This document shows positions 1-64,000 of a stretch of 64,000 nt of DNA, one piece after another. Position numbers and translations under genes: made by a program. This DNA comes from Rhodocyclales bacterium (GTDB taxonomy: Bacteria; Pseudomonadota; Gammaproteobacteria; Burkholderiales; Rhodocyclaceae): positions 1 through 64,000 of the forward strand of contig JAPLQY010000086.1 in the NCBI GenBank assembly GCA_026399475.1. Reading direction: 5' to 3'. How positions within the stretch are numbered: position 1 is the stretch's first letter; every line of letters begins with the position of its first letter. Below the pieces are notes generated by a model, which saw only the letters and a list, made by a program, of their open reading frames with translations, made no database searches and was not told the DNA's origin.

Positions 1-192
1 ACGCTTCGAGGCGGCCCGAGGTTAAAATGACCACCGACTTTCCCACCGCGCCGCCCGCCTACGGTCTAGAGGGACCTTCGGCAGGCCGCACCGTGGAAAA
101 GTCTCCGAGCGCCTCACACACAAAAAATCTGACACCCCCGACAATTTCAGTTCCACACTTTTCTCGGATACCAGGGCCGTTCGTTCAAGCCA

Positions 193-438
193 ATGCGCAA
201 TTCTGAGAATGCCCTGGGTGCATTCAATCAATGGTTATGGGGAGAGGCTTGCTACGTCAAAGACTGGATGCATCTTGCGGAACTACCTGATATCAAACTG
301 CTCAAGTTGGCCGTATTGCTCCATGACCTGGTCGGGTCATATGATCTTGCCCACTTGGTCATGTCTGAGTTGGACCGTAGATTAGATTCAAACTATGCGT
401 CTGAGTATGCTAAATGGATGTCCGAAGAAGGATCCTGA
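193..438 (+). CDS. Hypothetical protein, possibly a gene remnant
   Basis: An 81-residue reading frame that is acidic and helix-rich, with ordinary amino-acid use and no recognised domain. The frame is open from about 133, after a stop, and no strong ribosome binding site precedes the ATG. It resembles the C-terminal tail of a larger protein more than a complete small one. The flanking stretches 1-192 and 439-720 show no convincing gene on either strand. Function unknown. Confidence 0.35.
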   Translation: MRNSENALGAFNQWLWGEACYVKDWMHLAELPDIKLLKLAVLLHDLVGSYDLAHLVMSELDRRLDSNYASEYAKWMSEEGS

Positions 439-720
439 CACCAAGGAATGGGGTGTCGGCTTTGCGGTAGCTGCGGTCCGTGACACCGTGCGGTGCCGCA
501 TGACGGCTTCGGGCACAAACCGGGCGGTGACTCGGGAAGATGAAACGGCTGGAGTCAGTTGCCGAAGGGTGCCTTTCGGACAAACTTCCCCCAAGCTGAC
601 CTTCGATGAATCCCCAATTTTTCGATGGGCGGTTTTCTACAAACATTAGGAAGCGGCTCCCGGCGATGACTTGCCAATGCCAGTTGCACCCAGTAACAAA
701 CACTGGGTGAAGTGATGCTA

Positions 721-1323
721 TCAATCCATGAAGCCCCATGACTTTGTCTCAAAGTTGTAAGTTCTCCTGCCGAACGGTGGCATGGCCACGTACATCAGCG
801 TATGACTCTCTCCCGCAAAATAGCGAAAACCGCTATCGGTGAAAGTGGCCCTGGCTTTGGCGGGTATCACTGCAATGAATTGCGGTACGAGTTGATCGAG
901 ACGATCGGGATACCTGCCGTTCGCAGCCTTGTAGTTTTCAACCGCCGCGATGATTCGTTCTGCACGTTCTTCGGCGATTTGCCTATTTATTGGAATCAGG
1001 CTCAAGACCGTGCCGACGGCTGCCAGGTAGACTACAAACCGGATCAGTCGCTCCTTTCGGCAGGCCGCATATTTCTCGGCCAGAAGGCTTCTCGGCAAAT
1101 AGACCATGATTAGAAAGGCGCCGATCAGGAATGCGTAGACGCCCAGTGCGTCCAAAAAGATCAGAAGGAGAGATAGGCCTGCGGGCCTGATCCATTTTGT
1201 CCATCTGGTGCCGTATGGCGAGACGGCAGATATGTCCCCAGGAGCGGCAGGAGTGAGTTTCACCGGATAAGTCAGCGCAGGAGAAGGAAATTGAGTCTGC
1301 GCAAGTTCTTGCCAATTCGTCAA
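721..1323 (-). CDS. Membrane protein with pseudopilin-like C-terminal domain
   Basis: About 200 residues, starting at a TTG codon. Two hydrophobic segments (about residues 46-75 and 95-112) are followed by a soluble C-terminal half. That half begins IIAAVENYKAANGRYPDRL, the pattern seen after the hydrophobic helix in GspG-type pseudopilins, and goes on with PPFGRRTYNFETKSWG. No prepilin cleavage site is visible, so this is probably a pseudopilin-like globular domain on a membrane protein, not a pilin. No secretion genes lie nearby. The family is not recognised and the start is uncertain. Confidence 0.5.
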   Translation of the reverse strand: MTNWQELAQTQFPSPALTYPVKLTPAAPGDISAVSPYGTRWTKWIRPAGLSLLLIFLDALGVYAFLIGAFLIMVYLPRSLLAEKYAACRKERLIRFVVYLAAVGTVLSLIPINRQIAEERAERIIAAVENYKAANGRYPDRLDQLVPQFIAVIPAKARATFTDSGFRYFAGESHTLMYVAMPPFGRRTYNFETKSWGFMD

Positions 1324-1390
1324 TAGCGCTCGCCGGTCAAGCGCACGCCAATCCAGTCAGGCTACGATGATGGTTGGCAAGAGTACTGCG

Positions 1391-1413
1391 CCGCGCCACC
1401 AGCGCCGACTTTC
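1391..1413 (+). repeat. Dispersed intergenic motif, copy 1 (CAGCGCCGACTTT core)
   Basis: Carries GCCACCAGCGCCGACTTTC. It lies 3' of the minus-strand acyl-CoA-binding protein gene and shares its core with copies near 13651, 30231, 44896, 45751 and 62531. Confidence 0.5.
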
Positions 1414-1488
1414 GCCTGAGGCCAACCCGGGACCCGCAGAGACTGCAGATCCCGGCACGAGAGCCGACGAATTCAGACAGCGTCTGAA

Positions 1489-1746
1489 TCAGTCTTTCAG
1501 CGAACTGATGAGCCCGATATAACGGGTCATGGCGTCGTCGCTTGTGGTGCCCTTGATTGCGGCCCACGCATCGTACTTGGCGCGGCCCACCATGTCGGTG
1601 AAGCCCGGGCGCTTGCCCTCGACATCGCCGTCCGTGCCCTGCTTGTAGAGTGCATAGAGTTGCAGCAGCACATCGTTCGACGGCCGTTCCGGAAGCTTCT
1701 TGGAATCGGCCACCGCTGCCTCGAATTGCTTCTTGAGTTTGCTCAT
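1489..1746 (-). CDS. Acyl-CoA-binding protein (ACBP)
   Basis: An 85-residue protein, the usual ACBP length. It binds long-chain acyl-CoA esters in the cytoplasm and buffers or delivers them to acyltransferases. The family pattern is clear: LLQLYALYKQGTDGDV around residues 27-42, then KYDAWAAIKG near 57-66. The frame extends upstream, but the ATG at 1746 has a purine-rich GAAAG ahead of it and gives the canonical N-terminus. It is transcribed divergently from the wax ester synthase/DGAT at 1865, and the roughly 120-bp gap probably holds both promoters. The pairing with an acyltransferase suggests a role in storage-lipid synthesis. Confidence 0.9.
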   Translation of the reverse strand: MSKLKKQFEAAVADSKKLPERPSNDVLLQLYALYKQGTDGDVEGKRPGFTDMVGRAKYDAWAAIKGTTSDDAMTRYIGLISSLKD

Positions 1747-1864
1747 GGTCATCTTTCGTCGCGTGGGATGTGGTTGCCAAGATTTGGCTTGGACTATTAT
1801 ATGTCTCTGCGGTAAGCGGGGACGATATCCCGGTGATATGCCGACAACTTTGAGGAACAACGCA

Positions 1865-3514
1865 ATGCTGCGACGCGAAAGAATGTCGGCCGTCGATACG
1901 GCCTGGCTGCGCATGGATCGGCCGACCAACCTGATGATGATTGTCGGCGTCATGGTATTCAATCAGCGAATCGACTTTGACCGGCTGCGTAACACGGTCG
2001 AAGCTCGGCTGGTCAGGCGCTACCGGCGTTTTCGCCAATGCGCGGTACAGGAGGTCGCCGGCGCCTTCTGGCAGGACGACCCCGATTTCGATATCGACGC
2101 ACACCTCAAGCGCCGCGTCCTGCCGGACAAAGCCGGCAAGAAGGAATTGCAGGCGCTGGCCAGCGAACTCGCCGTGCAACCGCTCAATCCAGGCAAGCCG
2201 CTGTGGCGCTTCGACCTGATCGAGGATTACGAAGGTGGTTCGGCGCTGGTCGTGCGCATCCATCACAGCATTGCGGATGGCATCGCGCTCGTCGGCGTCA
2301 TCCTCTCGCTGACCGATCTTTCGCCGCACGCTCCCGCGCAAAAGCAGGTCACGCCGGAACCGGAAGAAGCGGATGCAGACGAGGTTCCTGTCGGCCTGCT
2401 GGAAACCCTGGCCGAAACACTCGCTTCGGCACTGAGCATGAGCACCGAACTGGGCGGCAGGGCCTACGACCTGGCGTCGCATGGGGATCGCCTGTCCACC
2501 TACGGCCGGCACGGCATCGGCCTGCTCACCGAGCTCGCCAAACTGCTCGCGATGCCGCCTGATTCGGCCACCAGCCTCAAGGGCAAGACCAGCACGGTCA
2601 AGCGCGTGGCGTGGTCGGACCCAATCCCGCTGGGCGAAGTCAAAGCACTGGGCAAGGCATTAAGCTGCTCGGTCAACGACATCTTGCTGTCCGCCGTGGC
2701 CGGCGCACTGCGCGCCTATTTCCAGCAGAAGGGCGAAACTGTGCACCAGGTGGAAGTCCGCGCCATGATTCCCGTCAATCTGCGCTCGGCCAAGGACGAA
2801 GGCACGCTGGGCAACCGCTTCGGTCTGGGCACGCTGTCCTTGCCAATCCATGAAGGCAATCCTTTCGCACGCCTGTTCCTGGTGCGACAACGCATGAACG
2901 AACTCAAGGGTTCGTATCAGCCGCCGCTGACGCTCGGCATCCTTGCCGCTGTCGGCGTCGCCCCGAAAATCATCCAGCAGCAGTTTCTCGACATTCTTGC
3001 CGCCAAGGCCAGCACCGTGATGACCAACGTACCCGGGCCGAAGCAGCCACTGTATCTGGCGGGGTCACGCCTCGATCAGTGCATGTTCTGGGTTCCCCAA
3101 TCGGGCGACATCGGCATCGGCGTTTCGATTCTGAGTTACAACGACAACGTTCAGTTCAGCCTCATCACCGACCGCCATTTCGTTCCGGATCCGGAAACCA
3201 TCGCGCCACTTTTTGCCGCCGAATTCGACAAGATGATGCTGGCACTCCTGATGCTCGACTGGGAACAGCCGTTTGACCTGGCGCAGGTCGAACAGCAGTT
3301 GTTCGGCAAACAGATGCCACCGCCGCTCGAAGCGGAAAGCACCACGAGCCCGCAGCCGGTGGCCAGGGCTGCGCGCGCCGCGGCAAAATCCCGCAGGCCT
3401 GACGCTAGGCCTGCAACGGCTGTCGCTCCCAAGCGCAGAACGGCTGGAAAAACAGAAACACCCGTGGCCGTTCCGGCAGCGCGAGTACCGAAGCGTTTCC
3501 GTAATCCTGCCTAG
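1865..3514 (+). CDS. Wax ester synthase/diacylglycerol acyltransferase (WS/DGAT)
   Basis: A 549-residue acyltransferase joining acyl-CoA to a fatty alcohol (wax ester) or to diacylglycerol (triacylglycerol), typically at the membrane or lipid-droplet surface. The catalytic motif HHSIADG lies at residues 133-139, and the N-terminus (MSAVDTAWLRMDRPTNLM) and the NVPGP segment are typical of the family. The ATG at 1865 is chosen over in-frame starts upstream because GAGGA sits 8 bases ahead of it. The last 60 or so residues are a basic Ala/Arg/Pro/Lys-rich tail not needed for the fold. Family members are usually about 450-500 residues, so the tail is extra. Substrate preference cannot be read from sequence. 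Confidence 0.93.
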   Translation: MLRRERMSAVDTAWLRMDRPTNLMMIVGVMVFNQRIDFDRLRNTVEARLVRRYRRFRQCAVQEVAGAFWQDDPDFDIDAHLKRRVLPDKAGKKELQALASELAVQPLNPGKPLWRFDLIEDYEGGSALVVRIHHSIADGIALVGVILSLTDLSPHAPAQKQVTPEPEEADADEVPVGLLETLAETLASALSMSTELGGRAYDLASHGDRLSTYGRHGIGLLTELAKLLAMPPDSATSLKGKTSTVKRVAWSDPIPLGEVKALGKALSCSVNDILLSAVAGALRAYFQQKGETVHQVEVRAMIPVNLRSAKDEGTLGNRFGLGTLSLPIHEGNPFARLFLVRQRMNELKGSYQPPLTLGILAAVGVAPKIIQQQFLDILAAKASTVMTNVPGPKQPLYLAGSRLDQCMFWVPQSGDIGIGVSILSYNDNVQFSLITDRHFVPDPETIAPLFAAEFDKMMLALLMLDWEQPFDLAQVEQQLFGKQMPPPLEAESTTSPQPVARAARAAAKSRRPDARPATAVAPKRRTAGKTETPVAVPAARVPKRFRNPA

Positions 3515-3528
3515 CAGGGCGTAGTCCC

Positions 3529-4311
3529 CTAGTCCTCGAGTTCCGACCTGGCCAGTTCCACGTCGAGGCATTCCATGGCCTCGACCGGTGTTGCGGTCGC
3601 AGCTTTCTCGTAGAGCTTGACCGCCTGATCCATCTTGCTCTGACCGAACAGCATGACCAGCGCATTGGCGTATTCGATGCGGGCGATGGCTGAATCCGGT
3701 GCGATTTTCAGGGCCGACTCGAAGTGCTTCACCGCCAGATCCTTGCTCGCGCCGTAGGTCAGCTTGCCAATCAACGCGCCGACCTTGTCTACGACTTCGG
3801 CATGGTAGGCACCCAGAGCAGTATGGGCCTCGGCATGCTTCGGTTCGAGCTTCAGGGCGGCATCCAGCCCTGCCTTGATCCTGCCGCCCAGCCCCTGTGT
3901 CAGGGCGTGGAGCACCGAGATGCCTTGGCTGTAGCGGCCTAGCGCATATGCCTGGAAGTACCAGGCGTTGGCGTTCTTCGGTTGCGCCTGCTGCAATTCC
4001 TCGCAGCGCGCGGAAATGGCCTGAAACAACTCCAGCTTTCGCTGGTCGCCGTCTTCGAGGTAGGTGGCATAAATCATGGCCGCCTTGTTGGCGGCGTTGT
4101 AGCCGTCAATGCCGGCCGCCAGTCCGGCTTCGCAGGCCTTCTGGAACTCGCCCTGGTGATAGAGGCGCCATGCCTCCTGAACGGCGGCATCCGCGGGAAA
4201 GGGTTCGCAATCGCCGCAATGCAGGCGCTCCCAGTTCTTCTTCAGTGCGGCACCCGCGTAAACGAATGCCTTGTCCGCATGCGGAAACTTTTTCCAGGCC
4301 GGATTTGCCAT
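3529..4311 (-). CDS. TPR-repeat protein
   Basis: 260 residues with TPR-like helical pairs, for example AEAHTALGAYHAEV and AIARIEYANALVMLF. There is no signal peptide or membrane segment, so it is probably cytoplasmic. The gene converges on WS/DGAT with 14 bases between them and lies just downstream of the TetR gene on the same strand. It probably acts as a protein-binding scaffold in the lipid locus, but no partner can be named. Confidence 0.7.
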   Translation of the reverse strand: MANPAWKKFPHADKAFVYAGAALKKNWERLHCGDCEPFPADAAVQEAWRLYHQGEFQKACEAGLAAGIDGYNAANKAAMIYATYLEDGDQRKLELFQAISARCEELQQAQPKNANAWYFQAYALGRYSQGISVLHALTQGLGGRIKAGLDAALKLEPKHAEAHTALGAYHAEVVDKVGALIGKLTYGASKDLAVKHFESALKIAPDSAIARIEYANALVMLFGQSKMDQAVKLYEKAATATPVEAMECLDVELARSELED

Positions 4312-4330
4312 GATGGATATCTTCTTGCTC

Positions 4331-4978
4331 TCAAGCAGTTAAGTAATTTTTTGATACTTCCTCGAACAGCGTGCGCGAACGCCCCACCAGGTAGGGTGCG
4401 GCAAGTGCCATGACCTGGAACGCGCCACGGGACAAGCTCTCTCCGTCAATCTTTTTCCGTGGATCGCTGACAAACTCGAACGACAGCCAGTAAGTTGCGA
4501 CCACGGTCATGTTGACTGCCAGCGCCTGTATCTCGGCGGGTGTCGCCTTCATGTCTCCGGTCGCCACCAGCCCCTTGCAGATCAGGTTCGCGGTATGGAT
4601 CTTGTGCGCCACGATGCGCTTGAAATGCGTTTCGAGTATCCGGTTGCGCGACAACAACTCGTTGATGTCGCGATAGAGGAAGCGAAACTTCCAGATGTTT
4701 TCGAACAGCAGATGCAGAAACAGCCAGATATCCTCGACGTTTGGCGGGCGCCGTACGGGAGCCGCCAGGGTCTCGCCTATGCCGCGTTCGAAGTCGGCAA
4801 ACAGGGACTCGATGATCTCGTCCTTGTTGTGGAAGTGGTAGTAAAGATTGCCCGGACTGATCCCCATCTCGTCGGAGATCAACTGCGTGGTTACGTTTGG
4901 TTCGCCGAAGTCATTGAACAGCACCAGGGCGGTTTCCAGGATGCGCTCTCGCGTGCGGCGCTTCGGTTTTCGATCCAT
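4331..4978 (-). CDS. TetR-family transcriptional regulator
   Basis: 215 residues. The N-terminal helix-turn-helix is clear (RERILETALVLFNDFG, then ISPGNLYYHFHNKDEI at about residues 41-56), followed by a divergent ligand-binding half. A TTG one codon upstream is possible, but the ATG at 4978 is preferred. It sits between the TPR gene and a patatin gene, all on the minus strand, so it is a candidate controller of the lipid genes, sensing perhaps an acyl-CoA. The ligand is unknown. Confidence 0.88.
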   Translation of the reverse strand: MDRKPKRRTRERILETALVLFNDFGEPNVTTQLISDEMGISPGNLYYHFHNKDEIIESLFADFERGIGETLAAPVRRPPNVEDIWLFLHLLFENIWKFRFLYRDINELLSRNRILETHFKRIVAHKIHTANLICKGLVATGDMKATPAEIQALAVNMTVVATYWLSFEFVSDPRKKIDGESLSRGAFQVMALAAPYLVGRSRTLFEEVSKNYLTA

Positions 4979-5048
4979 CAATCACCACTTTCGATTCGGT
5001 GCGCCGAGGATAGCAGAAACGCGCAACCCCTCCGTCATCGATACGGTA

Positions 5049-6284
5049 TCAAGTCGCCTGGCGCGGCTGCAGGCGCTTGATGGCCTGAGCGAGGTCGTCC
5101 AGGGTGTCGGACAAGCGCAATGCCGTCAGCCCCATCGAGCCGGCTCGCCGACGTGTCAGCTGACCCATCCGGCGCGCCAGGGACCGATGCGGATCAGTCA
5201 GTGCGGCGCGGTTGATCGTTACGCCGTGTCGAGCCAGCTTTGGCGCCAGCTCATCGTACCGTCGCAGCAACTCTTGGCGCGTCTTGCGGTAGGCCTGCTC
5301 CGAGAGCCGCTTGCGATCCGCATAGCTGAATATGTTGGTGAAAAACATGTCGGCATCGTCGCGACTGGGCTCGAACAGGATGACGTCGGCGTCCTTGTAT
5401 TCGATGTCGTACTTGGCCAGACTGGTCTTCATGCGCGAATGGATGATGGCGCGGAAGGTCTGCGCCAGAACCACCGGCAAGCCGCCGTCGACCAGCTTGC
5501 GCTGCTTGAGGTGCCTTTCATGCGATGCATGTCTGGCGTCGAAGGGCACCAGCGGGTTGATGCAAAGCACCAGCCGCGCTCCGGCCTTGAGAGCAACGGA
5601 AGCATGGAGTGTCTTCTTCAGTGCGCCATCAACGTACCAGCGACCGTCGATTTCAACCGGTGGGTACAAGCCCGGCAGCGCCGCACTGGCCTGGATCGCG
5701 GTGGCGATCGGTACATGGTCGAAGCCCTTGGCGCCGAAAGCGACCGAAGTCCCCGAATCGAGATCCGTCGCAATCAGGAACAGCGGCTTCCTTATTTGGC
5801 GGAAATCATTGCTCAGGCCAGGCAGCGAAAACAGCCGGGTCAGGAAATCATCGATTCCGGCATTATTGAACACCCCGGTCGGAATTGCCCGCGACAGCCG
5901 CTGGAACGAAGCCAGGAAATCCCGGTGCAAGGGGCTGCGCAAATATTCGCGCAGGGATTCGAGCAGCAGGGCCGGAACCGTCGCGGCGCGCTGCGCGTAT
6001 TCTCCAATGGCCGGTTTCAGCAGCATCTCGGGCTCGAAGGGGACCTCGGCCGAGTCGCTGTCGATGAACATCCGGTAAAGATAGGCCGGACTCAGGCCGT
6101 TGGCCAAGCCCGCCGCGATGAAGCTGCCGGCACTGACACCGACGTAGGCATCGAGATCGTTGAAATCAAAGCCATCCAAAGCCTCAGACAGCGCCATCAA
6201 CGTCCCGATTTCATAGATCGCGCCGAGCGGCCCGCCTCCCGCCAATGCCAAAGCCCTCTGCGGCCGCCGCTCTATCGGTTTCAT
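5049..6284 (-). CDS. Patatin-like phospholipase
   Basis: A serine lipid acyl hydrolase of 411 residues. The oxyanion-hole motif GGGPLGAIYEIG is followed by the nucleophile elbow GVSAG (Ser at about residue 51), and the dyad Asp appears in VDGALKKT. No signal peptide is visible, so it probably acts in the cytoplasm, fitting a role in mobilising neutral lipid or phospholipid. The ATG at 6284 is preferred to a GTG five codons upstream. The start lies about 50 bases downstream of the phasin stop on the same strand. Confidence 0.88.
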   Translation of the reverse strand: MKPIERRPQRALALAGGGPLGAIYEIGTLMALSEALDGFDFNDLDAYVGVSAGSFIAAGLANGLSPAYLYRMFIDSDSAEVPFEPEMLLKPAIGEYAQRAATVPALLLESLREYLRSPLHRDFLASFQRLSRAIPTGVFNNAGIDDFLTRLFSLPGLSNDFRQIRKPLFLIATDLDSGTSVAFGAKGFDHVPIATAIQASAALPGLYPPVEIDGRWYVDGALKKTLHASVALKAGARLVLCINPLVPFDARHASHERHLKQRKLVDGGLPVVLAQTFRAIIHSRMKTSLAKYDIEYKDADVILFEPSRDDADMFFTNIFSYADRKRLSEQAYRKTRQELLRRYDELAPKLARHGVTINRAALTDPHRSLARRMGQLTRRRAGSMGLTALRLSDTLDDLAQAIKRLQPRQAT

Positions 6285-6334
6285 GTCAGGCCAATCCACC
6301 GACCGCCATCAGGCCTTGTCAAAGCGTTCTTGCG

Positions 6335-6823
6335 TCAGGCCACTACCTTGGGAGCCGCCTTGGGAGCCGCCTTGGCCTTAGGAGCCGCGCGTCGTACCGG
6401 CTTGGCCGCTGCGCTCTTCGGCTTGGCCGCCTTGGGCGCGCCACCGTTGAGTTTGTCCACTGCCGCCTTCAGTTCCGCAACGCGCTTGCTGAGTATTGCG
6501 ACGTCATCCTTGGTCGGTACGCCGAGACTATGCAAAGAACGAGCGACACGTTTCTCGAATACCTGCTCAAGCTTGTCCCATGTTCCAGTGGCCTTGGCAG
6601 CCATTTCGGTAACCTTGTCCTCAGCCACCTTGCGGGTCTTTTGCTGGATCGACTCACCCTGACGGACCAATGCATCAAATACCTTGTTGCCTTCCCGCTG
6701 CGCCTTGGCGAAGGCACCAAGCCCGGCCAGCCATATCTGCTGGGCCGATTCGCGAATGGTGGCGGAAAGCTGGCTGTCTGCGCCGATGGCTTTGAGTTTC
6801 TTTACCACGATTTTCTTTACCAT
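6335..6823 (-). CDS. Phasin-family granule-associated protein
   Basis: 162 residues. The first 110 match the PhaI/PhaF type of polyhydroxyalkanoate granule protein (IWLAGLGAFAKAQREG, then a long amphipathic helix). The last 40 are an Ala/Lys/Pro tail (KAAKPKSAAAKPVRRAAPKA). In Pseudomonas PhaF a similar histone-like tail binds DNA and helps share out granules at division; that role here is inference. GGAG stands 7 bases before the ATG. It is downstream of the acyl-ACP-reductase-like gene and far from phaC, so it may coat wax or TAG bodies as well as PHB. Confidence 0.85.
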   Translation of the reverse strand: MVKKIVVKKLKAIGADSQLSATIRESAQQIWLAGLGAFAKAQREGNKVFDALVRQGESIQQKTRKVAEDKVTEMAAKATGTWDKLEQVFEKRVARSLHSLGVPTKDDVAILSKRVAELKAAVDKLNGGAPKAAKPKSAAAKPVRRAAPKAKAAPKAAPKVVA

Positions 6824-7103
6824 AACAATCTCCTGATGAACGTAATCCCGGTTGCCTCGAAGCCGAGGCCTCGGCAGACGCTCGGCCTGCCATGAGGCCC
6901 AGTTTATCGACTCGGATTAGAGAGGTCACACTAATGTCTTAGGGGAAACCCTCTAGCGTCCCGCCCTCTGTCGCATTCGGTCCGGGATACCACAGGCAGG
7001 ACCCGGCGGTCACACTGTATTTTCCAGCCGCGACAAATCTGCCGAGCGCCTGAATGCGCTCTACGACTCGACATACAAGTTTCATCGCAGCCGGGATTAA
7101 CTT

Positions 7104-9356
7104 CTATGCCGCTGTCTTCTTCTTCACAATCGTCTTGCCTGCCGCCTTCCTTGGCGGCGCCGGTTTTGAAGCAGGCTTCTTCAGCGCAATCGCGATCTTG
7201 GCGGGGGCCTTCTTTGCCACAGCCTTCTTTGCCACAGCCTTCTTTGCCACAGCCTTCTTTGCCACAGCCTTCTTTGCCACGGCCTTCTTCACCGCAGCCT
7301 TTGCAGACCTGGTACTGCTCGAACCATTCCAGGTCAGACGCGCCTTTCTTGCGAGGGCCACTACCTTGGCAATGTCTTCGTCGGTGTACACGCCCTTGAC
7401 ACCCGATATGGCCGACAGTTTCATGCCGTGCTTGATGCCGAGCTTGTAGATCTCCTTGACCTTTTCCCACTCGGTATCGCGGCCGATGGTGAATACCTCG
7501 AATCGGCCTTCCAGCGCCAGCACGATGGTTTCCGCCAGGCAGGCGTATATGACGTTCTTTGGCAGGCCAATGGACTTCAGGCCCTTGACCTGGGTTGGCA
7601 GCTCGATTTCACCCGATTCGATCACCAGCACATCCGGACGCTTGGCGACCTCCTCGGCAGGCAGATCCAGCGGCCGCGCGACATCGGTAATGACGCAACC
7701 GGGCTTGACTTTGGTGATGTCCAGAATCTTCTTGCCCGCCCCCGAGGTTGACGTGACGATCATGTCCATGTCACCCAGCAGGCTGTCGTAATCAGTCGAT
7801 GAGGTAACCTTGGCGTCCGGCGTGTCCAGCAAAATCGAGTCCCTCAGTTCATTGAGTTTCTTGATGTCGCGGCCGGCGATTACGACTTCGTCGAAGGCCA
7901 TGGCCAGCAGACGCGCGCTGACAGATCCGATGGAGCCCGTGGCGCCAATTACCATGGTCTTGGCCGGCACTTTCTTGCTACCCTTTTTCGCCGATATCAG
8001 CCCCATGCGCCGCATGGCGTCGGCCGCCGCCCACAGCGCGCCCGATGCGGAGTAGCTGTTGCCGGTGGTGATCGGAATGCTGGCACGTCGCGCTACGGTA
8101 ATGCCTGCGTCGCCGACGACCTTGGTGAAGGCGCCCAGACCCATCAACTGGGCTCCCATTGCTTCCGCAATCTTTGCGGCATGCAGCAAACGCCGGTACG
8201 TAAATTCGGGACTGTGCGAGAGCATTTCCTTGGGGGTGCCACCCACTGAAATCAGCCAGCCTTCGGCTTCGGCGCCGGTGGGCGAGATGATGTTGCTCAT
8301 CTTGCAATAGACCATCGGCGGCAGGTAGGCGGCGAGTGTCTCCACCCCGTCCATGATGAACTTGGGCGTGGCCTTTGGAAACGGATAGCCCTTCTTGATG
8401 TACTCCTGGCTTAGCGGATGTACGACAAAGGCAAAGCGACGGATGTTGCGGAAATGCCCGGTGGGGTGGAGCAAGCGCGGCTTGATGTCCAGTTCGTTGA
8501 TTATTTCCTCGAAATCGTGGTCGGAGAGTTCCGCTTCCGGCTTTCCGGTTGCTGCAAGGATCATGGCAGTGATGGTGCTGATGCCCACCACCTTGTCAAA
8601 GAGTTTTGGCGAAACATCCACCACCAGATTGACCTTGTGCTTCGTGAAAAATGCCAGTCCTTCGTCATCGATGGCCGACGTGATGAGGGTCTTGCCCTCC
8701 AGATTGCCACCGGCGGAAACCGCCTGGATTTCCCGGAAGGTGCCGACAATCACGTGGGACTTGGCCACGGCATTGGCGACGATCTTGTTCTTCACGGTCC
8801 TCAACACGGATTTCAGGAATTCTCCGGGCACGATGTCGGGAAGAAGCTCCTTGCCCTTGGCGTAGAGTTCAAGCTGGTCCAGCGAACCCAACAGGAGAGG
8901 GGACCCCGCCTGGAATACCGGATCGGCAAAGCTCAGGTTCTTCGTGTAATCGGACAGGGCCACCGCCATGTCGTAGTTACGCATTCCGGACAGGAAAAGG
9001 ACCAGGTTGTTGTTGAAATAATGGCCCAGTTCCTTCTGTACATAGCGTATGGCACGCACTTGCAGCAGTCGGCGCAAGCTGGCGCCCGTGGTGACCGGTA
9101 CTCGCGTGACGACCTGCATCAGGCGCTGCGACTCCTTGTTGACCACCGTGCGCAATCCGACGTGATAGTGGTCGACCGTATCGCTCAAGGCAATGGCATC
9201 CGCATTGGCTTGCTGGCGTCGCATCAACTCCCATGCCTTGCTGCTGTCCCGGTCGGCGCCCAAGCGTCGGACTGAAAACTCCTGGCCCAGAACCCTTGTC
9301 TTAAATTCAAAATCCTTCTTGGACGATCCCAATGTCACGGTAACTACTTTTTTCAT
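7104..9356 (-). CDS. Long-chain acyl-ACP reductase-like dehydrogenase with Lys/Ala tail
   Basis: A 750-residue protein in three parts. Residues 1-310 are an N-terminal region not recognised. Residues about 320-670 resemble cyanobacterial fatty acyl-ACP reductase: a GGTPKEML segment, ITTGNSYSASGA, the nucleotide-binding motif GATGSIG at 471-477, and YACLAET with Cys606 at the place of the acyl-thioester Cys of that enzyme. Residues 683-750 are a basic tail with tandem KKAVA units. The expected reaction is NADPH-dependent reduction of acyl-ACP or acyl-CoA to fatty aldehyde. The start at 9356 has AGGGTGG close upstream and is preferred to the ATG at 9371. Neighbouring alcohol dehydrogenase and WS/DGAT genes support a wax pathway. 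Activity is inferred. Confidence 0.72.
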   Translation of the reverse strand: MKKVVTVTLGSSKKDFEFKTRVLGQEFSVRRLGADRDSSKAWELMRRQQANADAIALSDTVDHYHVGLRTVVNKESQRLMQVVTRVPVTTGASLRRLLQVRAIRYVQKELGHYFNNNLVLFLSGMRNYDMAVALSDYTKNLSFADPVFQAGSPLLLGSLDQLELYAKGKELLPDIVPGEFLKSVLRTVKNKIVANAVAKSHVIVGTFREIQAVSAGGNLEGKTLITSAIDDEGLAFFTKHKVNLVVDVSPKLFDKVVGISTITAMILAATGKPEAELSDHDFEEIINELDIKPRLLHPTGHFRNIRRFAFVVHPLSQEYIKKGYPFPKATPKFIMDGVETLAAYLPPMVYCKMSNIISPTGAEAEGWLISVGGTPKEMLSHSPEFTYRRLLHAAKIAEAMGAQLMGLGAFTKVVGDAGITVARRASIPITTGNSYSASGALWAAADAMRRMGLISAKKGSKKVPAKTMVIGATGSIGSVSARLLAMAFDEVVIAGRDIKKLNELRDSILLDTPDAKVTSSTDYDSLLGDMDMIVTSTSGAGKKILDITKVKPGCVITDVARPLDLPAEEVAKRPDVLVIESGEIELPTQVKGLKSIGLPKNVIYACLAETIVLALEGRFEVFTIGRDTEWEKVKEIYKLGIKHGMKLSAISGVKGVYTDEDIAKVVALARKARLTWNGSSSTRSAKAAVKKAVAKKAVAKKAVAKKAVAKKAVAKKAPAKIAIALKKPASKPAPPRKAAGKTIVKKKTAA
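7216..7290 (-). repeat. 15-bp tandem repeat, 5 units, in the reductase tail
   Basis: Five units of GCCACAGCCTTCTTT (plus strand). The first four are identical and the last has two changes. Each unit encodes KKAVA on the minus strand. Near-identity points to recent slippage, so copy number may vary between strains. Confidence 0.9.
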
Positions 9357-9450
9357 AACATCCACCCTCATCTGTTTGATTGAACATCAACCCGGGTTTG
9401 CATCGGGATGACGAGCACTAGCGTTCATGCAGCAGCAGCGAATCGCCTCT

Positions 9451-9545
9451 GATGATGAAACACGCGAAAGGCGAATTGAAGGCCCGCCCCTCCCATCCTC
9501 CCCTCGCGGGGAGGCTTCTGATTTGTTCGCTTCGCTCGTCTATCA
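9451..9545. repeat. Intergenic repeat, copy A (pair with 24901)
   Basis: A stretch shared, with changes, with 24901-24990. Common blocks are GATGAAAC, CGCGAAA and GCCCGCCCC, then a C-rich/G-rich hairpin (CCTCCCC / GGGGAGG) and CTGAT. It lies between the reductase start and the stop of the iron alcohol dehydrogenase, so it may act as a terminator or be a REP-like element. Confidence 0.5.
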
Positions 9546-9573
9546 CCAATCGCACCGAACGAGCTGTTTCACG

Positions 9574-10848
9574 TTAAGCAATCTTCTTTGCGCGCCGGGC
9601 CGGCTTTTTTGCCGAAGCGGCGGGAGGCAACACCTGGCGAATGATGTCTTCGCAAACGGCTTGCGTCATGTAGCGTGGCACCGGATAGCCGGTGTGGGCT
9701 TCATGGCATGCGGCTTCGGCCAGTTGAGGAATATCGGACTCCTTCAGTGCCGCAAGGAAGGTCGGTATCCCGAGGTCGAGATTGAGTTGATCCACCGCAT
9801 CGAGAAACTTCTGCGCCAACGCATCTTCCCCTTCATTTTCCCGGCCGAGCTTGGCGCGCACCGCCAGCAAGGCCAGCCGGTCGGTGATGGCCGGGAGCGA
9901 ATACTTCAGAACCAGCGGCAGCATGATGGCATTGGCAAGGCCATGGGGGGTGTGGTATTTGCCGCCGAACTGATGTGCAATGGCATGCACATAGCCTACA
10001 TTGGCGCGGGTAAAGGCAAATCCTGCGTAGGTGGCCGCCAGGGACATTTTCTCTCGTGCTTCGAGGTTTTTTCCGTCGCTGTAGGCCACTCGCAGGTTTT
10101 CGAATATCAGTCCGACCGCTGACAAGGCCATGTCGTCCGTGTATGGATTGGCCCAGTGCCCGACGAAGGCTTCAATGGCGTGCGTCAGTGCGTCAATGCC
10201 TGTCGCTGCGGTGATATGGGGAGGCAGCCCGGTCATCAGGCAAGGATCGAGCGCAGCCATTTTTGGTACCAGGCGCGTATCAACGATCACCAGCTTGGTA
10301 TGGCTTTCCGGATCCGAGATGACGGCGGCAACAGTCACCTCCGAGCCGGTACCCGCGGTGGTAGGAACGGCGTAGATCTTGACGGGTGTTTGCAGGCCCT
10401 TGAAATATCCGGCCAGCTCGCGCAGCGTCTTGCCGGGATTGGAGACTGCCGCGGCAATGGCTTTGGAAGCATCCATCGAGGAGCCTCCCCCGAATGCCAC
10501 GATGGCGTCGCAGCCGTGTGCGCAGTAAAACTCGATCCCTTCCTCAATCAGGGGGATCGGTGCGTCAGGCGTGATGGCATCGAATATCACGTACTCGGCC
10601 CCCCCCGCAGTCAGGGCCTTGGTCAGGTCGTCGAGCAAGCCGAGCTTGGAGATGATGCTGTCGGTGACAATAAGGATCTTGCCGTGGCCGAACCCGGCAA
10701 TGGTTTGTCCCAGCCTGCCGCTGGAGCCTGGCCCTACGAGGATCGTAGGCTGCGGTATGGGCAGGAAGCGCACGGCCAGTCCAGCGCCGCGCATGGCTGC
10801 ACTCAGTGCCTTGGTGCGAAGTGACTCGCTCAGCAATTCAGATATCAA
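9574..10848 (-). CDS. Iron-containing (group III) alcohol dehydrogenase
   Basis: 424 residues. Nucleotide-binding GGGSSMD and TTAGTGSE motifs, then the metal-binding region GIDALTHAIEAF and HAIAHQFGGKYHTPHGLANA, which supplies His ligands. It would interconvert an alcohol and its aldehyde with NAD(P)H. Beside an acyl reductase and WS/DGAT, reduction of fatty aldehyde to fatty alcohol is the likely job. It starts at TTG, decided by AAAGGAG 7 bases upstream. The end has a short basic tail (AASAKKPARRAKKIA) like those of its neighbours. Substrate is inferred from context only. Confidence 0.87.
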   Translation of the reverse strand: MISELLSESLRTKALSAAMRGAGLAVRFLPIPQPTILVGPGSSGRLGQTIAGFGHGKILIVTDSIISKLGLLDDLTKALTAGGAEYVIFDAITPDAPIPLIEEGIEFYCAHGCDAIVAFGGGSSMDASKAIAAAVSNPGKTLRELAGYFKGLQTPVKIYAVPTTAGTGSEVTVAAVISDPESHTKLVIVDTRLVPKMAALDPCLMTGLPPHITAATGIDALTHAIEAFVGHWANPYTDDMALSAVGLIFENLRVAYSDGKNLEAREKMSLAATYAGFAFTRANVGYVHAIAHQFGGKYHTPHGLANAIMLPLVLKYSLPAITDRLALLAVRAKLGRENEGEDALAQKFLDAVDQLNLDLGIPTFLAALKESDIPQLAEAACHEAHTGYPVPRYMTQAVCEDIIRQVLPPAASAKKPARRAKKIA

Positions 10849-11135
10849 GAGAATTCTCCTTTAGAACGACAGCCCGCGGCGAATGGCTCCTGCACGCAGG
10901 ATACGGGTCATTCGTCATGCTTGCGGCAATAGGCAACGAACCGGGATTTCACCCGTCCCATCGATTCTCTCACCGCCTTGAAACGGGGCATGAATTTTTC
11001 CCGGATTTGAACTCTATCACCCAACATCGGGCTGCGCTCGATTCGTGGCTTCTGCCAGGCCGGGGCGGATCGCCAACCGCCCTGGCATTTTCGAGCGGAT
11101 ACCGAATCAAGCGGCGCCAGCGGCATCAGCGGGCA

Positions 11136-12731
11136 TCAGCGAGCATCGGCGCGAATCATTTCGGCGGCCTTTTCGGCAATCATCAGGGTCGGCGCGGTGG
11201 TATTGCCGCCGATCAGGGTCGGCATGATTGAGGCATCGACCACGCGCAGGCCTTCGACGCCATGAACACGCAGCCTGGCATCGACCACCGCCATCGCGTC
11301 GCTCCCCATCTTGCAGGTTCCGACCGGGTGATAAATGGTGTCCGAACGGGTCTTGATCTCTTCGCGTATGGCGTCGTCGGAATATATCCCTGCGCTGTAA
11401 AGCTCGCCGCTGCGGATGTTTGCCAGCACGGGTGCATCCATGAGTTTCCGGGTGAGCTTGAAGCCATCGACCATGGCGTCGAGGTCGTCGGGATGGTCGA
11501 AAAACTTCGGATCGATGTTGGGAGCGGCCACCGGATCGGCACTGGCGAGACTCACCGTGCCGATGCTTTTCGGCCGCAGCAGGCAGATATGGCAGGAATA
11601 GCCGTGCCCCATGTGCAGTTTGCGCGCATGGCTGTCGATCATGCCGATGACGAAGTGCAGCTGGAATTCCGGCGCCGGCGAATCCGGGAAGCGTCGCAGA
11701 AAACCCCCGCCCTCGGCACCGTTAGAGGTCATCATGCCGGTGTGCTCGCGCCGGTAGCGGCCGATTTCGTCGAGCAGGCGCAGCGAACCTCCCAGCGAGA
11801 TGCCGAGCAGGTCGAGGGACTTGGCGCGGTAGTTGAAAATGTAGTCGGGGTGGTCCTGCAGGTTCTTCCCCACACCGGGCAGATCGTGCACAACAGGGAT
11901 GCCGAACTGCTGCAATTCGGCGCCGGCGCCGACGCCGGAGAGCATCAACAACTGGGGCGATTGCAGCGCACCGGCCGTCAGAATCACCTCGCGCTTCGCC
12001 TGAAAGCTCTGTACTTGGCCGCCTTTCAGGAATTCCACCGCGCTGGCTCGTTTGCCGGTGAACAGGATGCGTCGCGCCCGCGCCTGCGTGATGACCGTCA
12101 GGTTGGGGCGACTGGCCAGGTGCGGGGCCAGATAGGCACGCGCCGCATTCCAGCGTTCGCCATCCTTCTGCATGACCTGATAGATGCCGATGCCTTCCTG
12201 GTCGGCGCCGTTGAAGTCATCGATAAGCTTGAATCCGGTCTGACGGGCGGCCTCGAGATAAATCTCCTGGAAGGGATTCATCGAGCGCAGATTCGCGACG
12301 TTGAGCGGCCCCCCCTGCCCGTGGTACTCGCCGTTGAAGTTTTCGTTGTGTTCCGATTTCCTGAAATACGGCAGCACGTCCTGCCAGGACCAGCCTTCGT
12401 TGCCCAGCCCCGCCCAATGGTCGTAATCCCAGGGATGGCCGCGCGTATAGACCATCGCATTGATCGACGTCGAACCGCCCAGCGCCTTGCCGCGCGGCAC
12501 GTAACCGCGCCGGCCGTTGAGGCCCGGCTGCGGAACGGTTTCGAAAGCCCAGTTGTTGATCGAGGTCGGCAGCATCAGCGCGGTGCAGAAGGGCACCTTG
12601 ATCAGCAGTTGGTCGTCGCTCTTGCCCGCTTCCAGCAGGCATACGCTGAGCTTGGGATCCTCCGAAAGCCGCCCTGCCACGGCACAACCCCCGGCGCCGC
12701 CGCCTACTACGATGTAGTCGAATTCCTTCAT
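11136..12731 (-). CDS. GMC-family FAD alcohol dehydrogenase (choline dehydrogenase-like)
   Basis: 531 residues. The N-terminal Rossmann motif VVGGGAGGCAVAGRL binds FAD. The GMC signature region PRGKALGGSTSINAMVYTRG lies near residue 80, and the C-terminal block HPVGTCKMG ... IGGNTTAPTLMIAEKAAEMI carries the catalytic His. GMC enzymes of this size oxidise primary alcohols to aldehydes, passing electrons to a membrane acceptor or oxygen. No betaine genes are near, so a long-chain alcohol is more likely than choline. The start at 12731 gives the canonical MKEFDYIVVGGGAGG. Confidence 0.9.
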   Translation of the reverse strand: MKEFDYIVVGGGAGGCAVAGRLSEDPKLSVCLLEAGKSDDQLLIKVPFCTALMLPTSINNWAFETVPQPGLNGRRGYVPRGKALGGSTSINAMVYTRGHPWDYDHWAGLGNEGWSWQDVLPYFRKSEHNENFNGEYHGQGGPLNVANLRSMNPFQEIYLEAARQTGFKLIDDFNGADQEGIGIYQVMQKDGERWNAARAYLAPHLASRPNLTVITQARARRILFTGKRASAVEFLKGGQVQSFQAKREVILTAGALQSPQLLMLSGVGAGAELQQFGIPVVHDLPGVGKNLQDHPDYIFNYRAKSLDLLGISLGGSLRLLDEIGRYRREHTGMMTSNGAEGGGFLRRFPDSPAPEFQLHFVIGMIDSHARKLHMGHGYSCHICLLRPKSIGTVSLASADPVAAPNIDPKFFDHPDDLDAMVDGFKLTRKLMDAPVLANIRSGELYSAGIYSDDAIREEIKTRSDTIYHPVGTCKMGSDAMAVVDARLRVHGVEGLRVVDASIMPTLIGGNTTAPTLMIAEKAAEMIRADAR

Positions 12732-12753
12732 GACTTTTCCGATCAATAAAAAA

Positions 12754-13662
12754 TCAAACCGATGCCTCGAGCGCTTCCATCAAACTGCCCAGCACCCGAG
12801 GCGAAAAGGCCATGCCCAGATGGCTGACGCCGCCGATGGCGACGTTGGTCGCCCCTTCCAGAGTCGAACAGGCCTGCTGCGGAAACACGTAGTTGTCGTG
12901 GCAACTATAGATCGCCACCGAAGCCGGCGGCAGCGGAGCCTGCAGCGCGTTCAGCCAGTCGCTGCCAACGCGCATCTGGCGCGCATTCGGACCCAGGCCC
13001 AGGCGCGCGAGCTGCGTGCCTTGATGCGGCGAACCCAGCGTGATCAGGCGCGCCACCTTCCCGATGCCATGGCGTCGCAGGTAGGCGCGCGACGCCAGGC
13101 CGCCCATGCTGTGTCCGACCAGGATCACCTGGGGCGCACCGGTCGTAGCAAGCACCTCGTCTATGCGCCGCGCGATGCCTTCGGAATAGCTGTCAATGTC
13201 CGCATAGACCGGTTCCAGGCTGTGCGTCGCCACGGTCCAGCCTGCCGCTTCGAGCTTGCGCCGCAGCCAGAACCAGAAGCCCCGGTTGCACTGATAACCA
13301 TGGATCAGCAGCAGGGGGAGCGGCCGGGCAGCACAGTGCGCCAGCCGGTCCGGTCCCAGCCAGAAGCGCTCGAAAGGCTGTACCACGGTGAACAGCACGC
13401 ACAGCGCAATGTATTCCCCCATCACCATGCGCAAGGCACCGAGGGGGCCAACGCGCAGCGCTGGCGGTAAAGGATCGGATGCCGGGCGTGAAATGGCGAA
13501 GGTCGTCAGGACAAACAGCAGGCGCCCGCCGAAAAAGAATCCGGCGACGAACCACGCCACCTCGCCGAGGCTCCACCCGCCATGGGAACTCAGCCAGTTG
13601 CCCCAAAAAAGGTAGCCCAGCAGTTCGCCGAACAGGATCCACCGCAGTTGCCGTGCCGCCAT
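12754..13662 (-). CDS. Alpha/beta hydrolase, triacylglycerol lipase type
   Basis: 302 residues. Two or three hydrophobic N-terminal segments (about residues 8-60 and 85-105) suggest a membrane anchor, followed by a lipase domain: LLLIHGYQCNRGFW (oxyanion region), the nucleophile elbow GHSMGG, and the LGSPHQGT motif of PGAP1/bacterial lipase families. It probably hydrolyses acylglycerols or other esters at the membrane. It lies 9 bases downstream of the aldehyde dehydrogenase stop and 22 bases before the GMC start, so the three are likely one operon. Confidence 0.85.
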   Translation of the reverse strand: MAARQLRWILFGELLGYLFWGNWLSSHGGWSLGEVAWFVAGFFFGGRLLFVLTTFAISRPASDPLPPALRVGPLGALRMVMGEYIALCVLFTVVQPFERFWLGPDRLAHCAARPLPLLLIHGYQCNRGFWFWLRRKLEAAGWTVATHSLEPVYADIDSYSEGIARRIDEVLATTGAPQVILVGHSMGGLASRAYLRRHGIGKVARLITLGSPHQGTQLARLGLGPNARQMRVGSDWLNALQAPLPPASVAIYSCHDNYVFPQQACSTLEGATNVAIGGVSHLGMAFSPRVLGSLMEALEASV

Positions 13663-13673
13663 CGCCGACTTTC
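13651..13673 (+). repeat. Dispersed intergenic motif, copy 2 (variant)
   Basis: Reads CCGTGCCGCCATCGCCGACT, matching the core except CAT for CAG. It overlaps the lipase start codon and the aldehyde dehydrogenase stop, so here the match could be chance. Confidence 0.3.
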
Positions 13674-15105
13674 AGCGAATCAGGAACTTGGTCAGGCGCT
13701 CGAACAATGCGCCATAGGGCGGATTGAACAGCGGCATGCCGTTCAGCCACGACTGGTAGAACACCGCTTTCTGCTTGGTGAAGGTCTTGAAGCCTTCAAT
13801 GCCGTGGTAATGGCCCATGCCGCTGGGACCGACGCCGCCGAAGGGCAGTTCTTCCTGGGCGATGTGCAGGATGGTGTCGTTGATGGTGACGCCGCCGGCC
13901 ACGGTTTCGTTCAGCACCCGGTCGCGGCGGCCGGCATCGTTCTCGAAGCAGTACAGCGCCAGCGGACGCGGATGCTGGTTCACGTAAGCGATCGCCGCAT
14001 CGAGATCCTTGTAGGGCAGTACCGGCAGCAGCGGGCCGAAGATTTCGTCCTGCATCACGCGCATGTTGTCATCGACATTCAGCAGCGCCAGCGGTGGCAG
14101 CTTGCGCCGCGCGTCGTCCGCCGTCGCCGTCGATAGCGGTTCGATCTTCGCGCCGCGCGCCTGCGCGTCGGTCACGTAGCCCTGCAGTCGCTGGTAGTGC
14201 CTATCATTGACGATGGCGGTGTAGTCCGGCGTCGTCGCCATGGCCGGGAAGCACTTGGCCACCACCGCGCGCGCCGCCTCGATGAAGGCCTGCTCCGTGC
14301 CGGCCGGCACCAGCACGTAGTCGGGCGCGATGCAGGTCTGCCCGGCGTTGAGCAGCTTGCCGACCATGATGCGTTCCGCCGCCTTTGCCATGGAATAGTC
14401 CGGGCCGACAATCGCCGGCGACTTGCCGCCGAGTTCCAGCGTGACTGGCGTCAGGTTGTCCGCCGCCATGCGCATGATGTCGTGGCCGACCTTGGTCGAA
14501 CCGGTAAATAGCAGGTGGTCGAAAGGCAGGCGCGCGAAATCGGCGCCAACCGTCGCGTCGCCCAGCACCACCGAAACATCGTCCGCGGCGAAGTATTTTG
14601 CGACCAGTTCCGCCAGCAACTCACCCGTGCGCGGGGTGAATTCCGACATCTTGATCATCACCCGGTTGCCGGCCGCCAGCGCCGCCGCCAGGGGCGCAAC
14701 CGCCAGGAACAGCGGGTAGTTCCACGGCACGATGATGCCGACCACGCCCAGCGGCTGCGGGATGATGCGCGCCCGCCCCGGACGGAACCAGATCGACGCG
14801 GCCTTGCGCTGCGGCTTCATCCAGGCGCCGAAGTGAGAACGCGTGTGGCGAATCGACTCGAGGCTGGGGAATAGTTCCAGCAGCCGGGTTTCGTGCGCGG
14901 AACGATGGCCGAAGTCGGCGGAGATCGCCGTGACGAAGCGCTCGGCGTTGTCGTGCACCAGAGCCGCCAGCGCGTCCAGCCGCACCTGTCGCGCACTGCG
15001 CTCCACCTGCGCGTTGCGCCGGGTTGCGGCACGCATGCGCTCGAACACGTTCTTGAATGTTTCCGCCTCGGCCAACTGACGGGCTACCGCTTCGTTTGCG
15101 TTCAT
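13672..15105 (-). CDS. Aldehyde dehydrogenase (coniferyl aldehyde dehydrogenase type)
   Basis: 477 residues. Shows PWNYPLFLAVAPLAAALAAGN, the nucleotide-binding FTGSTKVG, the catalytic Glu in LELGGKSP and the catalytic Cys in NAGQTCIAPDY. The coniferyl-aldehyde subgroup acts on many aldehydes including long-chain ones. Start at 15105 is set by GGAGGAG 7 bases upstream; the longer frame lacks such a site. It is first in a likely operon with the lipase and GMC genes, giving a route from released fatty alcohol through aldehyde to acid. Confidence 0.9.
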   Translation of the reverse strand: MNANEAVARQLAEAETFKNVFERMRAATRRNAQVERSARQVRLDALAALVHDNAERFVTAISADFGHRSAHETRLLELFPSLESIRHTRSHFGAWMKPQRKAASIWFRPGRARIIPQPLGVVGIIVPWNYPLFLAVAPLAAALAAGNRVMIKMSEFTPRTGELLAELVAKYFAADDVSVVLGDATVGADFARLPFDHLLFTGSTKVGHDIMRMAADNLTPVTLELGGKSPAIVGPDYSMAKAAERIMVGKLLNAGQTCIAPDYVLVPAGTEQAFIEAARAVVAKCFPAMATTPDYTAIVNDRHYQRLQGYVTDAQARGAKIEPLSTATADDARRKLPPLALLNVDDNMRVMQDEIFGPLLPVLPYKDLDAAIAYVNQHPRPLALYCFENDAGRRDRVLNETVAGGVTINDTILHIAQEELPFGGVGPSGMGHYHGIEGFKTFTKQKAVFYQSWLNGMPLFNPPYGALFERLTKFLIR

Positions 15106-15220
15106 TCCAGGCTCCTCCTGCATGGGCACAGCGTATTTTGCCAGTCTATGCGCCCAAAAGCCTCGCAATTAGGCAAGGCACTCTAACGAGCCCGTGTCGG
15201 CAGGATGGATAATCCGTCCT

Positions 15221-15943
15221 ATGGACGAGGAACTAGACAAGGAAGCCATCGGCCACGAACTGGCGGCCTGCATCGCCGAGGCGCGCGAACTGCGCGCCGC
15301 ACGGGCCAGCGACCCCGAACCGGACGACTTCCCGCGACTCAAGGAGTGGCAGGCCGCGCGCTTGGCCCGTAGCTATGCCGACCTGCTGGCCAGCCCGCGC
15401 CACAACCCGGCGGCGGAATTCTTCCTCAGCGACCTCTACGGCCCCAAGGACTTCCGTACCCGCGACGCGGAACTGGCACGGGTCGTCCCCATCATGGTCC
15501 ATGTGCTGCCGGCGAAGGCGCTGATGACCCTGCTCGAAGCCGTGAAGATGGACACGCTCTCGGAGTCGCTGGACACGGCCATGGTGCTGGCCCTGCGCAA
15601 GGTCGGCAAGAGCAAGGACATCGACTGGCCCGCCTACGTCGCGGCCTATCGCACTTGCGGTCGAAGAAAGGACCGCGAAATGCAGATCGCCCTGATCGAC
15701 AAGATCGGCAAGACCCTCGACCGCCTGACGCGCATGCCGCTGATCCGCTACTCGCTCAAGCTCATGAACGGCCCCGCGCACCTCGCCGGGCTCGGCGCCC
15801 TCCACTCGTTCCTGCAAAGGGGATTCGATGCCTTCAGCTACATGAAGGGCGCCGATGAATTTCTGGCGACCGTCACGCAACGTGAAACAACGCTGATGCA
15901 GGAACTGTTTGCCAACCCGAACGCCAGATTTGCCGATTTCTGA
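15221..15943 (+). CDS. Conserved hypothetical protein (FFLEELY-motif type)
   Basis: About 240 residues, largely helical, soluble, no signal peptide. It carries FFLSDLYGPKDFRTRDAEL near residue 65, resembling proteins named after an FFLEELY motif in beta- and gammaproteobacteria; their role is not known to me. An alternative GTG start at 15194 exists; neither has a strong ribosome binding site. It is divergent from the aldehyde dehydrogenase and is followed by a strong hairpin terminator. Confidence 0.7.
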   Translation: MDEELDKEAIGHELAACIAEARELRAARASDPEPDDFPRLKEWQAARLARSYADLLASPRHNPAAEFFLSDLYGPKDFRTRDAELARVVPIMVHVLPAKALMTLLEAVKMDTLSESLDTAMVLALRKVGKSKDIDWPAYVAAYRTCGRRKDREMQIALIDKIGKTLDRLTRMPLIRYSLKLMNGPAHLAGLGALHSFLQRGFDAFSYMKGADEFLATVTQRETTLMQELFANPNARFADF

Positions 15944-16031
15944 CCGCATCTGAAAGATGTCGCCACGCGCAGCAAGGAAGCGCCCAAGTTCAGCAATTAA
16001 CGCGCGACCGGAATCAACATCACAAACGCCA

Positions 16032-16073
16032 AAATGAAAACGGGTGCCTGAAATCAGGCACCCGTTTTCATTT
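16032..16073. terminator. Strong bidirectional terminator
   Basis: A perfect 19-bp inverted repeat (arms 16032-16050 and 16055-16073, loop AAAT), GC-rich at the loop end and A/T-rich at the base. It separates the plus-strand gene ending at 15943 from the minus-strand tRNA-Glu, and fits termination of both. Confidence 0.9.
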
Positions 16074-16079
16074 GCAGCT

Positions 16080-16155
16080 TGGCGACCCCACCGGGATTCG
16101 AACCCGGGTTCATACCGTGAAAGGGTATTGTCCTAGGCCTCTAGACGATAGGGTC
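16080..16155 (-). tRNA. tRNA-Glu (UUC anticodon)
   Basis: A 76-base minus-strand gene. The 7-bp acceptor stem pairs fully (one G-T), the T arm reads GGGTTCGAATCCC, the anticodon loop CTTTCAC carries TTC, and CCA is encoded. The D-arm TCGTCTAGAGGCCTAGGACA is typical of bacterial tRNA-Glu. Confidence 0.95.
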
Positions 16156-16167
16156 AATACTGTTACT

Positions 16168-16209
16168 TGGTGGAGGTACGCGGGATCGAACCGCGGACCT
16201 CTTGCATGC
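16168..16209 (-). pseudogene. 3' remnant of a tRNA-Ala
   Basis: On the minus strand this reads as the 3' half of a tRNA-Ala: GCATGCAAGAGGT (anticodon-stem side and variable loop), a full T arm with GGTTCGATCCC, acceptor 3' strand and CCA. The 5' half is missing, replaced by an unrelated hairpin at 16213-16240. It lies 12 bases upstream of tRNA-Glu. Such halves are typical scars of integrase-mediated insertion or of deletion within a tRNA cluster. Confidence 0.75.
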
Positions 16210-16212
16210 GGA

Positions 16213-16240
16213 GGCAGGGTCTGCATGTAAAGCCCCTGCC
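16213..16240 (-). terminator. Hairpin after the FAD oxidase gene
   Basis: GGCAGGG at 16213-16219 pairs with CCCTGCC at 16234-16240 over a 14-base loop, 9 bases past the oxidase stop. There is no clear T-run, so termination is only probable. Confidence 0.45.
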
Positions 16241-16248
16241 GCGACTTT

Positions 16249-17643
16249 CTAAAGCAGTTTACCCGGATTCATCAGGTCGCGCGGGTCGAGGGCCTGTTTG
16301 ACTGCGCGCATCATGTCCATCTCGGTCGTGCTCTTGTAGCGCAGCACTTCCTCCCGCTTCAACTGCCCGAGCCCATGCTCGGCGGAAATCGAACCTCCGA
16401 GTTCATGGACCAGGTCATGCACGATGCGATTCACCGCTGCGGTCTGCGCGATGAACTCGCTGTTCGACTGGGCATCGGGTCGCGACTGGTTGTAGTGCAG
16501 GTTGCCGTCGCCGATGTGGCCGAAGCAGACGATGCGAACCTCGGGAAATGCCGCCCGCAAGGCAGCGTCTGCGCGCGCGATGAACCCGGCGATACGGGAT
16601 ACGGGAACGGCAATGTCGTGCTTGATCGACACGCCTTCGATCTTCTGCGCCTCCGAGACGTTTTCGCGCAGCGCCCACAGCGCCGCCGCCTGCGCTTGGC
16701 TGTTAGCGAGCGCAGCGTCGTCGACCAGACCGTCTGCAGCGGCATGTTGCAGCGCCTGCTCCAGGGTGGCAACCAGATCGTCGTGGGCACCGCTGAGTTC
16801 GATCAGCACCTGCCACGCGGGCTTGCCGGCGAGCGGATCGCGTGCATTCGGAATATGCCTGAGGACGAGATCGAGGGCGGGACGACCGACGATTTCGAAA
16901 GCCGTCACATTGTCGCCGGCGGCATCACGCAGGCGACCGAGCAGGCGCACCGCAGCCGCCGGGTCGGGCACGGCAGCCCAGGCGGTGGCGTATGTGCGCG
17001 GCCGCGGAAACAGCTTCAGGGTAGCCGCCGTAATCAGGCCCAGGGTACCTTCGGCGCCGATGAACAGATGCTTCAAGTCATAGCCGGTGTTGTCCTTGCG
17101 CAAGGCCCGCAGACCGTTCCAGATGCGACCGTCGGCGAGCACCACCTCGAGACCCAGCGTCAGCTCGCGGGCATTGCCATAGCGCAGCACCTGCACCCCG
17201 CCGGCGTTGGTGGACAGATTGCCGCCCAGCGTCGCGCTGCCCTCGGCCGCCAGGGACAGCGGGAACAGGCGACCCGCCTCCGTCGCGGCTTCCTGCACCG
17301 CCTGCAGCGTGCAGCCGGCCTCGACGGTCATCGCATTGTTGTCGGCATCAATGGCCCGGATGCGGTTCATGCGCCGCAGGCTGACCACCACTTCGCCGCC
17401 GAGCGGGGTAGCCCCGCCGCATAGTCCGGTGTTGCCGCCCTGCGGCACGATGGCCACGCCGGCGGCGACGCAGGCGCGCACCACGGCGGCCACTTCATCG
17501 GTGCTGCCCGGCAGCGCCACGCACAGCGCGCTGCCCGCGTAGCGACCGCGCCAGTCGGTGCAATACGGGGCCAGGTCATCCGCCGCGACGAGTACCTGGC
17601 GCTCGCCCAGCAACTGGCGCAATTCGGTGATCAGTGCGTTCAT
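16249..17643 (-). CDS. FAD-binding oxidase, GlcD/D-2-hydroxyglutarate dehydrogenase type
   Basis: 464 residues. The N-terminal PCMH-type FAD domain has VPQGGNTGLCGGATPLGGEVVVSL near residues 66-88 and LGGNLSTNAGG near 139-149. The C-terminal FAD-oxidase domain contains CFGHIGDGNLHYN, the metal/substrate signature of D-2-hydroxyacid dehydrogenases, and ends SAEHGLGQLKRE. It oxidises a D-2-hydroxy acid (D-lactate, glycolate or D-2-hydroxyglutarate) to the 2-oxo acid. It lacks partner subunits, favouring the single-chain D2HGDH/D-LDH group. Confidence 0.88.
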   Translation of the reverse strand: MNALITELRQLLGERQVLVAADDLAPYCTDWRGRYAGSALCVALPGSTDEVAAVVRACVAAGVAIVPQGGNTGLCGGATPLGGEVVVSLRRMNRIRAIDADNNAMTVEAGCTLQAVQEAATEAGRLFPLSLAAEGSATLGGNLSTNAGGVQVLRYGNARELTLGLEVVLADGRIWNGLRALRKDNTGYDLKHLFIGAEGTLGLITAATLKLFPRPRTYATAWAAVPDPAAAVRLLGRLRDAAGDNVTAFEIVGRPALDLVLRHIPNARDPLAGKPAWQVLIELSGAHDDLVATLEQALQHAAADGLVDDAALANSQAQAAALWALRENVSEAQKIEGVSIKHDIAVPVSRIAGFIARADAALRAAFPEVRIVCFGHIGDGNLHYNQSRPDAQSNSEFIAQTAAVNRIVHDLVHELGGSISAEHGLGQLKREEVLRYKSTTEMDMMRAVKQALDPRDLMNPGKLL

Positions 17644-17658
17644 GCCGACCGCAGGCGC

Positions 17659-19008
17659 TCAGTCCGCTGATGTCAGTGTGGCGTAGAGATCGTGCACATC
17701 GCAGTCGATGACGCCGACCTCGGCAAACTCGCCGATCTCCAGGTCGTGGCCATCGGTGATGTACACCAGGCCATCGACGTCCGGCGCGTCGCCTTCCGAG
17801 CGGGCGATGGCGCCGTCTTCGTCGATGTCGTCGACCAGCACCTTGATGCGGCGGCCGATCTTCCTTTCGAGCCGCTGCGTGGAAATGTCTTCCTGATGCC
17901 GCAGCAGGCGCCCCTTGCGTTCTTCACGGAGGCCCTCCGGCAGCGCTCCGGGCAACTGGTTGGCCGTGGCGCCTTCGACGGGCGAGTAGGAGAAGGCGCC
18001 GACGCGATCGAGCTGGGCCTCGTCGAGAAAATCCAGCAGTTCGTTGAACTCGGCTTCGGTCTCGCCGGGAAAGCCGGTGATGAAGGTGCTGCGTATCGTC
18101 AGATCTGGCACTTCCCTGCGCCAGGCGGCGATGCGGTCGAGGACCTTTTCGGCAGAGGCGGGCCGCTTCATCAGCTTGAGGATGCGCTGACTGGCATGCT
18201 GGAAGGGCACGTCGAGATAGGGCAGGATATTTCCTTCCGCCATCAGCGGAATCAGGTCATCGACGCTGGGATAGGGATAGACGTAGTGCAGACGCACCCA
18301 CAGTCCGAGTTTGCCGAGTTCGCTGCACAGCTCAAAAAGCCTCGTCTTTACCGGCTTGCCGCCCCAGAAGCCCGTGCGGTACTTGACATCCACGCCGTAG
18401 GCACTGGTGTCCTGCGAAATCACCAGCAGTTCGCGCACCCCGGCATCCGCCAGGACTTCGGCTTCGCGCAATACCTCGCCGATCGGGCGCGAAACCAGAT
18501 CACCGCGCAGCGAGGGAATGATGCAGAAACTACAACGATGATTGCAGCCTTCGGAGATCTTGAGGTAGGCGTAATGGTCGGGCGTCAGGCGTATGCCCTG
18601 CGGCGGCACCAGGTCGACGAAGGGATCGTGCAAGGGAGGCAGATGCAGATGCACCGCTTCCATGACTTCCTGCAGGGCATGCGGCCCGGTAACCGCCAGC
18701 ACCTTGGGGTGGACGGCGCGAACGATGTCGTTGCCCGCCGCGTCCTTCTTCGCGCCGAGACAACCGGTGACGATCACCTTGCCATTCTCGGTAAGGGCCT
18801 CGCCGATGGCGTCGAGTGATTCCTCGACCGCCGCATCTATGAAGCCGCAAGTATTGACCACCACCAGATCGGCGCCGACGTAACTGCCGGAGATTTCGTA
18901 ACCCTCGGCACGCAGCCGGGTGAGTATCTGTTCCGCGTCGGACGCCGCCTTGGGACACCCCAGCGACACGAAGCCGACAGTCGGCGCCTTGGCTTTACGT
19001 CGCGCCAA
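17659..19008 (-). CDS. rimO: Ribosomal protein S12 methylthiotransferase RimO
   Basis: A radical-SAM enzyme of 449 residues that methylthiolates an Asp of ribosomal protein S12. The N-terminal MTTase domain has [16 protein letters not shown] and VVNTCGFID; the radical-SAM cluster is CNHRCSFC; a TRAM domain ends the protein. A longer frame runs back into phaR, but TTG at 19008, one base after the phaR stop, gives the expected length and N-terminus; the ribosome binding site is weak, suggesting translational coupling. Co-transcription with the PHB genes appears coincidental to function. Confidence 0.93.
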
Positions 19009-19009
19009 C

Positions 19010-19561
19010 TTACTTCTTCTCGCTCTTTTCCTCGGGCTTGACGTAGATGCCAGGGAATATCTTGCGCGTCTGCTCCTGCATGGTGTCCTGCATCTGCTGA
19101 AACATCTTCTGACTCTGCTCAACGTAGGTGCCCATCATGTGCTGCATGGCCGGCCCCTGAAACTTGAGGAACTGCGCCCACAGATCCTGACTGTCGCCTG
19201 TGTTTTCACCATACAGCGTCTTGGCCTGTTCCTTGAGCTTGGCCTGCACCTCGGTGAAGGACTTGATGTTGTCCCCGATATAGCTGCCCATCATGCCCTG
19301 CATGGCATTGCCATAGAAGCGGATCATCTGCGACAGAAGTTCCGAAGAGAACATCGGCGCACCGCCGGCCTCTTCTTCAAGGATCACCTGCAACAGGATG
19401 GCCCGCGTGAGATCGTCACCGGATTTCGCGTCGACGACCTGAAAGGCCTCGTGTGCCAAGACCAGTTGCTTGACATCGGCCAGCGTGATGTAGGTGCTGG
19501 TGCGCGTGTCATAAAGGCGGCGATTCGGATATTTCTTGATGAGACGGCTCTGTGCGGCCAT
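19010..19561 (-). CDS. phaR: PHA synthesis repressor PhaR
   Basis: 183 residues. The N-terminal PHB/PHA accumulation regulator domain is unmistakable ([20 protein letters not shown], residues about 5-24), followed by a helical granule-binding region rich in Met/Gln. PhaR represses phasin and PHA genes and is titrated away by PHB granules. The ATG at 19561 has GGAGGGG 6 bases upstream, so it is preferred to the in-frame start at 19576. Last of the pha genes before rimO. A likely target site overlaps the phaC promoter at 23102-23130. Confidence 0.95.
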
Positions 19562-19650
19562 TGTGTTCCCCTCCATAAAACCATTCTACTACCAGGGTGG
19601 CAGTCCTGGGATACCGGCCCCGCCCAGAGGGACCGGGACATAATACCAAG

Positions 19651-20391
19651 TCAACAATAGTGCAGCCCGCCATTGATATTCAAGGTGGCACCCGTCATGT
19701 AGCCGGCGAGATCCGATGCCAGATAGGCGCACAGCGCTCCGATTTCTTCGGGCTTGCCCAGACGCCCCACCGGAATGGTCGCCACGATCGAGTCACGCAC
19801 TTCCTGCTTGATCGCCATGACCATGTCCGTGCCGATATAGCCGGGGGCGATGGCATTGACCGTGACGCCTTTCCTGGCCACTTCGGCGGCGATGGCCCGG
19901 GTGAAGCCGAGGATGCCGGCCTTGGCCGCTGAATAGTTGGCCTGGCCGAACTGCCCCTTGATTCCGTTCACCGAGGACATGTTGATGACGCGGCCCCAGC
20001 CCCTGTCGGCCATACCTGCCAGCACATGATGGGTGACATTGAAGACGGAGTCGAGGTTGGTCGACAGCACGGCGTCCCACTGACCCTTGTCCATTTTCTT
20101 GAACACCGCATCGCGAGTGATGCCGGCGTTGTTCACCAGTACGTCAATCGGACCGACTTCGGCTTCCAGCTTCCTGACCATTGCCGCACAGGCGTCGTAA
20201 TCGGTGACATCCGCCTCGGCGACGATGAAATCAAAACCCTCCGATTTCATCCTGGCCAGCCATTCGTCCTTCGGCGGGAAATCCGGCAGACAATTTGCCG
20301 CAACCGTGAAACCGCTCTGAAACAGCGCCTTGCAGATCGCTGTGCCCAAACCGCCCATCGCGCCCGTTACCAATGCAATTCGTTTTGCCAT
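19651..20391 (-). CDS. phaB: Acetoacetyl-CoA reductase, second copy
   Basis: A 246-residue short-chain dehydrogenase: TGAMGGLG cofactor motif, NNAG, catalytic Ser in INMSSVNG and YSAAKAG with the catalytic Tyr-Lys. The SSVNGxKGQFGQxNYSAAKAG block is diagnostic of acetoacetyl-CoA reductases, which make (R)-3-hydroxybutyryl-CoA with NADPH for the PHA synthase. It is clearly diverged from the copy at 20513, so an old duplication with possible specialisation, not a recent repeat. Confidence 0.9.
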   Translation of the reverse strand: MAKRIALVTGAMGGLGTAICKALFQSGFTVAANCLPDFPPKDEWLARMKSEGFDFIVAEADVTDYDACAAMVRKLEAEVGPIDVLVNNAGITRDAVFKKMDKGQWDAVLSTNLDSVFNVTHHVLAGMADRGWGRVINMSSVNGIKGQFGQANYSAAKAGILGFTRAIAAEVARKGVTVNAIAPGYIGTDMVMAIKQEVRDSIVATIPVGRLGKPEEIGALCAYLASDLAGYMTGATLNINGGLHYC

Positions 20392-20512
20392 TTCTGCTAC
20401 TTCCCATAACGACCAAAAAACCTTATGTCTCCGTGCGCTTGCGCCGGGGACGGTATCCACCCGGCGCGGGCGAAGGGCGCTCTGCAAGCTGCAGCCTTCC
20501 GCCCGAGATGGA

Positions 20513-21253
20513 TCAATACATGTGCTGACCGCCGTTGATTGAAATGTTGGCACCGGTAACGAAAGCGGCTTCTTCGGAAGACAGGTAGGCCACCAGGCCG
20601 GCGACTTCTTCCGGCTTGCCCAGACGCGACTGCGGAATCTGCGGCAGGATCTTGCTGTCCAGCACTTCCTGCGGAATAGCCATGACCATCTTGGTGCCGA
20701 TGTAGCCCGGAGAAATGGTGTTCACCGTAACGCCCTTCTTGGCCACTTCGAGCGCCAGCGCCTTGGTGAAACCGTGCATGCCGGCCTTGGCGGCGGCATA
20801 GTTGGTCTGACCGAAGGCACCCTTCTGGCCATTCACCGAGGAAATGTTGATGACCCGGCCCCAGCCGCGCTCCATCATGCCGTCCATCACCTGCTTGGTC
20901 ATGTTGAAGGTGGAATCGAGATTGGTGTGGATCACCGCATCCCAATCGGCCTTGGTCATTTTCTTGAAGGTCATGTCGCGCGTGATGCCTGCGTTATTCA
21001 CCAGGACTTCCACCGGGCCGACGTCCTGGGCCACCTGTGCGACACAGGCCTTGCAGGAATCAAAATCACTCACGTCGCAGGGATAGGCCTTGAATCCGTA
21101 GCCCATGTCATTCATGGTCCGCAGCCATTCATGCGCCTTGGTGTTGGTGGGGCTGTAGGTCGTTACGACCTTGTAGCCAAGCGCCGCCAACTTGATACAG
21201 ATTGCTTCACCGAGACCGCCCATTCCACCCGTTACCAGTGCCACTCGCAGCAT
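20513..21253 (-). CDS. phaB: Acetoacetyl-CoA reductase PhaB
   Basis: 246 residues, same family as its downstream neighbour: TGGMGGLG, NNAGITRD, INISSVNGQKGAFGQTNYAA and YAAAKAG. It reduces acetoacetyl-CoA to (R)-3-hydroxybutyryl-CoA. It follows phaC by about 90 bases on the same strand. No beta-ketothiolase gene (phaA) is in this window, so acetoacetyl-CoA must come from a thiolase elsewhere. Confidence 0.94.
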   Translation of the reverse strand: MLRVALVTGGMGGLGEAICIKLAALGYKVVTTYSPTNTKAHEWLRTMNDMGYGFKAYPCDVSDFDSCKACVAQVAQDVGPVEVLVNNAGITRDMTFKKMTKADWDAVIHTNLDSTFNMTKQVMDGMMERGWGRVINISSVNGQKGAFGQTNYAAAKAGMHGFTKALALEVAKKGVTVNTISPGYIGTKMVMAIPQEVLDSKILPQIPQSRLGKPEEVAGLVAYLSSEEAAFVTGANISINGGQHMY

Positions 21254-21340
21254 TTTGCTTCTCCTATCGTTTTTGTTGGGTCGGGGCTATTGGATTTCCA
21301 TGCCGGAAGCAGCGCCCCTCGCAGACATCCGGCTTGCTCA

Positions 21341-23077
21341 TTATGCCTTTTCCTTGACGTAGCGTCCGGGAGCAGGCTCGCCGGGCGGGTAGGCCTTGCT
21401 GCCCAGGCGTCCGCGCGCCGGAACATCCTTGCCGCCGTAGCCCTTGAGCCACTTCGCCCACACCGGCCACCAACTGCCCGGAGCTTCTGTCGCGGTCTCA
21501 AACCATTCATCGGCATTGGCAGTCTTGTTGTCGTTCAACCAGTAGTTGCGCTTGTTCTTCACCGCCGGATTGATGACACCGGCAATGTGCCCCGAAGCAC
21601 CCAGGACAAAGGTGGTCTCGCCACCGAGCAGGCTGCGCGTCTGGTACGAGGTTTTCCACGGCACGATGTGATCTTCGCGACTGGCGTAGAGGAAGGCGGG
21701 CATGTCCACGCGGCCGAGATCGGCCTTGACGCCGCACATTTCCAGCTTGCCCGGAACCCGCAGATTGTTTTCGAGATACATGTTGCGCAGATACCAGGCG
21801 AGGAATGGTCCGGGAAGATTGGTTGCATCGGCATTCCAGAACAGCAGGTCGAACGCCGGCGGTTTGTTGCCCTTCAGGTAGTTGCCGACCACGTATTGCC
21901 AGATCAGGTCGTTGGCGCGCAGTGCAGAAAACACCGTCGCCAGTTCGCTGCCGCGCAGCAGGCCGCCCTTGCCGATGCCGGTCTCGCGCGCCTGTACCGC
22001 AGTTTCGTCGATGAAGTAACCGATCTCGCCGGTTTCCGAAAAATCCAGCAGGGTGGTCAACAGGGTGAGCGACGCGACCGGGTTTTCGCCGCGAATGCGC
22101 GCCACGGAGAGCGCGGCACCGAGTATCGTGCCGCCCACGCAGAAACCCAGGGCGTTGATCTGCTTGACCTTGCAGATGTCCTGCACCGCCTTGATCGCGG
22201 TCAGCGCACCCTTCTCGATGTAGTCATCCCAGGTCAGATGCCCGAGGTCGGCCTGTACGTTGCGCCAGGAAACGAGGAACACCGTGTTGCCCTGTTCCAC
22301 GGCATACCGCACCAGTGAATTTTCCGGTTGCAGATCGAGAATGTAATACTTGTTGATGCACGGCGGAACCATCAGGAAAGGCCGCTCCGCCACATTGTCG
22401 GTCAGCGGCGAATACTGGATGAGTTGCATCAATTCGTTTTCGAACACCACCGCCCCGGGCGTGATCGCCAGATTGCGACCGACCTCGAAAGCGCTGTCGT
22501 CGGTCATGGAGATGCGGCCCTTGTCCAAGTCGCTGAGCAGGTTCTGGATGCCCTTCTGTATACTTTCGCCCTTGGTCTCGAGCGCCTTCTGGACGAACTC
22601 GGGATTGGTGGCGAGGAAGTTCGACGGCGCCATCGCATCGACCATCTGCCGCGTCAGGAAACGCATGCGGTCCTTGGTCTGCCCGTCGGGCACCGGCGCC
22701 GCTTCGGCCATGCGCTTCATGTACTCGGCATTGATCAGATAAGACTGGCGCAGATAGTCATAGACCGGACTCTCACCCCAGGCCGGATGGTCGAAGCGCT
22801 TGTCACCCGGCGCCGGACTCGCCACTTGCGGACGGGGCTGATCGCCAGCCTTGCCCAGCATCCCTTGCCAGAGTTCGGCGTGCCGCCCCATCCATTCCTG
22901 TTGCAGGGTCTTGAGTGCCTCCGACTCGGCACTCCACACCGCCGGATTCACCGCGCCGGGCGCGGCGGACGCCTTCTGTTGCTGTTCGGCAAGAAATCGG
23001 TTAAAGCCTTGGGCCATGGCGTTTCCCGCCTGAAACATGGCTTGCAATGCGGCATTCTGGTCGGGAGGGAAAGACAT
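21341..23077 (-). CDS. phaC: Class I poly(3-hydroxyalkanoate) synthase PhaC
   Basis: 578 residues, the usual class I length. It polymerises (R)-3-hydroxyacyl-CoA at the granule surface. The lipase-like box GFCVGG holds the nucleophile Cys313; the catalytic Asp is in YASREDHIVPW and the His in GASGHIAGV. PhaC N-terminal domain features (WDDYIEKG, PPCINKYYILDL) are present. The family and the short-chain reductases next to it point to a PHB product. First gene of the operon, with the promoter 25 bases ahead of the start. Confidence 0.97.
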   Translation of the reverse strand: MSFPPDQNAALQAMFQAGNAMAQGFNRFLAEQQQKASAAPGAVNPAVWSAESEALKTLQQEWMGRHAELWQGMLGKAGDQPRPQVASPAPGDKRFDHPAWGESPVYDYLRQSYLINAEYMKRMAEAAPVPDGQTKDRMRFLTRQMVDAMAPSNFLATNPEFVQKALETKGESIQKGIQNLLSDLDKGRISMTDDSAFEVGRNLAITPGAVVFENELMQLIQYSPLTDNVAERPFLMVPPCINKYYILDLQPENSLVRYAVEQGNTVFLVSWRNVQADLGHLTWDDYIEKGALTAIKAVQDICKVKQINALGFCVGGTILGAALSVARIRGENPVASLTLLTTLLDFSETGEIGYFIDETAVQARETGIGKGGLLRGSELATVFSALRANDLIWQYVVGNYLKGNKPPAFDLLFWNADATNLPGPFLAWYLRNMYLENNLRVPGKLEMCGVKADLGRVDMPAFLYASREDHIVPWKTSYQTRSLLGGETTFVLGASGHIAGVINPAVKNKRNYWLNDNKTANADEWFETATEAPGSWWPVWAKWLKGYGGKDVPARGRLGSKAYPPGEPAPGRYVKEKA

Positions 23078-23101
23078 CGATGGCTCCTAAAAACGGGGTC
23101 G

Positions 23102-23130
23102 ATTTTGCACTGCACAATAAACGGTGTCAA
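23102..23130 (-). promoter_or_regulatory. phaC promoter with PhaR-like operator
   Basis: On the minus strand, a perfect -35 TTGACA (23125-23130), a 17-base spacer and -10 CAAAAT (23102-23107). A TTGTGCAGTGCAA element spans the spacer end and the -10. TGC/GCA-rich near-palindromes of this kind are known PhaR sites in other PHB producers, so repression by the nearby phaR product is likely. Confidence 0.65.
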
Positions 23131-23167
23131 GCAAGACGCTTGCGGCCCTTGTCCGTAAAATTGGCCA

Positions 23168-23395
23168 ATGTATGTAATCGCAATCGGGTGGCTCTATGTC
23201 ACCCTGCTGATGGCGGCCACAGAGGCGAATCTTACCGCCGGAGTGCTCACGTTTGTGGTCTATGGTGCTGCGCCACTCGCGCTGTTGCTGTGGCTCTTTG
23301 GAACGCCGCGACGAAACAGGGCCCGCTTATCCCGCGAAGCGGTCGACGATGCGGTCGGTAAGGACAATGGTTCCGATGCCGGCCGCGATCAGTAG
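23168..23395 (+). CDS. Small membrane protein, conserved hypothetical
   Basis: 75 residues with two hydrophobic helices (about 3-18 and 24-43) and a charged tail after FGTPRRNRARL. Similar small proteins recur in betaproteobacteria; function unknown. It is divergent from phaC, and its last 69 bases overlap the 3' end of the ZIP transporter gene on the other strand. Confidence 0.55.
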   Translation: MYVIAIGWLYVTLLMAATEANLTAGVLTFVVYGAAPLALLLWLFGTPRRNRARLSREAVDDAVGKDNGSDAGRDQ

Positions 23396-24124
23396 TACTT
23401 GCTGGATCGTGGCGCGAATTTCCGTGCGCTTGTGCAGACCCGGGATCAGGTCGGCAACGGCCACGTAGATCATGCTTGCCGCCGCCAGCGCCAGCAGCAT
23501 CGGCACCGCTTGTTGCGCCTGCCCCAGCGCAGCATAGGCGAGCAAGGCGCCCACCAGCGTCGCCAGGCTGGAAAGCAGGTTGAACGCCAGCGCGCGCCCC
23601 CTGGAGTAACCTGAATGCAGCAGGATCACGAAGTCGCCCACCTCCTGCGGAATCTCGTGCGCGATCATCGCCAGTGCGGTAACAATGCCGAGGCGTACGT
23701 CTTCCATGAAGGCCGCGGCGATCAGCACGCCATCGACAAAGTTGTGGAAAGTGTCGCCCACCAGAATCATCAGGCCGCTGCGACCGTGATCGTTAACGTG
23801 TTCATGGCTGAGGGCATGCGCCAGCGGCTCATGCCCTTCGCAAGCCTCGATGTGGCAATGGCGCCAGAGCACCAGTTTTTCCATGACGAAGAACGCCAGG
23901 ATGCCACCGAGAACCGTCGCCGTAGTGGATGACGCATCGCCGCTGGCGGTGATGGCATGCGGCAGCACCTCGAGGAATGAGGCCGCGAGCAGCGCGCCGA
24001 TGGCATAGCTGATGAGCAAAGACACCCATTGCGTCCGCGCCCGGAAGGCGAACGCCGCAGCGGCGAGAGCGCTCAGGGCGCCGCCAGCCAGCGACATCAG
24101 AATGATCCAGGAAAGAACCGACAT
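23327..24124 (-). CDS. ZIP-family divalent metal transporter
   Basis: 265 residues with seven or eight predicted membrane helices. Helix IV carries the metal-binding HNFVDG and helix V HEIPQE, both ZIP signatures; a His-rich loop (HCHIEACEGHEPLAHALSHE) lies between helices III and IV. Expected to import Zn2+ or a similar cation across the inner membrane. Convergent overlap with the small membrane protein gene. Confidence 0.92.
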   Translation of the reverse strand: MSVLSWIILMSLAGGALSALAAAAFAFRARTQWVSLLISYAIGALLAASFLEVLPHAITASGDASSTTATVLGGILAFFVMEKLVLWRHCHIEACEGHEPLAHALSHEHVNDHGRSGLMILVGDTFHNFVDGVLIAAAFMEDVRLGIVTALAMIAHEIPQEVGDFVILLHSGYSRGRALAFNLLSSLATLVGALLAYAALGQAQQAVPMLLALAAASMIYVAVADLIPGLHKRTEIRATIQQVLLIAAGIGTIVLTDRIVDRFAG

Positions 24125-24151
24125 GGGCCCGGAATTATAGGCGTGCAGACA

Positions 24152-24880
24152 CTAGTCCAGCCAGATCAGGCTGGCCATGCGCCCGGTCGTGCCGTCGCGG
24201 CGATAGGAAAAGAATCGCTCGGGGTCTCCCACGGTGCACGAGTCCGCGCCGGTGACGCGATGAATGCCCAGCGCATTAAGTCGCCGGCGCGCCAGGCCGG
24301 AAATGTCGCAGAGCCATTTGCCGTTGCCAGTCGCCGCAAACGCGCTCGCCGCCTGCGGGTCCTGGGCGAGGAAAATTTCGCGGACTTCGCCGCCGACTTC
24401 AAAAGCCTGCGGCCCGATGGCCGGGCCCAGCCATGCCATAAGACGCTCACCCGGTTCACGCAGCGCGGCGACCGTTGCCTCGATCACTCCTGCTGCCAGT
24501 CCGCGCCAACCCGCGTGTGCGATCGCTACCGCACTCGCCCGATCATCGCAGAGCAGCACGGGCAGGCAATCTGCAGTGAGCACGGCGCAAACCACGCCGC
24601 GCTGCCGAGTGAAACTTGCATCGGCCTGTGTGCCGGGCGCCGTCATCGCCGCATCGACGCAGCGCGTGCCATGCACCTGAGCCAGCCACAGCGGCTCCGC
24701 GGGCAGCTCAAGGCGCAGCAACGCCCGATTCGCGGTCACCGCATGGCGGTCATCGCCGACGTGAGCGCCGAGATTGAAGCTGTGCCACGGTGCACGGCTC
24801 GTGCCGCCGCGACGCGACGTCGCCAGCGCCCTCACGCCGGGCGGCGCCGGCCAGTCGGGCAGGATGAAGTTAACGCTCAT
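24152..24880 (-). CDS. pgeF: Peptidoglycan editing factor PgeF (YfiH family)
   Basis: 242 residues. Signature residues are LAQVHGTRCVDA, AVLTADCLPVLL and AIAHAGWRGLAAGVIEATV, giving the Cys and His of the active centre. The family removes misincorporated amino acids from peptidoglycan precursors and was earlier called polyphenol oxidase. The ATG at 24880 gives the usual N-terminus (NFILPDWPAPPGV); an upstream GTG is possible. In many proteobacteria pgeF lies beside rluD and bamD, as here. Confidence 0.92.
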   Translation of the reverse strand: MSVNFILPDWPAPPGVRALATSRRGGTSRAPWHSFNLGAHVGDDRHAVTANRALLRLELPAEPLWLAQVHGTRCVDAAMTAPGTQADASFTRQRGVVCAVLTADCLPVLLCDDRASAVAIAHAGWRGLAAGVIEATVAALREPGERLMAWLGPAIGPQAFEVGGEVREIFLAQDPQAASAFAATGNGKWLCDISGLARRRLNALGIHRVTGADSCTVGDPERFFSYRRDGTTGRMASLIWLD

Positions 24881-24900
24881 GATACCGAGCGTCACTTGCA

Positions 24901-24990
24901 GAAGATGAAACGCGCGAAAAGCCGATTGGTCGCCCGCCCCCCTTCCCCCCTCTCGGGGGGTTACTGATCGGCGCGCTGCGCGCGCAGATC
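24901..24990. repeat. Intergenic repeat, copy B (pair with 9451)
   Basis: Aligns with 9451-9545 at the same offsets: GATGAAAC, CGCGAAA, GCCCGCCCC, then a C-run/G-run hairpin and CTGAT. It lies between rluD and pgeF, both on the minus strand. Downstream is a GC-rich hairpin (GGCGCGCTGCGCGCGC). Confidence 0.5.
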
Positions 24991-25019
24991 ACAGGGGACT
25001 CCGCACAAGGGGTTTCCCC

Positions 25020-25994
25020 TTAGTCATGGCGCAATGCCTCCAGCAGTTGCGCAAAATCAGCGGGCAGCGGCGATTCCCAGGCCATTTCAGCACCCGTTGC
25101 CGGATGCCGCAATGCCAGCCGCCAGGCATGCAGCGCCTGGCGCGGAAACGCATCGAGCCGGGGATCTCCGCTCTTCGCCTTGCCGTACACGGGATCGCCG
25201 GCCAGGGGATGCTTGATCGAAGCGAGATGAACGCGAATCTGATGTGTGCGCCCCGTCTCCAGCCGGCATTCGAGCAGCGTGGCTTTGGCGAAGCGTTCAA
25301 GGACCGCGTAATGCGTTCTCGCTTCCTTGCCGCCGGTGCGCACGATGGCCATCCTGGTACGCTGCGCGGCGTGCCGCCCCAGCGGCGCATCGACGGTACC
25401 GTCGCGTTCTACCGTACCCAGCGCCAGGGCGACATAGTGCCGCTGCACCGTGCGCGCCTGCATCTGGCGCACCAGATCGGTCTGCGCGGTCAGCGTCCTC
25501 GCCACCACCAGCAGGCCGCTGGTGTCCTTGTCCAGCCGATGCACGATCCCGGCGCGCGGTATCCCGGCCAGTTGCGGCGCATGGTGCAACAGCGCATTCA
25601 TCAGCGTGCCCGAAGCATTGCCATTGCCCGGATGCACCACCAGTCCGGCCGGCTTGTCGACCACGATCAGGTGCTCGTCCTCGAACACCACGCTGAGCGC
25701 AATATCCTCTGCGGCATCGGCAAGACTCGCCGCGGGCGCCGCGGCGGCACCCGCCTCAAAAGCAATGCGCTCACCGCCATACACCTTGCGTTTGGGTTCC
25801 GCTTCGCTGCCATCAAGGCGAATCAAGCCCTGCTTGAGCCAGCCCTGCAGGCGACTGCGCGAGTGCTCGGGAAAGAGCTTGGCCAATGCCGCGTCGAGCC
25901 GCCAGCCGGCGCATTCCGTGGGGATTTCGGCGCTCGGGGGCAGGCGGGGGCTTGGGCTATAATCGGCCGGATATTCATGCGAGGTTTTCACCAT
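25020..25994 (-). CDS. rluD: 23S rRNA pseudouridine synthase RluD
   Basis: 324 residues: an N-terminal S4 RNA-binding domain (GWRLDAALAKLFPEHSRSRL, residues about 28-47), then a pseudouridine synthase domain with catalytic Asp in HRLDKDTSGLLVVART. RluD makes pseudouridines in helix 69 of 23S rRNA. The frame extends into bamD, but ATG at 25994 gives the family length and overlaps the bamD start codon on the other strand, so the two genes are divergent and share control sequence within each other's 5' ends. Confidence 0.93.
   Translation of the reverse strand: MVKTSHEYPADYSPSPRLPPSAEIPTECAGWRLDAALAKLFPEHSRSRLQGWLKQGLIRLDGSEAEPKRKVYGGERIAFEAGAAAAPAASLADAAEDIALSVVFEDEHLIVVDKPAGLVVHPGNGNASGTLMNALLHHAPQLAGIPRAGIVHRLDKDTSGLLVVARTLTAQTDLVRQMQARTVQRHYVALALGTVERDGTVDAPLGRHAAQRTRMAIVRTGGKEARTHYAVLERFAKATLLECRLETGRTHQIRVHLASIKHPLAGDPVYGKAKSGDPRLDAFPRQALHAWRLALRHPATGAEMAWESPLPADFAQLLEALRHD
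25958..25963 (+). promoter_or_regulatory. Possible -10 box for bamD
   Basis: A perfect TATAAT, 30 bases before the bamD ATG. No convincing -35 lies 16-18 bases upstream (G-rich), so this is tentative. Confidence 0.35.
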
Positions 25995-26817
25995 GCGTAG
26001 TGTAGCGGCATTCCTGCGGGCGCTCGCCCCCATCGTAGTCATTGGCGCCAGTCTCGGCGCGACCCTGCTGGGCGGTTGCGGCCTGCTGCCCGACATGGTC
26101 GACGAAACCGCCGGCTGGACACCCAACAAGCTCTACGCCGAAGCCAAGGACGCGATGGCCGACGGCGCCTACGACAAGGCCATCAAGTATTTCGAAAAGC
26201 TCGAGGCCCGCTTCCCCTATGGCCGCTACGCGCAGCAGGCGCAGCTCGAAGTCGCCTACGCCTATTTCCGCCAAAACGAGCCCGCCTCTGCCATCGGTGC
26301 CTGCGACCGTTTCATCCGCCTGCACCCGAATCACCCCAACGTCGACTACGCGTTCTATCTGAAGGGCCTGGCCAACTTCAACGAGGACCTCGGCCTGCTC
26401 GGCTACGTCAGCCTGCAGGATCTCACCGAGCGCGATCCCAAGGCCGCGCGCGACTCCTTCGATGCCTTCAAGGAGCTGGTCAGCAAGTATCCCGAAAGTC
26501 GTTACACGCCGGACGCGACCGCGCGCATGAAGTACCTGGTCAATGCGCTGGCCTCGCATGAGGTGCATGTCGCCCGCTACTACATGAAGCGGGAAGCCTA
26601 CGTCGCTGCCGTCAACCGGGCACAGACCGCGGTGAAAACCTATCCGGATGCCCCCGCCAATGAAGAGGCCCTGTTCGTCATGGTCAAGGCCTACGATCTG
26701 CTCGGCATGAACGACCTGCGCGACGACGCCGAACGTGTGATGCGCAAGAACTTCCCCAAGAGCGAATACTACGAACGCGGCCTCGATCGCACCGTGCCAT
26801 GGTGGCGGCTCTGGTAG
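25993..26817 (+). CDS. bamD: Outer membrane assembly lipoprotein BamD
   Basis: 274 residues. A signal peptide ends in the lipobox LLGGC (Cys near residue 30). TPR repeats follow, including YDKAIKYFEKLEARFPYGRYAQQAQLE, the BamD core. It is the essential lipoprotein of the BAM complex, on the periplasmic face of the outer membrane. Divergent from rluD, an order common in betaproteobacteria. Confidence 0.95.
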   Translation: MRSVAAFLRALAPIVVIGASLGATLLGGCGLLPDMVDETAGWTPNKLYAEAKDAMADGAYDKAIKYFEKLEARFPYGRYAQQAQLEVAYAYFRQNEPASAIGACDRFIRLHPNHPNVDYAFYLKGLANFNEDLGLLGYVSLQDLTERDPKAARDSFDAFKELVSKYPESRYTPDATARMKYLVNALASHEVHVARYYMKREAYVAAVNRAQTAVKTYPDAPANEEALFVMVKAYDLLGMNDLRDDAERVMRKNFPKSEYYERGLDRTVPWWRLW

Positions 26818-26892
26818 CCCGCTGAGCGACGCACTCCCGCCCGGGCCCCCGTTCAAAGCGGGGTGGGCACGCAACACCCCGAGGAGATTCCC

Positions 26893-28431
26893 ATGCCTGT
26901 CGACATCCAGTCGCACTCCCTTTGTCTCGGCATCGTCGGCACCGGTGCCATGGGTCGCGGCATTGCCCAGATCGCGGCACAGGCCGGCATCCGTGTGCTG
27001 CTGTTCGACGCCCTGCACGGCGCGGCGGTCGGCGCGCGCGAAACCGTGGTGGGCACACTGGGCAAGCTGGCGGAAAAAGGCAAGATCACGGCTGACGCGC
27101 TGGCCGCTGCGTCGGCCAAGCTGGAAGTCGTACAACGGCTCGATGAACTGGCTTCCGCCCAGGTCATCGTCGAGGCCATCGTCGAAAATCTCGATGTCAA
27201 GAAAGCTTTGTTTCAGCAACTGGAGGACATCATCGCCGCCGATTGCATCCTCGCCACCAATACCTCGTCGCTGTCGGTGACATCGATTGCCGCGGCCTGC
27301 AAGCGACCAGAGCGTGTCGGCGGTTTTCACTTCTTCAACCCCGTGCCGCTGATGAAAATCGTCGAGGTGATCGATAGCCTGCTTACCGCGCCCTGGGTCT
27401 CGGAAGCACTGCTGGCCCTGGGACGGCGCATGGGCCACACGGCAGTGCGGGCCAAGGATACGCCGGGCTTCATCGTCAATCATGCCGGTCGCGGTTTTGT
27501 TACCGAAGCCTTGCGCATCCTCGGCGAAGGCATTACCGATTTTTGGGAGATCGACCGCATCATGCGCGAGGCCGCCGGTTTTCGCATGGGGCCCTTCGAG
27601 CTGCTCGATCTCACCGGCCTCGATGTTTCGCAGCCGGTGATGGAGTCCATTTACAACCAGTACTACCAGGAGCCGCGCTATCGACCGTCCGCACTTGCGG
27701 CGCTGCGACTGGTCGGCGGAATGCTGGGGCGCAAGACCGGACGAGGCTTTTACGCCTACAGCAATGGCGCGGCCGCGCCGATGCCCGTAGCCGCCGTGCC
27801 AGGCGCCAGGGCTGCCAGCGTCTGGGTCAGCCAGACCCATCCGGAATGGGCCGATGTCCTGCGCGAGATGGCCGCCGCCACCGGCATCGGGGTCGAAACC
27901 GACTACACGCCCAGCGACGAGGCCCTGTGCATCGTCACCCCGCTGGGCGCCGACGCCACCACATCCTGCGTAGAGCAGGGCCTGGACCCCAAACGCACCG
28001 TTGCCATCGACTGCATGTTCGGACTCGCCGCCGGGAAACCGGCACGGCGCACCCTGATGACAACGCCGCTGACGACCGCCGCGATGCGCGATGCAGCCCA
28101 TGCCCTGTTTGCCGCCGACGGCTCTCCGGTCAGCGTGGTTGGCGACAGCGCGGGCTTCATCGCCCAGCGCATCGTCGCCTGCATCGTCAACATCGGCTGC
28201 GACATCGCCCAGCAACGCGTCGCCAGTCCGGCCGACATCGACCGCGCGGTGACCCTGGGTCTGGGCTACCCCAAGGGCCCGCTGGCTTTCGGCGATGCGC
28301 TCGGCGCCAGGAACGTGCTGCAAATTCTCGAAGCCATGCAGGATTTCTACGGCGACCCGCGCTACCGTCCCAGCCCGTGGCTCAAGCGCCGCGCCCTGCT
28401 CGGTGTCTCGCTGCTCACCGAAGAAGCATGA
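26893..28431 (+). CDS. 3-hydroxyacyl-CoA dehydrogenase, two-domain (PaaH type)
   Basis: 512 residues. N-terminal NAD domain GIVGTGAMGRGIAQIAAQAG, the catalytic His in GGFHFFNPVPLMKIVEV, then two copies of the C-terminal 3HCDH helical domain (RDTPGF-like motifs at about residue 195, KDTPGFIVN, and near 418, DSAGFIAQRI). It oxidises (S)-3-hydroxyacyl-CoA to 3-oxoacyl-CoA in beta-oxidation or phenylacetate-type pathways. GAGGAG sits 5 bases ahead of the ATG. The next gene overlaps by ATGA and encodes a thioesterase, so the two work on CoA esters together. Confidence 0.93.
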   Translation: MPVDIQSHSLCLGIVGTGAMGRGIAQIAAQAGIRVLLFDALHGAAVGARETVVGTLGKLAEKGKITADALAAASAKLEVVQRLDELASAQVIVEAIVENLDVKKALFQQLEDIIAADCILATNTSSLSVTSIAAACKRPERVGGFHFFNPVPLMKIVEVIDSLLTAPWVSEALLALGRRMGHTAVRAKDTPGFIVNHAGRGFVTEALRILGEGITDFWEIDRIMREAAGFRMGPFELLDLTGLDVSQPVMESIYNQYYQEPRYRPSALAALRLVGGMLGRKTGRGFYAYSNGAAAPMPVAAVPGARAASVWVSQTHPEWADVLREMAAATGIGVETDYTPSDEALCIVTPLGADATTSCVEQGLDPKRTVAIDCMFGLAAGKPARRTLMTTPLTTAAMRDAAHALFAADGSPVSVVGDSAGFIAQRIVACIVNIGCDIAQQRVASPADIDRAVTLGLGYPKGPLAFGDALGARNVLQILEAMQDFYGDPRYRPSPWLKRRALLGVSLLTEEA

Positions 28432-28874
28432 CCAGGCCTGCCGAACTCGCTACCTTCCGCCTGCGCCATACCCTGCGCGTGCGCTGGGCAGAAGTCGATC
28501 CGCAGAACATCGTGTTCAACGGCCACTACCTGACATACTTCGACATCGGCATCACCGAATACTGGCGCGCCATCGGCCTGCCCTACCCGGAAGGCCTTGC
28601 CGGCACTGGTGGCGACCTGTTCGCCGTGAGAAGTGTCATCAACTACCACGCCTCGGCGCACTTTGATGAATTCCTCGAAATTGCAGTGCGTGCGGCAAAG
28701 CTGGGCAATTCCAGCATGACATTTGAAATGGCCATCTTTCGCGATGGCGAACGCCTGATCAGCGGCGAGATGGTCTATGTCAACGCCGATCCGCAAACCA
28801 GAACATCGCGTCCCCTGCCGGAAAAGCTGCGCAAGGCGATCGAGGACTACGAGACGGGCAGCACTCTCGTGTGA
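28428..28874 (+). CDS. Acyl-CoA thioesterase, 4HBT/hot-dog family
   Basis: 148 residues. The YbgC/4HBT signature is clear: VRWAEVDPQNIVFNGHYLTYFDIG, with the catalytic Asp in AEVDPQ. It hydrolyses acyl-CoA or 4-hydroxybenzoyl-CoA-like thioesters. The start overlaps the dehydrogenase stop as ATGA, so it is translationally coupled to it. Substrate is not determinable here. Confidence 0.9.
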   Translation: MTRPAELATFRLRHTLRVRWAEVDPQNIVFNGHYLTYFDIGITEYWRAIGLPYPEGLAGTGGDLFAVRSVINYHASAHFDEFLEIAVRAAKLGNSSMTFEMAIFRDGERLISGEMVYVNADPQTRTSRPLPEKLRKAIEDYETGSTLV

Positions 28875-28915
28875 GATGTTAGGCTAGCGAAATCCTTCCC
28901 CGGCGAGCAGCAACC

Positions 28916-30040
28916 ATGAGCAAATACATTGGCATTCTTACCGCCGGCGGCGACAGTCCCGGCCTCAACGCAGCCATCCGCGGAGTCGGCAAGGCGGCAC
29001 TGGGCCATTACGGCATGCACGTCATCGGTTTCCGCGATGGCTTTCGCGGCCTGATGGAAAATCGCACGGCACCGCTCGACGGCGGACAGCTGTCGGGCAT
29101 CCTCACTATTGGCGGCACCATCCTCGGCACCAGTCGCGACAAACCGCACAAGATGCCGGTGGGCGGCAAAATCCTGAACATGCTCGACACCATCGCCGGC
29201 AACTACCATGACAACCGTCTTGATTGCCTGATATGCCTCGGCGGCGGCGGCACGCTGAAGAATGCCCTGCGCCTCAAGCAGATGGGGCTCAACGTCTTGA
29301 CCCTGCCCAAGACCATAGACAACGACGTTGCCGGGACGGACATCACCTTCGGCTTCGATACCGCGCTGGGCATTGCCACCGAGGCCATCGATCGTCTGCA
29401 CAGCACCGCGCACAGCCATCACCGCATCATCGTGGTCGAGATCATGGGCCATCGGGCCGGCTGGCTGGCGCTCGGTGCGGGGATCGCCGGCGGCGCCGAC
29501 GTCATACTGGTTCCGGAGATTCCCTATGATGTCGATAGCGTGGCCGAAGCAATCCGCGCGCGCGCGCGCGGCGGCAAGCCATTCTCCATCGTCGCAGTAG
29601 CTGAAGGCGCCATCTCGAAGCAGGACCTCGCCGCGATCGCCGCAGCCAGGCTAGAGGGAAAGAAGCCAGCGAAGCTCAAGGACGCGCGCAAGCTCGACGA
29701 TCAGGAAGCCGACGCAGCAGAGCTGCTCTATGCCGATCGAACGCTGCGGCTCGCCAAGCGCCTGGAAGCCCTGACCGGCCTGGAAGCGCGCGTGACCATC
29801 CTCGGGCACGTACAGCGCGGCGGTGCACCGTCGGCCGCCGACCGCCTTCTGGCCACGCGCCTCGGCACAGCATGCGCCGATCTGGTTGCCAAAGGTGTTT
29901 GCGGAGTCATGGTTGCCGCCAAGGGCGACGGCACGCGCCCGGTCAAACTCGAAGACGTTGCCGGCAAAGTGAAGACCGTGCCACTCAGTCACCCATGGAT
30001 CGGCAGTGCGCGCCGGGTAGGCACGAACTTCGGCGACTGA
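28916..30040 (+). CDS. 6-phosphofructokinase (ATP- or PPi-dependent)
   Basis: 374 residues. Substrate motifs are [13 protein letters not shown] (residues 11-23), [12 protein letters not shown] with the catalytic Asp135, and [13 protein letters not shown]. The phosphoryl-donor site reads GGGGT (109-113) where E. coli PfkA has GGDGS, and Lys132 precedes TIDND where PfkA has Gly. Lys there is typical of PPi-dependent and of some ATP-dependent long-form enzymes; Gly at the next key place fits ATP. The donor is therefore unclear. It acts in glycolysis, or reversibly if PPi-linked. Confidence 0.92.
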
Positions 30041-30210
30041 GCGGTATCGACAGGCAACCGGCGGCGGCCAATTGCGATCGGTGAGACTGCTTTCAAATCA
30101 ATATTGATGGGCCGCTCCGCGAAAGCGGAAGTCCGCTCCCGCTGGCCGCGCGAGCGGTCTAGTCCAGGGCCGATGAGCAGACCGGCGACCGAATGCATTT
30201 CCGGGACCCG

Positions 30211-30247
30211 TGCCGCAATTCATCGCCATCCCGCCAGCGCCGACTTC
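30211..30247 (+). repeat. Dispersed intergenic motif, copy 3
   Basis: Contains CCGCCAGCGCCGACTTCCG, 20-35 bases past the rlmB stop. Same orientation as the other copies. Confidence 0.5.
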
Positions 30248-30265
30248 CGTGACGGCGAGGCAGAC

Positions 30266-31003
30266 TCACACGCCCCGCTGCCGCCGCGTCTCGAACAAAC
30301 AGATACCGGCCGAGACCGAAACGTTGAGGCTTTCGACGCTGCCATGCATCGGAATGCGCGCCAGTTCGTCGCAGGTCTCGCGCGTCAGGCGGCGCATGCC
30401 GTCGCCTTCGGCACCGAGCACCCAGGCGCAGGCCCCTTTCTGGTCGATGGCATACAATTCGCGCTCGGCCTCGCCGGCGGCGCCGATGACCCATATGCCG
30501 CGTTCCTGCATCTCGCGCAGGCTGCGTGCCAGATTCGTCACCACGATGTAGGGCACGGTGTCGGCGGCGCCGCTGGCGACCTTTATCACCGTAGCATTGA
30601 GGCCGCAGGCCTTGTCTTTCGGCACCACCACCGCGTGTGCCCCGGCCGCATCCGCCACGCGCAGGCAGGCGCCCACGTTGTGCGGATCGGTCACGCCATC
30701 GAGTACCAGCAGCAAGGCTGGCTCGGTGAGCCCCTCCAGCACGTCGTCCAGCGTCACATGCCTGGCCTGTGCCGCGACCCTCGCCACCACACCCTGATGC
30801 TGCGTGCCGCCGGCCAGGCCATCCAGTCGCTTGGCATCGGACATGATGACGCGCACGCCGCGTGCCTCGGCCAGGCGCAGCAGATCACGCATGCGGCCGT
30901 CCTGGCGCCCCTCGGCGACCGTGATCTCCTTGACGTCGTCGGCGGCGTGACGCAGCTTGGCAGTGATGGCATGAAAGCCGTGTATCAATCGGGTGTCAGT
31001 CAT
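30266..31003 (-). CDS. rlmB: 23S rRNA (guanosine-2251-2'-O)-methyltransferase RlmB
   Basis: 245 residues, SpoU-type knotted methyltransferase. The N-terminal substrate-binding domain starts TRLIHGFHAI. SPOUT motifs follow: LDGVTDPHNVGACLRVADAAG, VLGAEGDGMRRL and the C-terminal ESLNVSVSAGICLFE. AAGGA precedes the ATG by 6 bases. Its start overlaps the MscS-family gene stop by 8 bases. Confidence 0.95.
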   Translation of the reverse strand: MTDTRLIHGFHAITAKLRHAADDVKEITVAEGRQDGRMRDLLRLAEARGVRVIMSDAKRLDGLAGGTQHQGVVARVAAQARHVTLDDVLEGLTEPALLLVLDGVTDPHNVGACLRVADAAGAHAVVVPKDKACGLNATVIKVASGAADTVPYIVVTNLARSLREMQERGIWVIGAAGEAERELYAIDQKGACAWVLGAEGDGMRRLTRETCDELARIPMHGSVESLNVSVSAGICLFETRRQRGV

Positions 31004-32270
31004 TGCCGGATCCTTGGAGAATTCGAACTTCACGCTGCGGAAATGGAATCGCGATGCCGGCCTGTTTGAAATTGCGCCAGATCGCCAGGTTGATGTCGGA
31101 ACGCAGGCTGCCCACGCCTTTCTCCGGATCGGCAAGCCAGAAGCCGAGCTCGAGATTGATGCCGGAATCGGCGAAGTTCATGAGCAATACTATCGGCGCC
31201 GGATCGGTCAGGACACGCTCCTGCGCCCTTGCCGCTGCCACCATTATGGCCATGGCGCGTTCGAGATCGCTGTCATAGCTGACCTGCACCGGCAGCGCGA
31301 TGCGCACATGCGGGTCGCTGTAGGACTCGTTCTGCACCACCGAGCCGACCAGCAGTTCGTTGGGCACCAGCGCTTCGACGCCGCTCAGGTTCTTCAGCAC
31401 GGTATAGCGCGTGGTAATGCGCGTCACTTCGCCGCGGTCGTTGCCGACCGAAATGATGTTGCCGATGCGGATCGAATTGTCGAGCAGAAGGATGAAGCCC
31501 GAGACATAGTTGCTGGCGATTTTCTGCAGGCCGAAACCGAGGCCGACGCCGAGCGCACCGCCGAATACCGACAGCGTGGTGAGATCGATGCCGACCATGG
31601 GCAAACCGATCAGCACCGCCAGCAGAATCAGCAGGGCCCTGGACAGCCTTGCCAGCACCACACGCAGATTGTTGTCGAGGCCGACCGCCGCATTCAGCCG
31701 CACCTCGATCGCACTGGACAGCCACAGCGCGAGCAGAACGGTTACCAATACCGCGGCGGCGCCCTGCAGCATATTCCATAGGGTCAGCTTCTGTTTGCCG
31801 GCATTGAAGGCCACCGATTCGAGTACAGCGATTACATCGGGCAGCAGGCCGGTGATGTGCAGGGCGACGATGGCCCAGACGAGCAGCGCAAAGACGCGCT
31901 CGAACTGGGCCAGCCAGGTGGCGCCGGCGAAGCTGACGCGCAAGACATAGAACACCACGCGAATTACCGCCAGCGAGGACAGCAGCGGCAGAACCAGCGA
32001 GAAGAGGCCAACGTGAATCCACTGCTGCGCCAGAGGGCGCGCCAGCAGCAGCAGGATCAGCGCCAGCAGCGGGAAGGCAATGCGCTTCAGCCCGCCGTGG
32101 CCGAGTTCCCAGGCCCGACCGGCGCCGACCTGCCGGCCGCGCACCATGCGCTCGCCCAGCTTGGCCAGCAGCAGGCAGGCTGCCAGGGCAAGCAGCTGCC
32201 AGACCAGGTCCGGTTCGCGCAGGTCGGCCAGAACTCCGCGCCACAGGCTGGCCAGCTCGTTTTGCATCAT
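30996..32270 (-). CDS. Mechanosensitive channel, MscS family
   Basis: 424 residues. Several N-terminal membrane helices, then the pore helix and beta domain typical of MscS (GGALGVGLGFGLQKIASNYVSGFILLLD, with the conserved GLGFG). It is longer than E. coli MscS (286), like the YnaI/YbdG size class. It opens under membrane tension to release solutes on osmotic downshock. The likely start is one of two adjacent ATGs. Confidence 0.9.
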   Translation of the reverse strand: MMQNELASLWRGVLADLREPDLVWQLLALAACLLLAKLGERMVRGRQVGAGRAWELGHGGLKRIAFPLLALILLLLARPLAQQWIHVGLFSLVLPLLSSLAVIRVVFYVLRVSFAGATWLAQFERVFALLVWAIVALHITGLLPDVIAVLESVAFNAGKQKLTLWNMLQGAAAVLVTVLLALWLSSAIEVRLNAAVGLDNNLRVVLARLSRALLILLAVLIGLPMVGIDLTTLSVFGGALGVGLGFGLQKIASNYVSGFILLLDNSIRIGNIISVGNDRGEVTRITTRYTVLKNLSGVEALVPNELLVGSVVQNESYSDPHVRIALPVQVSYDSDLERAMAIMVAAARAQERVLTDPAPIVLLMNFADSGINLELGFWLADPEKGVGSLRSDINLAIWRNFKQAGIAIPFPQREVRILQGSGND

Positions 32271-32351
32271 GTCAATTCGCTCCGCTCATCTTTTCGGCCG
32301 GGGACCGAGAATGCCACAGGAGACAGGCACCCTTTGTCATCGAGCTGATCT

Positions 32352-32684
32352 TCATGACTCGAAAAGCTCGGCGTGGGTGCCGGCGCGCACAAAGCTCAGC
32401 ATCTCGTTGTTGCCACTGCCCTGAAGCTGATAGATCAGCAAAAAATCGCCGCCGATGTGGCACTCCCGATGGTCGGCCCATTCGCCTTTCAGTGCATGGT
32501 CAAGCCACTCCGGCCCCAACGGGTTATCGTTCGCAATCAGCAGCAACATGGCCTCCTTGAGGCGCTTCATGTCGTAGCGCCCGGACTCGCTCAATCGCGC
32601 CCAGTCCTTGGCAAACCTTTTCGTATGATCGGAGGCTCGCGGCAACGCCGACCGCTTACTGCTTGCTGCCTTTTTTAAGGTCAT
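32352..32684 (-). CDS. YafQ-family toxin, mRNA interferase
   Basis: 110 residues, RelE/ParE superfamily. The C-terminal block follows YafQ closely: LKGEWADHRECHIGGDFLLIYQL then VRAGTHAELF, keeping the His, His/Asp and terminal His used for mRNA cleavage on the ribosome. The ATG at 32684 overlaps the antitoxin 3' end by 29 bases, the usual antitoxin-first order. A functional toxin is expected. Confidence 0.85.
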   Translation of the reverse strand: MTLKKAASSKRSALPRASDHTKRFAKDWARLSESGRYDMKRLKEAMLLLIANDNPLGPEWLDHALKGEWADHRECHIGGDFLLIYQLQGSGNNEMLSFVRAGTHAELFES

Positions 32685-32859
32685 CGAACAGTTCTCTGGC
32701 GGAAGCGAACCGCGCACGGTGGGCGCGAAGGATGGCACGGGATTCCTCCATCGCCGCCCGCGTTTCGGCATTTGGAACTTTGAGTTCAAGCGGCATGGCC
32801 TGATCGGCCACCACGCGCTTGAGGAAAATCCTTACCGCATCCGAAACCGACAAACCCAT
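32656..32859 (-). CDS. RelB/DinJ-family antitoxin, short N-terminus
   Basis: 67 residues from the only good start codon, ATG 32859. The text MGLSVSDAVRIFLKRVVADQAMPLELKVPN is the middle of a RelB/DinJ ribbon-helix-helix protein. Family members normally have about 20 more residues before it, including the DNA-binding strand. Upstream codons are open back to a TGA near 32930 but do not resemble that strand and offer no standard start. DNA binding may be lost, or a rare start codon is used. Confidence 0.75.
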   Translation of the reverse strand: MGLSVSDAVRIFLKRVVADQAMPLELKVPNAETRAAMEESRAILRAHRARFASARELFDDLKKGSKQ

Positions 32860-32925
32860 CGCCGCCAGCGGGTGATCGTTGCTATCGCCGTATCGCCATC
32901 GCCGACATTCAACGACTATGCGAAA

Positions 32926-33492
32926 TCAATTTGACCCTAGCCCCTTTGATTCCTTTGATTCGCTCATTTTTTCGGCCTCGTCCCGATGGCGCCGCCAGTT
33001 ATCCAGATAGCGCCGGGCAAGCGCCGGGTTGCCGCGCAGGATCAGCAGGTTTTCGGCATTGCGCGCCTGTGCCGACCAGGTGAAATTGTAGCTGCCGGTG
33101 ATGACCACAGCCTTTTCGCCGGGAACATCGATCAGGAGCACCTTGTTGTGCGCAACGGCATAACGGGTTTCCAGCCAGACCGGGATGCCTTCGGCGGCGA
33201 GCTTCGGAATCAGCGAATTGTCGCCCTTGTTGACCATCTCGCGATCGGCCAGCACTTCGACCGCCACGCCGCGCGTCTGGGCGTCCTGCAGAGCCTTGGC
33301 AATTGACCGGCTGGTGAGCAGGTAGGCCTGGACGTGAATGCTCTTCTTCGCTTCGCCCAGCGCACTCACAATGGCGCCTTCGGCATCGTCCCAAGGTGTG
33401 AACAGCACCTCGACCGTGCCCGTCGCCGGCAGCGGCGAAGCACCGACGCCGACCGTCAGGCAAAGCAGCAGCGCCGCAAGCAGTTTTTTCAT
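32926..33492 (-). CDS. Exported phospholipase D-like nuclease
   Basis: 188 residues with a signal peptide (MKKLLAALLLCLTVGVGA). It has one HKD motif, HNKVLLID, followed by VVITGSYNFTWSA, matching the Nuc/small PLD-endonuclease group that acts as a dimer. Expected in the periplasm, cleaving nucleic acid or phosphodiesters. It overlaps the upstream methyltransferase gene by 4 bases. Confidence 0.88.
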   Translation of the reverse strand: MKKLLAALLLCLTVGVGASPLPATGTVEVLFTPWDDAEGAIVSALGEAKKSIHVQAYLLTSRSIAKALQDAQTRGVAVEVLADREMVNKGDNSLIPKLAAEGIPVWLETRYAVAHNKVLLIDVPGEKAVVITGSYNFTWSAQARNAENLLILRGNPALARRYLDNWRRHRDEAEKMSESKESKGLGSN

Positions 33493-34976
33493 TTTGTCCG
33501 TTCCAGAACGGCAGCATAGAAAGCATCGGTAGCGTGCTTCTGCGGCGACAGGCGCATGTCCTCGCCGCAGTCGATGACGATGCCCTGCGCAGCCAGCACC
33601 TCACGCGCCGACAGGCGATGAAACTCGGCATGATCGGCGAGAAAGGCGTCCACGATGGCTTCGTTCTCTTCGGCGAGGATGCTGCAGGTGGCATACACCA
33701 GGCGGCCGCCGGGCCTCAGCAGTTTCGCGGCGGCGGCGAGAATCGCCGCCTGCTTGACGGTCAGTTCATCCACGCTCTGCGGCGACTGCCGCCACTTGAG
33801 GTCGGGATTGCGGCGCAAGGTGCCCAGCCCCGAGCAGGGCGCATCGACCAGCACGCGATCCACCTTGCCTTGAAGCCGTTTTACCCGCGTGTCATTCTCG
33901 CCGGACAGACAGGCCGGATGCACGTTCGACAGACCCGCCCGCGCCGCACGCGGCTTGAGCTTGGCCAGCCGCTTGTCGGAAACGTCAAAGGCATACAGGC
34001 GTCCGGTGGAACGCATCAGCGCACCCAGGATCAGCGTCTTGCCGCCGGCGCCGGCGCAGAAATCCACCACCATCTCGCTGCGCTTGGGCGCCAGCAGGAA
34101 GCCCAGCAGCTGCGAGCCTTCGTCCTGCACTTCGATGCTGCCGTCGAGGTAGGCCGGATGCTTCTGCAGGTAGGGCTTGGTCTTCAGGCGCAGCCCCAGC
34201 GGCGAATACGGACAGGGCGTGGCGACAATGCCGTCGGCCGCGAGCCGCTGGATCACGCCATCGCGCTCGGCCTTCAGCGTATTCACTCGCAGATCGAGCG
34301 GCGCCGGTGTGTTCAGCGCACGTGCCAGGGCCAGCAGTTCTTCCGGCGGCATGCGTGGCGCCAGGCGTTCGACCAGCCAGTCGGGAAAATCCAGTTGCTC
34401 GGCCAGGGTCAGTTCGGGTTCCGGCTGGCGCCGGATGTCGGCCAGCCATTCGGCTTCGCCGGGCAGCAGAGCGCCTTCCAGCTGGCGCTGCGACATGCCG
34501 CGCACGCGCGATAGCGACAGCAGGACCAATTCACGCGGGGAGATGCGACGCGGCCCGGCAGGCTTCGGGCCCCGTTTTGGCGTCGAGCCGGGCGCCAGAA
34601 ACGCCGGTTCGAGATTCGGTCCGCACGCGGCAAGGCGCTCCAGCAGGCGCTTTCTGCGCAACACGGCATAGGCCGTTTCGGCGATGAAGGCGCGGTCCTT
34701 CGCGCCGCTCTTGCGCGCCCGAAAAAAGGCCGACAGAGCCGCGTCGGCTGGCAGGACGAAGGTCAGCAGTTGTGCAGTAGCCGCAACCGCGGCATTCAGC
34801 AGATCGGCGGCCAGGCCCTCGGCTGCCGGGACTTCGCCGGCACCATGCCCTGCATTTTTTCCCGGGCTTTCGGGGCGGCGCTGTCCACCGCCCGCACCGC
34901 GCGGCTTGCCGGGTTTCCTGTCGTCGTTCGTGCTGCCGCTTCTGTTCTTGAAAGGCGGCTTTGAGGGGGTTGTCAT
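33489..34976 (-). CDS. RsmB/NOP-family rRNA cytosine methyltransferase
   Basis: 495 residues. The SAM-binding motif VVDFCAGAGGKTLILGALM and the two catalytic Cys in DAPCSGLGTLRRNPDLKW and YATCSILAEEN define an m5C methyltransferase. The N-terminal 70 residues are a low-complexity Gly/Lys/Arg/Pro extension. Long compared with RsmB (about 430). Overlaps both neighbours by 4 bases (ATGA). Confidence 0.92.
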   Translation of the reverse strand: MTTPSKPPFKNRSGSTNDDRKPGKPRGAGGGQRRPESPGKNAGHGAGEVPAAEGLAADLLNAAVAATAQLLTFVLPADAALSAFFRARKSGAKDRAFIAETAYAVLRRKRLLERLAACGPNLEPAFLAPGSTPKRGPKPAGPRRISPRELVLLSLSRVRGMSQRQLEGALLPGEAEWLADIRRQPEPELTLAEQLDFPDWLVERLAPRMPPEELLALARALNTPAPLDLRVNTLKAERDGVIQRLAADGIVATPCPYSPLGLRLKTKPYLQKHPAYLDGSIEVQDEGSQLLGFLLAPKRSEMVVDFCAGAGGKTLILGALMRSTGRLYAFDVSDKRLAKLKPRAARAGLSNVHPACLSGENDTRVKRLQGKVDRVLVDAPCSGLGTLRRNPDLKWRQSPQSVDELTVKQAAILAAAAKLLRPGGRLVYATCSILAEENEAIVDAFLADHAEFHRLSAREVLAAQGIVIDCGEDMRLSPQKHATDAFYAAVLERTK

Positions 34977-35962
34977 GGGGTCTCCCGGATGTCGATGTCT
35001 TCCGCGAGCTGATCGAAGATTTCGCCCTTGCGGTCTGTGAAACGAATTTTCAGCGGCAGGCCACGCATGTCAGGCGCAATCCACAAATCAATGCTGTCGT
35101 TGCCGCTGCGGATCCTGAAGTGCGTTGCCCGGCGTTCGCCTGCCGGCAGAGCCACAGCTTCCTCGCCGACAACTTCGATGCGAAAGCTTTCAAGCTTGCG
35201 CCCGGTGGCGATGGGTACGTCCAGAACACCGCTCTTCGGTGCCAGCAGCACCAACTGGTAATACATCGAGAGCATGTCCTGCGTGCCGGCGGCAACACTT
35301 TCCTCGCGTCCGGCATAGGCCACCACCCCGCGTGTCCAGTCAAAGCTCGCGGTATCCAGACCACCGACGCGCTCATGGCGAAACTCGTGCGGCTTCAGGC
35401 CCTCGGTCGTCACCTCGCCCTGGCTGCTCTGCACCACCCGCGCCGGCTTGAAGATCGCGGCAAGCCCGGTGGTCTCGGCCACGCTTTGCAGTCTGTAGGT
35501 GAGTCCGTCGTGCTCCCACGTATGCAAGTTCTGACCGACCACAAAACCTCCTTCGCCGCGCGTAATCACGTAGCGCACACGCCCTTTCACCGGTAGCGGG
35601 ATGCGAACGGGCACCGGCGCAGGAGTCATGCCTCCGGCAGGACCGGCGGCGATATCCCCTGCGGACGGCGCCGGCGGCGTCTCGACCGGCGCCGCGCTCG
35701 GCGCAGGGGGAACCGAAGCCGCAGGCGATGCAACAGCCACCGGAGCGGCATAAACGACAGGCGGCGACCTCGGCTTGTCGGCCCGCTTTGGCGACGGTCG
35801 GGAGACAGGAACCGCTTCCGCACGGGCTACCGGCTTAGCCAACACGGCATCAATTGCCGGCGGAGCATCGGCGTCGTTGACTCCGGGCAGATCCCATCCG
35901 GGTCCCAGCAATGCGGCCACATGGATCAGGGCCGAGGCGACCAGTGCCAGAACAATGGGCAT
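34973..35962 (-). CDS. DUF3108 domain protein with TonB-like Pro-rich stretch
   Basis: 329 residues. An N-terminal membrane helix (MPIVLALVASALIHVAALLG) is followed by about 80 residues rich in Pro/Ala/Val that could span the periplasm, then a DUF3108 beta-rich domain (GRVRYVITRGEGGFVVGQ onward). Probably anchored in the inner membrane facing the periplasm. The domain's role is unknown. ATG 35962 gives the membrane anchor at the N-terminus. Confidence 0.83.
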   Translation of the reverse strand: MPIVLALVASALIHVAALLGPGWDLPGVNDADAPPAIDAVLAKPVARAEAVPVSRPSPKRADKPRSPPVVYAAPVAVASPAASVPPAPSAAPVETPPAPSAGDIAAGPAGGMTPAPVPVRIPLPVKGRVRYVITRGEGGFVVGQNLHTWEHDGLTYRLQSVAETTGLAAIFKPARVVQSSQGEVTTEGLKPHEFRHERVGGLDTASFDWTRGVVAYAGREESVAAGTQDMLSMYYQLVLLAPKSGVLDVPIATGRKLESFRIEVVGEEAVALPAGERRATHFRIRSGNDSIDLWIAPDMRGLPLKIRFTDRKGEIFDQLAEDIDIRETP

Positions 35963-35975
35963 ATCAATCGCGCAC

Positions 35976-36611
35976 CTACTCGGTCTGCGGCACATGCAGC
36001 GCACCGCCAACCGCTATCTCGCCCACCAGTTGCGCACGGCCGGCGACCAGATGCAGTCGGCCTTCGAGAAGCCAGCGCGCAACTCGCGGATAGAGGCGAT
36101 GTTCCTCGGCCAGCACGCGACGGCCGAGGCTCGCCTCATCATCGCCGGCCTGCACGGGCACCGCCGCCTGCGCAATGATCGGCCCGCCGTCCAGCGCCGG
36201 CGTAACGAAGTGCACGCTGCAACCATGCAAGCGCACGCCTGCTGCCAGCGCCTGGGCATGGGTCTTGATACCCGGAAAAGCCGGCAGCAAGGATGGATGA
36301 ATATTCAGCAGGCGGCCTTCAAAACGCCGCACGAAGCCATCGGTGAGAATGCGCATGAAGCCGGCGAGCAGAATCAGGTCGGGCGCATGGCGCCCGACCT
36401 CGGCCGCCAGCGCGGAGTCGAAATCCTCGCGCGACGCAAAGCCGCGATGATCGATCACGTGGGTCACAATGCCGCGGCTGGCCGCAAAGGCCAAGCCGGC
36501 CGCATCGGCCCGATTGCTGATGACCGCGGCACAAGCCCCCGGCAAACCGGCATCGAGCAGCGACTCCATGTTGCTGCCACGGCCGGAAATGAGGATGACA
36601 TAGCGCTTCAT
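35976..36611 (-). CDS. purN: Phosphoribosylglycinamide formyltransferase PurN
   Basis: 211 residues. Starts ISGRGSNMESLL (phosphate-binding), has LAGFMRIL, the catalytic NIHPSLLPAFPG and HVTPALDGGPII (here HFVTPALDGGPII) with the Asp. It formylates GAR in purine synthesis. Overlaps the lipoprotein gene upstream by 4 bases. Confidence 0.96.
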   Translation of the reverse strand: MKRYVILISGRGSNMESLLDAGLPGACAAVISNRADAAGLAFAASRGIVTHVIDHRGFASREDFDSALAAEVGRHAPDLILLAGFMRILTDGFVRRFEGRLLNIHPSLLPAFPGIKTHAQALAAGVRLHGCSVHFVTPALDGGPIIAQAAVPVQAGDDEASLGRRVLAEEHRLYPRVARWLLEGRLHLVAGRAQLVGEIAVGGALHVPQTE

Positions 36612-37357
36612 CGCAGCGCCACGACCGGGAGAAATACCGCCGTGGCCACGCTCTGGGCAACCCGCGCGATGGTACGGTGCCCCTTGTCCGCTATCAGGCT
36701 GGACAGGAGGTCGAGATTGCCGATCATCTTGCCGAATTCGCGTTCGAAGCTGAGATTCGCCGGTTGCGGCGCCAGTGCCATCTCATTGCTCAGCAGCAGC
36801 AGGCTGCCGCCGGCATCGCGCGCGTTGGCGAGCTTCCACGCAGCGATTTCCAGGTTGCGCGCACTGTTGTAGAGCTTTTGCGGATCAAGATCATCGAGCA
36901 TGAAAAACTCCGTCTTTTCCTCAAACGCGACATTCAGCATCGCCCCCATGCCGGCAATGAATGCCGCCACGCGATCACCATCGAAGTCGTCGCGCAGGGC
37001 CAGCAGAATCGCATCGGTGCCGCGCCGGCCAGCCGTCTCTGCCAGTCGCCAGCCGGTGCGTGGATCAAGCAGGCGATCGAGTGCAGCCTCGACGCTGGCA
37101 TGGCCGCCCTTCTTCCACTCGCGCGGATTGCGGCGATAGAGCTTTTCGGCCAACACCCGCACGCTGGCGAATATTTCCCGGCGATGGAGGTCGGCGACAC
37201 GGTCGACGTCGCTCTTGCCGATCTGCTTCGGATCGAATGTCGATACCGAGTCGCTAATCGAGCGGCCGTTGTTGCCAGACTGCGCACCCGGCTGCGGACC
37301 GGTTTGCGCACAGCCGGCGAGTAGCAGCAACGCGACCACTGTCACCGCGCGCAGCAT
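36608..37357 (-). CDS. Conserved hypothetical lipoprotein
   Basis: 249 residues. The signal peptide MLRAVTVVALLLLAGC gives a lipobox Cys at residue 16. The rest is helical with no named domain. The longer frame upstream overlaps the DedA gene and is discarded. Coupled by overlap to purN downstream; starts 3 bases after the DedA stop region. Confidence 0.75.
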   Translation of the reverse strand: MLRAVTVVALLLLAGCAQTGPQPGAQSGNNGRSISDSVSTFDPKQIGKSDVDRVADLHRREIFASVRVLAEKLYRRNPREWKKGGHASVEAALDRLLDPRTGWRLAETAGRRGTDAILLALRDDFDGDRVAAFIAGMGAMLNVAFEEKTEFFMLDDLDPQKLYNSARNLEIAAWKLANARDAGGSLLLLSNEMALAPQPANLSFEREFGKMIGNLDLLSSLIADKGHRTIARVAQSVATAVFLPVVALR

Positions 37358-37359
37358 GC

Positions 37360-38013
37360 TCAGGAGGCCTTCGGCGCCATGCGCTGGCGCAGCCAGGCCA
37401 GAACCAGGGGCACCAGCGACAGACCGATAGTGCCGAAAACGATCAGCGACAGATTCGACTTGACCCAGGGAATGTTGCCGAACCAGTATCCGGCCAAACA
37501 CAGCGAAAACACCCAGAGCAACGCGCCGCAAAGATCGAATGCGAAATAGCGCACGTAACTCATGTTGGCGACCCCGGCGACGAAGGGTGCGAAGGTGCGC
37601 ACGAAGGGCATGAAGCGGGCCACCAGCATGGTCATCCCGCCGTGCTTCTCGTAGTAGGCATGAGTGATGTCGAAGGCCTTGCGATTGAAGTAACGCGAAT
37701 GTTCGCCCCAGGCCAGGATGCGCTTGCCGGCCCAGCGCCCGATCCAGTAGTTGGTGTTATCGCCGAGGATGGCGGCGGACAGCAGCACGGCGATCACAAT
37801 GCCGATATCGAAACCACCGCCGGTCGCGGCGAGCGCGCCGGCGACGAAGAGCAGCGAGTCCCCGGGCAGGAAAGGGGTCACAACGAGGCCTGTCTCGCAA
37901 AACACGATGAGGAACAGGATCGCGTAAATCCATGTGCCGTACTGCGCCAGGAGTGCGGCGAGATACTTGTCCACGTGCAGGACAATGTCGATGAACTGGG
38001 GGAGAAATTCCAC
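37360..38013 (-). CDS. DedA-family membrane protein
   Basis: 217 residues with about five hydrophobic segments. The family motifs are present: FCETGLVVTPFLPGDSLLF and the glycine/arginine block MLVARFMPFVRTFAPFVAGVANM. DedA proteins are inner-membrane scramblase or flippase-like transporters needed for envelope homeostasis. Start is a GTG at 38013. Confidence 0.9.
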   Translation of the reverse strand: MEFLPQFIDIVLHVDKYLAALLAQYGTWIYAILFLIVFCETGLVVTPFLPGDSLLFVAGALAATGGGFDIGIVIAVLLSAAILGDNTNYWIGRWAGKRILAWGEHSRYFNRKAFDITHAYYEKHGGMTMLVARFMPFVRTFAPFVAGVANMSYVRYFAFDLCGALLWVFSLCLAGYWFGNIPWVKSNLSLIVFGTIGLSLVPLVLAWLRQRMAPKAS

Positions 38014-38074
38014 TGGGTAATGATCGCGGCGGGAAAGAGACGATTTTACCGGAAGCTATAATTGGTTCCTTAAG

Positions 38075-38212
38075 GTGAAACGTGAAAAGTGAAAAGTGAA
38101 GCGGAAAGACGAAGACTCAGGTCGCGGTCGGTAGTCTTTGACGTTTCACTTTTCACATTTCACTTTTCACGTTTCACGTTTCACTTTTCACGTTTGGCTC
38201 TCCACTTTTCAC
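38075..38212. repeat. Heptad repeat array, opposed, upstream of mutL
   Basis: Four GTGAAAN heptads at 38075-38102, then, after 40 bases, ten NTTTCAC-type heptads at 38143-38212 in the opposite sense (two of them degenerate). The arms can pair to form a long imperfect hairpin. It sits between the DedA and mutL starts, which are divergent. Confidence 0.85.
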
Positions 38213-38221
38213 ACCAAAACA

Positions 38222-40030
38222 ATGGGAATCATCAAGCCGCTGCCGGAACTCCTGATCAGCCAGATCGCCGCCGGCGAGGTCGTGGAGCGTCCGGCCTCGG
38301 TGCTCAAGGAATTGCTGGAAAACAGCCTCGACGCCGGCGCCACCCGGATCGACGTGCAACTGGAAGAAGGAGGCGTGCGCCTGATTCGCGTCGTCGACGA
38401 CGGCAGCGGCATCGTTCCCGACGACCTGCCGTTTGCACTGGCGCGCCATGCCACGAGCAAGATTGCCAGCCTCGCCGATCTGGAGCGGGTCGGCAGCTAC
38501 GGCTTTCGGGGCGAGGCGCTGGCCTCCATCGCCTCCGTGGCACGCGTCAGCATTGCGAGTCGGCATGCCTCGCAGTCCCACGCCTTCCGCCTGCGCAGCG
38601 AGGCTGATGCGGTGGAACCCGCGGCGCTGGCAGGCGGCACGGTGATCGAAGTCGCCGACCTGTATTTCAACACCCCGGCACGGCGCAAGTTTCTCAAGAC
38701 CGAGGCCACCGAATTCGCGCATTGCGACGAGGTTCTGCGGCGCATGGCGCTGGCCCGGCCCGATGTCGCCTTCACGCTGAGCCACAACGGCAGCGCAAAA
38801 CGCCGTCTCGCCAGCGCCGTCCCAGGGAATACCGCTGCGCATAACTTCTCGCGCCGCGCCAGGGAGATCATCGGCGAGGACTTCTTTCCGCATGCTCGGC
38901 CGCTCAATGTCACGGCAGGGCCCTTGCGGCTTTCCGGCCTGGCCGCGCTGCCGGCCTATTCGCGCTCGGGACGCGACGAGCAATACTTCTTCGTCAATGG
39001 CCGCTATGTGCGCGACAAGCTGCTGACCCATGCCGCACGCCAGGCCTGGGCCGATATCCTGCACGGCGCACGGCATCCGGCTTATGTACTGTTTCTTGAA
39101 CTCGATCCGGCCGGCGTCGACGTGAATGTCCATCCGGCCAAGACCGAGGTGCGTTTTCGCGATGCGCGCGGCATCCACCAGTTCGTCTTCCACGCTTTGC
39201 AGCGCACGCTGGCCGCGCCCTTGTCCAGCGCCGCGAGCCCGGCAGAGGCGGCGCCGGCCGCACCGGCCTATGTGCCGTCGGCTTTCTCCTACGCGCGGCA
39301 ATCCGGTCTCGGCGTGGGCGAGCCGGCGGCACGGCCCTACCTGGAATTCGCCCGCGCGGCCTTCGCCGACGCAGCCTGCCCGCAAAGCGGAATCCCAGGT
39401 ACGCAGAGCGCGCCAGCGCCGACTGTGAGCCAGCACGAGGAAACTTCGCCGCTGCTCGGCTACGCCATCGCACAGCTGCACGGCGTCTACATCCTCGCCC
39501 AGAATGCCAACGGTATGGCGCTGGTGGATATGCACGCCGCGCACGAACGCATTCTCTACGAAAAGCTGAAGCAGAGCCTCGACGCCGGGCCGCCGGCGAC
39601 GCAGACGCTGCTGGTGCCGCTGCTGCTGTCTGCCAGCGAAGCCGAGATGGCGACGGCCGGCGAGCAGCAAGAGGCGCTCGCCCTGCTCGGCTTTGCCGTC
39701 ACTGCCGCCGGTCCGCGACAACTCGCGGTGCGTAGCCTGCCGGCGCTGCTGGCGGGGGGCAACCCGGTCGACCTGGTGCGATCGCTGCTCAGGGATCTGG
39801 CCGAACATCCGGCCAGCCGCGTGGTCGAAACCCAGCGCAATGAACTGCTGGCGACCATGGCCTGCCACGGTGCGGTGCGCGCCCACCGGTTGCTGAGCCT
39901 GCCGGAAATGAACGCCCTGCTGCGCCAGATGGAGGAAACCGAGCGCGCCGACCAATGCAACCACGGCCGACCGACCTGGGTTCAGTTGTCGATGGCGGAG
40001 TTGGACAAGTTGTTCATGCGCGGACGTTGA
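38222..40030 (+). CDS. mutL: DNA mismatch repair protein MutL
   Basis: 602 residues. The N-terminal GHKL ATPase has ISQIAAGEVVERPASVLKEL, DDGSGI and GFRGEALASI. The C-terminal dimerisation domain ends QCNHGRPTWVQLS. It links MutS to MutH or cuts DNA itself; no DQHA(X)2E(X)4E motif is seen (VDMHAAHERILYE instead), so endonuclease activity is doubtful. The start is the ATG at 38222; the frame extends into the heptad repeats but that part is not protein-like. Confidence 0.96.
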   Translation: MGIIKPLPELLISQIAAGEVVERPASVLKELLENSLDAGATRIDVQLEEGGVRLIRVVDDGSGIVPDDLPFALARHATSKIASLADLERVGSYGFRGEALASIASVARVSIASRHASQSHAFRLRSEADAVEPAALAGGTVIEVADLYFNTPARRKFLKTEATEFAHCDEVLRRMALARPDVAFTLSHNGSAKRRLASAVPGNTAAHNFSRRAREIIGEDFFPHARPLNVTAGPLRLSGLAALPAYSRSGRDEQYFFVNGRYVRDKLLTHAARQAWADILHGARHPAYVLFLELDPAGVDVNVHPAKTEVRFRDARGIHQFVFHALQRTLAAPLSSAASPAEAAPAAPAYVPSAFSYARQSGLGVGEPAARPYLEFARAAFADAACPQSGIPGTQSAPAPTVSQHEETSPLLGYAIAQLHGVYILAQNANGMALVDMHAAHERILYEKLKQSLDAGPPATQTLLVPLLLSASEAEMATAGEQQEALALLGFAVTAAGPRQLAVRSLPALLAGGNPVDLVRSLLRDLAEHPASRVVETQRNELLATMACHGAVRAHRLLSLPEMNALLRQMEETERADQCNHGRPTWVQLSMAELDKLFMRGR

Positions 40031-40965
40031 TGTCGCTGCCGCCGGCCATCCTCCTGATTGGGCCGACGGCCAGCGGCAAGACCGCGCTGGCCTTCGAACT
40101 GGCGACGCGCTTCCCTTGCGACATTATCAGCATCGATTCTGCGCAGGTGTTTCGCGACATGAACATCGGCACCGCCAAACCGGATGCCGCGACGTTGGTA
40201 CGCTTCCCGCACCGGCTGATCGACCTGATCACGCCCGAGGAACGCTACTCGGCGGCACAATTTCGCAGCGACGCCCTGCGCGAGATGGCGGCGATCACGG
40301 CGGCCAGAAGGATTCCGCTGCTGGTCGGCGGCACCATGCTCTACGTCAAGGCCTTGCGCGAGGGGTTGGCCGACCTGCCGCCGGCGGATGCCGCCCTGCG
40401 CGCGACCATCGACGCTGAAGCCGCCGATCGCGGCTGGCCGGCGCTGCATGCGGAACTGGTGCAGCTCGATCCCGAGACCGCCGCGCGACTGAAGCCCAAC
40501 GATGCCCAGCGCATCCAGCGCGCGGTCGAGGTGCTGCGCCTGACCGGACGCACTCTGGGCAGCTACTTCGCTGAACAGAAGGACAGCGCCCCGCCCTTCA
40601 ACTGCCTGACGCTGGCGCTGGTACCCGCAGATCGCGGCGAACTGCACCGGCGCATTGGGCAACGCTTCGACGCGATGCTGAGCGCAGGTCTGGTCGATGA
40701 AGTGGCGATACTGCGCCGAAAATACCGGCTCGACGCCGGACTGCCCTCGATGCGCTGCGTCGGCTATCGCCAGGTGTGGGAAATGATCGAGGGGCAGATG
40801 CCGCCGGCCGAATTGCGTGATCGCGGCGTGTTCGCCACGCGCCAGTTCGCCAAGCGGCAACTGACCTGGCTCAAAAGCATGGACGATCTGCAGATCATCG
40901 ACCCGCTGGCGTCAGACCCGACAGCCAGGGTGCTGGCCGCGGTTGGCGCCCACCTGTCCGCCTAG
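40030..40965 (+). CDS. miaA: tRNA dimethylallyltransferase MiaA
   Basis: 311 residues. Walker [27 protein letters not shown], and [12 protein letters not shown] are the family motifs. It adds dimethylallyl to A37 of tRNAs reading UNN codons. Start overlaps the mutL stop by one base (TGATG), so coupled; mutL-miaA order is common in proteobacteria. Its stop overlaps that of purM on the other strand in CTAG. Confidence 0.96.
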
Positions 40966-42023
40966 CTGACGACCGTCTGCGCCTGGCCCTGGCCGCGAGC
41001 CTCGATGCGACCGATGTGATAGACCTGCTCGCCGGCCGCCGCCAGCAGTTGCATCGCCACACCGGCATCGGCCTCGGCGGCGATCACCACCATGCCGATG
41101 CCGCAGTTGAAGACGCGATGCATTTCGGCGTCGGCCACCTGGCCTTCCTTTTGCAGCCACCGGAACAAGGGCGGCAGCGGCCAGTTCTTCCTGTCGATGA
41201 TCGCCGTCAGATGATCGCCCAGCACCCGCGGAATGTTCTCGGTCAAGCCGCCGCCGGTAATATGCGCCATGCCCTTGACATGGACCGCCTGGATCAGCGC
41301 CAGCAGTGACTTGACATAGATGCGTGTCGGCGCCATCACGGCATCGGCCAGCCGCATTTTCGTTCCATCCTGGCCGCCGATGTCCATCTTAAGGTCGGGT
41401 TGAGCACGCTCGAGAATCTTGCGGATCAGCGAATAGCCATTGGAGTGCGCGCCGGACGACGCCAGGCCGAGCACCACATCACCCGGCCGGATCGATTTGC
41501 CGTCGATGATCGCGGACTTTTCCACCGCACCGACGGCGAAGCCGGCGAGGTCATATTCGCCATCCGGGTACATGCTGGGCATTTCCGCCGTCTCGCCGCC
41601 GATCAGCGCGCAACCGGCGAGTTCGCAACCCCTGGCGATGCCTTCGACGACCGTGGCGGCTGTGTCCACGTCGAGCCGGCCACAGGCGAAGTAGTCAAGA
41701 AAGAACAGCGGCTCGGCGCCTTGCACCAGAATGTCATTGACGCTCATCGCCACCAGATCCTGGCCGACGGTGTCGTGGCGGTTCCACTGAAACGCGAGTT
41801 TGAGCTTGGTGCCGACCCCATCGGTGCCGGACACCAGCACCGGCTCGCGGTATTTCTTCGAAATCTCGAACAGCGCGCCGAAGCCGCCGATGCCGGCCAG
41901 CACTTCCGGCCGCATGGTGCGTTTCGCCGCGGGCTTGATGCGTTCGACCAGTGCGTCACCGGCATCGATATCAACACCGGCATCGCGGTAGGTGAGCGGG
42001 GACGAGGATGTGGATACAGTCAA
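40962..42023 (-). CDS. purM: Phosphoribosylformylglycinamidine cyclo-ligase PurM
   Basis: 353 residues. [21 protein letters not shown] opens the family fold; [31 protein letters not shown] and [14 protein letters not shown] follow. It makes AIR in purine synthesis. The start is TTG at 42023, chosen because AAGGA lies 7 bases upstream and the length then fits the family; there is no suitable ATG. Confidence 0.94.
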
Positions 42024-42132
42024 GATGAAGTCCTTGAAGATGCAGGCGGAATCGATGACAGGAGCACGGTTGGCCGCCGGATGGGCGATAATCCGGGCTC
42101 CCGCCAGAACTAGGCCATGAATTTTACCGGAA

Positions 42133-43212
42133 ATGACCTCGCCCCTTGACGCAGACCGCAACGATCGCCTCCAGGCCACCCTGTGGATCGCGGCCGGACT
42201 GGCGATTCTTGCGCTGTTCTATGCCCTGTCGCCGATTCTCACGCCCTTTCTGCTGGCGGGCATCCTCGCCTATATCTGCAACCCGGTGGCCGACCGCATC
42301 ACGGGCTGGGGTTTGCCGCGCATGCTGGCGGTGGTCCTCGTCATGCTGGCGCTGGCGGCGCTGGCCGCCGGCCTGGTCCTGATCATCCTGCCGCTGCTGT
42401 ACGAAGAAGGCGCGGTGCTCGCGGCGCGAGCACCCGAGGCGCTGACACTGGCCAATACGAAACTGGCGCCCTGGCTGCGGGACCATTTCGGGCTGCGGCT
42501 GCGCTTCGATTCCGCCTCGTTGCAAAAGCTCGCCGCCGGCAACTGGGATACCGTACAAGTCATTCTGGAGCGCATCTACAGTTCGCTCAAAATCGGCGGC
42601 GTGGCACTGGTCGGCCTCGCCATCAACCTGATGCTGGCCCCGGTGGTGATGTTCTACCTGCTGCTCGACTGGCACGGCATGCTGGCGCGCATGGGCAAGG
42701 TCATTCCGCGCCCCTGGCATGCCAAATTGATCGGCGTGACGCAGGACATCGACGCCGTGCTCTCGCAATATCTGCGCGGACAGATCCTGGTCATGGCGCT
42801 GCTCGCCGCGTATTACTGCGTCGCCCTGTGGCTGGCCGGCATTCCCTCGGCGCTGTCCATCGGCGTCGTCACTGGCCTGCTGATCTTCATCCCCTATCTG
42901 GGTTATGCCACTGGCCTGATCCTGGCATTGCTGGTCGCCACGCTGCAGTTCGCCGGCTGGGAGCCGATCGTCGCCGTGCTGATCGTGTATGGCATCGGGC
43001 AGGTGCTGGAGAGTTTTCTGCTCACGCCCTTCCTCGTCGGCGAACGCATCGGCCTGCACCCGCTGGCGGTGATCTTCGCCCTGATGGCCTTCGGCCAGAT
43101 CTTCGGCTTCTTCGGTGTCCTCGCCGCGCTGCCGGCTTCAGCGGCATTGCTGGTCGGCTTGCGCGAAGTACGGGCGCTGTATCTCGCCAGCCGCTTCTAT
43201 CGGGGCCAATAG
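42133..43212 (+). CDS. AI-2E family transporter (PerM-like permease)
   Basis: 359 residues, about eight membrane helices, with the family's ending ([32 protein letters not shown]). Members are putative exporters or Na+/H+ antiporters; the autoinducer-2 name does not prove substrate. It is divergent from purM and just upstream of hda, the usual order in betaproteobacteria. Confidence 0.9.
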
Positions 43213-43235
43213 TTGAAAATGCGGTTCAAAACGCG

Positions 43236-43943
43236 ATGAACACGCCGCCGCAGCAAATGCTGCTTGACCTCAAGCCCGAGCAGCAGCCAACGCTGGACAA
43301 TTTCATCGTCGGCGCCAATGCCGAACTGGTGGCGCGCCTGCGCAGCCTTTGCGACACTCACAGCTTTGAAGCCCTCTACCTCTGGGGGCCGCGAGGTTGC
43401 GGCAAGAGCCACCTGCTGGCGGCGACCGCCGAGGCCGCGCGCACGAAGCGCCCCCTGACATTCCTGCGCGGCGCGGAAGCCGGCGCCGAACTTGCGCTCG
43501 CCCCCGGCAGCCTGTTGGTGATCGACGACGTGCAAGAGCTCGGGGCCGAGGCGCAGGTAGCACTGTTTCGCGCCTTCAATGCCGCGCGCTTTCTCGGCCT
43601 CGCCCTGCTGCTGGCCGGCACCGAGCCGCCGCTGCGGCTCGGCCTGCGCGAGGATCTGCGCACCCGCATCGGCCAGACCCTGATTTACGAAATTCAATCG
43701 CTCTCCGACGACGAAAAGGGCGCCGCCCTGCGCCGCCATGCCATCGAGCGCGGGATGCTGATGGATGCCGGCGTGGTGCATTACCTGCTGCGCCACGGCC
43801 GCCGCGACCTGCCCTCGCTGATGGCCATGCTCAACAGCCTGGACCGCGCCTCACTCGAACAAAAGCGCCCGCCCACCCTGCCCCTTCTGCGCGAACTGAT
43901 GCAGACCTCACTCGATCTCGACAAGGATTTCGACCAGCCATGA
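43236..43943 (+). CDS. hda: DnaA inactivator Hda
   Basis: 235 residues. A DnaA-like AAA+ module without the DNA-binding domain: LYLWGPRGCGKSHLL (Walker A), LLVIDDVQEL (Walker B), and the N-terminal clamp-binding motif QQMLLDLKP. Hda with the sliding clamp triggers ATP hydrolysis by DnaA after initiation. The next gene overlaps by ATGA. Confidence 0.92.
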   Translation: MNTPPQQMLLDLKPEQQPTLDNFIVGANAELVARLRSLCDTHSFEALYLWGPRGCGKSHLLAATAEAARTKRPLTFLRGAEAGAELALAPGSLLVIDDVQELGAEAQVALFRAFNAARFLGLALLLAGTEPPLRLGLREDLRTRIGQTLIYEIQSLSDDEKGAALRRHAIERGMLMDAGVVHYLLRHGRRDLPSLMAMLNSLDRASLEQKRPPTLPLLRELMQTSLDLDKDFDQP

Positions 43944-44605
43944 ACCTTGCCCTGTTTGACCTCGACAACACACTCCTGTCCGGCGACTCGGATTTCGAAT
44001 GGGCGCAATTCCTGATCAGCAAGGGAGTGCTCGACCGCGAAGTGCATGAAGCGAGGAACATCGAATTCTTCGAGCAATACAAGGCCGGAACGCTGGACAT
44101 CCATGCCTTCCTCGATTTCCAGCTCGCGCCCCTGTCGCGCCATTCCCGCGCCGAACTCGACGCCTGGCACCGGGAGTTCGTCGCCACCCGCATCCGGCCG
44201 CTGATCAGCCCGGCCGCGCGCGCACTCGTAGCGAAGCACGCCGCCAACGGAGACCTGCTTGCCATCGTCACCGCCACCAACAGCTTCGTTACCGGACCGA
44301 TCGCACACGAGTTCAACATTCCGCACCTGATTGCCACGATACCCGCCCAGGAAAACGGCCGCTTCACCGGCCAGCCGCGCGGCACGCCGTCCTTTCGCGA
44401 AGGCAAGATCGTCCGCGTCGACGCCTGGCTCGAATCGCTCGGCCTGTGGCTCGGCAGCTTCGAGCAAAGTTGGTTCTACAGCGATTCGCACAACGACCTG
44501 CCGCTGCTGGAAAAAGTCAGCCATCCGGTCGCGGTCGATGCCGACACGACGCTGGAAAAAGCCGCCACCCAGCGCGGCTGGCCGCAGATCAGCCTGCGCG
44601 GCTAG
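43940..44605 (+). CDS. HAD-IB family phosphatase
   Basis: 221 residues. Catalytic motif DLDNTLLSGDSD at the start, VTATNSF as motif II, and DSHNDLPLLEKV as motif IV. It belongs to the SerB-like HAD-IB group, often annotated as histidinol-phosphatase-like in betaproteobacteria. Substrate unknown. Coupled to hda by overlap. Confidence 0.9.
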   Translation: MNLALFDLDNTLLSGDSDFEWAQFLISKGVLDREVHEARNIEFFEQYKAGTLDIHAFLDFQLAPLSRHSRAELDAWHREFVATRIRPLISPAARALVAKHAANGDLLAIVTATNSFVTGPIAHEFNIPHLIATIPAQENGRFTGQPRGTPSFREGKIVRVDAWLESLGLWLGSFEQSWFYSDSHNDLPLLEKVSHPVAVDADTTLEKAATQRGWPQISLRG

Positions 44606-44642
44606 CAGGCACCTGCGGGGCACGGCAAGCTTTGCCTCGCTT

Positions 44643-44674
44643 TTGCCAACAGCAAAGGTCGATTCGGGTATACT
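44643..44674 (+). promoter_or_regulatory. Possible tRNA-Ser promoter
   Basis: -10 TATACT at 44669-44674 about 47 bases before the tRNA; the best -35, TTGCCA at 44643, is 20 bases away, which is long. Confidence 0.4.
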
Positions 44675-44720
44675 CCGCCCCCTGCAAACAGCCGTGAACC
44701 TCAAGTTCATAGCCGTTTTC

Positions 44721-44813
44721 GGAGACGTGGCCGAGTGGTCGAAGGCACGCCCCTGCTAAGGGCGCATCTGGGCAAAACCTGGATCCAGGGTTCGAATCCC
44801 TGCGTCTCCGCCA
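44721..44813 (+). tRNA. tRNA-Ser (GCU anticodon)
   Basis: 93 bases with CCA encoded. Acceptor GGAGACG pairs with CGTCTCC, the anticodon loop is CTGCTAA (GCT), the long variable arm marks a class II tRNA, and the T arm is GGTTCGAATCC. Its 3' end serves as the integration site of the element that follows. Confidence 0.96.
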
Positions 44814-44815
44814 GT
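44799..44815 (+). mobile_element. attL: 17-bp core at the tRNA-Ser 3' end
   Basis: CCTGCGTCTCCGCCAGT, identical to 54219-54235. It restores the intact 3' end of the tRNA. Confidence 0.85.
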
Positions 44816-44827
44816 GAATCAGACAGG

Positions 44828-44855
44828 ACGCCCCTTTCGGGGCGTTTTGTTTTTG
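44828..44855 (+). terminator. Rho-independent terminator of tRNA-Ser
   Basis: ACGCCCC (44828-44834), loop TTTC, GGGGCGT (44839-44845), then TTTTGTTTTT. It lies inside the element, which therefore supplies the tRNA's terminator. Confidence 0.92.
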
Positions 44856-44866
44856 TGTATGCCATT
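44855..44866. promoter_or_regulatory. GTATGCCATT site, left end of element
   Basis: GTGTATGCCATT, 40 bases inside attL and identical over 12 bases to the site at 54079-54090 near attR. A further GTATGCCATT is at 45908-45917. Likely arm-type integrase or excisionase sites. Confidence 0.5.
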
Positions 44867-44890
44867 CTGTAGATCATTTCAGAGCCAATG

Positions 44891-44916
44891 GCCGCCGTGC
44901 CGCCAGCGCCGACTTT
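44891..44916 (+). repeat. Dispersed intergenic motif, copy 4
   Basis: GCCGTGCCGCCAGCGCCGACTT-type sequence just after the tRNA-Ser terminator; matches the consensus fully. Confidence 0.55.
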
Positions 44917-45750
44917 AACCACCAGCTGACCACCGGCAGCGCCGGCCAGCGCCCGCGCCCTCCGGCGCGGAAGCGACCCACGCCACCCACGCGCAGCGCC
45001 AGAAGAACCTAACGCCGCGACAGCGGCGCCGACATAGCCTTTGTCCGGGCTGGGGCGCAAGACATAGCCGACCATTACCCGAACCCGCAGGGCGCGCAGC
45101 GGTAGGCCACAAAGCGAAGCCTGCGCAGCGACTGGCCTACTTTGGGTAATGCGCGGTTATGTTAAAGCTCGACGCGTGGCGGCGAATTTACCCCGGCCCG
45201 GCCGGGTGCAGTCGAGCGCAGCGAACTGACCGAGTTGCGGTGTGCCTTTGACTGGCAATCCCGCGCAGCGGGTTTGCCTTGGCCGTGTGCGACCTGCGGA
45301 ATGGAGCAGGAGAGAGGTGTGACGCGGCGGGGTTTGCCGCGTAGCCGCCGAATGGATGCGCAATGCAGCGGGTGGCACGGTCTTGACCTTGCAGGCTGGC
45401 ACGTCCGGACAAAGTAGAAGTCGGCGCTGGCGGAACGGCGACAGCAGGAGAGACAAAGCCAGTGGTGAAGCCGCTGGCGTGGTGCAGGATGTGACGAGGC
45501 AGCCGCCTGCAAGCCGCAAGCTGGCGAGCGGGGTTTATCGCTGGCCTGCGCAGTGGCGCAGCGGCGGCGGGGCAGGAGCAACAGAGGCGGCCGAAGGCAC
45601 TAAGCCGTGGCGCGAGTGTTGGCGCGACGGCGGGCGTCCAGTACGCGACGCGGTAGCGATGGCGCGGGGCTTGCGGGTTCTTTGCAAGCGCCGTGACTGA
45701 GCGGGTGACGGGGTGCGTCAGCGTTCGTGTCGGATCAGGCTTGCATCGCG

Positions 45751-45773
45751 CCGTGTCGTCAGCGCCGACTTTC
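45751..45773 (+). repeat. Dispersed intergenic motif, copy 5
   Basis: CCGTGTCGTCAGCGCCGACT followed by TTC; two changes from the consensus. About 160 bases past the RDD gene stop. Confidence 0.5.
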
Positions 45774-45932
45774 GTGGCGGGGCGCGTCGTCTAGTCTGAC
45801 TATGTCGAATCGAATCGGTGACGAGATGGGGGCGGGTGGGGCCCAGCGTTTCAACCCCCGTACAGGGCCCATCTGGCGCCCGTAAATCTCCATGCAAAAT
45901 TTCAAACGTATGCCATTCGCATTATCGGTACT

Positions 45933-47276
45933 TCAATAGCTCGGGGTGCCGCACTTGATGCAGGCAAGTGCGCCTGGTGCGATTACTGCGTTGCAGCTTC
46001 GACACAGTCGGTCTGGAGCCCTTTCAGGTGGCCTCGGACGAACTGGCAGAATCCTTTGGCATGTACTGCAAATTGAACTGCCTTCCGCAAGGGAAGCATC
46101 ACAGTATGGGCAGGATATTTGCGACAAAGCAACTGTATTGGAAAGTATCTTATCTACTACGTCCATCTTCTCGATAGACAGAAGGTAAGGCACGACTTCA
46201 TCGCTGAACCAGCACGCAAACTCCCCACCCGAATTGAATTTCTTTTCTTGTCCCAATGCCGGAAACGTAGCAGAACACTTACCGAAACCATCGGCCCACG
46301 CAAAGCTGCCTCCGGCAAGCTTAAGCAACTGCTCCTTTTCGTCGATTGTCATACGCGGATTACGTGAGTGTTGCGCGGCTAGGGTCAGAATCCTGCTCAA
46401 GTTGGACGTTATGACGTGCAGGTTTTGGCGTCGAGCTTCTGCAATTCTGTTGGCTTCGGTGGCTTGTTCCTGCATTGCTTGCGCGAGGCGTACACTTTCC
46501 CTAGAAATAAGAAACTCTGCACGCTGCTTGATATACGCAACCTTCGTTCGATTCTCGTCACCGTCGCACTCTGCGAATAGGCGAATCCATAGCCCCTCGT
46601 TGGTAGCACCAGTTTTAAGCTCGCTGGCAATACTGGCGTAGATTGCATCCTCATCAATGACCACGGACTCGGCGGGTGTCACCATGCTTGGCTCTCCGAC
46701 TTTGACTGAACCGCTAAGCGGTTGCACTGGCGGCGCAGCGGATACCGGGCTTGTTGTAACGGTTGAATATGTGCTGGTCGGCCTAGATGCTGCAACTGCG
46801 CGCCCATTGCCGCTTGATGTGGCAGGAAGGTTTTGAGCGTTGGCGTCTAGCACCAGACACCCGGCCATCATGTCGTGCAGCCCCTGCTTCTTCTGTGTAA
46901 AGAAGGCCATGATGAAACCAGCCAGCAATAGCACGCCTGAGAGCAACTTCCCAAAGTGGCGACCGGTGGCCCGCAAAAAACCGATCCGCTCCCCGTTGAG
47001 GTCCGTGACTTTCAGACCGAATACCGCCTTGCCGATGGTGCCCTGTAGTGATGAGCTTTCCATAAAGGCGAAGTACAGCCACCAGATCAGCATACCGTAG
47101 GCATTCATTCGGCCTTGATATTCAGCCTGAGTCGTCACCCCCTTGACAAGAAAATCGGCAAACACGTATCCCAGCACGAGGCCTACCACACCACTAATGA
47201 CAATGTCGATCAGGATGGCCCCTACGCGTTTCCAGGGGGAGCCGAAAGTCAGATGCATAGCGCTAGTATTGGGCAT
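45933..47276 (-). CDS. RDD-family membrane protein with C-terminal zinc ribbons
   Basis: 447 residues in three parts. Residues 1-145 are an RDD domain with three or four membrane helices (GSPWKRVGAILIDIVISGVV, GKAVFGLKVTD, GLHDMMAGCLVLD). A low-complexity Ser/Thr/Ala/Pro linker and a helical cytoplasmic region follow. The end has two zinc-ribbon-like modules (CPYCDASLAEGSSICSTC and CRSCNAVIAPGALACIKC). Fusion of RDD with double ribbons is unusual. AT content is higher than in neighbours, fitting transferred cargo. The first codons may be a TTG at 47279; start uncertain. Role unknown. Confidence 0.7.
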   Translation of the reverse strand: MPNTSAMHLTFGSPWKRVGAILIDIVISGVVGLVLGYVFADFLVKGVTTQAEYQGRMNAYGMLIWWLYFAFMESSSLQGTIGKAVFGLKVTDLNGERIGFLRATGRHFGKLLSGVLLLAGFIMAFFTQKKQGLHDMMAGCLVLDANAQNLPATSSGNGRAVAASRPTSTYSTVTTSPVSAAPPVQPLSGSVKVGEPSMVTPAESVVIDEDAIYASIASELKTGATNEGLWIRLFAECDGDENRTKVAYIKQRAEFLISRESVRLAQAMQEQATEANRIAEARRQNLHVITSNLSRILTLAAQHSRNPRMTIDEKEQLLKLAGGSFAWADGFGKCSATFPALGQEKKFNSGGEFACWFSDEVVPYLLSIEKMDVVDKILSNTVALSQISCPYCDASLAEGSSICSTCQRILPVRPRPPERAPDRLCRSCNAVIAPGALACIKCGTPSY

Positions 47277-47329
47277 CAAAGTAAACCGTGATCTGTTCCA
47301 GAATATTCACATGAACGCTCGGTTGGTCG

Positions 47330-47911
47330 CTATTCAAGCCGGTCTTTCGGCTCGGGACTAACGTCCTCCTTAAACTGCTGCGCCGCGTCGGCCCACTTGG
47401 ATTCCCGTCCAAGGACCGTGGTTACTTCTGTGTAGAACGCGCCACTCTTGGGCAGCGGAAATTTCAACCGTATGCTCTTTCCCGGCCTGATTGCCACTTT
47501 GTAGTAGAAGACGCTGGCGGGCTTAGCGGTCCGGATATAGTCGTCAACATCAAAAACTTTTCCTTTCTCAATTGCTGCGGGCTTAACGCCATCCCCAACC
47601 GTGAGCGCCACATAAGTAATCGTTTTCTGAGATGTTTTGTTCACGAGCGTTTGTGAAACGAGTCCGTCATCATGTCGCTGAACGCTATCTGTGGGGTTGA
47701 ACGCGTATTCGCCAGCTGCAAGATCGGTGCCGAAGTTTGAGCGTCTGCTTTGCCTTACTTCGTTAATCTTGTTCTTGCAAGCTTGTGCAACAAGTTTTGC
47801 ACCAGCGTCGCTGGAGACACCCTTCAATCCAGTCAATACACAGTCGTCGTACTCGCCGGCATATGCGCCGAAAGTAATCGACAGACAAATTATCGTGGCA
47901 GCAACTCTCAT
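47330..47911 (-). CDS. Exported hypothetical protein
   Basis: 193 residues. Signal peptide MRVAATIICLSITFGAYA, cleaved before GEYDDC. The mature part has two Cys near its start (DDCVLTG, AQACKNK), which could bond, and a beta-rich second half. No family recognised. It lies one base from the next upstream gene and 53 bases from the RDD gene, so the three probably form one cargo operon. Confidence 0.65.
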   Translation of the reverse strand: MRVAATIICLSITFGAYAGEYDDCVLTGLKGVSSDAGAKLVAQACKNKINEVRQSRRSNFGTDLAAGEYAFNPTDSVQRHDDGLVSQTLVNKTSQKTITYVALTVGDGVKPAAIEKGKVFDVDDYIRTAKPASVFYYKVAIRPGKSIRLKFPLPKSGAFYTEVTTVLGRESKWADAAQQFKEDVSPEPKDRLE

Positions 47912-47912
47912 A

Positions 47913-48488
47913 TCAATTGATCTTCACATTCGCAGCAAAACGATTCATTTCCATTTGCCAGTACTTGAAACCTCTCTCGGCTTCGGCCAATGACTTGCCG
48001 ACAGCACCACATGCGACGGTCCACGTTAGCCCTGGGGTGGTCCCTGTCATCAAGGAGATCGACCTAGACCATTGCTCGCCATCCGGGGTGCCGGTACTGA
48101 ATATGACGTTGGATAGATGCGCTGAATAGCCAGACAGGGCCGCAGGACCGACCGACAACACTTTCACGTTGCTGTATCTGTTTGCCAAGCTTGCGGCCAA
48201 CTCACGAGCATCAGGTGGTTCCAGCATTTGCTGGTTAAAATACGACTGAGGCATGTCTCGCAGTTGATGATATTGCTGCACAATCACTGCGCATTCAGCA
48301 TAGGGCGTCTTGGGCGGGGATACGAACTTGACTCGTGAATTGCCTGTCGTTGTTGGCTGCCTGATCCAAGACGTCGGGGCAATGACTGAAAACCGTCGCG
48401 GCGAGTTCTCGACCTGCACCACTTGTGCTGATGTGTCGATCGACAGCACAAATAGAAACCCTGCGACGCGATGTTTTAACTGTTGCAT
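47913..48488 (-). CDS. Exported hypothetical protein
   Basis: 191 residues. A probable signal peptide (VAGFLFVLSIDTSAQ) leads a periplasmic domain beginning SPRRFSVIAPTSWIRQ, reminiscent of small lipoprotein or PsbP-like folds found in many bacteria. Cys pair at CAVIV and VACGAV. Start at ATG 48488 places the hydrophobic stretch correctly. Same strand and nearly abutting the following gene. Confidence 0.65.
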   Translation of the reverse strand: MQQLKHRVAGFLFVLSIDTSAQVVQVENSPRRFSVIAPTSWIRQPTTTGNSRVKFVSPPKTPYAECAVIVQQYHQLRDMPQSYFNQQMLEPPDARELAASLANRYSNVKVLSVGPAALSGYSAHLSNVIFSTGTPDGEQWSRSISLMTGTTPGLTWTVACGAVGKSLAEAERGFKYWQMEMNRFAANVKIN

Positions 48489-48622
48489 TGGATGATCCAC
48501 GATGTACCCCGCGGCAGTCTAGTCCTTATGTTGGGCAGGGACAATCGAACGAAAGTAGTAGTTGGCTCGGTTCGGTGCCACCCGCACCTACCGGCCCTCG
48601 TACCATCAACGTCACTTTCCCG

Positions 48623-48964
48623 TCACTTACTCTTCCACACCGCGTTAAAACCGTCGGTGTCGCTCTGCTTCCAAAGTCTTATGCGCCTGAAGCCGAGTTG
48701 CCTTAACGCTGCTGCAACCTCGCCACAATGGGCGCGTGATGCCGTCCGGCCACGTAGCCGCACCTGTAGGGTGCTGAGGGATAGCCCGGTAGTTTTTACC
48801 TCGTCCGGGATGGTGGACAGCAGATCGGCAAGCCTGTCCTTCAACGGCCTCATAGTGTCGCGCCATGATGCGGCGCGCTCGGCGTCGACGGTTTCCTTCT
48901 TCTGTTGGCGTTCGGCGTGGTCGGCCTCGCAGGCTTCCTGAAGTTCTTGCATGTACGTGGTCAT
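48623..48964 (-). CDS. Small hypothetical protein of the element
   Basis: 113 residues. The N-terminal half is a charged helix (MQELQEACEADHAERQQKKE), the C-terminal half looks like a small winged-helix fold (LSTLQVRLRGRTASRAHCGEVAAALRQLGF). It may bind DNA. AAGG lies 9 bases before the ATG at 48964; the longer upstream frame lacks such a site. Confidence 0.6.
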   Translation of the reverse strand: MTTYMQELQEACEADHAERQQKKETVDAERAASWRDTMRPLKDRLADLLSTIPDEVKTTGLSLSTLQVRLRGRTASRAHCGEVAAALRQLGFRRIRLWKQSDTDGFNAVWKSK

Positions 48965-48986
48965 AGTTGGTCGCCTTGTGGTGGGG

Positions 48987-49226
48987 CTATAGGGGGCCAG
49001 GGGAGTCGCCCTGCTCAGGCTTGATCCAGCGCACTTGCGCGAAGGGGAACAGGCCGAGACCGCCGTGGAGGAAGTCGTCCATGCTCGCGGACGTGACAAC
49101 CTTATCCAGCGCAATGACGCCGTCGTCCCAATACGCCATGTTTCCCGTGATCTGGGCGCCATCGGCCAAACAGAGCGTGCACGGCTGGCCCATAGACACA
49201 GGAAAGATTGAGGAGGGGAATTTCAT
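48987..49226 (-). CDS. Small hypothetical protein of the element
   Basis: 79 residues with an SH3-like beta pattern (MGQPCTLCLADGAQITGNMAYWDDGVIAL), reminiscent of Hfq/Sm-like folds. AAAGGAA precedes the ATG at 49226. No known family; likely the same operon as the 48623 gene. Confidence 0.6.
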   Translation of the reverse strand: MKFPSSIFPVSMGQPCTLCLADGAQITGNMAYWDDGVIALDKVVTSASMDDFLHGGLGLFPFAQVRWIKPEQGDSPGPL

Positions 49227-49535
49227 TACGGTTCCTTTCGGGGGTTGGATGAAGTTATTGCACGGATAGCACAGATGCGCACGCATACTGCTGTGCAGCG
49301 CAAAGTCATGTGCCGCAAGGGTCTCCACGGTTTGCTCACCATGCACGGATTTTTGTCAGGTCGCGCACAATTCGCTGCGGATGAAACGGGCGGGCAGGCG
49401 CGGCTACCATTTCCCTTATTTTCCTTTCTCTCTCGAAAATAGAGAGAGAAGTGTGCAAATGCCGGAAAGGCAGGTGGCACAAGGCGTCCCGTTGCACAGA
49501 TACGTGTGCAGGCGTCGTGCAAGCCGTGCGCGTGC
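49227..49535. other. Gap with a stem-loop, no gene
   Basis: No gene is supported. TTCTCTCT (49426-49433) pairs with AGAGAGAA (49443-49450). No T-run follows on the minus strand, so it is not an obvious terminator; promoter for the two small genes may lie here. Confidence 0.45.
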
Positions 49536-51254
49536 TCATTCCCAGTCCACCGTGTCGCCGATGAACTTCTCGAACTCAGCGCGGGCTACATTCAAGGTTG
49601 GCAGTTTGAAGCCACGGCGGCGATGATTCCTCTCCATGGCTTGCTCGACCTTGGCACTCGGGCAGACCTTGCGGATGCTGTCCTTGATGTCTCGGCCAGT
49701 CAATTGCTTGTATGTGCGGATGCCCTGCGTTTCTGACTTGAAATTGCTCCCGACAGTCCGCGTACTGACAAACTCAGGCCAATCGGGTCCGTCCTCCCAG
49801 ATAGCGCCACGCGATATGCAGTCGAACCACCAGCGCGGAAACGGTGGCAGGGATTGCAGCTTTTGCAGGGTCAGTTCTTTGGTGTTCGGCTTGGTGCGCA
49901 CATCGAACCCGGACAAGTCCATCTGCAACAAATCGAACATCATTGCCTCGACCTCGCCGCCGTCAATCGCGCGGGACAGTGCAGCCCAATAGTCGCGATC
50001 ACCCTTCCGCGCCTCGGACACCTTCAGCATGAAGTCGCGTCGGTTATCGGGATCAATGTGCTGGAAATGCTCGGCGTTGGTGGCGGCGATAAAGCGGTGG
50101 TAGCTGGTGATCGTCCGGCCTGGCTGGTTTTTTTCGTTGATGAAAATCGTGGGTTCGGTTATGAGACCCTTCAGTGCGCTGGTGCCGGCACGGTCGCCAG
50201 CGAATACGGCCTCGTCAAGAAACACCCAGAATGCACGCTCGAGCGAACCATTGAAGTCCCCAACAATCGGCTTTACGGTATGCGTGTGAAGAAAGGTTGC
50301 CGTCCATATTTTGCGCAGTATTCGGGCGAGTGTGCCCTTCCCGATGCCTTCACCGCCCAGCATTGCGATCATGGTGCCGGGCTTCTCCCACGGGCGCTGT
50401 AGGGCATGCGCGATATAGCGGATCAGATAGAAATAGGCCGCTTCACTTCCGTCACAAATCACGACAAGCAGAAATTCTTGAATTAAGCCCCAGTCGCCCT
50501 GCCTGGGCGAAATTGTTGGACCAACCCAAAGGTTTAGAAACCCAGCGCTGGTCTCGCGGGGGTTGAACTCCACGCCTCGGTAGCAGACTGTCGCGGGGTG
50601 CGTAAGAAATTGCTTCGCCCGGTCGCCGAAAGCGTCGCTTTGAAAATCCGACCTTACAAGCCGGTGAATAAGCAACGACCCGTCTTGCCGCGACAGAACC
50701 GTAAGCGGCGCGGCCATTTCATCCTGCCTTCGTACTGCCAGTGCTGCGCGATCTACTACGCCAATTTTTTTCAAGACGATAAGCGCGAAGCGGTCCTGAA
50801 TCGCTGCCCGCACTGGGTCCGATGCGCCGGTGTCGGGGTAGCCCAGCACGACGGGGGAGTTGATCTTGCCCTTATGCTGACAGGCTGCGCAGGCTTGCGG
50901 GTTATGGTCAGCCAACGTACTGCACTTCGTCGCGCCGGTGCCTTTCCAGTTGTCGAGCTTCTTCTGCGTTACGACACGATCGTAGTCGGGGTGATCTTTG
51001 CTCCAATCGTGGGCGATCTGGTTGGGATCGACACAGTGCTTCGCCACGCCGATGATGCCGCGCCACCAAGGCTCGCTGACTTGGCGCTGATCTTCAACCG
51101 CCGCGCGGATGTTTGCGCACGCGGCCACGATCTTGGCAGGGTCGGCGGGCGGGTACTCTGGTGCAGCGGCGAGAATGTTTGCAGCGGCGCTGGACGGCTT
51201 CGCGGCAGCAGGAGGCGCGGCGCGGAACGCCGCAACATTGAATGGTGCGCCCAT
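49536..51254 (-). CDS. Phage/plasmid primase-type protein: PriCT_2 plus SF3-like helicase (DUF5906)
   Basis: 572 residues. A primase C-terminal helical domain (WWRGIIGVAKHCVDPNQIAHDW) near residue 60 is followed by an ATPase with Walker A GGEGIGKGTLARILRKIW, an acidic Walker B (FWVFLDEAVFAG) and the helicase-like ITSYHRFIAATNAEHF. It probably unwinds DNA for replication of the excised element. GGGAG stands 7 bases before ATG 51254. The primase catalytic domain is on a separate gene just upstream. Confidence 0.85.
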   Translation of the reverse strand: MGAPFNVAAFRAAPPAAAKPSSAAANILAAAPEYPPADPAKIVAACANIRAAVEDQRQVSEPWWRGIIGVAKHCVDPNQIAHDWSKDHPDYDRVVTQKKLDNWKGTGATKCSTLADHNPQACAACQHKGKINSPVVLGYPDTGASDPVRAAIQDRFALIVLKKIGVVDRAALAVRRQDEMAAPLTVLSRQDGSLLIHRLVRSDFQSDAFGDRAKQFLTHPATVCYRGVEFNPRETSAGFLNLWVGPTISPRQGDWGLIQEFLLVVICDGSEAAYFYLIRYIAHALQRPWEKPGTMIAMLGGEGIGKGTLARILRKIWTATFLHTHTVKPIVGDFNGSLERAFWVFLDEAVFAGDRAGTSALKGLITEPTIFINEKNQPGRTITSYHRFIAATNAEHFQHIDPDNRRDFMLKVSEARKGDRDYWAALSRAIDGGEVEAMMFDLLQMDLSGFDVRTKPNTKELTLQKLQSLPPFPRWWFDCISRGAIWEDGPDWPEFVSTRTVGSNFKSETQGIRTYKQLTGRDIKDSIRKVCPSAKVEQAMERNHRRRGFKLPTLNVARAEFEKFIGDTVDWE

Positions 51255-51255
51255 G

Positions 51256-51858
51256 TCAGTCTCCCACCACGATAAGCCCGACACGATTGGTGAACTCGCC
51301 TCGCGGTGCCGACATCGAGAACCAGAGTTGCTCCGGGGTGTAGGAGCGTGGATCAACGTAACCGTCAAGACGGCGCGCCAATAGGCGCGCTATGGCGTCG
51401 AACTCCTTACGCTCAGTGATGACCTCCGACACGGGTATGACGATCCGCCAGCGGGGGATTTCGTCGCTGTAGGAGTGGGTGGGCAGGGCGATGAATTGCA
51501 GGCCGTCGAGCCGCTCGCGCAGCGCATCAGCGGTGAAGGAATACTGCGGCCCTTCGACCTTGCCGTATTTTGCGTCAGCGTCGAGGATGCAGATATTGCT
51601 GCCCTGCCAGTTGGCAGCGTCGCGGTGTTCGTCGGCGTAGGCGGAAAGGCTGTACCAGCCCGCCTTCACCTTGTCGGCTTCGCGGGCGCTTTTGCCAGCC
51701 TTCGCGTATTCATCAGCAGTCATTGCGCCTTCGCGCTTCGTGCCGACCTGCCACTTGAACCAATCCCGCAACGTGCAACCCCCGCATTTCTTGACCGCAG
51801 CCCAGTCGCCGTTACCGCGCGACAGGCTGACGGGTGTCTGTTCTGGCCAAGTGGTCAT
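51256..51858 (-). CDS. Primase catalytic-domain-like protein (AEP type), split from helicase
   Basis: 200 residues. NICILDADAKYG gives an acidic metal-binding pair, and LPTHSYSDEIPRWRIVIPVSE the His/basic motif seen in archaeo-eukaryotic primases of mobile elements. Together with the downstream gene it makes the arrangement usually fused in one protein. Stop and next start are separated by one base; its own start overlaps the upstream gene by ATGA. Whether it is active alone is unknown. Confidence 0.65.
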   Translation of the reverse strand: MTTWPEQTPVSLSRGNGDWAAVKKCGGCTLRDWFKWQVGTKREGAMTADEYAKAGKSAREADKVKAGWYSLSAYADEHRDAANWQGSNICILDADAKYGKVEGPQYSFTADALRERLDGLQFIALPTHSYSDEIPRWRIVIPVSEVITERKEFDAIARLLARRLDGYVDPRSYTPEQLWFSMSAPRGEFTNRVGLIVVGD

Positions 51859-52154
51859 CGCGCGCGCCCACCCATGGGCGATCTGCGCTCGCGGGACGGG
51901 CTGGTGGGGGTGACCGGCGGGGGAGCGGGGGGACTGGAACTTTCAGCAGCGCGGGAATCCCTAAGTGTTTTGTAGGCCTCGATCTCAGACTTAACGAAGG
52001 TCCGGTCCGGTAGCATCGGCGGGAACGCGGGATCGAATTGCTTCATTCCCTTTATGCGAATCAGTTGCAACTTTGCGAGAGGTATCCCGAGTATGTCCGC
52101 TGCATGTTGAGGTGTGATGCGACCAGGGTATAGGGTAGGATTGCCGGCGCTCAT
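51855..52154 (-). CDS. Small DNA-binding protein, helix-turn-helix type
   Basis: 99 residues. RITPQHAADILGIPLAKLQLIRIKG resembles an AlpA/MerR-like HTH; the C-terminal 30 residues are disordered Pro/Ser-rich. Start 52154 overlaps the AlpA-like gene stop by 4 bases. Possible third regulator of element replication or excision. Confidence 0.65.
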   Translation of the reverse strand: MSAGNPTLYPGRITPQHAADILGIPLAKLQLIRIKGMKQFDPAFPPMLPDRTFVKSEIEAYKTLRDSRAAESSSPPAPPPVTPTSPSRERRSPMGGRAR

Positions 52155-52360
52155 GATTGAACTCCTGCAAATTTCTCTGCAAGAAAGTCGTCGATGGCCG
52201 CCTCGTCCCAAACCGAGACGCGTTCGGACAGCCGATGGGAGCGCGGAAATTTGCCTTGCTGGATCAGGCGATAAATATGCGTGCGGGATATTCCCGTCTT
52301 TTCGGCGACAGCCGGAAGGCGAAGTGCCTTGCGGTTTGGTTTGGCGATGACGGAGTCCAT
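52151..52360 (-). CDS. AlpA-family regulator/excisionase-like protein
   Basis: 69 residues. LRLPAVAEKTGISRTHIYRLIQQGKFPRSHRLSERVSVWDEAAIDDFL is the AlpA winged helix. In P4 and CP4-57 such proteins activate or act as excisionase. Coupled to both neighbours. Confidence 0.85.
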   Translation of the reverse strand: MDSVIAKPNRKALRLPAVAEKTGISRTHIYRLIQQGKFPRSHRLSERVSVWDEAAIDDFLAEKFAGVQS

Positions 52361-52602
52361 TACACATCCCCTTTCGATTTGATCCAGTCAAAAACCGCCT
52401 GTACCCGCCATGCGGTCGTATGCGGGCCGAGTTTCACGGGCTGAGGAAAATGACCTTCCCGTACCCAACGCCAGAGCGTGGAGTGGTCAATGGGAACTAG
52501 CGGCTGGTAAGTTGAAGATCGGCGATTGCCGATGATTTGATGCTCCCGCAGGAAGCCAAAAGTATGCTCTGGCTGGCGGAGTGGGTTGCAACGTGGGTCC
52601 AT
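52360..52602 (-). CDS. Second AlpA-like DNA-binding protein
   Basis: 80 residues. TYQPLVPIDHSTLWRWVREGHFPQPVKLGPHTTAWRVQAVFDWI is the AlpA-type helix-turn-helix. AAGGAG lies 7 bases before ATG 52602. First gene of the minus-strand replication operon; a promoter is expected in 52603-52801, where only a weak pair is visible. Confidence 0.78.
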   Translation of the reverse strand: MDPRCNPLRQPEHTFGFLREHQIIGNRRSSTYQPLVPIDHSTLWRWVREGHFPQPVKLGPHTTAWRVQAVFDWIKSKGDV

Positions 52603-52801
52603 GAGTCGCTCCTTAGAAAATGTGAAAGCGACACCCATCCTATACATCGGTACGAAGCAAACAAGGAGAATATGTCGTTATTTGCTCGCCGTGTGTACCA
52701 CTAGTCCATCACAAGCTATTGACAATAAATCAGTTAGTTACCGTGACGCAGAAAAACAACAGCATGCAACGAATTAGGCCCGGCGCCGTGCCGTTTCTTC
52801 C

Positions 52802-54052
52802 TCACCCGACACCTCTGATCGGAACCACCTTCGCATCAGCCTTGCGAACCGTGGCGCAATACTTCGCCCACTCATTCATCATGCGAAATCTTTTCTTCAG
52901 CATGTCGCCGCGCCGGTAGGCAGCTTCGACCTTGTCGCCGATGGAATGCGCCAGGGCCATCTCGGCCATGTCGCTGGGGTAGTTGGTGGCCTCTGCGGCC
53001 CAGTCCCTAAATGTCGAGCGGAACCCGTGCGCAGTCAGATCACCGCGCGCCATCCGACGCAACACCGCAGTCAGCGTCATGTCTGACATAGGCCGCTTGG
53101 GTTTGGAACTGGGGAAGACCAGCACTTCGTCTTCAACACGGGGCAGAGTCTTGAGCAATTTGACAGCGGCATCGGACAACGGTACCCGATGCTCCCGCTC
53201 CATCTTCATGCGCTCGGCGGGGACGATCCAAAGCCGATTGTCCAGATCGACCTCGTCCCACGTCGCACTGCGAACTTCACCGGACCGGGCAGCGGTCAGA
53301 ATGGCAAACTCCAGCGCCCGTGCGCCCAGCCCCTCTCGCTTCCGCAGTTCCACCATGAACGGACCCATTACCGCATACGGCAGCGCGGCATGGTGTGTGA
53401 CCTTCGCCACCTTGTTGGGCTTCGCCAGTGAATTATCGAGGTGCCCTTTCCAGCGGGCGGGGTTGTCGCCATGCCGGAATTTACTGAATGTGGCCCAGTC
53501 CAGCACCGATTCAATGCGGCCACGCAGGCGGGTTGCTGTTTCGGTCTTCGACTCCCAGATCGGCATCAACACTTTCAGCACAAGGGCATCGTCCACGGCG
53601 GCCACCGGCAAGTCACCGAAAAACGGATAGGCATATGTGGCTAGCGTGTTCTCCCACTGCTGCGCGTGCTTGGGATTTTTCCACTCGGCGCGATGGGCTT
53701 CGATGTAGGCGAGCGCGCAGGCTTTGAAGGTCATGTGCTTCCGCGCCGTCAGCTTCTGCGCCAGGCGGATTTCCTGCCGTGCGGCGAGGGGGTCGTGGGG
53801 TGCCGTGGGATGTTTGACCTGCTCCCGCAGGAGAGCGGCTTGCTTGCGTGCTTCTGCGAGGGTTACGGAGTATTGAGACCCCAGCCCCATGTTGCGCCGC
53901 TTGCCGTCAGGAGCTACGAAACGGAAGACCCACCCTCGGCTGTCGCCCCGGACAAACAGGTACAAATTACCGCCGTCGGAGTGCCAGCCGTCGCCCAATG
54001 TCTTGAGTGCTACCGGTGCCAGTTTGCCCGGTTTGTGTGTGCTCTTGCCCAT
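52802..54052 (-). CDS. P4-type tyrosine integrase
   Basis: 416 residues. The N-terminal DUF4102-type arm-binding domain (LKTLGDGWHSDGGNLYLFV) leads to the catalytic domain: Arg in ARSGEVR, HGFRSTFRDWAAE for His-x-x-Arg, AHSIGDKVEAAYRRGD with the second His and the nucleophile Tyr. GGAGGG is 5 bases before ATG 54052. Lies about 170 bases inside attR, pointing inward, as usual for tRNA-targeting elements. Confidence 0.95.
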   Translation of the reverse strand: MGKSTHKPGKLAPVALKTLGDGWHSDGGNLYLFVRGDSRGWVFRFVAPDGKRRNMGLGSQYSVTLAEARKQAALLREQVKHPTAPHDPLAARQEIRLAQKLTARKHMTFKACALAYIEAHRAEWKNPKHAQQWENTLATYAYPFFGDLPVAAVDDALVLKVLMPIWESKTETATRLRGRIESVLDWATFSKFRHGDNPARWKGHLDNSLAKPNKVAKVTHHAALPYAVMGPFMVELRKREGLGARALEFAILTAARSGEVRSATWDEVDLDNRLWIVPAERMKMEREHRVPLSDAAVKLLKTLPRVEDEVLVFPSSKPKRPMSDMTLTAVLRRMARGDLTAHGFRSTFRDWAAEATNYPSDMAEMALAHSIGDKVEAAYRRGDMLKKRFRMMNEWAKYCATVRKADAKVVPIRGVG

Positions 54053-54068
54053 CGCCACCCTCCATGCC

Positions 54069-54090
54069 GTATGCCATTGTGTATGCCATT
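54069..54090. promoter_or_regulatory. Two GTATGCCATT sites ahead of int
   Basis: Direct copies at 54069-54078 and 54081-54090, period 12. They match sites near the left end (44857, 45908). Likely integrase or excisionase arm sites that also overlap the int promoter. Confidence 0.55.
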
Positions 54091-54218
54091 ATGGAGGGGA
54101 TGCAGTGGAGTGTCAAGAAGTCCCATGCGGGAACGAAGACGATCAAGTCATTGATTATTATTGATGCTTTCGATCAGATTGGGAATCTATGGGACTGCCT
54201 GATAATGGCGGATGGCAG

Positions 54219-54235
54219 CCTGCGTCTCCGCCAGT
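54219..54235 (+). mobile_element. attR: 17-bp core
   Basis: CCTGCGTCTCCGCCAGT, duplicate of the tRNA-Ser 3' end at 44799-44815. No other tRNA sequence precedes it. Confidence 0.85.
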
Positions 54236-54243
54236 AATAGCAA

Positions 54244-54279
54244 GGTACGCCAACGCGAACTGTCTTAAGTTGGCGTACC
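54244..54279. terminator. Stem-loop just outside attR
   Basis: A perfect 11-bp inverted repeat (GGTACGCCAAC / GTTGGCGTACC) around a 14-base loop. It may have been the tRNA-Ser terminator before insertion; it lacks a T-run. Confidence 0.5.
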
Positions 54280-54741
54280 AAATCGCTGGAACCCCTTGCC
54301 ACAAGGGAGTCCGGGCAAAAACCTCCTGACCTTCCATGGTTCTGACGCCTCTGGACTGAACCGTCCAGAAGAGGTGTTTTTGCGTTCTGGTTCTCAAGAA
54401 TTCTGTACAAAAACTGTCTCTAGTGCAGATTTTCTTGCCACTGCTTGCAATTGACCGCGATTCGTTTGAACGGCTTGTAACTGCTTGCATCTGAGCCACG
54501 GAAAATGGCCCCAACCTGGACTTATCTGTCGGCGCCAGGAATGACAAGGCAGGATTCCTCGTAGGCTTCGATGTCGCTGACCCTGTATGGGGTAGGCAGG
54601 TACCTGCATGTCGGATTCTTCTTGGTTACTTGGGTATCCGCGTGAATCCCGTAACATCAGGAAGAAGTCAAGGTTGTGCCCACTTGCCGCGACTGTTCTG
54701 GACGTTCCTTTTTTGGCGTAACAAAATTTGCCACAGTAAGT
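54280..54741. other. Region without a supported gene
   Basis: A hairpin TCTGGAC/GTCCAGA at 54350-54369 followed by TTTTT is a possible terminator. A 129-codon minus-strand frame spans 54158-54547 but crosses attR and has no family resemblance. The rest shows no repeat or gene; probable decayed DNA. Confidence 0.4.
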
Positions 54742-54760
54742 TATCATCAGTTGATACAAT
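54742..54760 (+). promoter_or_regulatory. Operator-like palindrome and -10 box before tumE
   Basis: TATCA (54742) and TGATA (54752) flank a 5-base centre, overlapping a TACAAT -10 at 54755-54760. Good candidate for autorepression by the antitoxin. Confidence 0.5.
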
Positions 54761-54765
54761 TAGTC

Positions 54766-55131
54766 ATGCGTGTAGACCACGGAATAGCCAACCTGCTGGA
54801 CCTGCACGATCAGATCATTGATCAGGACGGTGGCTATTGGGTGAAGATCGAGGCTTGGCGTGTTGAGGTAACAGCAGACGTACCACACGGAATTCGCTAT
54901 TCCCTGACGCTCCACGAGCCTTACGGAAAACGGATTCTGGGATACGACAACGCACATGCGGTAAAGCCGCCAAAGAAGTTCAAATATGCCGGGCAGCGCC
55001 TGACTTACGATCACAAGCACCGGCATGTGAGCGACAAAGGCGTGCCCTACGAGTTTCAGGATGCGCAGCAACTCCTGATCGACTTTTTCGACGAAGTCGA
55101 CCGGGTTCTGAAGGAGGCAAGACAGAAATGA
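54766..55131 (+). CDS. tumE: TumE-type toxin (DUF6516)
   Basis: 121 residues. Fits the DUF6516 family, reported as the toxin of the TumE/TumA pair on plasmids: GGYWVKIEAWRVEVTADVPHGIRYSLTLHEP and a conserved DNAHAVKPPKKFKY. Longer frames upstream lack support. It overlaps the next gene by ATGA. Toxicity and target were not read from sequence. Confidence 0.75.
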   Translation: MRVDHGIANLLDLHDQIIDQDGGYWVKIEAWRVEVTADVPHGIRYSLTLHEPYGKRILGYDNAHAVKPPKKFKYAGQRLTYDHKHRHVSDKGVPYEFQDAQQLLIDFFDEVDRVLKEARQK

Positions 55132-55475
55132 AAGCTATCGTGATCGGCATCATGCCGCAAGACAAAATTCGGGAGCGGGTCTTGTCGATTGCTCGCGGCA
55201 AACTCAAGCCAAAGTCAGGCGAACCGAAAATCTGGTTCACCTCAATGCGCTCTCTCGCCGAGGTGTTGAGCGATGAGAATCGTGCTTTGCTTCAGGTGAT
55301 CAAGGAGACGAATCCGCAGTCCATCACGTCCCTGGCCGAAACGACCGGACGCAAGCCGGGCAACCTCTCGCGGACGCTCAAGACCATGTCGAACTACGGT
55401 ATCGTTGAAATGAAGCGCGAGCGCAACCATGTGCGTCCGGTTGCCAAAGCGACCGAATTCAGGATTGTTGCTTAA
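55128..55475 (+). CDS. tumA: TumA-type antitoxin, winged-helix regulator
   Basis: 115 residues. The winged HTH is ITSLAETTGRKPGNLSRTLKTMSNYGIVEMKRE (about residues 64-96), similar to HVO_A0114-type DNA-binding proteins paired with DUF6516 genes. Expected to neutralise the toxin and bind the upstream palindrome. A strong terminator follows at 55553. Confidence 0.75.
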   Translation: MKAIVIGIMPQDKIRERVLSIARGKLKPKSGEPKIWFTSMRSLAEVLSDENRALLQVIKETNPQSITSLAETTGRKPGNLSRTLKTMSNYGIVEMKRERNHVRPVAKATEFRIVA

Positions 55476-55552
55476 GTGACATCCTCTTTAAATCAATACG
55501 TTGAAGCGCAGACGGTTTGTTGTGGCATATCTTCTGCCCCGCCAGAACGTGG

Positions 55553-55586
55553 AAACCCGCACAGCGCAAGGCTGTGCGGGTTTTTT
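55553..55586 (+). terminator. Rho-independent terminator after tumA
   Basis: AAACCCGCACAGC pairs with GCTGTGCGGGTTT over GCAAG, followed by a T-run. Confidence 0.9.
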
Positions 55587-55697
55587 ACTTTTATGCTAAG
55601 TCAATCCAAGGTAACGTGGAGTTCCTGACTCGCCTTCCTTCGGGGACAATAGTTCTCCCCGTATTGTCCCCGTTGTACCCTGCCAGTTAAATCAAAT

Positions 55698-56888
55698 TCA
55701 AACGACCGTTGCCGCCTCCGGATACAGTTCCGGCAACAGAAATTGCAACGCATCGAGGGGAAATGCCAGTTGCACCGGAGCCGTATGGCTGATGCTGGTG
55801 ACCAACCTTGTCTCAATCAGCCGTGACAGCAGAGAACGCGCCGTCCGCTCCCCCAGTCCGGTCATCTGCTGGAACTCGCCGCGCGGTGTCGGACCGGCAA
55901 GAAACAGGTGGTAGAGAGGGACGATTGCCTCTGCGCGAATTCCCTTGTCGAACTGGGAGCGGAAGGCGATCAATGCCGCGATGCGCGCCTTGATTTCGTC
56001 GAGCTTGAGCATCTTGCCCATGAAACTTACCTGATCCTCGGCAACTGAAATAAACCAGTCGCACCAGTCCCCCAGCAGCTTTTCACTCAAGTTGCCGCGG
56101 CCATCCAGATCGCCCTGGCGGTGGCTGTCGGCGGCATCGAGCAACTGGTAATACTTTTCGCGGTTGCGCGCCAGTCCGCGGTTCATCGACCATAGTCCCG
56201 CGCTGAGATGCCAGAGTGCGCAATGCGTTTGCAGCCGTACGGCGCGGCCGTTGCCATCGAGGAACGGATGCACCCAGGCCGTGCGGTGATGCGCGGCGGC
56301 AATGTGTATCAGTGCGTCGTCCAGCGAGGTATCGGGACCATACACGGCATCCAGCCGGGCGAGAAACGCGGGCAGCGAGGACCACAGCGGCGGCTCGTGG
56401 CGGCCAACCGCCACCTGTTCCTCCCGCCATGCACCCGGCTCTATGATTTGGCCTTCGTCCGTGGTGCGGTCGTCGATGGAAAGGCGATCATAGAGGGCGG
56501 CATGGGCTTGCCGCAGGAAGGCCGTTGTGGAAGCGGATTCGCCGGAGGCCACACCTTGCTCGAGTTCCCGCTCGGCTTCGATATGGGCCAAGGCCAGGCG
56601 CTGCAGTTTGGCCACGTCAGGCTTGTCGGAAAAATCCTGACGCAACGCCCGCTCGATATTGAGCGGATGCGTACTCTGGCCTTCTATCCGGTTCGAGTAG
56701 TAGGAGTTCATCTCTCGCACCAACTCTCGCAGGCTACCGACCGTTGCAGGATGAGCGCTACTGGATAGGCGGAGGGACTGTTCAACGACTGCCCGTGTAC
56801 GTTGGCGAAATTCTTCCAGCCGGTGCTGGGGTAGCAGCGGCTCGAATTGGTGTGGTTGCGTGTAGTGCTCGATTTTGGCTGAAGTCAT
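55698..56888 (-). CDS. Fic-family AMPylase-type protein (class II)
   Basis: 396 residues. The inhibitory helix motif SNRIEG (residues 65-70) precedes the Fic core WVHPFLDGNGRAVRL with catalytic His207. A C-terminal winged-helix follows (TGLGERTARSLLSRLIETRLV). Such proteins attach AMP to target hydroxyls and are self-inhibited. The three CCGGTAGT-type sites upstream suggest its wHTH binds there. Mobile defence or toxin-like roles are known in the superfamily; target unknown. Confidence 0.9.
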   Translation of the reverse strand: MTSAKIEHYTQPHQFEPLLPQHRLEEFRQRTRAVVEQSLRLSSSAHPATVGSLRELVREMNSYYSNRIEGQSTHPLNIERALRQDFSDKPDVAKLQRLALAHIEAERELEQGVASGESASTTAFLRQAHAALYDRLSIDDRTTDEGQIIEPGAWREEQVAVGRHEPPLWSSLPAFLARLDAVYGPDTSLDDALIHIAAAHHRTAWVHPFLDGNGRAVRLQTHCALWHLSAGLWSMNRGLARNREKYYQLLDAADSHRQGDLDGRGNLSEKLLGDWCDWFISVAEDQVSFMGKMLKLDEIKARIAALIAFRSQFDKGIRAEAIVPLYHLFLAGPTPRGEFQQMTGLGERTARSLLSRLIETRLVTSISHTAPVQLAFPLDALQFLLPELYPEAATVV

Positions 56889-56892
56889 ATTG

Positions 56893-57004
56893 CCGGTTAT
56901 ATAGCCGGTAGTTGCTTTCTATTAACAATATGAACTATATAGATAACTATCCACTTTCTCAAGGCGTATAGCAACAAGTGTTGCCGGTAGTATTTCCGGT
57001 AGTT
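56893..57004. promoter_or_regulatory. Repeated CCGGTAGT sites upstream of the Fic gene
   Basis: CCGGTTATA at 56893, CCGGTAGTT at 56905 and 56996, CCGGTAGTA at 56984. The first two stand 4-24 bases before the Fic start codon. Likely operator of the Fic protein's own winged helix. Confidence 0.5.
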
Positions 57005-57011
57005 GTGAAAC

Positions 57012-57962
57012 CTACCCCAGCTTGGTCGCCAGTTTCTCGGCTTGCAAGTGCGTGTAGCGTTTCAGCATCTGCAACGTTTTGTGGCCGGACACGGCCGCCA
57101 TTTCCAGCACTGTGAAATCGCCCCGCTCTGCCAAGCGACTGAGCGCCTCATGTCGTAGATCATGCCCGATGGCAGCTCGATCACAGGCCCGTTCAAAGGC
57201 CTTGTATAAAGTCATCCGGCCCAACGGGATCACCTTACCCTTGATCGCCTTCGGCAAGCCATCCAGCGCCGCCATGGCCTTGCTTGACAGCGGCACCGCT
57301 CGCGGCTCCCCGGTCTTGATCATTTCGGGATTGAGCAGAAAGGCAATCCGGCGTTTTTTGTCGATCATGCGCCACTCCAACTGCAACAGCTCGCCCTGAC
57401 GCATGGCGGTTTCGACGGAGAGTGTTACAGCAGCGAGTAACCAGGGATTCCCCGACGCCGTGCATTGCACCACCAGTGCATCCCATTCATCGCCAGTAAG
57501 CCGGCGGTCTCTCGCTGTCGCGCCCTTCGGTTTGCGAACATTGGCCACAGGATTCCCGGCCGGCAGGGCAATGCCGAATTCCTTGACGGCGACATCGAGC
57601 ATCTTGGACAGCAGATCGATTTCACCCTTGACGGTCGCTGGTGAAACGCACGGTGCCGTGGCCGGATCCTCCTTGTAGCGGGAATCCTTGTCCTTCAGAC
57701 GCTCATCCCTGTATTTCTTGCCTATCACCGTGGGCGTGATTGCCGCAAGGGAATAGCTGCCAAGCCTGGAAACCAGTTGGCTCAACTTTCGCTCCCAAGC
57801 TGCGCCCCTGTAATGCTCCGGCGCGAAATCCTCTTCGAATTGCTTCGCGAGGTCTTTGAGTGTCGTGCGCTCCGCCAGGCTGGACGAAACAAATCGTAGC
57901 CGCACCATTTTTGCGTGGAGAGTACGAATAGGCATGGCCCGCGATCGCGAGCCATGATTCAT
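57012..57962 (-). CDS. Orphan tyrosine recombinase (shufflon/phage type)
   Basis: 316 residues. Catalytic set: Arg in ETAMRQGELLQLEW, IKTGEPRAVPLS with the Lys, HDLRHEALSRLAERG, GHKTLQMLKRYTH with the nucleophile Tyr. The N-terminal arm domain is shorter than usual and the first 20 residues are poorly conserved, so the true start or a 5' loss is unclear. It has no att sites that I can identify. Likely remnant of an element that brought the Fic genes. Confidence 0.88.
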   Translation of the reverse strand: MNHGSRSRAMPIRTLHAKMVRLRFVSSSLAERTTLKDLAKQFEEDFAPEHYRGAAWERKLSQLVSRLGSYSLAAITPTVIGKKYRDERLKDKDSRYKEDPATAPCVSPATVKGEIDLLSKMLDVAVKEFGIALPAGNPVANVRKPKGATARDRRLTGDEWDALVVQCTASGNPWLLAAVTLSVETAMRQGELLQLEWRMIDKKRRIAFLLNPEMIKTGEPRAVPLSSKAMAALDGLPKAIKGKVIPLGRMTLYKAFERACDRAAIGHDLRHEALSRLAERGDFTVLEMAAVSGHKTLQMLKRYTHLQAEKLATKLG

Positions 57963-58048
57963 CTGCCGAGGGAAACCTCAGTCGGTCACATACCGAGCAC
58001 CTGCCGCTGGTCCTCCCATTGTGTCAGTGCTTGAGTTGTTGAAATGCG

Positions 58049-58133
58049 GATATTGCGCCACAAAATCAATCTTTATGGCGTCAAATTTTGATATCGCGCC
58101 AAATAATGTGGCATCATACACGATATCGCGCCA
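58049..58133 (+). promoter_or_regulatory. Three direct repeats upstream of Fic-like gene
   Basis: GATATTGCGCCA at 58049, GATATCGCGCCA at 58090 and 58122 (starts 41 and 32 apart), the last ending 19 bases before the start codon. Probable operators of the protein's N-terminal winged helix. Confidence 0.6.
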
Positions 58134-58151
58134 TATAGATGACCGGATGCC

Positions 58152-59561
58152 ATGCCCAAAGTCGTTCCCCCTGAAGAGCTCAACTACATCGCCGAACTGA
58201 TCGGTCGCCACTCGGACGGGATCGGTTTGGCGAAGTTGTCGCAGACTGTCGGCCCTAATATTTCCCGTCGCACCCTTCAGCGACGACTCGCCGAACTGGG
58301 GAAGCAAGGGCGTATTGTCACGACTGGCGAAGCGCGAGCAGTGAAATACCGGCTGGCGCCGATTACCGGCAACTTGAATGTCGCAGAGAACTCGGACACC
58401 GTCCGAGCCACTGGCGAAATCTATGTCCCGGTTTCATCGGAGGGCGCGGCCATCAAGACTTACGTGCGCCAAGCGCTGCAACAACGCCGTCCGGTGAGTT
58501 ACGACCTGAAGTTCCTCGAAGGCTACCGCCCCAACGAGACGTTTTACTTGCCAGAAGCGCTGCGCAGCCAACTGCATTCGCTAGGCCGCTCACCTGCCGA
58601 GCAATCGGCCGCCGGCACGTTTGCCCGCGACATCATGAATCGGCTGCTGATCGACCTTTCGTGGGCCTCGTCGCGTCTGGAGGGCAACACCTACACCCGG
58701 CTCGATACCGAGCGCCTGATCGAATTCGGCCAAGCCGCCGCAGGCAAGGATGCGCTCGAAACCCAGATGATCCTCAACCACAAGGCCGCCATCGAGTACC
58801 TGGTGCTCAACGTTGACCAAGTCGACCGCGTCGGTGTCAAAACCGAAACCATTCTCGCCCTGCATGCCTTGCTTTCCGACGGTCTATTGCAGGACCCGCA
58901 GGCCGGTGGCCGCGTGCGCAGCCGGGCCGTGGAAATCGGTGGCAGCGTATATCTACCCATCGCACTACCACAGCGCCTGGAAGAGTTGTTTGGTATCACC
59001 CTCGACATGGCGGCAGAAATCCGCGATCCGTTCGAGCAAGCGTTTTTCCTGATGGTGCATCTGCCGTATCTGCAGCCCTTCGAAGACGTGAATAAGCGTG
59101 TTTCCCGCCTCGCGGCAAACATCCCCCTGATTCGCTTCAATCTCTGCCCGCTGTCGTTCATCGACGTGCCGCAGCAGGCTTACATTGATGCCATGATCGG
59201 CGTCTACGAACTGAACCGGATCGAACTGCTGCGCGATGTCTTCGTGTGGGCCTATGAGCGTTCCTGCCAGCAGTACGTGGCGGTACGACAACAACTGATT
59301 CCGCCGGATACCTTCCGCCTGCGTTATCGCGCAGAACTGACTGAAACTGTACGGGCCATCGTCCGCAGCGGACGGTTGGCAAACGAGACGGCAATTCGTT
59401 CAGCAATACCCCAGTCGGTTGCTGCTGAAGACCAAGCAAGGTTCCTCGCGCTGATCTTGGAAGAGTTCAAGAGCCTGCACAACGGCAATGCCATTCGCTT
59501 TGGCCTCCGGCCACTTGAATTTGATACTTGGAAACGGGGATCGGCATCCGGCAGTAAGTAG
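58152..59561 (+). CDS. Fic-family protein with degenerate catalytic motif
   Basis: 469 residues. An N-terminal winged helix (ISRRTLQRRLAELGKQGRIV, residues 37-56) leads to a Fic domain. The inhibitory motif ASSRLEGN is near residue 173. The core reads YLQPFEDVNKRVSRL (306-320) in place of HPFxxGNGRxxR: the catalytic His is Gln and GNGR is VNKR, while the flanking PF-E/D and R remain. So AMPylation is doubtful; another transfer or a regulatory role is possible. A repeat set precedes it. Confidence 0.85.
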   Translation: MPKVVPPEELNYIAELIGRHSDGIGLAKLSQTVGPNISRRTLQRRLAELGKQGRIVTTGEARAVKYRLAPITGNLNVAENSDTVRATGEIYVPVSSEGAAIKTYVRQALQQRRPVSYDLKFLEGYRPNETFYLPEALRSQLHSLGRSPAEQSAAGTFARDIMNRLLIDLSWASSRLEGNTYTRLDTERLIEFGQAAAGKDALETQMILNHKAAIEYLVLNVDQVDRVGVKTETILALHALLSDGLLQDPQAGGRVRSRAVEIGGSVYLPIALPQRLEELFGITLDMAAEIRDPFEQAFFLMVHLPYLQPFEDVNKRVSRLAANIPLIRFNLCPLSFIDVPQQAYIDAMIGVYELNRIELLRDVFVWAYERSCQQYVAVRQQLIPPDTFRLRYRAELTETVRAIVRSGRLANETAIRSAIPQSVAAEDQARFLALILEEFKSLHNGNAIRFGLRPLEFDTWKRGSASGSK

Positions 59562-59623
59562 TCGAAGCAGTTCCAGCTATCAGCGAGTTTTCAGAACTCG
59601 CGTTGATCCCCATCAGTCCTTCG

Positions 59624-59944
59624 TCACCAACCCTTGCATTTCCGGTACACAACTTGTAGGGAAGGTATCACGTTGATCAGGTAGGCGCGCTTGACCTCGT
59701 CCTGCGTTGCGCTGCCCCGAACCTCAAGAGTCTCGTAGCAGTCCTTGAACTTGATGGGGCTGGGGGTCGCCGCTTTTGGCTGCAGGAATGCGGCCACGAG
59801 TTGCCGAAGCCTGGCCGCAATGTCGATCGCAAATCTGTTCGCTGTCGCACAGAGCAAGGCAGGCACCTGTCGCCATTTGTCATCAGTGCGCTGCCGAACA
59901 GACTGGATAGTGCAATGGCCTGCACACTGCGCGTCGTCGGCCAT
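59624..59944 (-). pseudogene. DnaJ-domain fragment
   Basis: 106 codons. KFKDCYETLEVRGSATQDEVKRAYL matches the start of a J domain, but the HPD loop and the rest are absent and the frame drifts into unrelated sequence. It probably lost its 3' end. Confidence 0.55.
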
Positions 59945-59993
59945 GACAGTGCGGATCTCGCTTCAGCAGGGTCAGAGGCTTGGCCACCACACC

Positions 59994-60422
59994 ATGAGAT
60001 CATCGCGCCACCACATTGAACGTCACCGCACCGACCGCATTGGCTGGCTTCGCGCTGCCGTGCTCGGTGCCAACGACGGCATCGTTTCTACGGCCAGCCT
60101 CGTGCTTGGCGTTGCGGCGGCCAGTTCGACTCAGGGCAACATTCTGCTGACCGGCGTTGCCGGCCTGGTGGCGGGCGCCATGTCGATGGCCGCTGGTGAA
60201 TATGTCTCGGTCCACTCGCAGGCCGACACCGAAAATGCGGACCTGTCACGCGAACGCGCCGAGCTCGAAGCCGACCCTGCAGCGGAGCAACGGGAACTGA
60301 CGGCGATCTACATCGCGCGGGGAATCGAACCCGGCCTGGCCCGGCAGGTAGCCCAACAACTGATGGCGCGCGACGCGCTCGGCGCCCACGCGCGCGACGA
60401 ACTCGGCATCTCCGAAACGCTT
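59994..60422 (+). pseudogene. VIT-family metal transporter, 3' truncated
   Basis: Starts MRSSRHHIERHRTDRIGWLR and runs through VLGANDGIVSTASLVLGVAA and AMSMAAGEYVSVHSQADTE, the iron/manganese VIT1/CCC1 signature. It ends at DELGISETL, before the last membrane helices, where the sequence changes to the reverse strand of a CheB-CheR gene. The open frame continues to 60677 by chance. Not functional as read. Confidence 0.85.
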
Positions 60423-61643
60423 CAAGCGCTCGGCCGATACGTCGGCGACGATGTTGGCCGGATAAACGGCCCGTCGCCCTTTCGCAATCGCATCCAGGTC
60501 GAGGTCGGTGGCGAAAATCTGCAGCGAATGGCGTCCGGCGGGTTTCAGCCGTTGCTGCACTTCGCGAAAAACCATGGCCAGGGTATAGGCCTCTTCGCCG
60601 GTGGAACAGCCCGCCACCCAGGCGCGCAGGCTGGCGCCCTCCGGGCAGGCGGCCAGCAGTGCCGGCAACACCTGTGATTGCAGGACATCCCAGGCCGCCG
60701 GATCGCGGAAAAAACTGGTGACGCCGATCAGCAGTTCCTTGAACAGCAGATCGACTTCCTGCGGGTTCTCGCGCAGGTAATGCACGTAGTGCGCAATGCG
60801 GTCGATCTGATGCAGGCCCATGCGGCGCTCGACGCGGCGATACACGGTGCTTTTCTTGTAGAGCGAAAAATCGTTGCCGGTACGCTCGCGCAGCAGGATG
60901 CAGATCTTGTCGAAGGCGCTTTTCTGCGCCTCCGTCTCCGCTGCGGCCGGGGACGCTCCGGGAACGCCGCGCGGCGAATGGCGCAGATAGTCGTTGATGC
61001 GCAGCGGCAGTTCCGCCGCCGCGGCGATGATGTCGACCTGGCCGGTATCGATGGCGCTTTGCGGCATGCCGTTGAACTTGGCCGAGACCGGGTCCTGCAC
61101 CACCACCAGTCCGCCCTGTTCCTTGACGGCGCGCAGGCCCAGAGCGCCGTCGGAGCCCATGCCGGAGAGAATGACGCAAATGGCATTATCGCGGCGGTCG
61201 GCGGCCAGCGCGCGGAAGAAGGAATCGATCGGCAGGCGCAGGCCGCGCGCCGCCACCGGTTCGAGCAGGTAGAGGGTGTCGTGCAGGATCGACAGATCCC
61301 AGTTGGGCGGAATCACATAGACGCAGCCGGGTTTGACCTTCATCTGGTTTTTGGCCTGCGCCACCGGCATGGCCGTGGCCCGCTGCAGCAACTCGGGCAT
61401 CATGCCCTTGTGGTGGGGATCGAGATGCTGGATCACCACGCAGGCCATGCCGCTATCGACGGGCACATGACCGAGAAACTGCTCAAGGGCTTCGAGGCCG
61501 CCCGCCGAGGCGCCGATGGCAACGATGGGGAAGGGACGCGGCGCGCGTACATCGCCAGACATCACCGGCGTGTCGGCGGCCTTTGCTACGCCGCGCTTGG
61601 CGGTGGATGCTTTGGGTTTGCCTGCTTGCGCTTTTTGGGCCAT
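60246..61643 (-). pseudogene. CheB-CheR hybrid methylesterase/methyltransferase, 3' truncated
   Basis: CheB domain: VAIGASAGGLEALEQF (nucleophile Ser46), VIQHLDPHHKGMMPELL, ILSGMGSDGALGLRAV. CheR part: YRRVERRMGLHQIDRIAHYV, TSFFRDPAAWDVLQ, AGCSTGEEAYTLAMV. It stops making sense at VSAERLKRF, near 60415; the last about 57 codons are antisense of the VIT gene. The intact protein would continue with a longer CheR half and PAS/kinase modules. Native segment about 60413-61643. Confidence 0.88.
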
Positions 61644-61783
61644 GAGTATCCTGGAAGATGAGCAGTGGATTGATCGGGTCTGGTCTGACCTTAGGTCATT
61701 TGGAGCCGGCGTGCAAATGTAAACTTGGACAGAATCTGGTGCTGTGACATGGCAGTGAGGCCGGCCATCGAACTACGCTTGCA

Positions 61784-61804
61784 TATATCTCACAATGAGA
61801 TATA
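61784..61804 (+). promoter_or_regulatory. Operator palindrome upstream of higBA
   Basis: A perfect 9-bp inverted repeat TATATCTCA-CAA-TGAGATATA, 9 bases before the higB ATG. Likely HigA site. Confidence 0.7.
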
Positions 61805-61812
61805 CTTTGCCA

Positions 61813-62100
61813 ATGAAAATCATCAGCAACAGCGCGTTGCGCGCTTTCGCTGCCCTCCACCCTCACGCTGATGAGCCCTTGCAGGGTTGGCGTCGGGTGA
61901 TTGAGAAGAACCGGTTTGATCACTGGGCTGAACTGAAGACGGCTTTCAATGCGGTAGACAAGGTTGGCGAGCTGACGGTGTTCGACATCGGTGGCAACAA
62001 GTACCGGCTGATTGCTTATATCCGCTTCGCGAAGCAGATCGTTTATATCAAGGCGGTGCTGACCCACCGCGACTACGACAAGGGAGCATGGAAATCATGA
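61813..62100 (+). CDS. higB: HigB-type mRNA interferase toxin
   Basis: 95 residues. NRFDHWAELKTAFNAVDKVGELTVFDIGGNKYRLIAYI and the ending HRDYDKGAW are HigB/RelE-like (ribosome-dependent mRNA cleavage). Start ATG 61813; an upstream ATG lies inside the operator. Toxin-first order, as in higBA systems. Confidence 0.9.
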   Translation: MKIISNSALRAFAALHPHADEPLQGWRRVIEKNRFDHWAELKTAFNAVDKVGELTVFDIGGNKYRLIAYIRFAKQIVYIKAVLTHRDYDKGAWKS

Positions 62101-62510
62101 ATGCACGCATCCAGCTGAAGCAACTGCTCCCGGCGTGGGAGACCTTCCGCCGCGCGACCGATATCGCCCCGATCCGGAACGAAACGCACTACCGCCGGAT
62201 GGTGGTGATGCTTGATGCCCTGCTCGATGAGACGATCGGCGACGAAAGCCATCCCGCAATTGGTCTGGTCGATATCGTTGGCGACCTGATCGAGGATTAC
62301 GAAGCCGAGCATCACCCGCTACCGGACGTCAGCGGGGTTCAGGCGCTGAAGTTTCTGATGGAGCAACATGGTCTCAAGCAAGCCGATCTGCGCGAGATTG
62401 GCAGCCAAGGCGTGGTTTCCGAAATCCTTGCGGGCAACAGGGATCTCAACATTCGCCAAATCCGAGCCCTCAGCGATCGTTTTGGGGTCTCTCCCGCGAC
62501 CTTCGTGTGA
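62097..62510 (+). CDS. higA: HigA-type antitoxin
   Basis: 137 residues with an XRE-like HTH at the C-terminus (LKQADLREIGSQGVVSEILAGNRDLNIRQIRALSDRF). Start ATG 62097 overlaps the toxin stop as ATGA; ATG 62088 is an alternative. Binds and represses its operon. Confidence 0.9.
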   Translation: MNARIQLKQLLPAWETFRRATDIAPIRNETHYRRMVVMLDALLDETIGDESHPAIGLVDIVGDLIEDYEAEHHPLPDVSGVQALKFLMEQHGLKQADLREIGSQGVVSEILAGNRDLNIRQIRALSDRFGVSPATFV

Positions 62511-63290
62511 GGTCCCGAGAGTTTGGTCGCCGTGCCACCAGCGCCGACTCTTGAAGCATGGGGCGGACCGCGCCACACCTGCCGCAAAAATACCCATCAG
62601 TGAGCAAGGCGCTGTCCGGCGCCGGTGACGGGCGAACTGTTGGTACGCTATGGCATCCGCTTCCATCCCCTGCACGTCTCGCTTGCTTTGGGCGGCAATC
62701 TCCGATCCACCTGCCGACATCAAGGTCTTCAGCAGGCTGCTGCCGGGGATAAGAATGTTCATGATCACCGAAGTGGCAATCCCGGCAGCCGAATTTTCTT
62801 CGTGGTGCCGCGCGATCACATGGCCCATTTCGCGTGCGATGACAAAAGCCATCCAGTCGTCGTAAGGCAGCCGGACCCCAAACGCCGCGTTGAGCGCGAT
62901 TCTTCCGTTGGCACTGGAAACGCTGCCCAATTCATCGCCGTCGACGACATAGACATCGAATCGGCTATCGACCAATCCCGGGACGCGCTGCGCCAGGTCC
63001 GGATACAGATGCCGGGCCCCCGTTTGCAAAGAACCGGCGACGCGCCGCACCTGAACCGCAAAGCGCGCTGCCGCCTCCGTGTCCGCTGCCGCCGGGCAGT
63101 TCACGCTGCCGTCGCAGCCTGCACTGTGCCGGGAACCCGTAGTCATGGTGAATGCGATGTCCGCATGGGTGGAGGCCAGCGGCATATCAATCATTCGCGC
63201 ACGACCCTCGGTCTGAACCGTCGCACAGCCGGCAATGCCGAGGCAGGCGACGGCAGCAACCAACAATCGTGGGAGTCTTGCACGCGACAT
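62319..63290 (-). pseudogene. M48 metallopeptidase lipoprotein, decayed
   Basis: Signal peptide with lipobox GIAGC (Cys22), then an M48 fold. The zinc motif HEMGH is REMGH at residues 153-157: the first ligand is Arg, one A-to-G change from CAC to CGC. The text is family-like to about residue 218 (EADAIAYQQ) and then breaks into unrelated antisense of higA, so the C-terminal half is lost. Two defects argue for a pseudogene. Confidence 0.75.
62530..62553 (+). repeat. Dispersed intergenic motif, copy 6
   Basis: CCGTGCCACCAGCGCCGACT followed by CTTG, about 20 bases past the higA stop. Confidence 0.5.
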
Positions 63291-63588
63291 GATCCGCTGC
63301 CTCATCCCTGCTTCAAGCCGCCGAAAAGTGCACAAACATGATGGAATTTTCCGAAGAGCGTTCGCAATGCCGAACATGGTCACAATGCAGCAAAGCGCGC
63401 CGGCACACCGTTCGCTACCGCACGCAGATGAGATGACAGGTTTGCGGGTTTCCGTCGCTACAGGCCTTGCCGCCGGTGTTACCCTGTGCACTTCAATACA
63501 TTGCCTGGCTTGTCCATGAAACTGCCGGTGATCCAGACAAGTCGCGCCTGGACACGAATATCTTCCAACGCATAAACTCATTTCGGAC
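63291..63588. other. Intergenic, nothing recognised
   Basis: Divergent gap between the decayed peptidase and the MoxR gene; no hairpin, repeat or good frame seen. Confidence 0.4.
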
Positions 63589-64000
63589 ATGCAACCCGAT
63601 CGCGTCGCCCGCCTGAGAGCCCTCATCGACACGCTGGAGCACGGCCTGGTCGAGCGCCGCCAGAGTGTTCGGCTGTGCCTTCTGGCGGCCCTGACCGGCG
63701 AGCACACGCTGTTCATCGGCCCGCCGGGCACCGCCAAGAGCGAACTGGCGCGGCGGCTGCACACGGTGTTTCGCGATGCGCGCTACTTCGAGCGGCTGCT
63801 GACGCGCTTCTCGGTGCCCGAAGAGCTCTTCGGCCCGCTGTCGATCAAGGCCCTGGAAGAGGATCGCTACGAGCGGCATACGGACGGCTTCCTGCCGGAC
63901 GCCTCGATTGCTTTCATCGACGAGGTGTTCAAGGCCAACAGCGCGATCCTCAACGCCCTGCTCACCTTGCTCAACGAACGCGAATTCGACAACGGCGCCG
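63589..64000 (+). CDS. MoxR/RavA-type AAA+ ATPase, partial (runs off the window)
   Basis: About 137 residues visible from ATG 63589. Walker [15 protein letters not shown] is at residues 44-57, and Walker [24 protein letters not shown] follows. The [15 protein letters not shown] stretch is typical of RavA-like MoxR proteins, which act as chaperones with a VWA partner. The 3' part lies beyond the window. Confidence 0.93.

Follow-up and report, generated by a model that had tools for sequence, protein, structure and literature searches.

Conserved positively charged tails on apparent wax-making enzymes and a phasin may tether lipid bodies to DNA or another anionic surface

Why should four neighbouring proteins, three of them biosynthetic enzymes, end in similar basic tails? 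Known bacterial storage granules are set on the nucleoid by special adaptor proteins, namely PhaM, PhaF, PhaH, AlgP and MLDS. The window analysed here, a 64,000-nt stretch of DNA from a Sulfuritalea-type betaproteobacterium, encodes between positions 1865 and 10848 a WS/DGAT, a phasin, an acyl-ACP-reductase-like enzyme and an iron-containing alcohol dehydrogenase (Fe-ADH), each of which runs past its family core into a tail of Lys, Arg, Ala and Pro. The first-pass annotation had described four basic, low-complexity C-terminal tails of about 60, 40, 68 and 15 residues, and they were confirmed in the window at roughly those lengths (65, 36, 73 and 17 aa) and are also present in orthologues. The features concerned are the following.

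1489..1752, minus strand: acyl-CoA binding protein gene (ACBP), without a tail, adjoining the WS/DGAT gene (PF00887, 9.9e-29)
1865..3514, plus strand: WS/DGAT-type wax ester synthase / acyltransferase gene, 549 aa (TIGR02946, 2.4e-113; PF03007, PF06974)
3317..3511, plus strand: WS/DGAT basic tail, residues 485-549, past the family end; basic in 24/24 closed genus orthologues
3488..3502, plus strand: codons of the near-terminal conserved PKRFR motif of the WS/DGAT tail; 22/24 genus orthologues
6335..6823, minus strand: phasin gene, 162 aa (PF05597, 7.8e-39; TIGR01837 above cut-off)
6338..6445, minus strand: phasin basic tail, residues 127-162; basic in 15/15 genus phasins found
7104..9371, minus strand: acyl-ACP-reductase-like enzyme gene, 755 aa; AAR/PigE-like reductase domain after an N-terminal 340 aa
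7107..7325, minus strand: reductase basic tail, residues 683-755; 17/17 in the genus, 71/74 in 80 loci
7207..7301, minus strand: 15-bp tandem repeat, 6.3 copies, AVAKK units within the reductase tail (Tandem Repeats Finder, 93% matches)
9574..10848, minus strand: Fe-ADH gene, 424 aa (PF25137, 1.7e-52; PF00465, 6.3e-47)
9577..9627, minus strand: Fe-ADH short basic tail, residues 408-424; 17/17 in the genus and, in 80 loci, 69/69 ADHs with an identity of 60% or more

Judged by families and gene neighbourhood, the four appear to form a set for neutral lipid (wax ester). The WS/DGAT passes TIGR02946 (379.5 bits against a cut-off of 309.95), the phasin passes PF05597 (133.1 against 28.8) and TIGR01837 (98 against 94.7), and the Fe-ADH lies above its family cut-offs (159.7 bits for PF00465, 178.4 for PF25137). 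The reductase scores below the cut-offs of both TIGR04058 (2.8e-18) and NF053554 (5.7e-53), and with 66.3 bits against 449.7 it was rejected as a TIGR04058 long-chain acyl-ACP reductase equivalog; it is a relative, not a member. Among PDB entries it matches 6jzq (9.9e-14) and 4ppm (1.2e-27), and its residues 349-655 correspond to the cyanobacterial AAR structures 6jzq and 6jzu, from which it differs by the basic tail and by the additional N-terminal 340 aa, for which Pfam gave no match. Going by family, the reductase would convert an acyl thioester into a fatty aldehyde, the Fe-ADH would convert the aldehyde into a fatty alcohol, the WS/DGAT would esterify that alcohol and the phasin would coat the inclusion. 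Family-profile searches gave no phasin-domain match in the WS/DGAT, the reductase or the Fe-ADH.

Profile matches stop at residue 457 in the WS/DGAT (TIGR02946), 126 in the phasin (PF05597) and 405 in the Fe-ADH (Pfam), which bears out the first proposal that the tails extend past the point where the families usually end. All four tails are basic: WS/DGAT (65 aa; 14 K+R, 4 D+E), phasin (36 aa; 10 K+R, no D+E), reductase (73 aa; 24 K+R, no D+E) and Fe-ADH (17 aa; 6 K+R, no D+E). Bulky hydrophobic and aromatic residues are scarce in all of them (2 in the WS/DGAT tail, 0 in the phasin, 4 in the reductase and 1 in the Fe-ADH). Against the histone H1-like HC2 family (PF07382) the reductase tail scores 30.0 bits (7.1e-7), under the gathering cut-off of 40; a six-frame search gave 41.5 bits, in a match that extends across the stop codon. 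A stand-alone HC2-type protein is also encoded in the window's genome.

The idea of a common tail held for composition only. Sequence, length and ending differ, and the four tails have 16, 4 and 0 common 3-, 4- and 5-mers, against shuffle means of 31.1, 7.6 and 1.5. Because sharing is lower than in their own shuffles, the tails are not copies of one another, and a common tail module was rejected for this reason and because the PKRFR ending of the WS/DGAT is missing from the other three. That ending is characteristic: in 22 of 24 genus WS/DGAT orthologues the C-terminus reads PK.[FVA][RQ] followed by 0-5 residues. As a DNA pattern PKRFR occurs six times in the genome, as does its reversed control. 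Of the six matches, the one in the WS/DGAT alone is three residues or fewer from an ORF end; one other is 10 residues away.

We compared the ends of orthologues, and the tails are kept throughout the genus: 17/17 reductases, 17/17 ADHs, 15/15 phasins found and 24/24 closed WS/DGATs, the last with net tail charges of +7 to +19. The genus ADHs reach 19-48 aa beyond residue 405, and reductase tail length varies from 48 to 103 aa. Sixteen other genomes, including a single-contig one of 3.8 Mb, have the same tails, which rules out an assembly artefact. Across 80 of 84 confirmed related loci in Proteobacteria, with tails called from the length and net charge of the part past the core, at thresholds set after the data had been seen, tails are carried by 71/74 reductases, by 69/69 ADHs with an identity of 60% or more and by 22/26 closed WS/DGATs. 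The three ADHs of less than 60% identity lack a tail; the window's genome holds a single Fe-ADH at the cut-off used and thus no paralogue for comparison.

We also applied a fixed tail criterion, chosen after the window's tails had been seen. It flags the WS/DGAT, phasin and reductase of the window, narrowly misses the short Fe-ADH tail, and flags none of the ACBP, TPR, TetR, patatin, GMC, lipase and ALDH genes in the same stretch. In the genus it flags 17/17 reductases, 15/15 phasins, 14/17 ADHs and 13/24 WS/DGATs, and in the 80 loci 65/70 reductases, 55/67 ADHs, 15/15 phasins and, among WS/DGATs, 4/13 of type A and 10/12 of type B. Background counts, approximate because the gene caller was crude, were 7/677 genes over 800 kb of the genome of a genus mate (G002, one contig), whose own locus copy has 4/7 called genes flagged, and 10/791 for the other genes of the 80 loci; an earlier, looser count gave 8/396 at its shortest setting, four of the eight lying within two locus copies. 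At L077:17206-18738 the caller took a wrong-strand ORF over a second WS/DGAT, a gene flagged as tailed. These counts rule out chance or a tail-rich genome; Fisher tests, which treat relatives as independent, were given no weight. The tails are thus neither absent from orthologues nor equally common in unrelated proteins, the two outcomes that the first-pass annotation had named as refuting it.

Among orthologues, sequence and length of the tails drift and their charge is conserved. We found 39 K↔R substitutions versus 5 K↔E, each of these two kinds needing a single transition, and 108 synonymous AAA↔AAG changes. That K↔E is far rarer than K↔R while synonymous change is free indicates selection for positive charge.

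We propose that the tails are putatively disordered electrostatic tethers that would hold the wax-ester enzymes and the phasin on a polyanion, likeliest nucleoid DNA, a reading to which our analysis gives a little under an even chance. Each protein carries a putatively disordered polycationic tail whose positive charge, as the comparison of orthologues shows, is kept by selection, and the tails would bind the polyanion without sequence specificity, like the Lys-rich tails of PhaF, PhaM, AlgP and MLDS. The synthesising enzymes and the growing inclusion might thereby be held on the nucleoid, which would concentrate the pathway and pass inclusions to daughter cells. We read the tails as DNA tethers because they are frequent on this set and rare elsewhere, their charge is selected, they hold few hydrophobic residues and look-alike tails bind DNA.

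The published precedents are granule and droplet proteins. The Lys-rich, disordered C-terminal part of PhaF from Pseudomonas putida binds DNA non-specifically and sets granules on the nucleoid (PMC3574117), and PhaM of Ralstonia eutropha, like PhaF, binds DNA through a histone-like C-terminal part (PMC13052382). The likeness to PhaF suggested by the first-pass annotation is supported at the sequence level, as the window phasin follows that plan, a PF05597 domain and then a Lys-rich, putatively disordered C-terminal part, and the tails also resemble that of MLDS. The window phasin tail is short (36 aa), unlike those described for PhaF and PhaM. That the tail of the WS/DGAT is rich in Arg and Pro and holds some acidic residues, unlike the PhaF repeat, counts against the proposed reading, as does the shortness of the ADH tail. 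PhaF and PhaM are dedicated granule proteins acting as the tether, whereas here three biosynthetic enzymes that lack a phasin domain are also tailed. MLDS of Rhodococcus jostii RHA1 ties neutral-lipid droplets to DNA through a Lys-rich C-terminal tail with PAKKA motifs, and a K-to-E change in this tail abolishes DNA binding (PMC5504291); it is, as described there, one structural protein and not the enzymes, and the likeness is one of tail type. AlgP of Pseudomonas aeruginosa, which shares its domain type with PhaF, has a KPAA-rich disordered tail, sits on polyphosphate granules and is required for their even spacing (PMC9239181), and differs in being a non-enzyme on another granule. Betaproteobacterial WS/DGAT clusters resemble the window in combining a WS/DGAT with an adjoining acyl-CoA binding protein and a phasin on the same scaffold, but the reductase named for them is an SDR-type fatty acyl-CoA reductase (MAQU_2507-like), not an AAR-like enzyme with Fe-ADH, and tails go unmentioned in the portion of that paper available (PMC10351704). 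The available part of PMC3556143 held no passage on tail motifs.

Alternatively, the tails might bind anionic phospholipids on the surface of the lipid inclusion or of a membrane, so that soluble enzymes are recruited to the interface with their substrate and DNA plays no part. Every tailed enzyme acts on lipids, polycations bind anionic head groups, and the PHA synthase and PhaR of the window showed no basic tail, which implies that the tails here track lipid-ester enzymes and not PHA enzymes; in the PHA synthase control, 0/2 readable PhaC ends were tailed, the third PhaC running off its contig. Nevertheless, residues suited to insertion are scarce, short basic C-terminal stretches also occur on 2/4 readable PHA-type Phasin_2 proteins, and the published look-alike tails, as far as described, bind DNA, so we regard a lipid-surface role as unlikely.

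It is improbable that the tails serve only a generic role, keeping abundant, aggregation-prone proteins soluble or binding RNA or ribosomes without organising a pathway. Similar ends do occur on a few unrelated proteins (SLT-LysM, a sigma-70 factor, a COX2 protein, PurT and an acyl-CoA-synthetase-like protein), but the tails are strongly concentrated on one functional set and recur on separate WS/DGAT clades.

Binding to polyphosphate, which would couple lipid storage to polyphosphate granules, is also improbable. Polyphosphate accumulators are found among Rhodocyclales relatives, which counts in its favour, as does the granule-spacing AlgP with its KPAA tail, but nothing in the annotated neighbourhood points to polyphosphate. 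Neutral or nearly neutral drift, by repeat slippage past the domain end into a tolerated but unused tail, would fit the 15-bp repeat and the variable length of the reductase tail, but is highly improbable, being largely contradicted by the substitution pattern and by the retention of the tail in 71/74 reductases and of endings such as PKRFR in 22/24 WS/DGATs.

How far would a DNA tether extend to the pathway as a whole? All five WS/DGATs of the window's genome, from separate clades, are tailed. A class search gave 33 WS/DGAT matches; among the 30 taken, 6 of the 26 from other genomes were flagged as tailed. In a rapidly built LG+G4 tree, whose branches are long, tails fall in several separate clades, with eight label changes over 70 rows; these carry no direction (gain or loss), and two of them rest on L099 and L102, rows just below the tail threshold. 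Against a strict whole-pathway tether, nine genomes of the genus in which no reductase or ADH was found still have a tailed WS/DGAT, three betaproteobacterial WS/DGATs adjoining tailed reductases (L149, L156 and L187) have no tail, the neighbouring divergent Fe-ADH has none in L170 and L181, and the charges of reductase and ADH tails do not co-vary (Spearman 0.05, n 64; 80 loci). Only tentatively, and with more doubt than for the tethers themselves, might one suppose that independently acquired enzyme tails anchor a whole lipid-ester pathway, and not one phasin, to a polyanion such as the nucleoid, inclusions then arising and remaining on DNA, with tails repeatedly gained or lost in the WS/DGAT family.

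The apparent novelty is that the tails sit on the enzymes of the pathway. A search of open-licence papers by title and the start of the abstract brought up no report that we recognised of such tails on any of the three enzymes, which is weak evidence of absence, and no paper naming Sulfuritalea together with wax ester. For annotation, a basic tail after a WS/DGAT, an AAR-like reductase or an Fe-ADH may flag inclusion-associated enzymes, and the tail, if it acts as proposed, would be a portable tag with which to bring enzymes together when wax or oil is produced. If the enzymes do carry the tether, the site at which an inclusion starts and its inheritance would be written into the pathway.

Low-complexity basic tails beyond the family match are present on all four neighboring proteins to which the first-pass annotation had assigned them. 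The locus lies on contig C40; the genome spans 4.2 Mb, with an estimated contamination of 9%.

Genes of the locus in order, with tail residues, K+R/D+E counts and number of bulky hydrophobic or aromatic residues
Acyl-CoA binding protein (ACBP), minus strand
WS/DGAT, plus strand; tail at residues 485-549, 14/4, 2 bulky
TPR protein, minus strand
TetR, minus strand
Patatin, minus strand
Phasin, minus strand; tail at residues 127-162, 10/0, 0 bulky
AAR-like (acyl-ACP reductase-like) reductase, minus strand; tail at residues 683-755, 24/0, 4 bulky
Fe-ADH, minus strand; tail at residues 408-424, 6/0, 1 bulky
GMC oxidoreductase, lipase-like hydrolase and aldehyde dehydrogenase, following Fe-ADH

At 19010-23038 the same window holds a PHA set made up of PhaR, PhaC and two SDR-like genes; its PhaC and PhaR carry no basic tails.

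The tails are kept in orthologues of this locus. A search of 121 genomes found the reductase in 17, every one of them within the genus (17 of its 31 genomes); Fe-ADH was found in the same 17. All 17 reductases are tailed (48-103 aa, net +14 to +33), as are all 17 Fe-ADHs (19-48 aa counted from residue 405 onward, net +5 to +10) and all 15 phasins (26-42 aa, net +7 to +10) that adjoin the reductase in the 17 fetched stretches. WS/DGAT was present in 30 of the 31 genus genomes, and all 24 closed orthologues among the fetched genus loci end in basic tails, whose net charge is +7 to +19 when the 22 conserved residues directly following the core are excluded; nine of these come from genomes in which reductase and ADH were both not found. 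In 22 of the 24, a conserved PKRFR-like motif (codons at 3488-3502 in the window) closes the otherwise hypervariable tail.

Beyond the genus, scanning genome contigs with a profile yielded 84 confirmed loci, of which the best 80, mostly from Burkholderiales and Rhodocyclales with a few from Gammaproteobacteria, were analyzed for tails past a fixed core end (at least 30 aa and net at least +8 for the reductase; at least 14 aa and net at least +3 for Fe-ADH). Among these 80, tails were carried by 71 of the 74 closed reductases (median length 69 aa, median net charge +17), by every one of the 69 Fe-ADHs with at least 60% identity (median 29 aa, +7) and by 22 of 26 closed WS/DGATs (those of loci L149, L156, L187 and L162 lack them). 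Reductase and ADH tails showed no correlation in charge (Spearman 0.05, n=64). Three reductases lack a tail, in L176, L182 (Endozoicomonas) and L183 (Salinisphaera), and in these stretches (just 5.9 kb for L176) ADH and WS/DGAT had no match. Divergent Fe-ADHs adjoining tailed reductases in L170 and L181 lack tails. In Burkholderiales a different WS/DGAT type, also tailed, is often encoded downstream of ADH and reductase in the same orientation. Directly upstream of Fe-ADH in two Comamonas loci is another tailed protein (L158:7903-8640, a helix-turn-helix protein by Pfam, and L160:7882-8622).

Such tails are rare in unrelated proteins. Proteins were scored by one fixed criterion on their last 18 to 40 residues, which combined the fraction of K+R minus D+E with small residues and a scarcity of hydrophobic ones. 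In the best 80 of 84 loci it flagged 10 of the 791 genes outside the set (TetR 0/16, TPR 0/12, ALDH 0/15, GMC 0/11, lipase 0/13, patatin 1/14), and in the window's genome 3 of 133 genes over 140 kb. Across 800 kb of G002, a single-contig genus-mate genome, 7 of 677 genes were flagged (a WS/DGAT, an SLT-LysM protein, a sigma-70 factor, a COX2 protein, PurT, an acyl-CoA-synthetase-like protein and one without a name), compared with 4 of 7 called genes in its copy of the locus. Basic-tailed SLT-LysM transglycosylases adjoin or lie near WS/DGAT paralogues in two genomes (L091:302-1666, L077:2253-3617), and the window's genome encodes a stand-alone histone H1-like, KPAA-rich protein on contig C93 (L069:1465-2061; HC2 family, 51.2 bits).

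All five WS/DGATs of the window's genome are tailed; of 26 retrieved from elsewhere in the class, 6 are flagged, and a short flagged basic stretch ends 2 of 4 readable Phasin_2 proteins. A tree built from 70 WS/DGAT cores, 42 of them tailed, requires 8 changes of the tail label, 7 of which starred branches force, and places the five paralogues in five separate positions; tails have therefore been repeatedly gained or lost in this family. In four genus genomes (L094, L096, L097, L099) the WS/DGAT paralogue adjoins a regulator that ends in a short Arg/Lys tail (TetR_C_24 by Pfam in L094).

We counted single-base codon changes in tails over 56 nearest-neighbor pairs of genus orthologues, which share branches. 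K<->R and K<->E each require one transition, yet occurred 39 and 5 times, which points to selection keeping the positive charge of the tails. AAA<->AAG changes (108) indicate free variation at synonymous sites, and the constraint thus acts on the protein. At alanine the changes were A<->V 46, A<->T 54, A<->E 9 and A<->D 1.

Family membership suggests a wax ester route, in which the reductase, Fe-ADH and WS/DGAT would convert an acyl thioester to aldehyde, alcohol and wax ester. The second half of the reductase matches AAR structures 6jzq and 6jzu and PDB 4ppm; its N-terminal 340 residues (8352-9371, minus strand) show strong conservation in an alignment of 35 relatives and match nothing in Pfam at a cut-off as loose as E 0.1.

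The tails resemble the Lys-rich disordered ends through which MLDS (PMC5504291), PhaF and PhaM (PMC3574117, PMC13052382) bind DNA; replacing the MLDS lysines with glutamate abolished binding (PMC5504291). Because of this likeness, we tentatively read the tails as a polyanion tether, with nucleoid DNA the likeliest polyanion, at somewhat below an even chance. Of the chief rival readings, action at an anionic lipid surface is unlikely, a generic role in solubility more doubtful still, and polyphosphate as the target marginally the least probable. Histone-like tails are already known on granule proteins; a search of listings of open-licence papers identified none on the biosynthetic enzymes themselves. 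A single coordinated tether across the enzymes is not proven, because WS/DGAT keeps its tail in genomes where reductase and ADH were not found, tails are missing from some WS/DGATs that adjoin tailed reductases and from the divergent Fe-ADHs, and reductase and ADH tail charges vary independently. Each enzyme may use its own tail independently.
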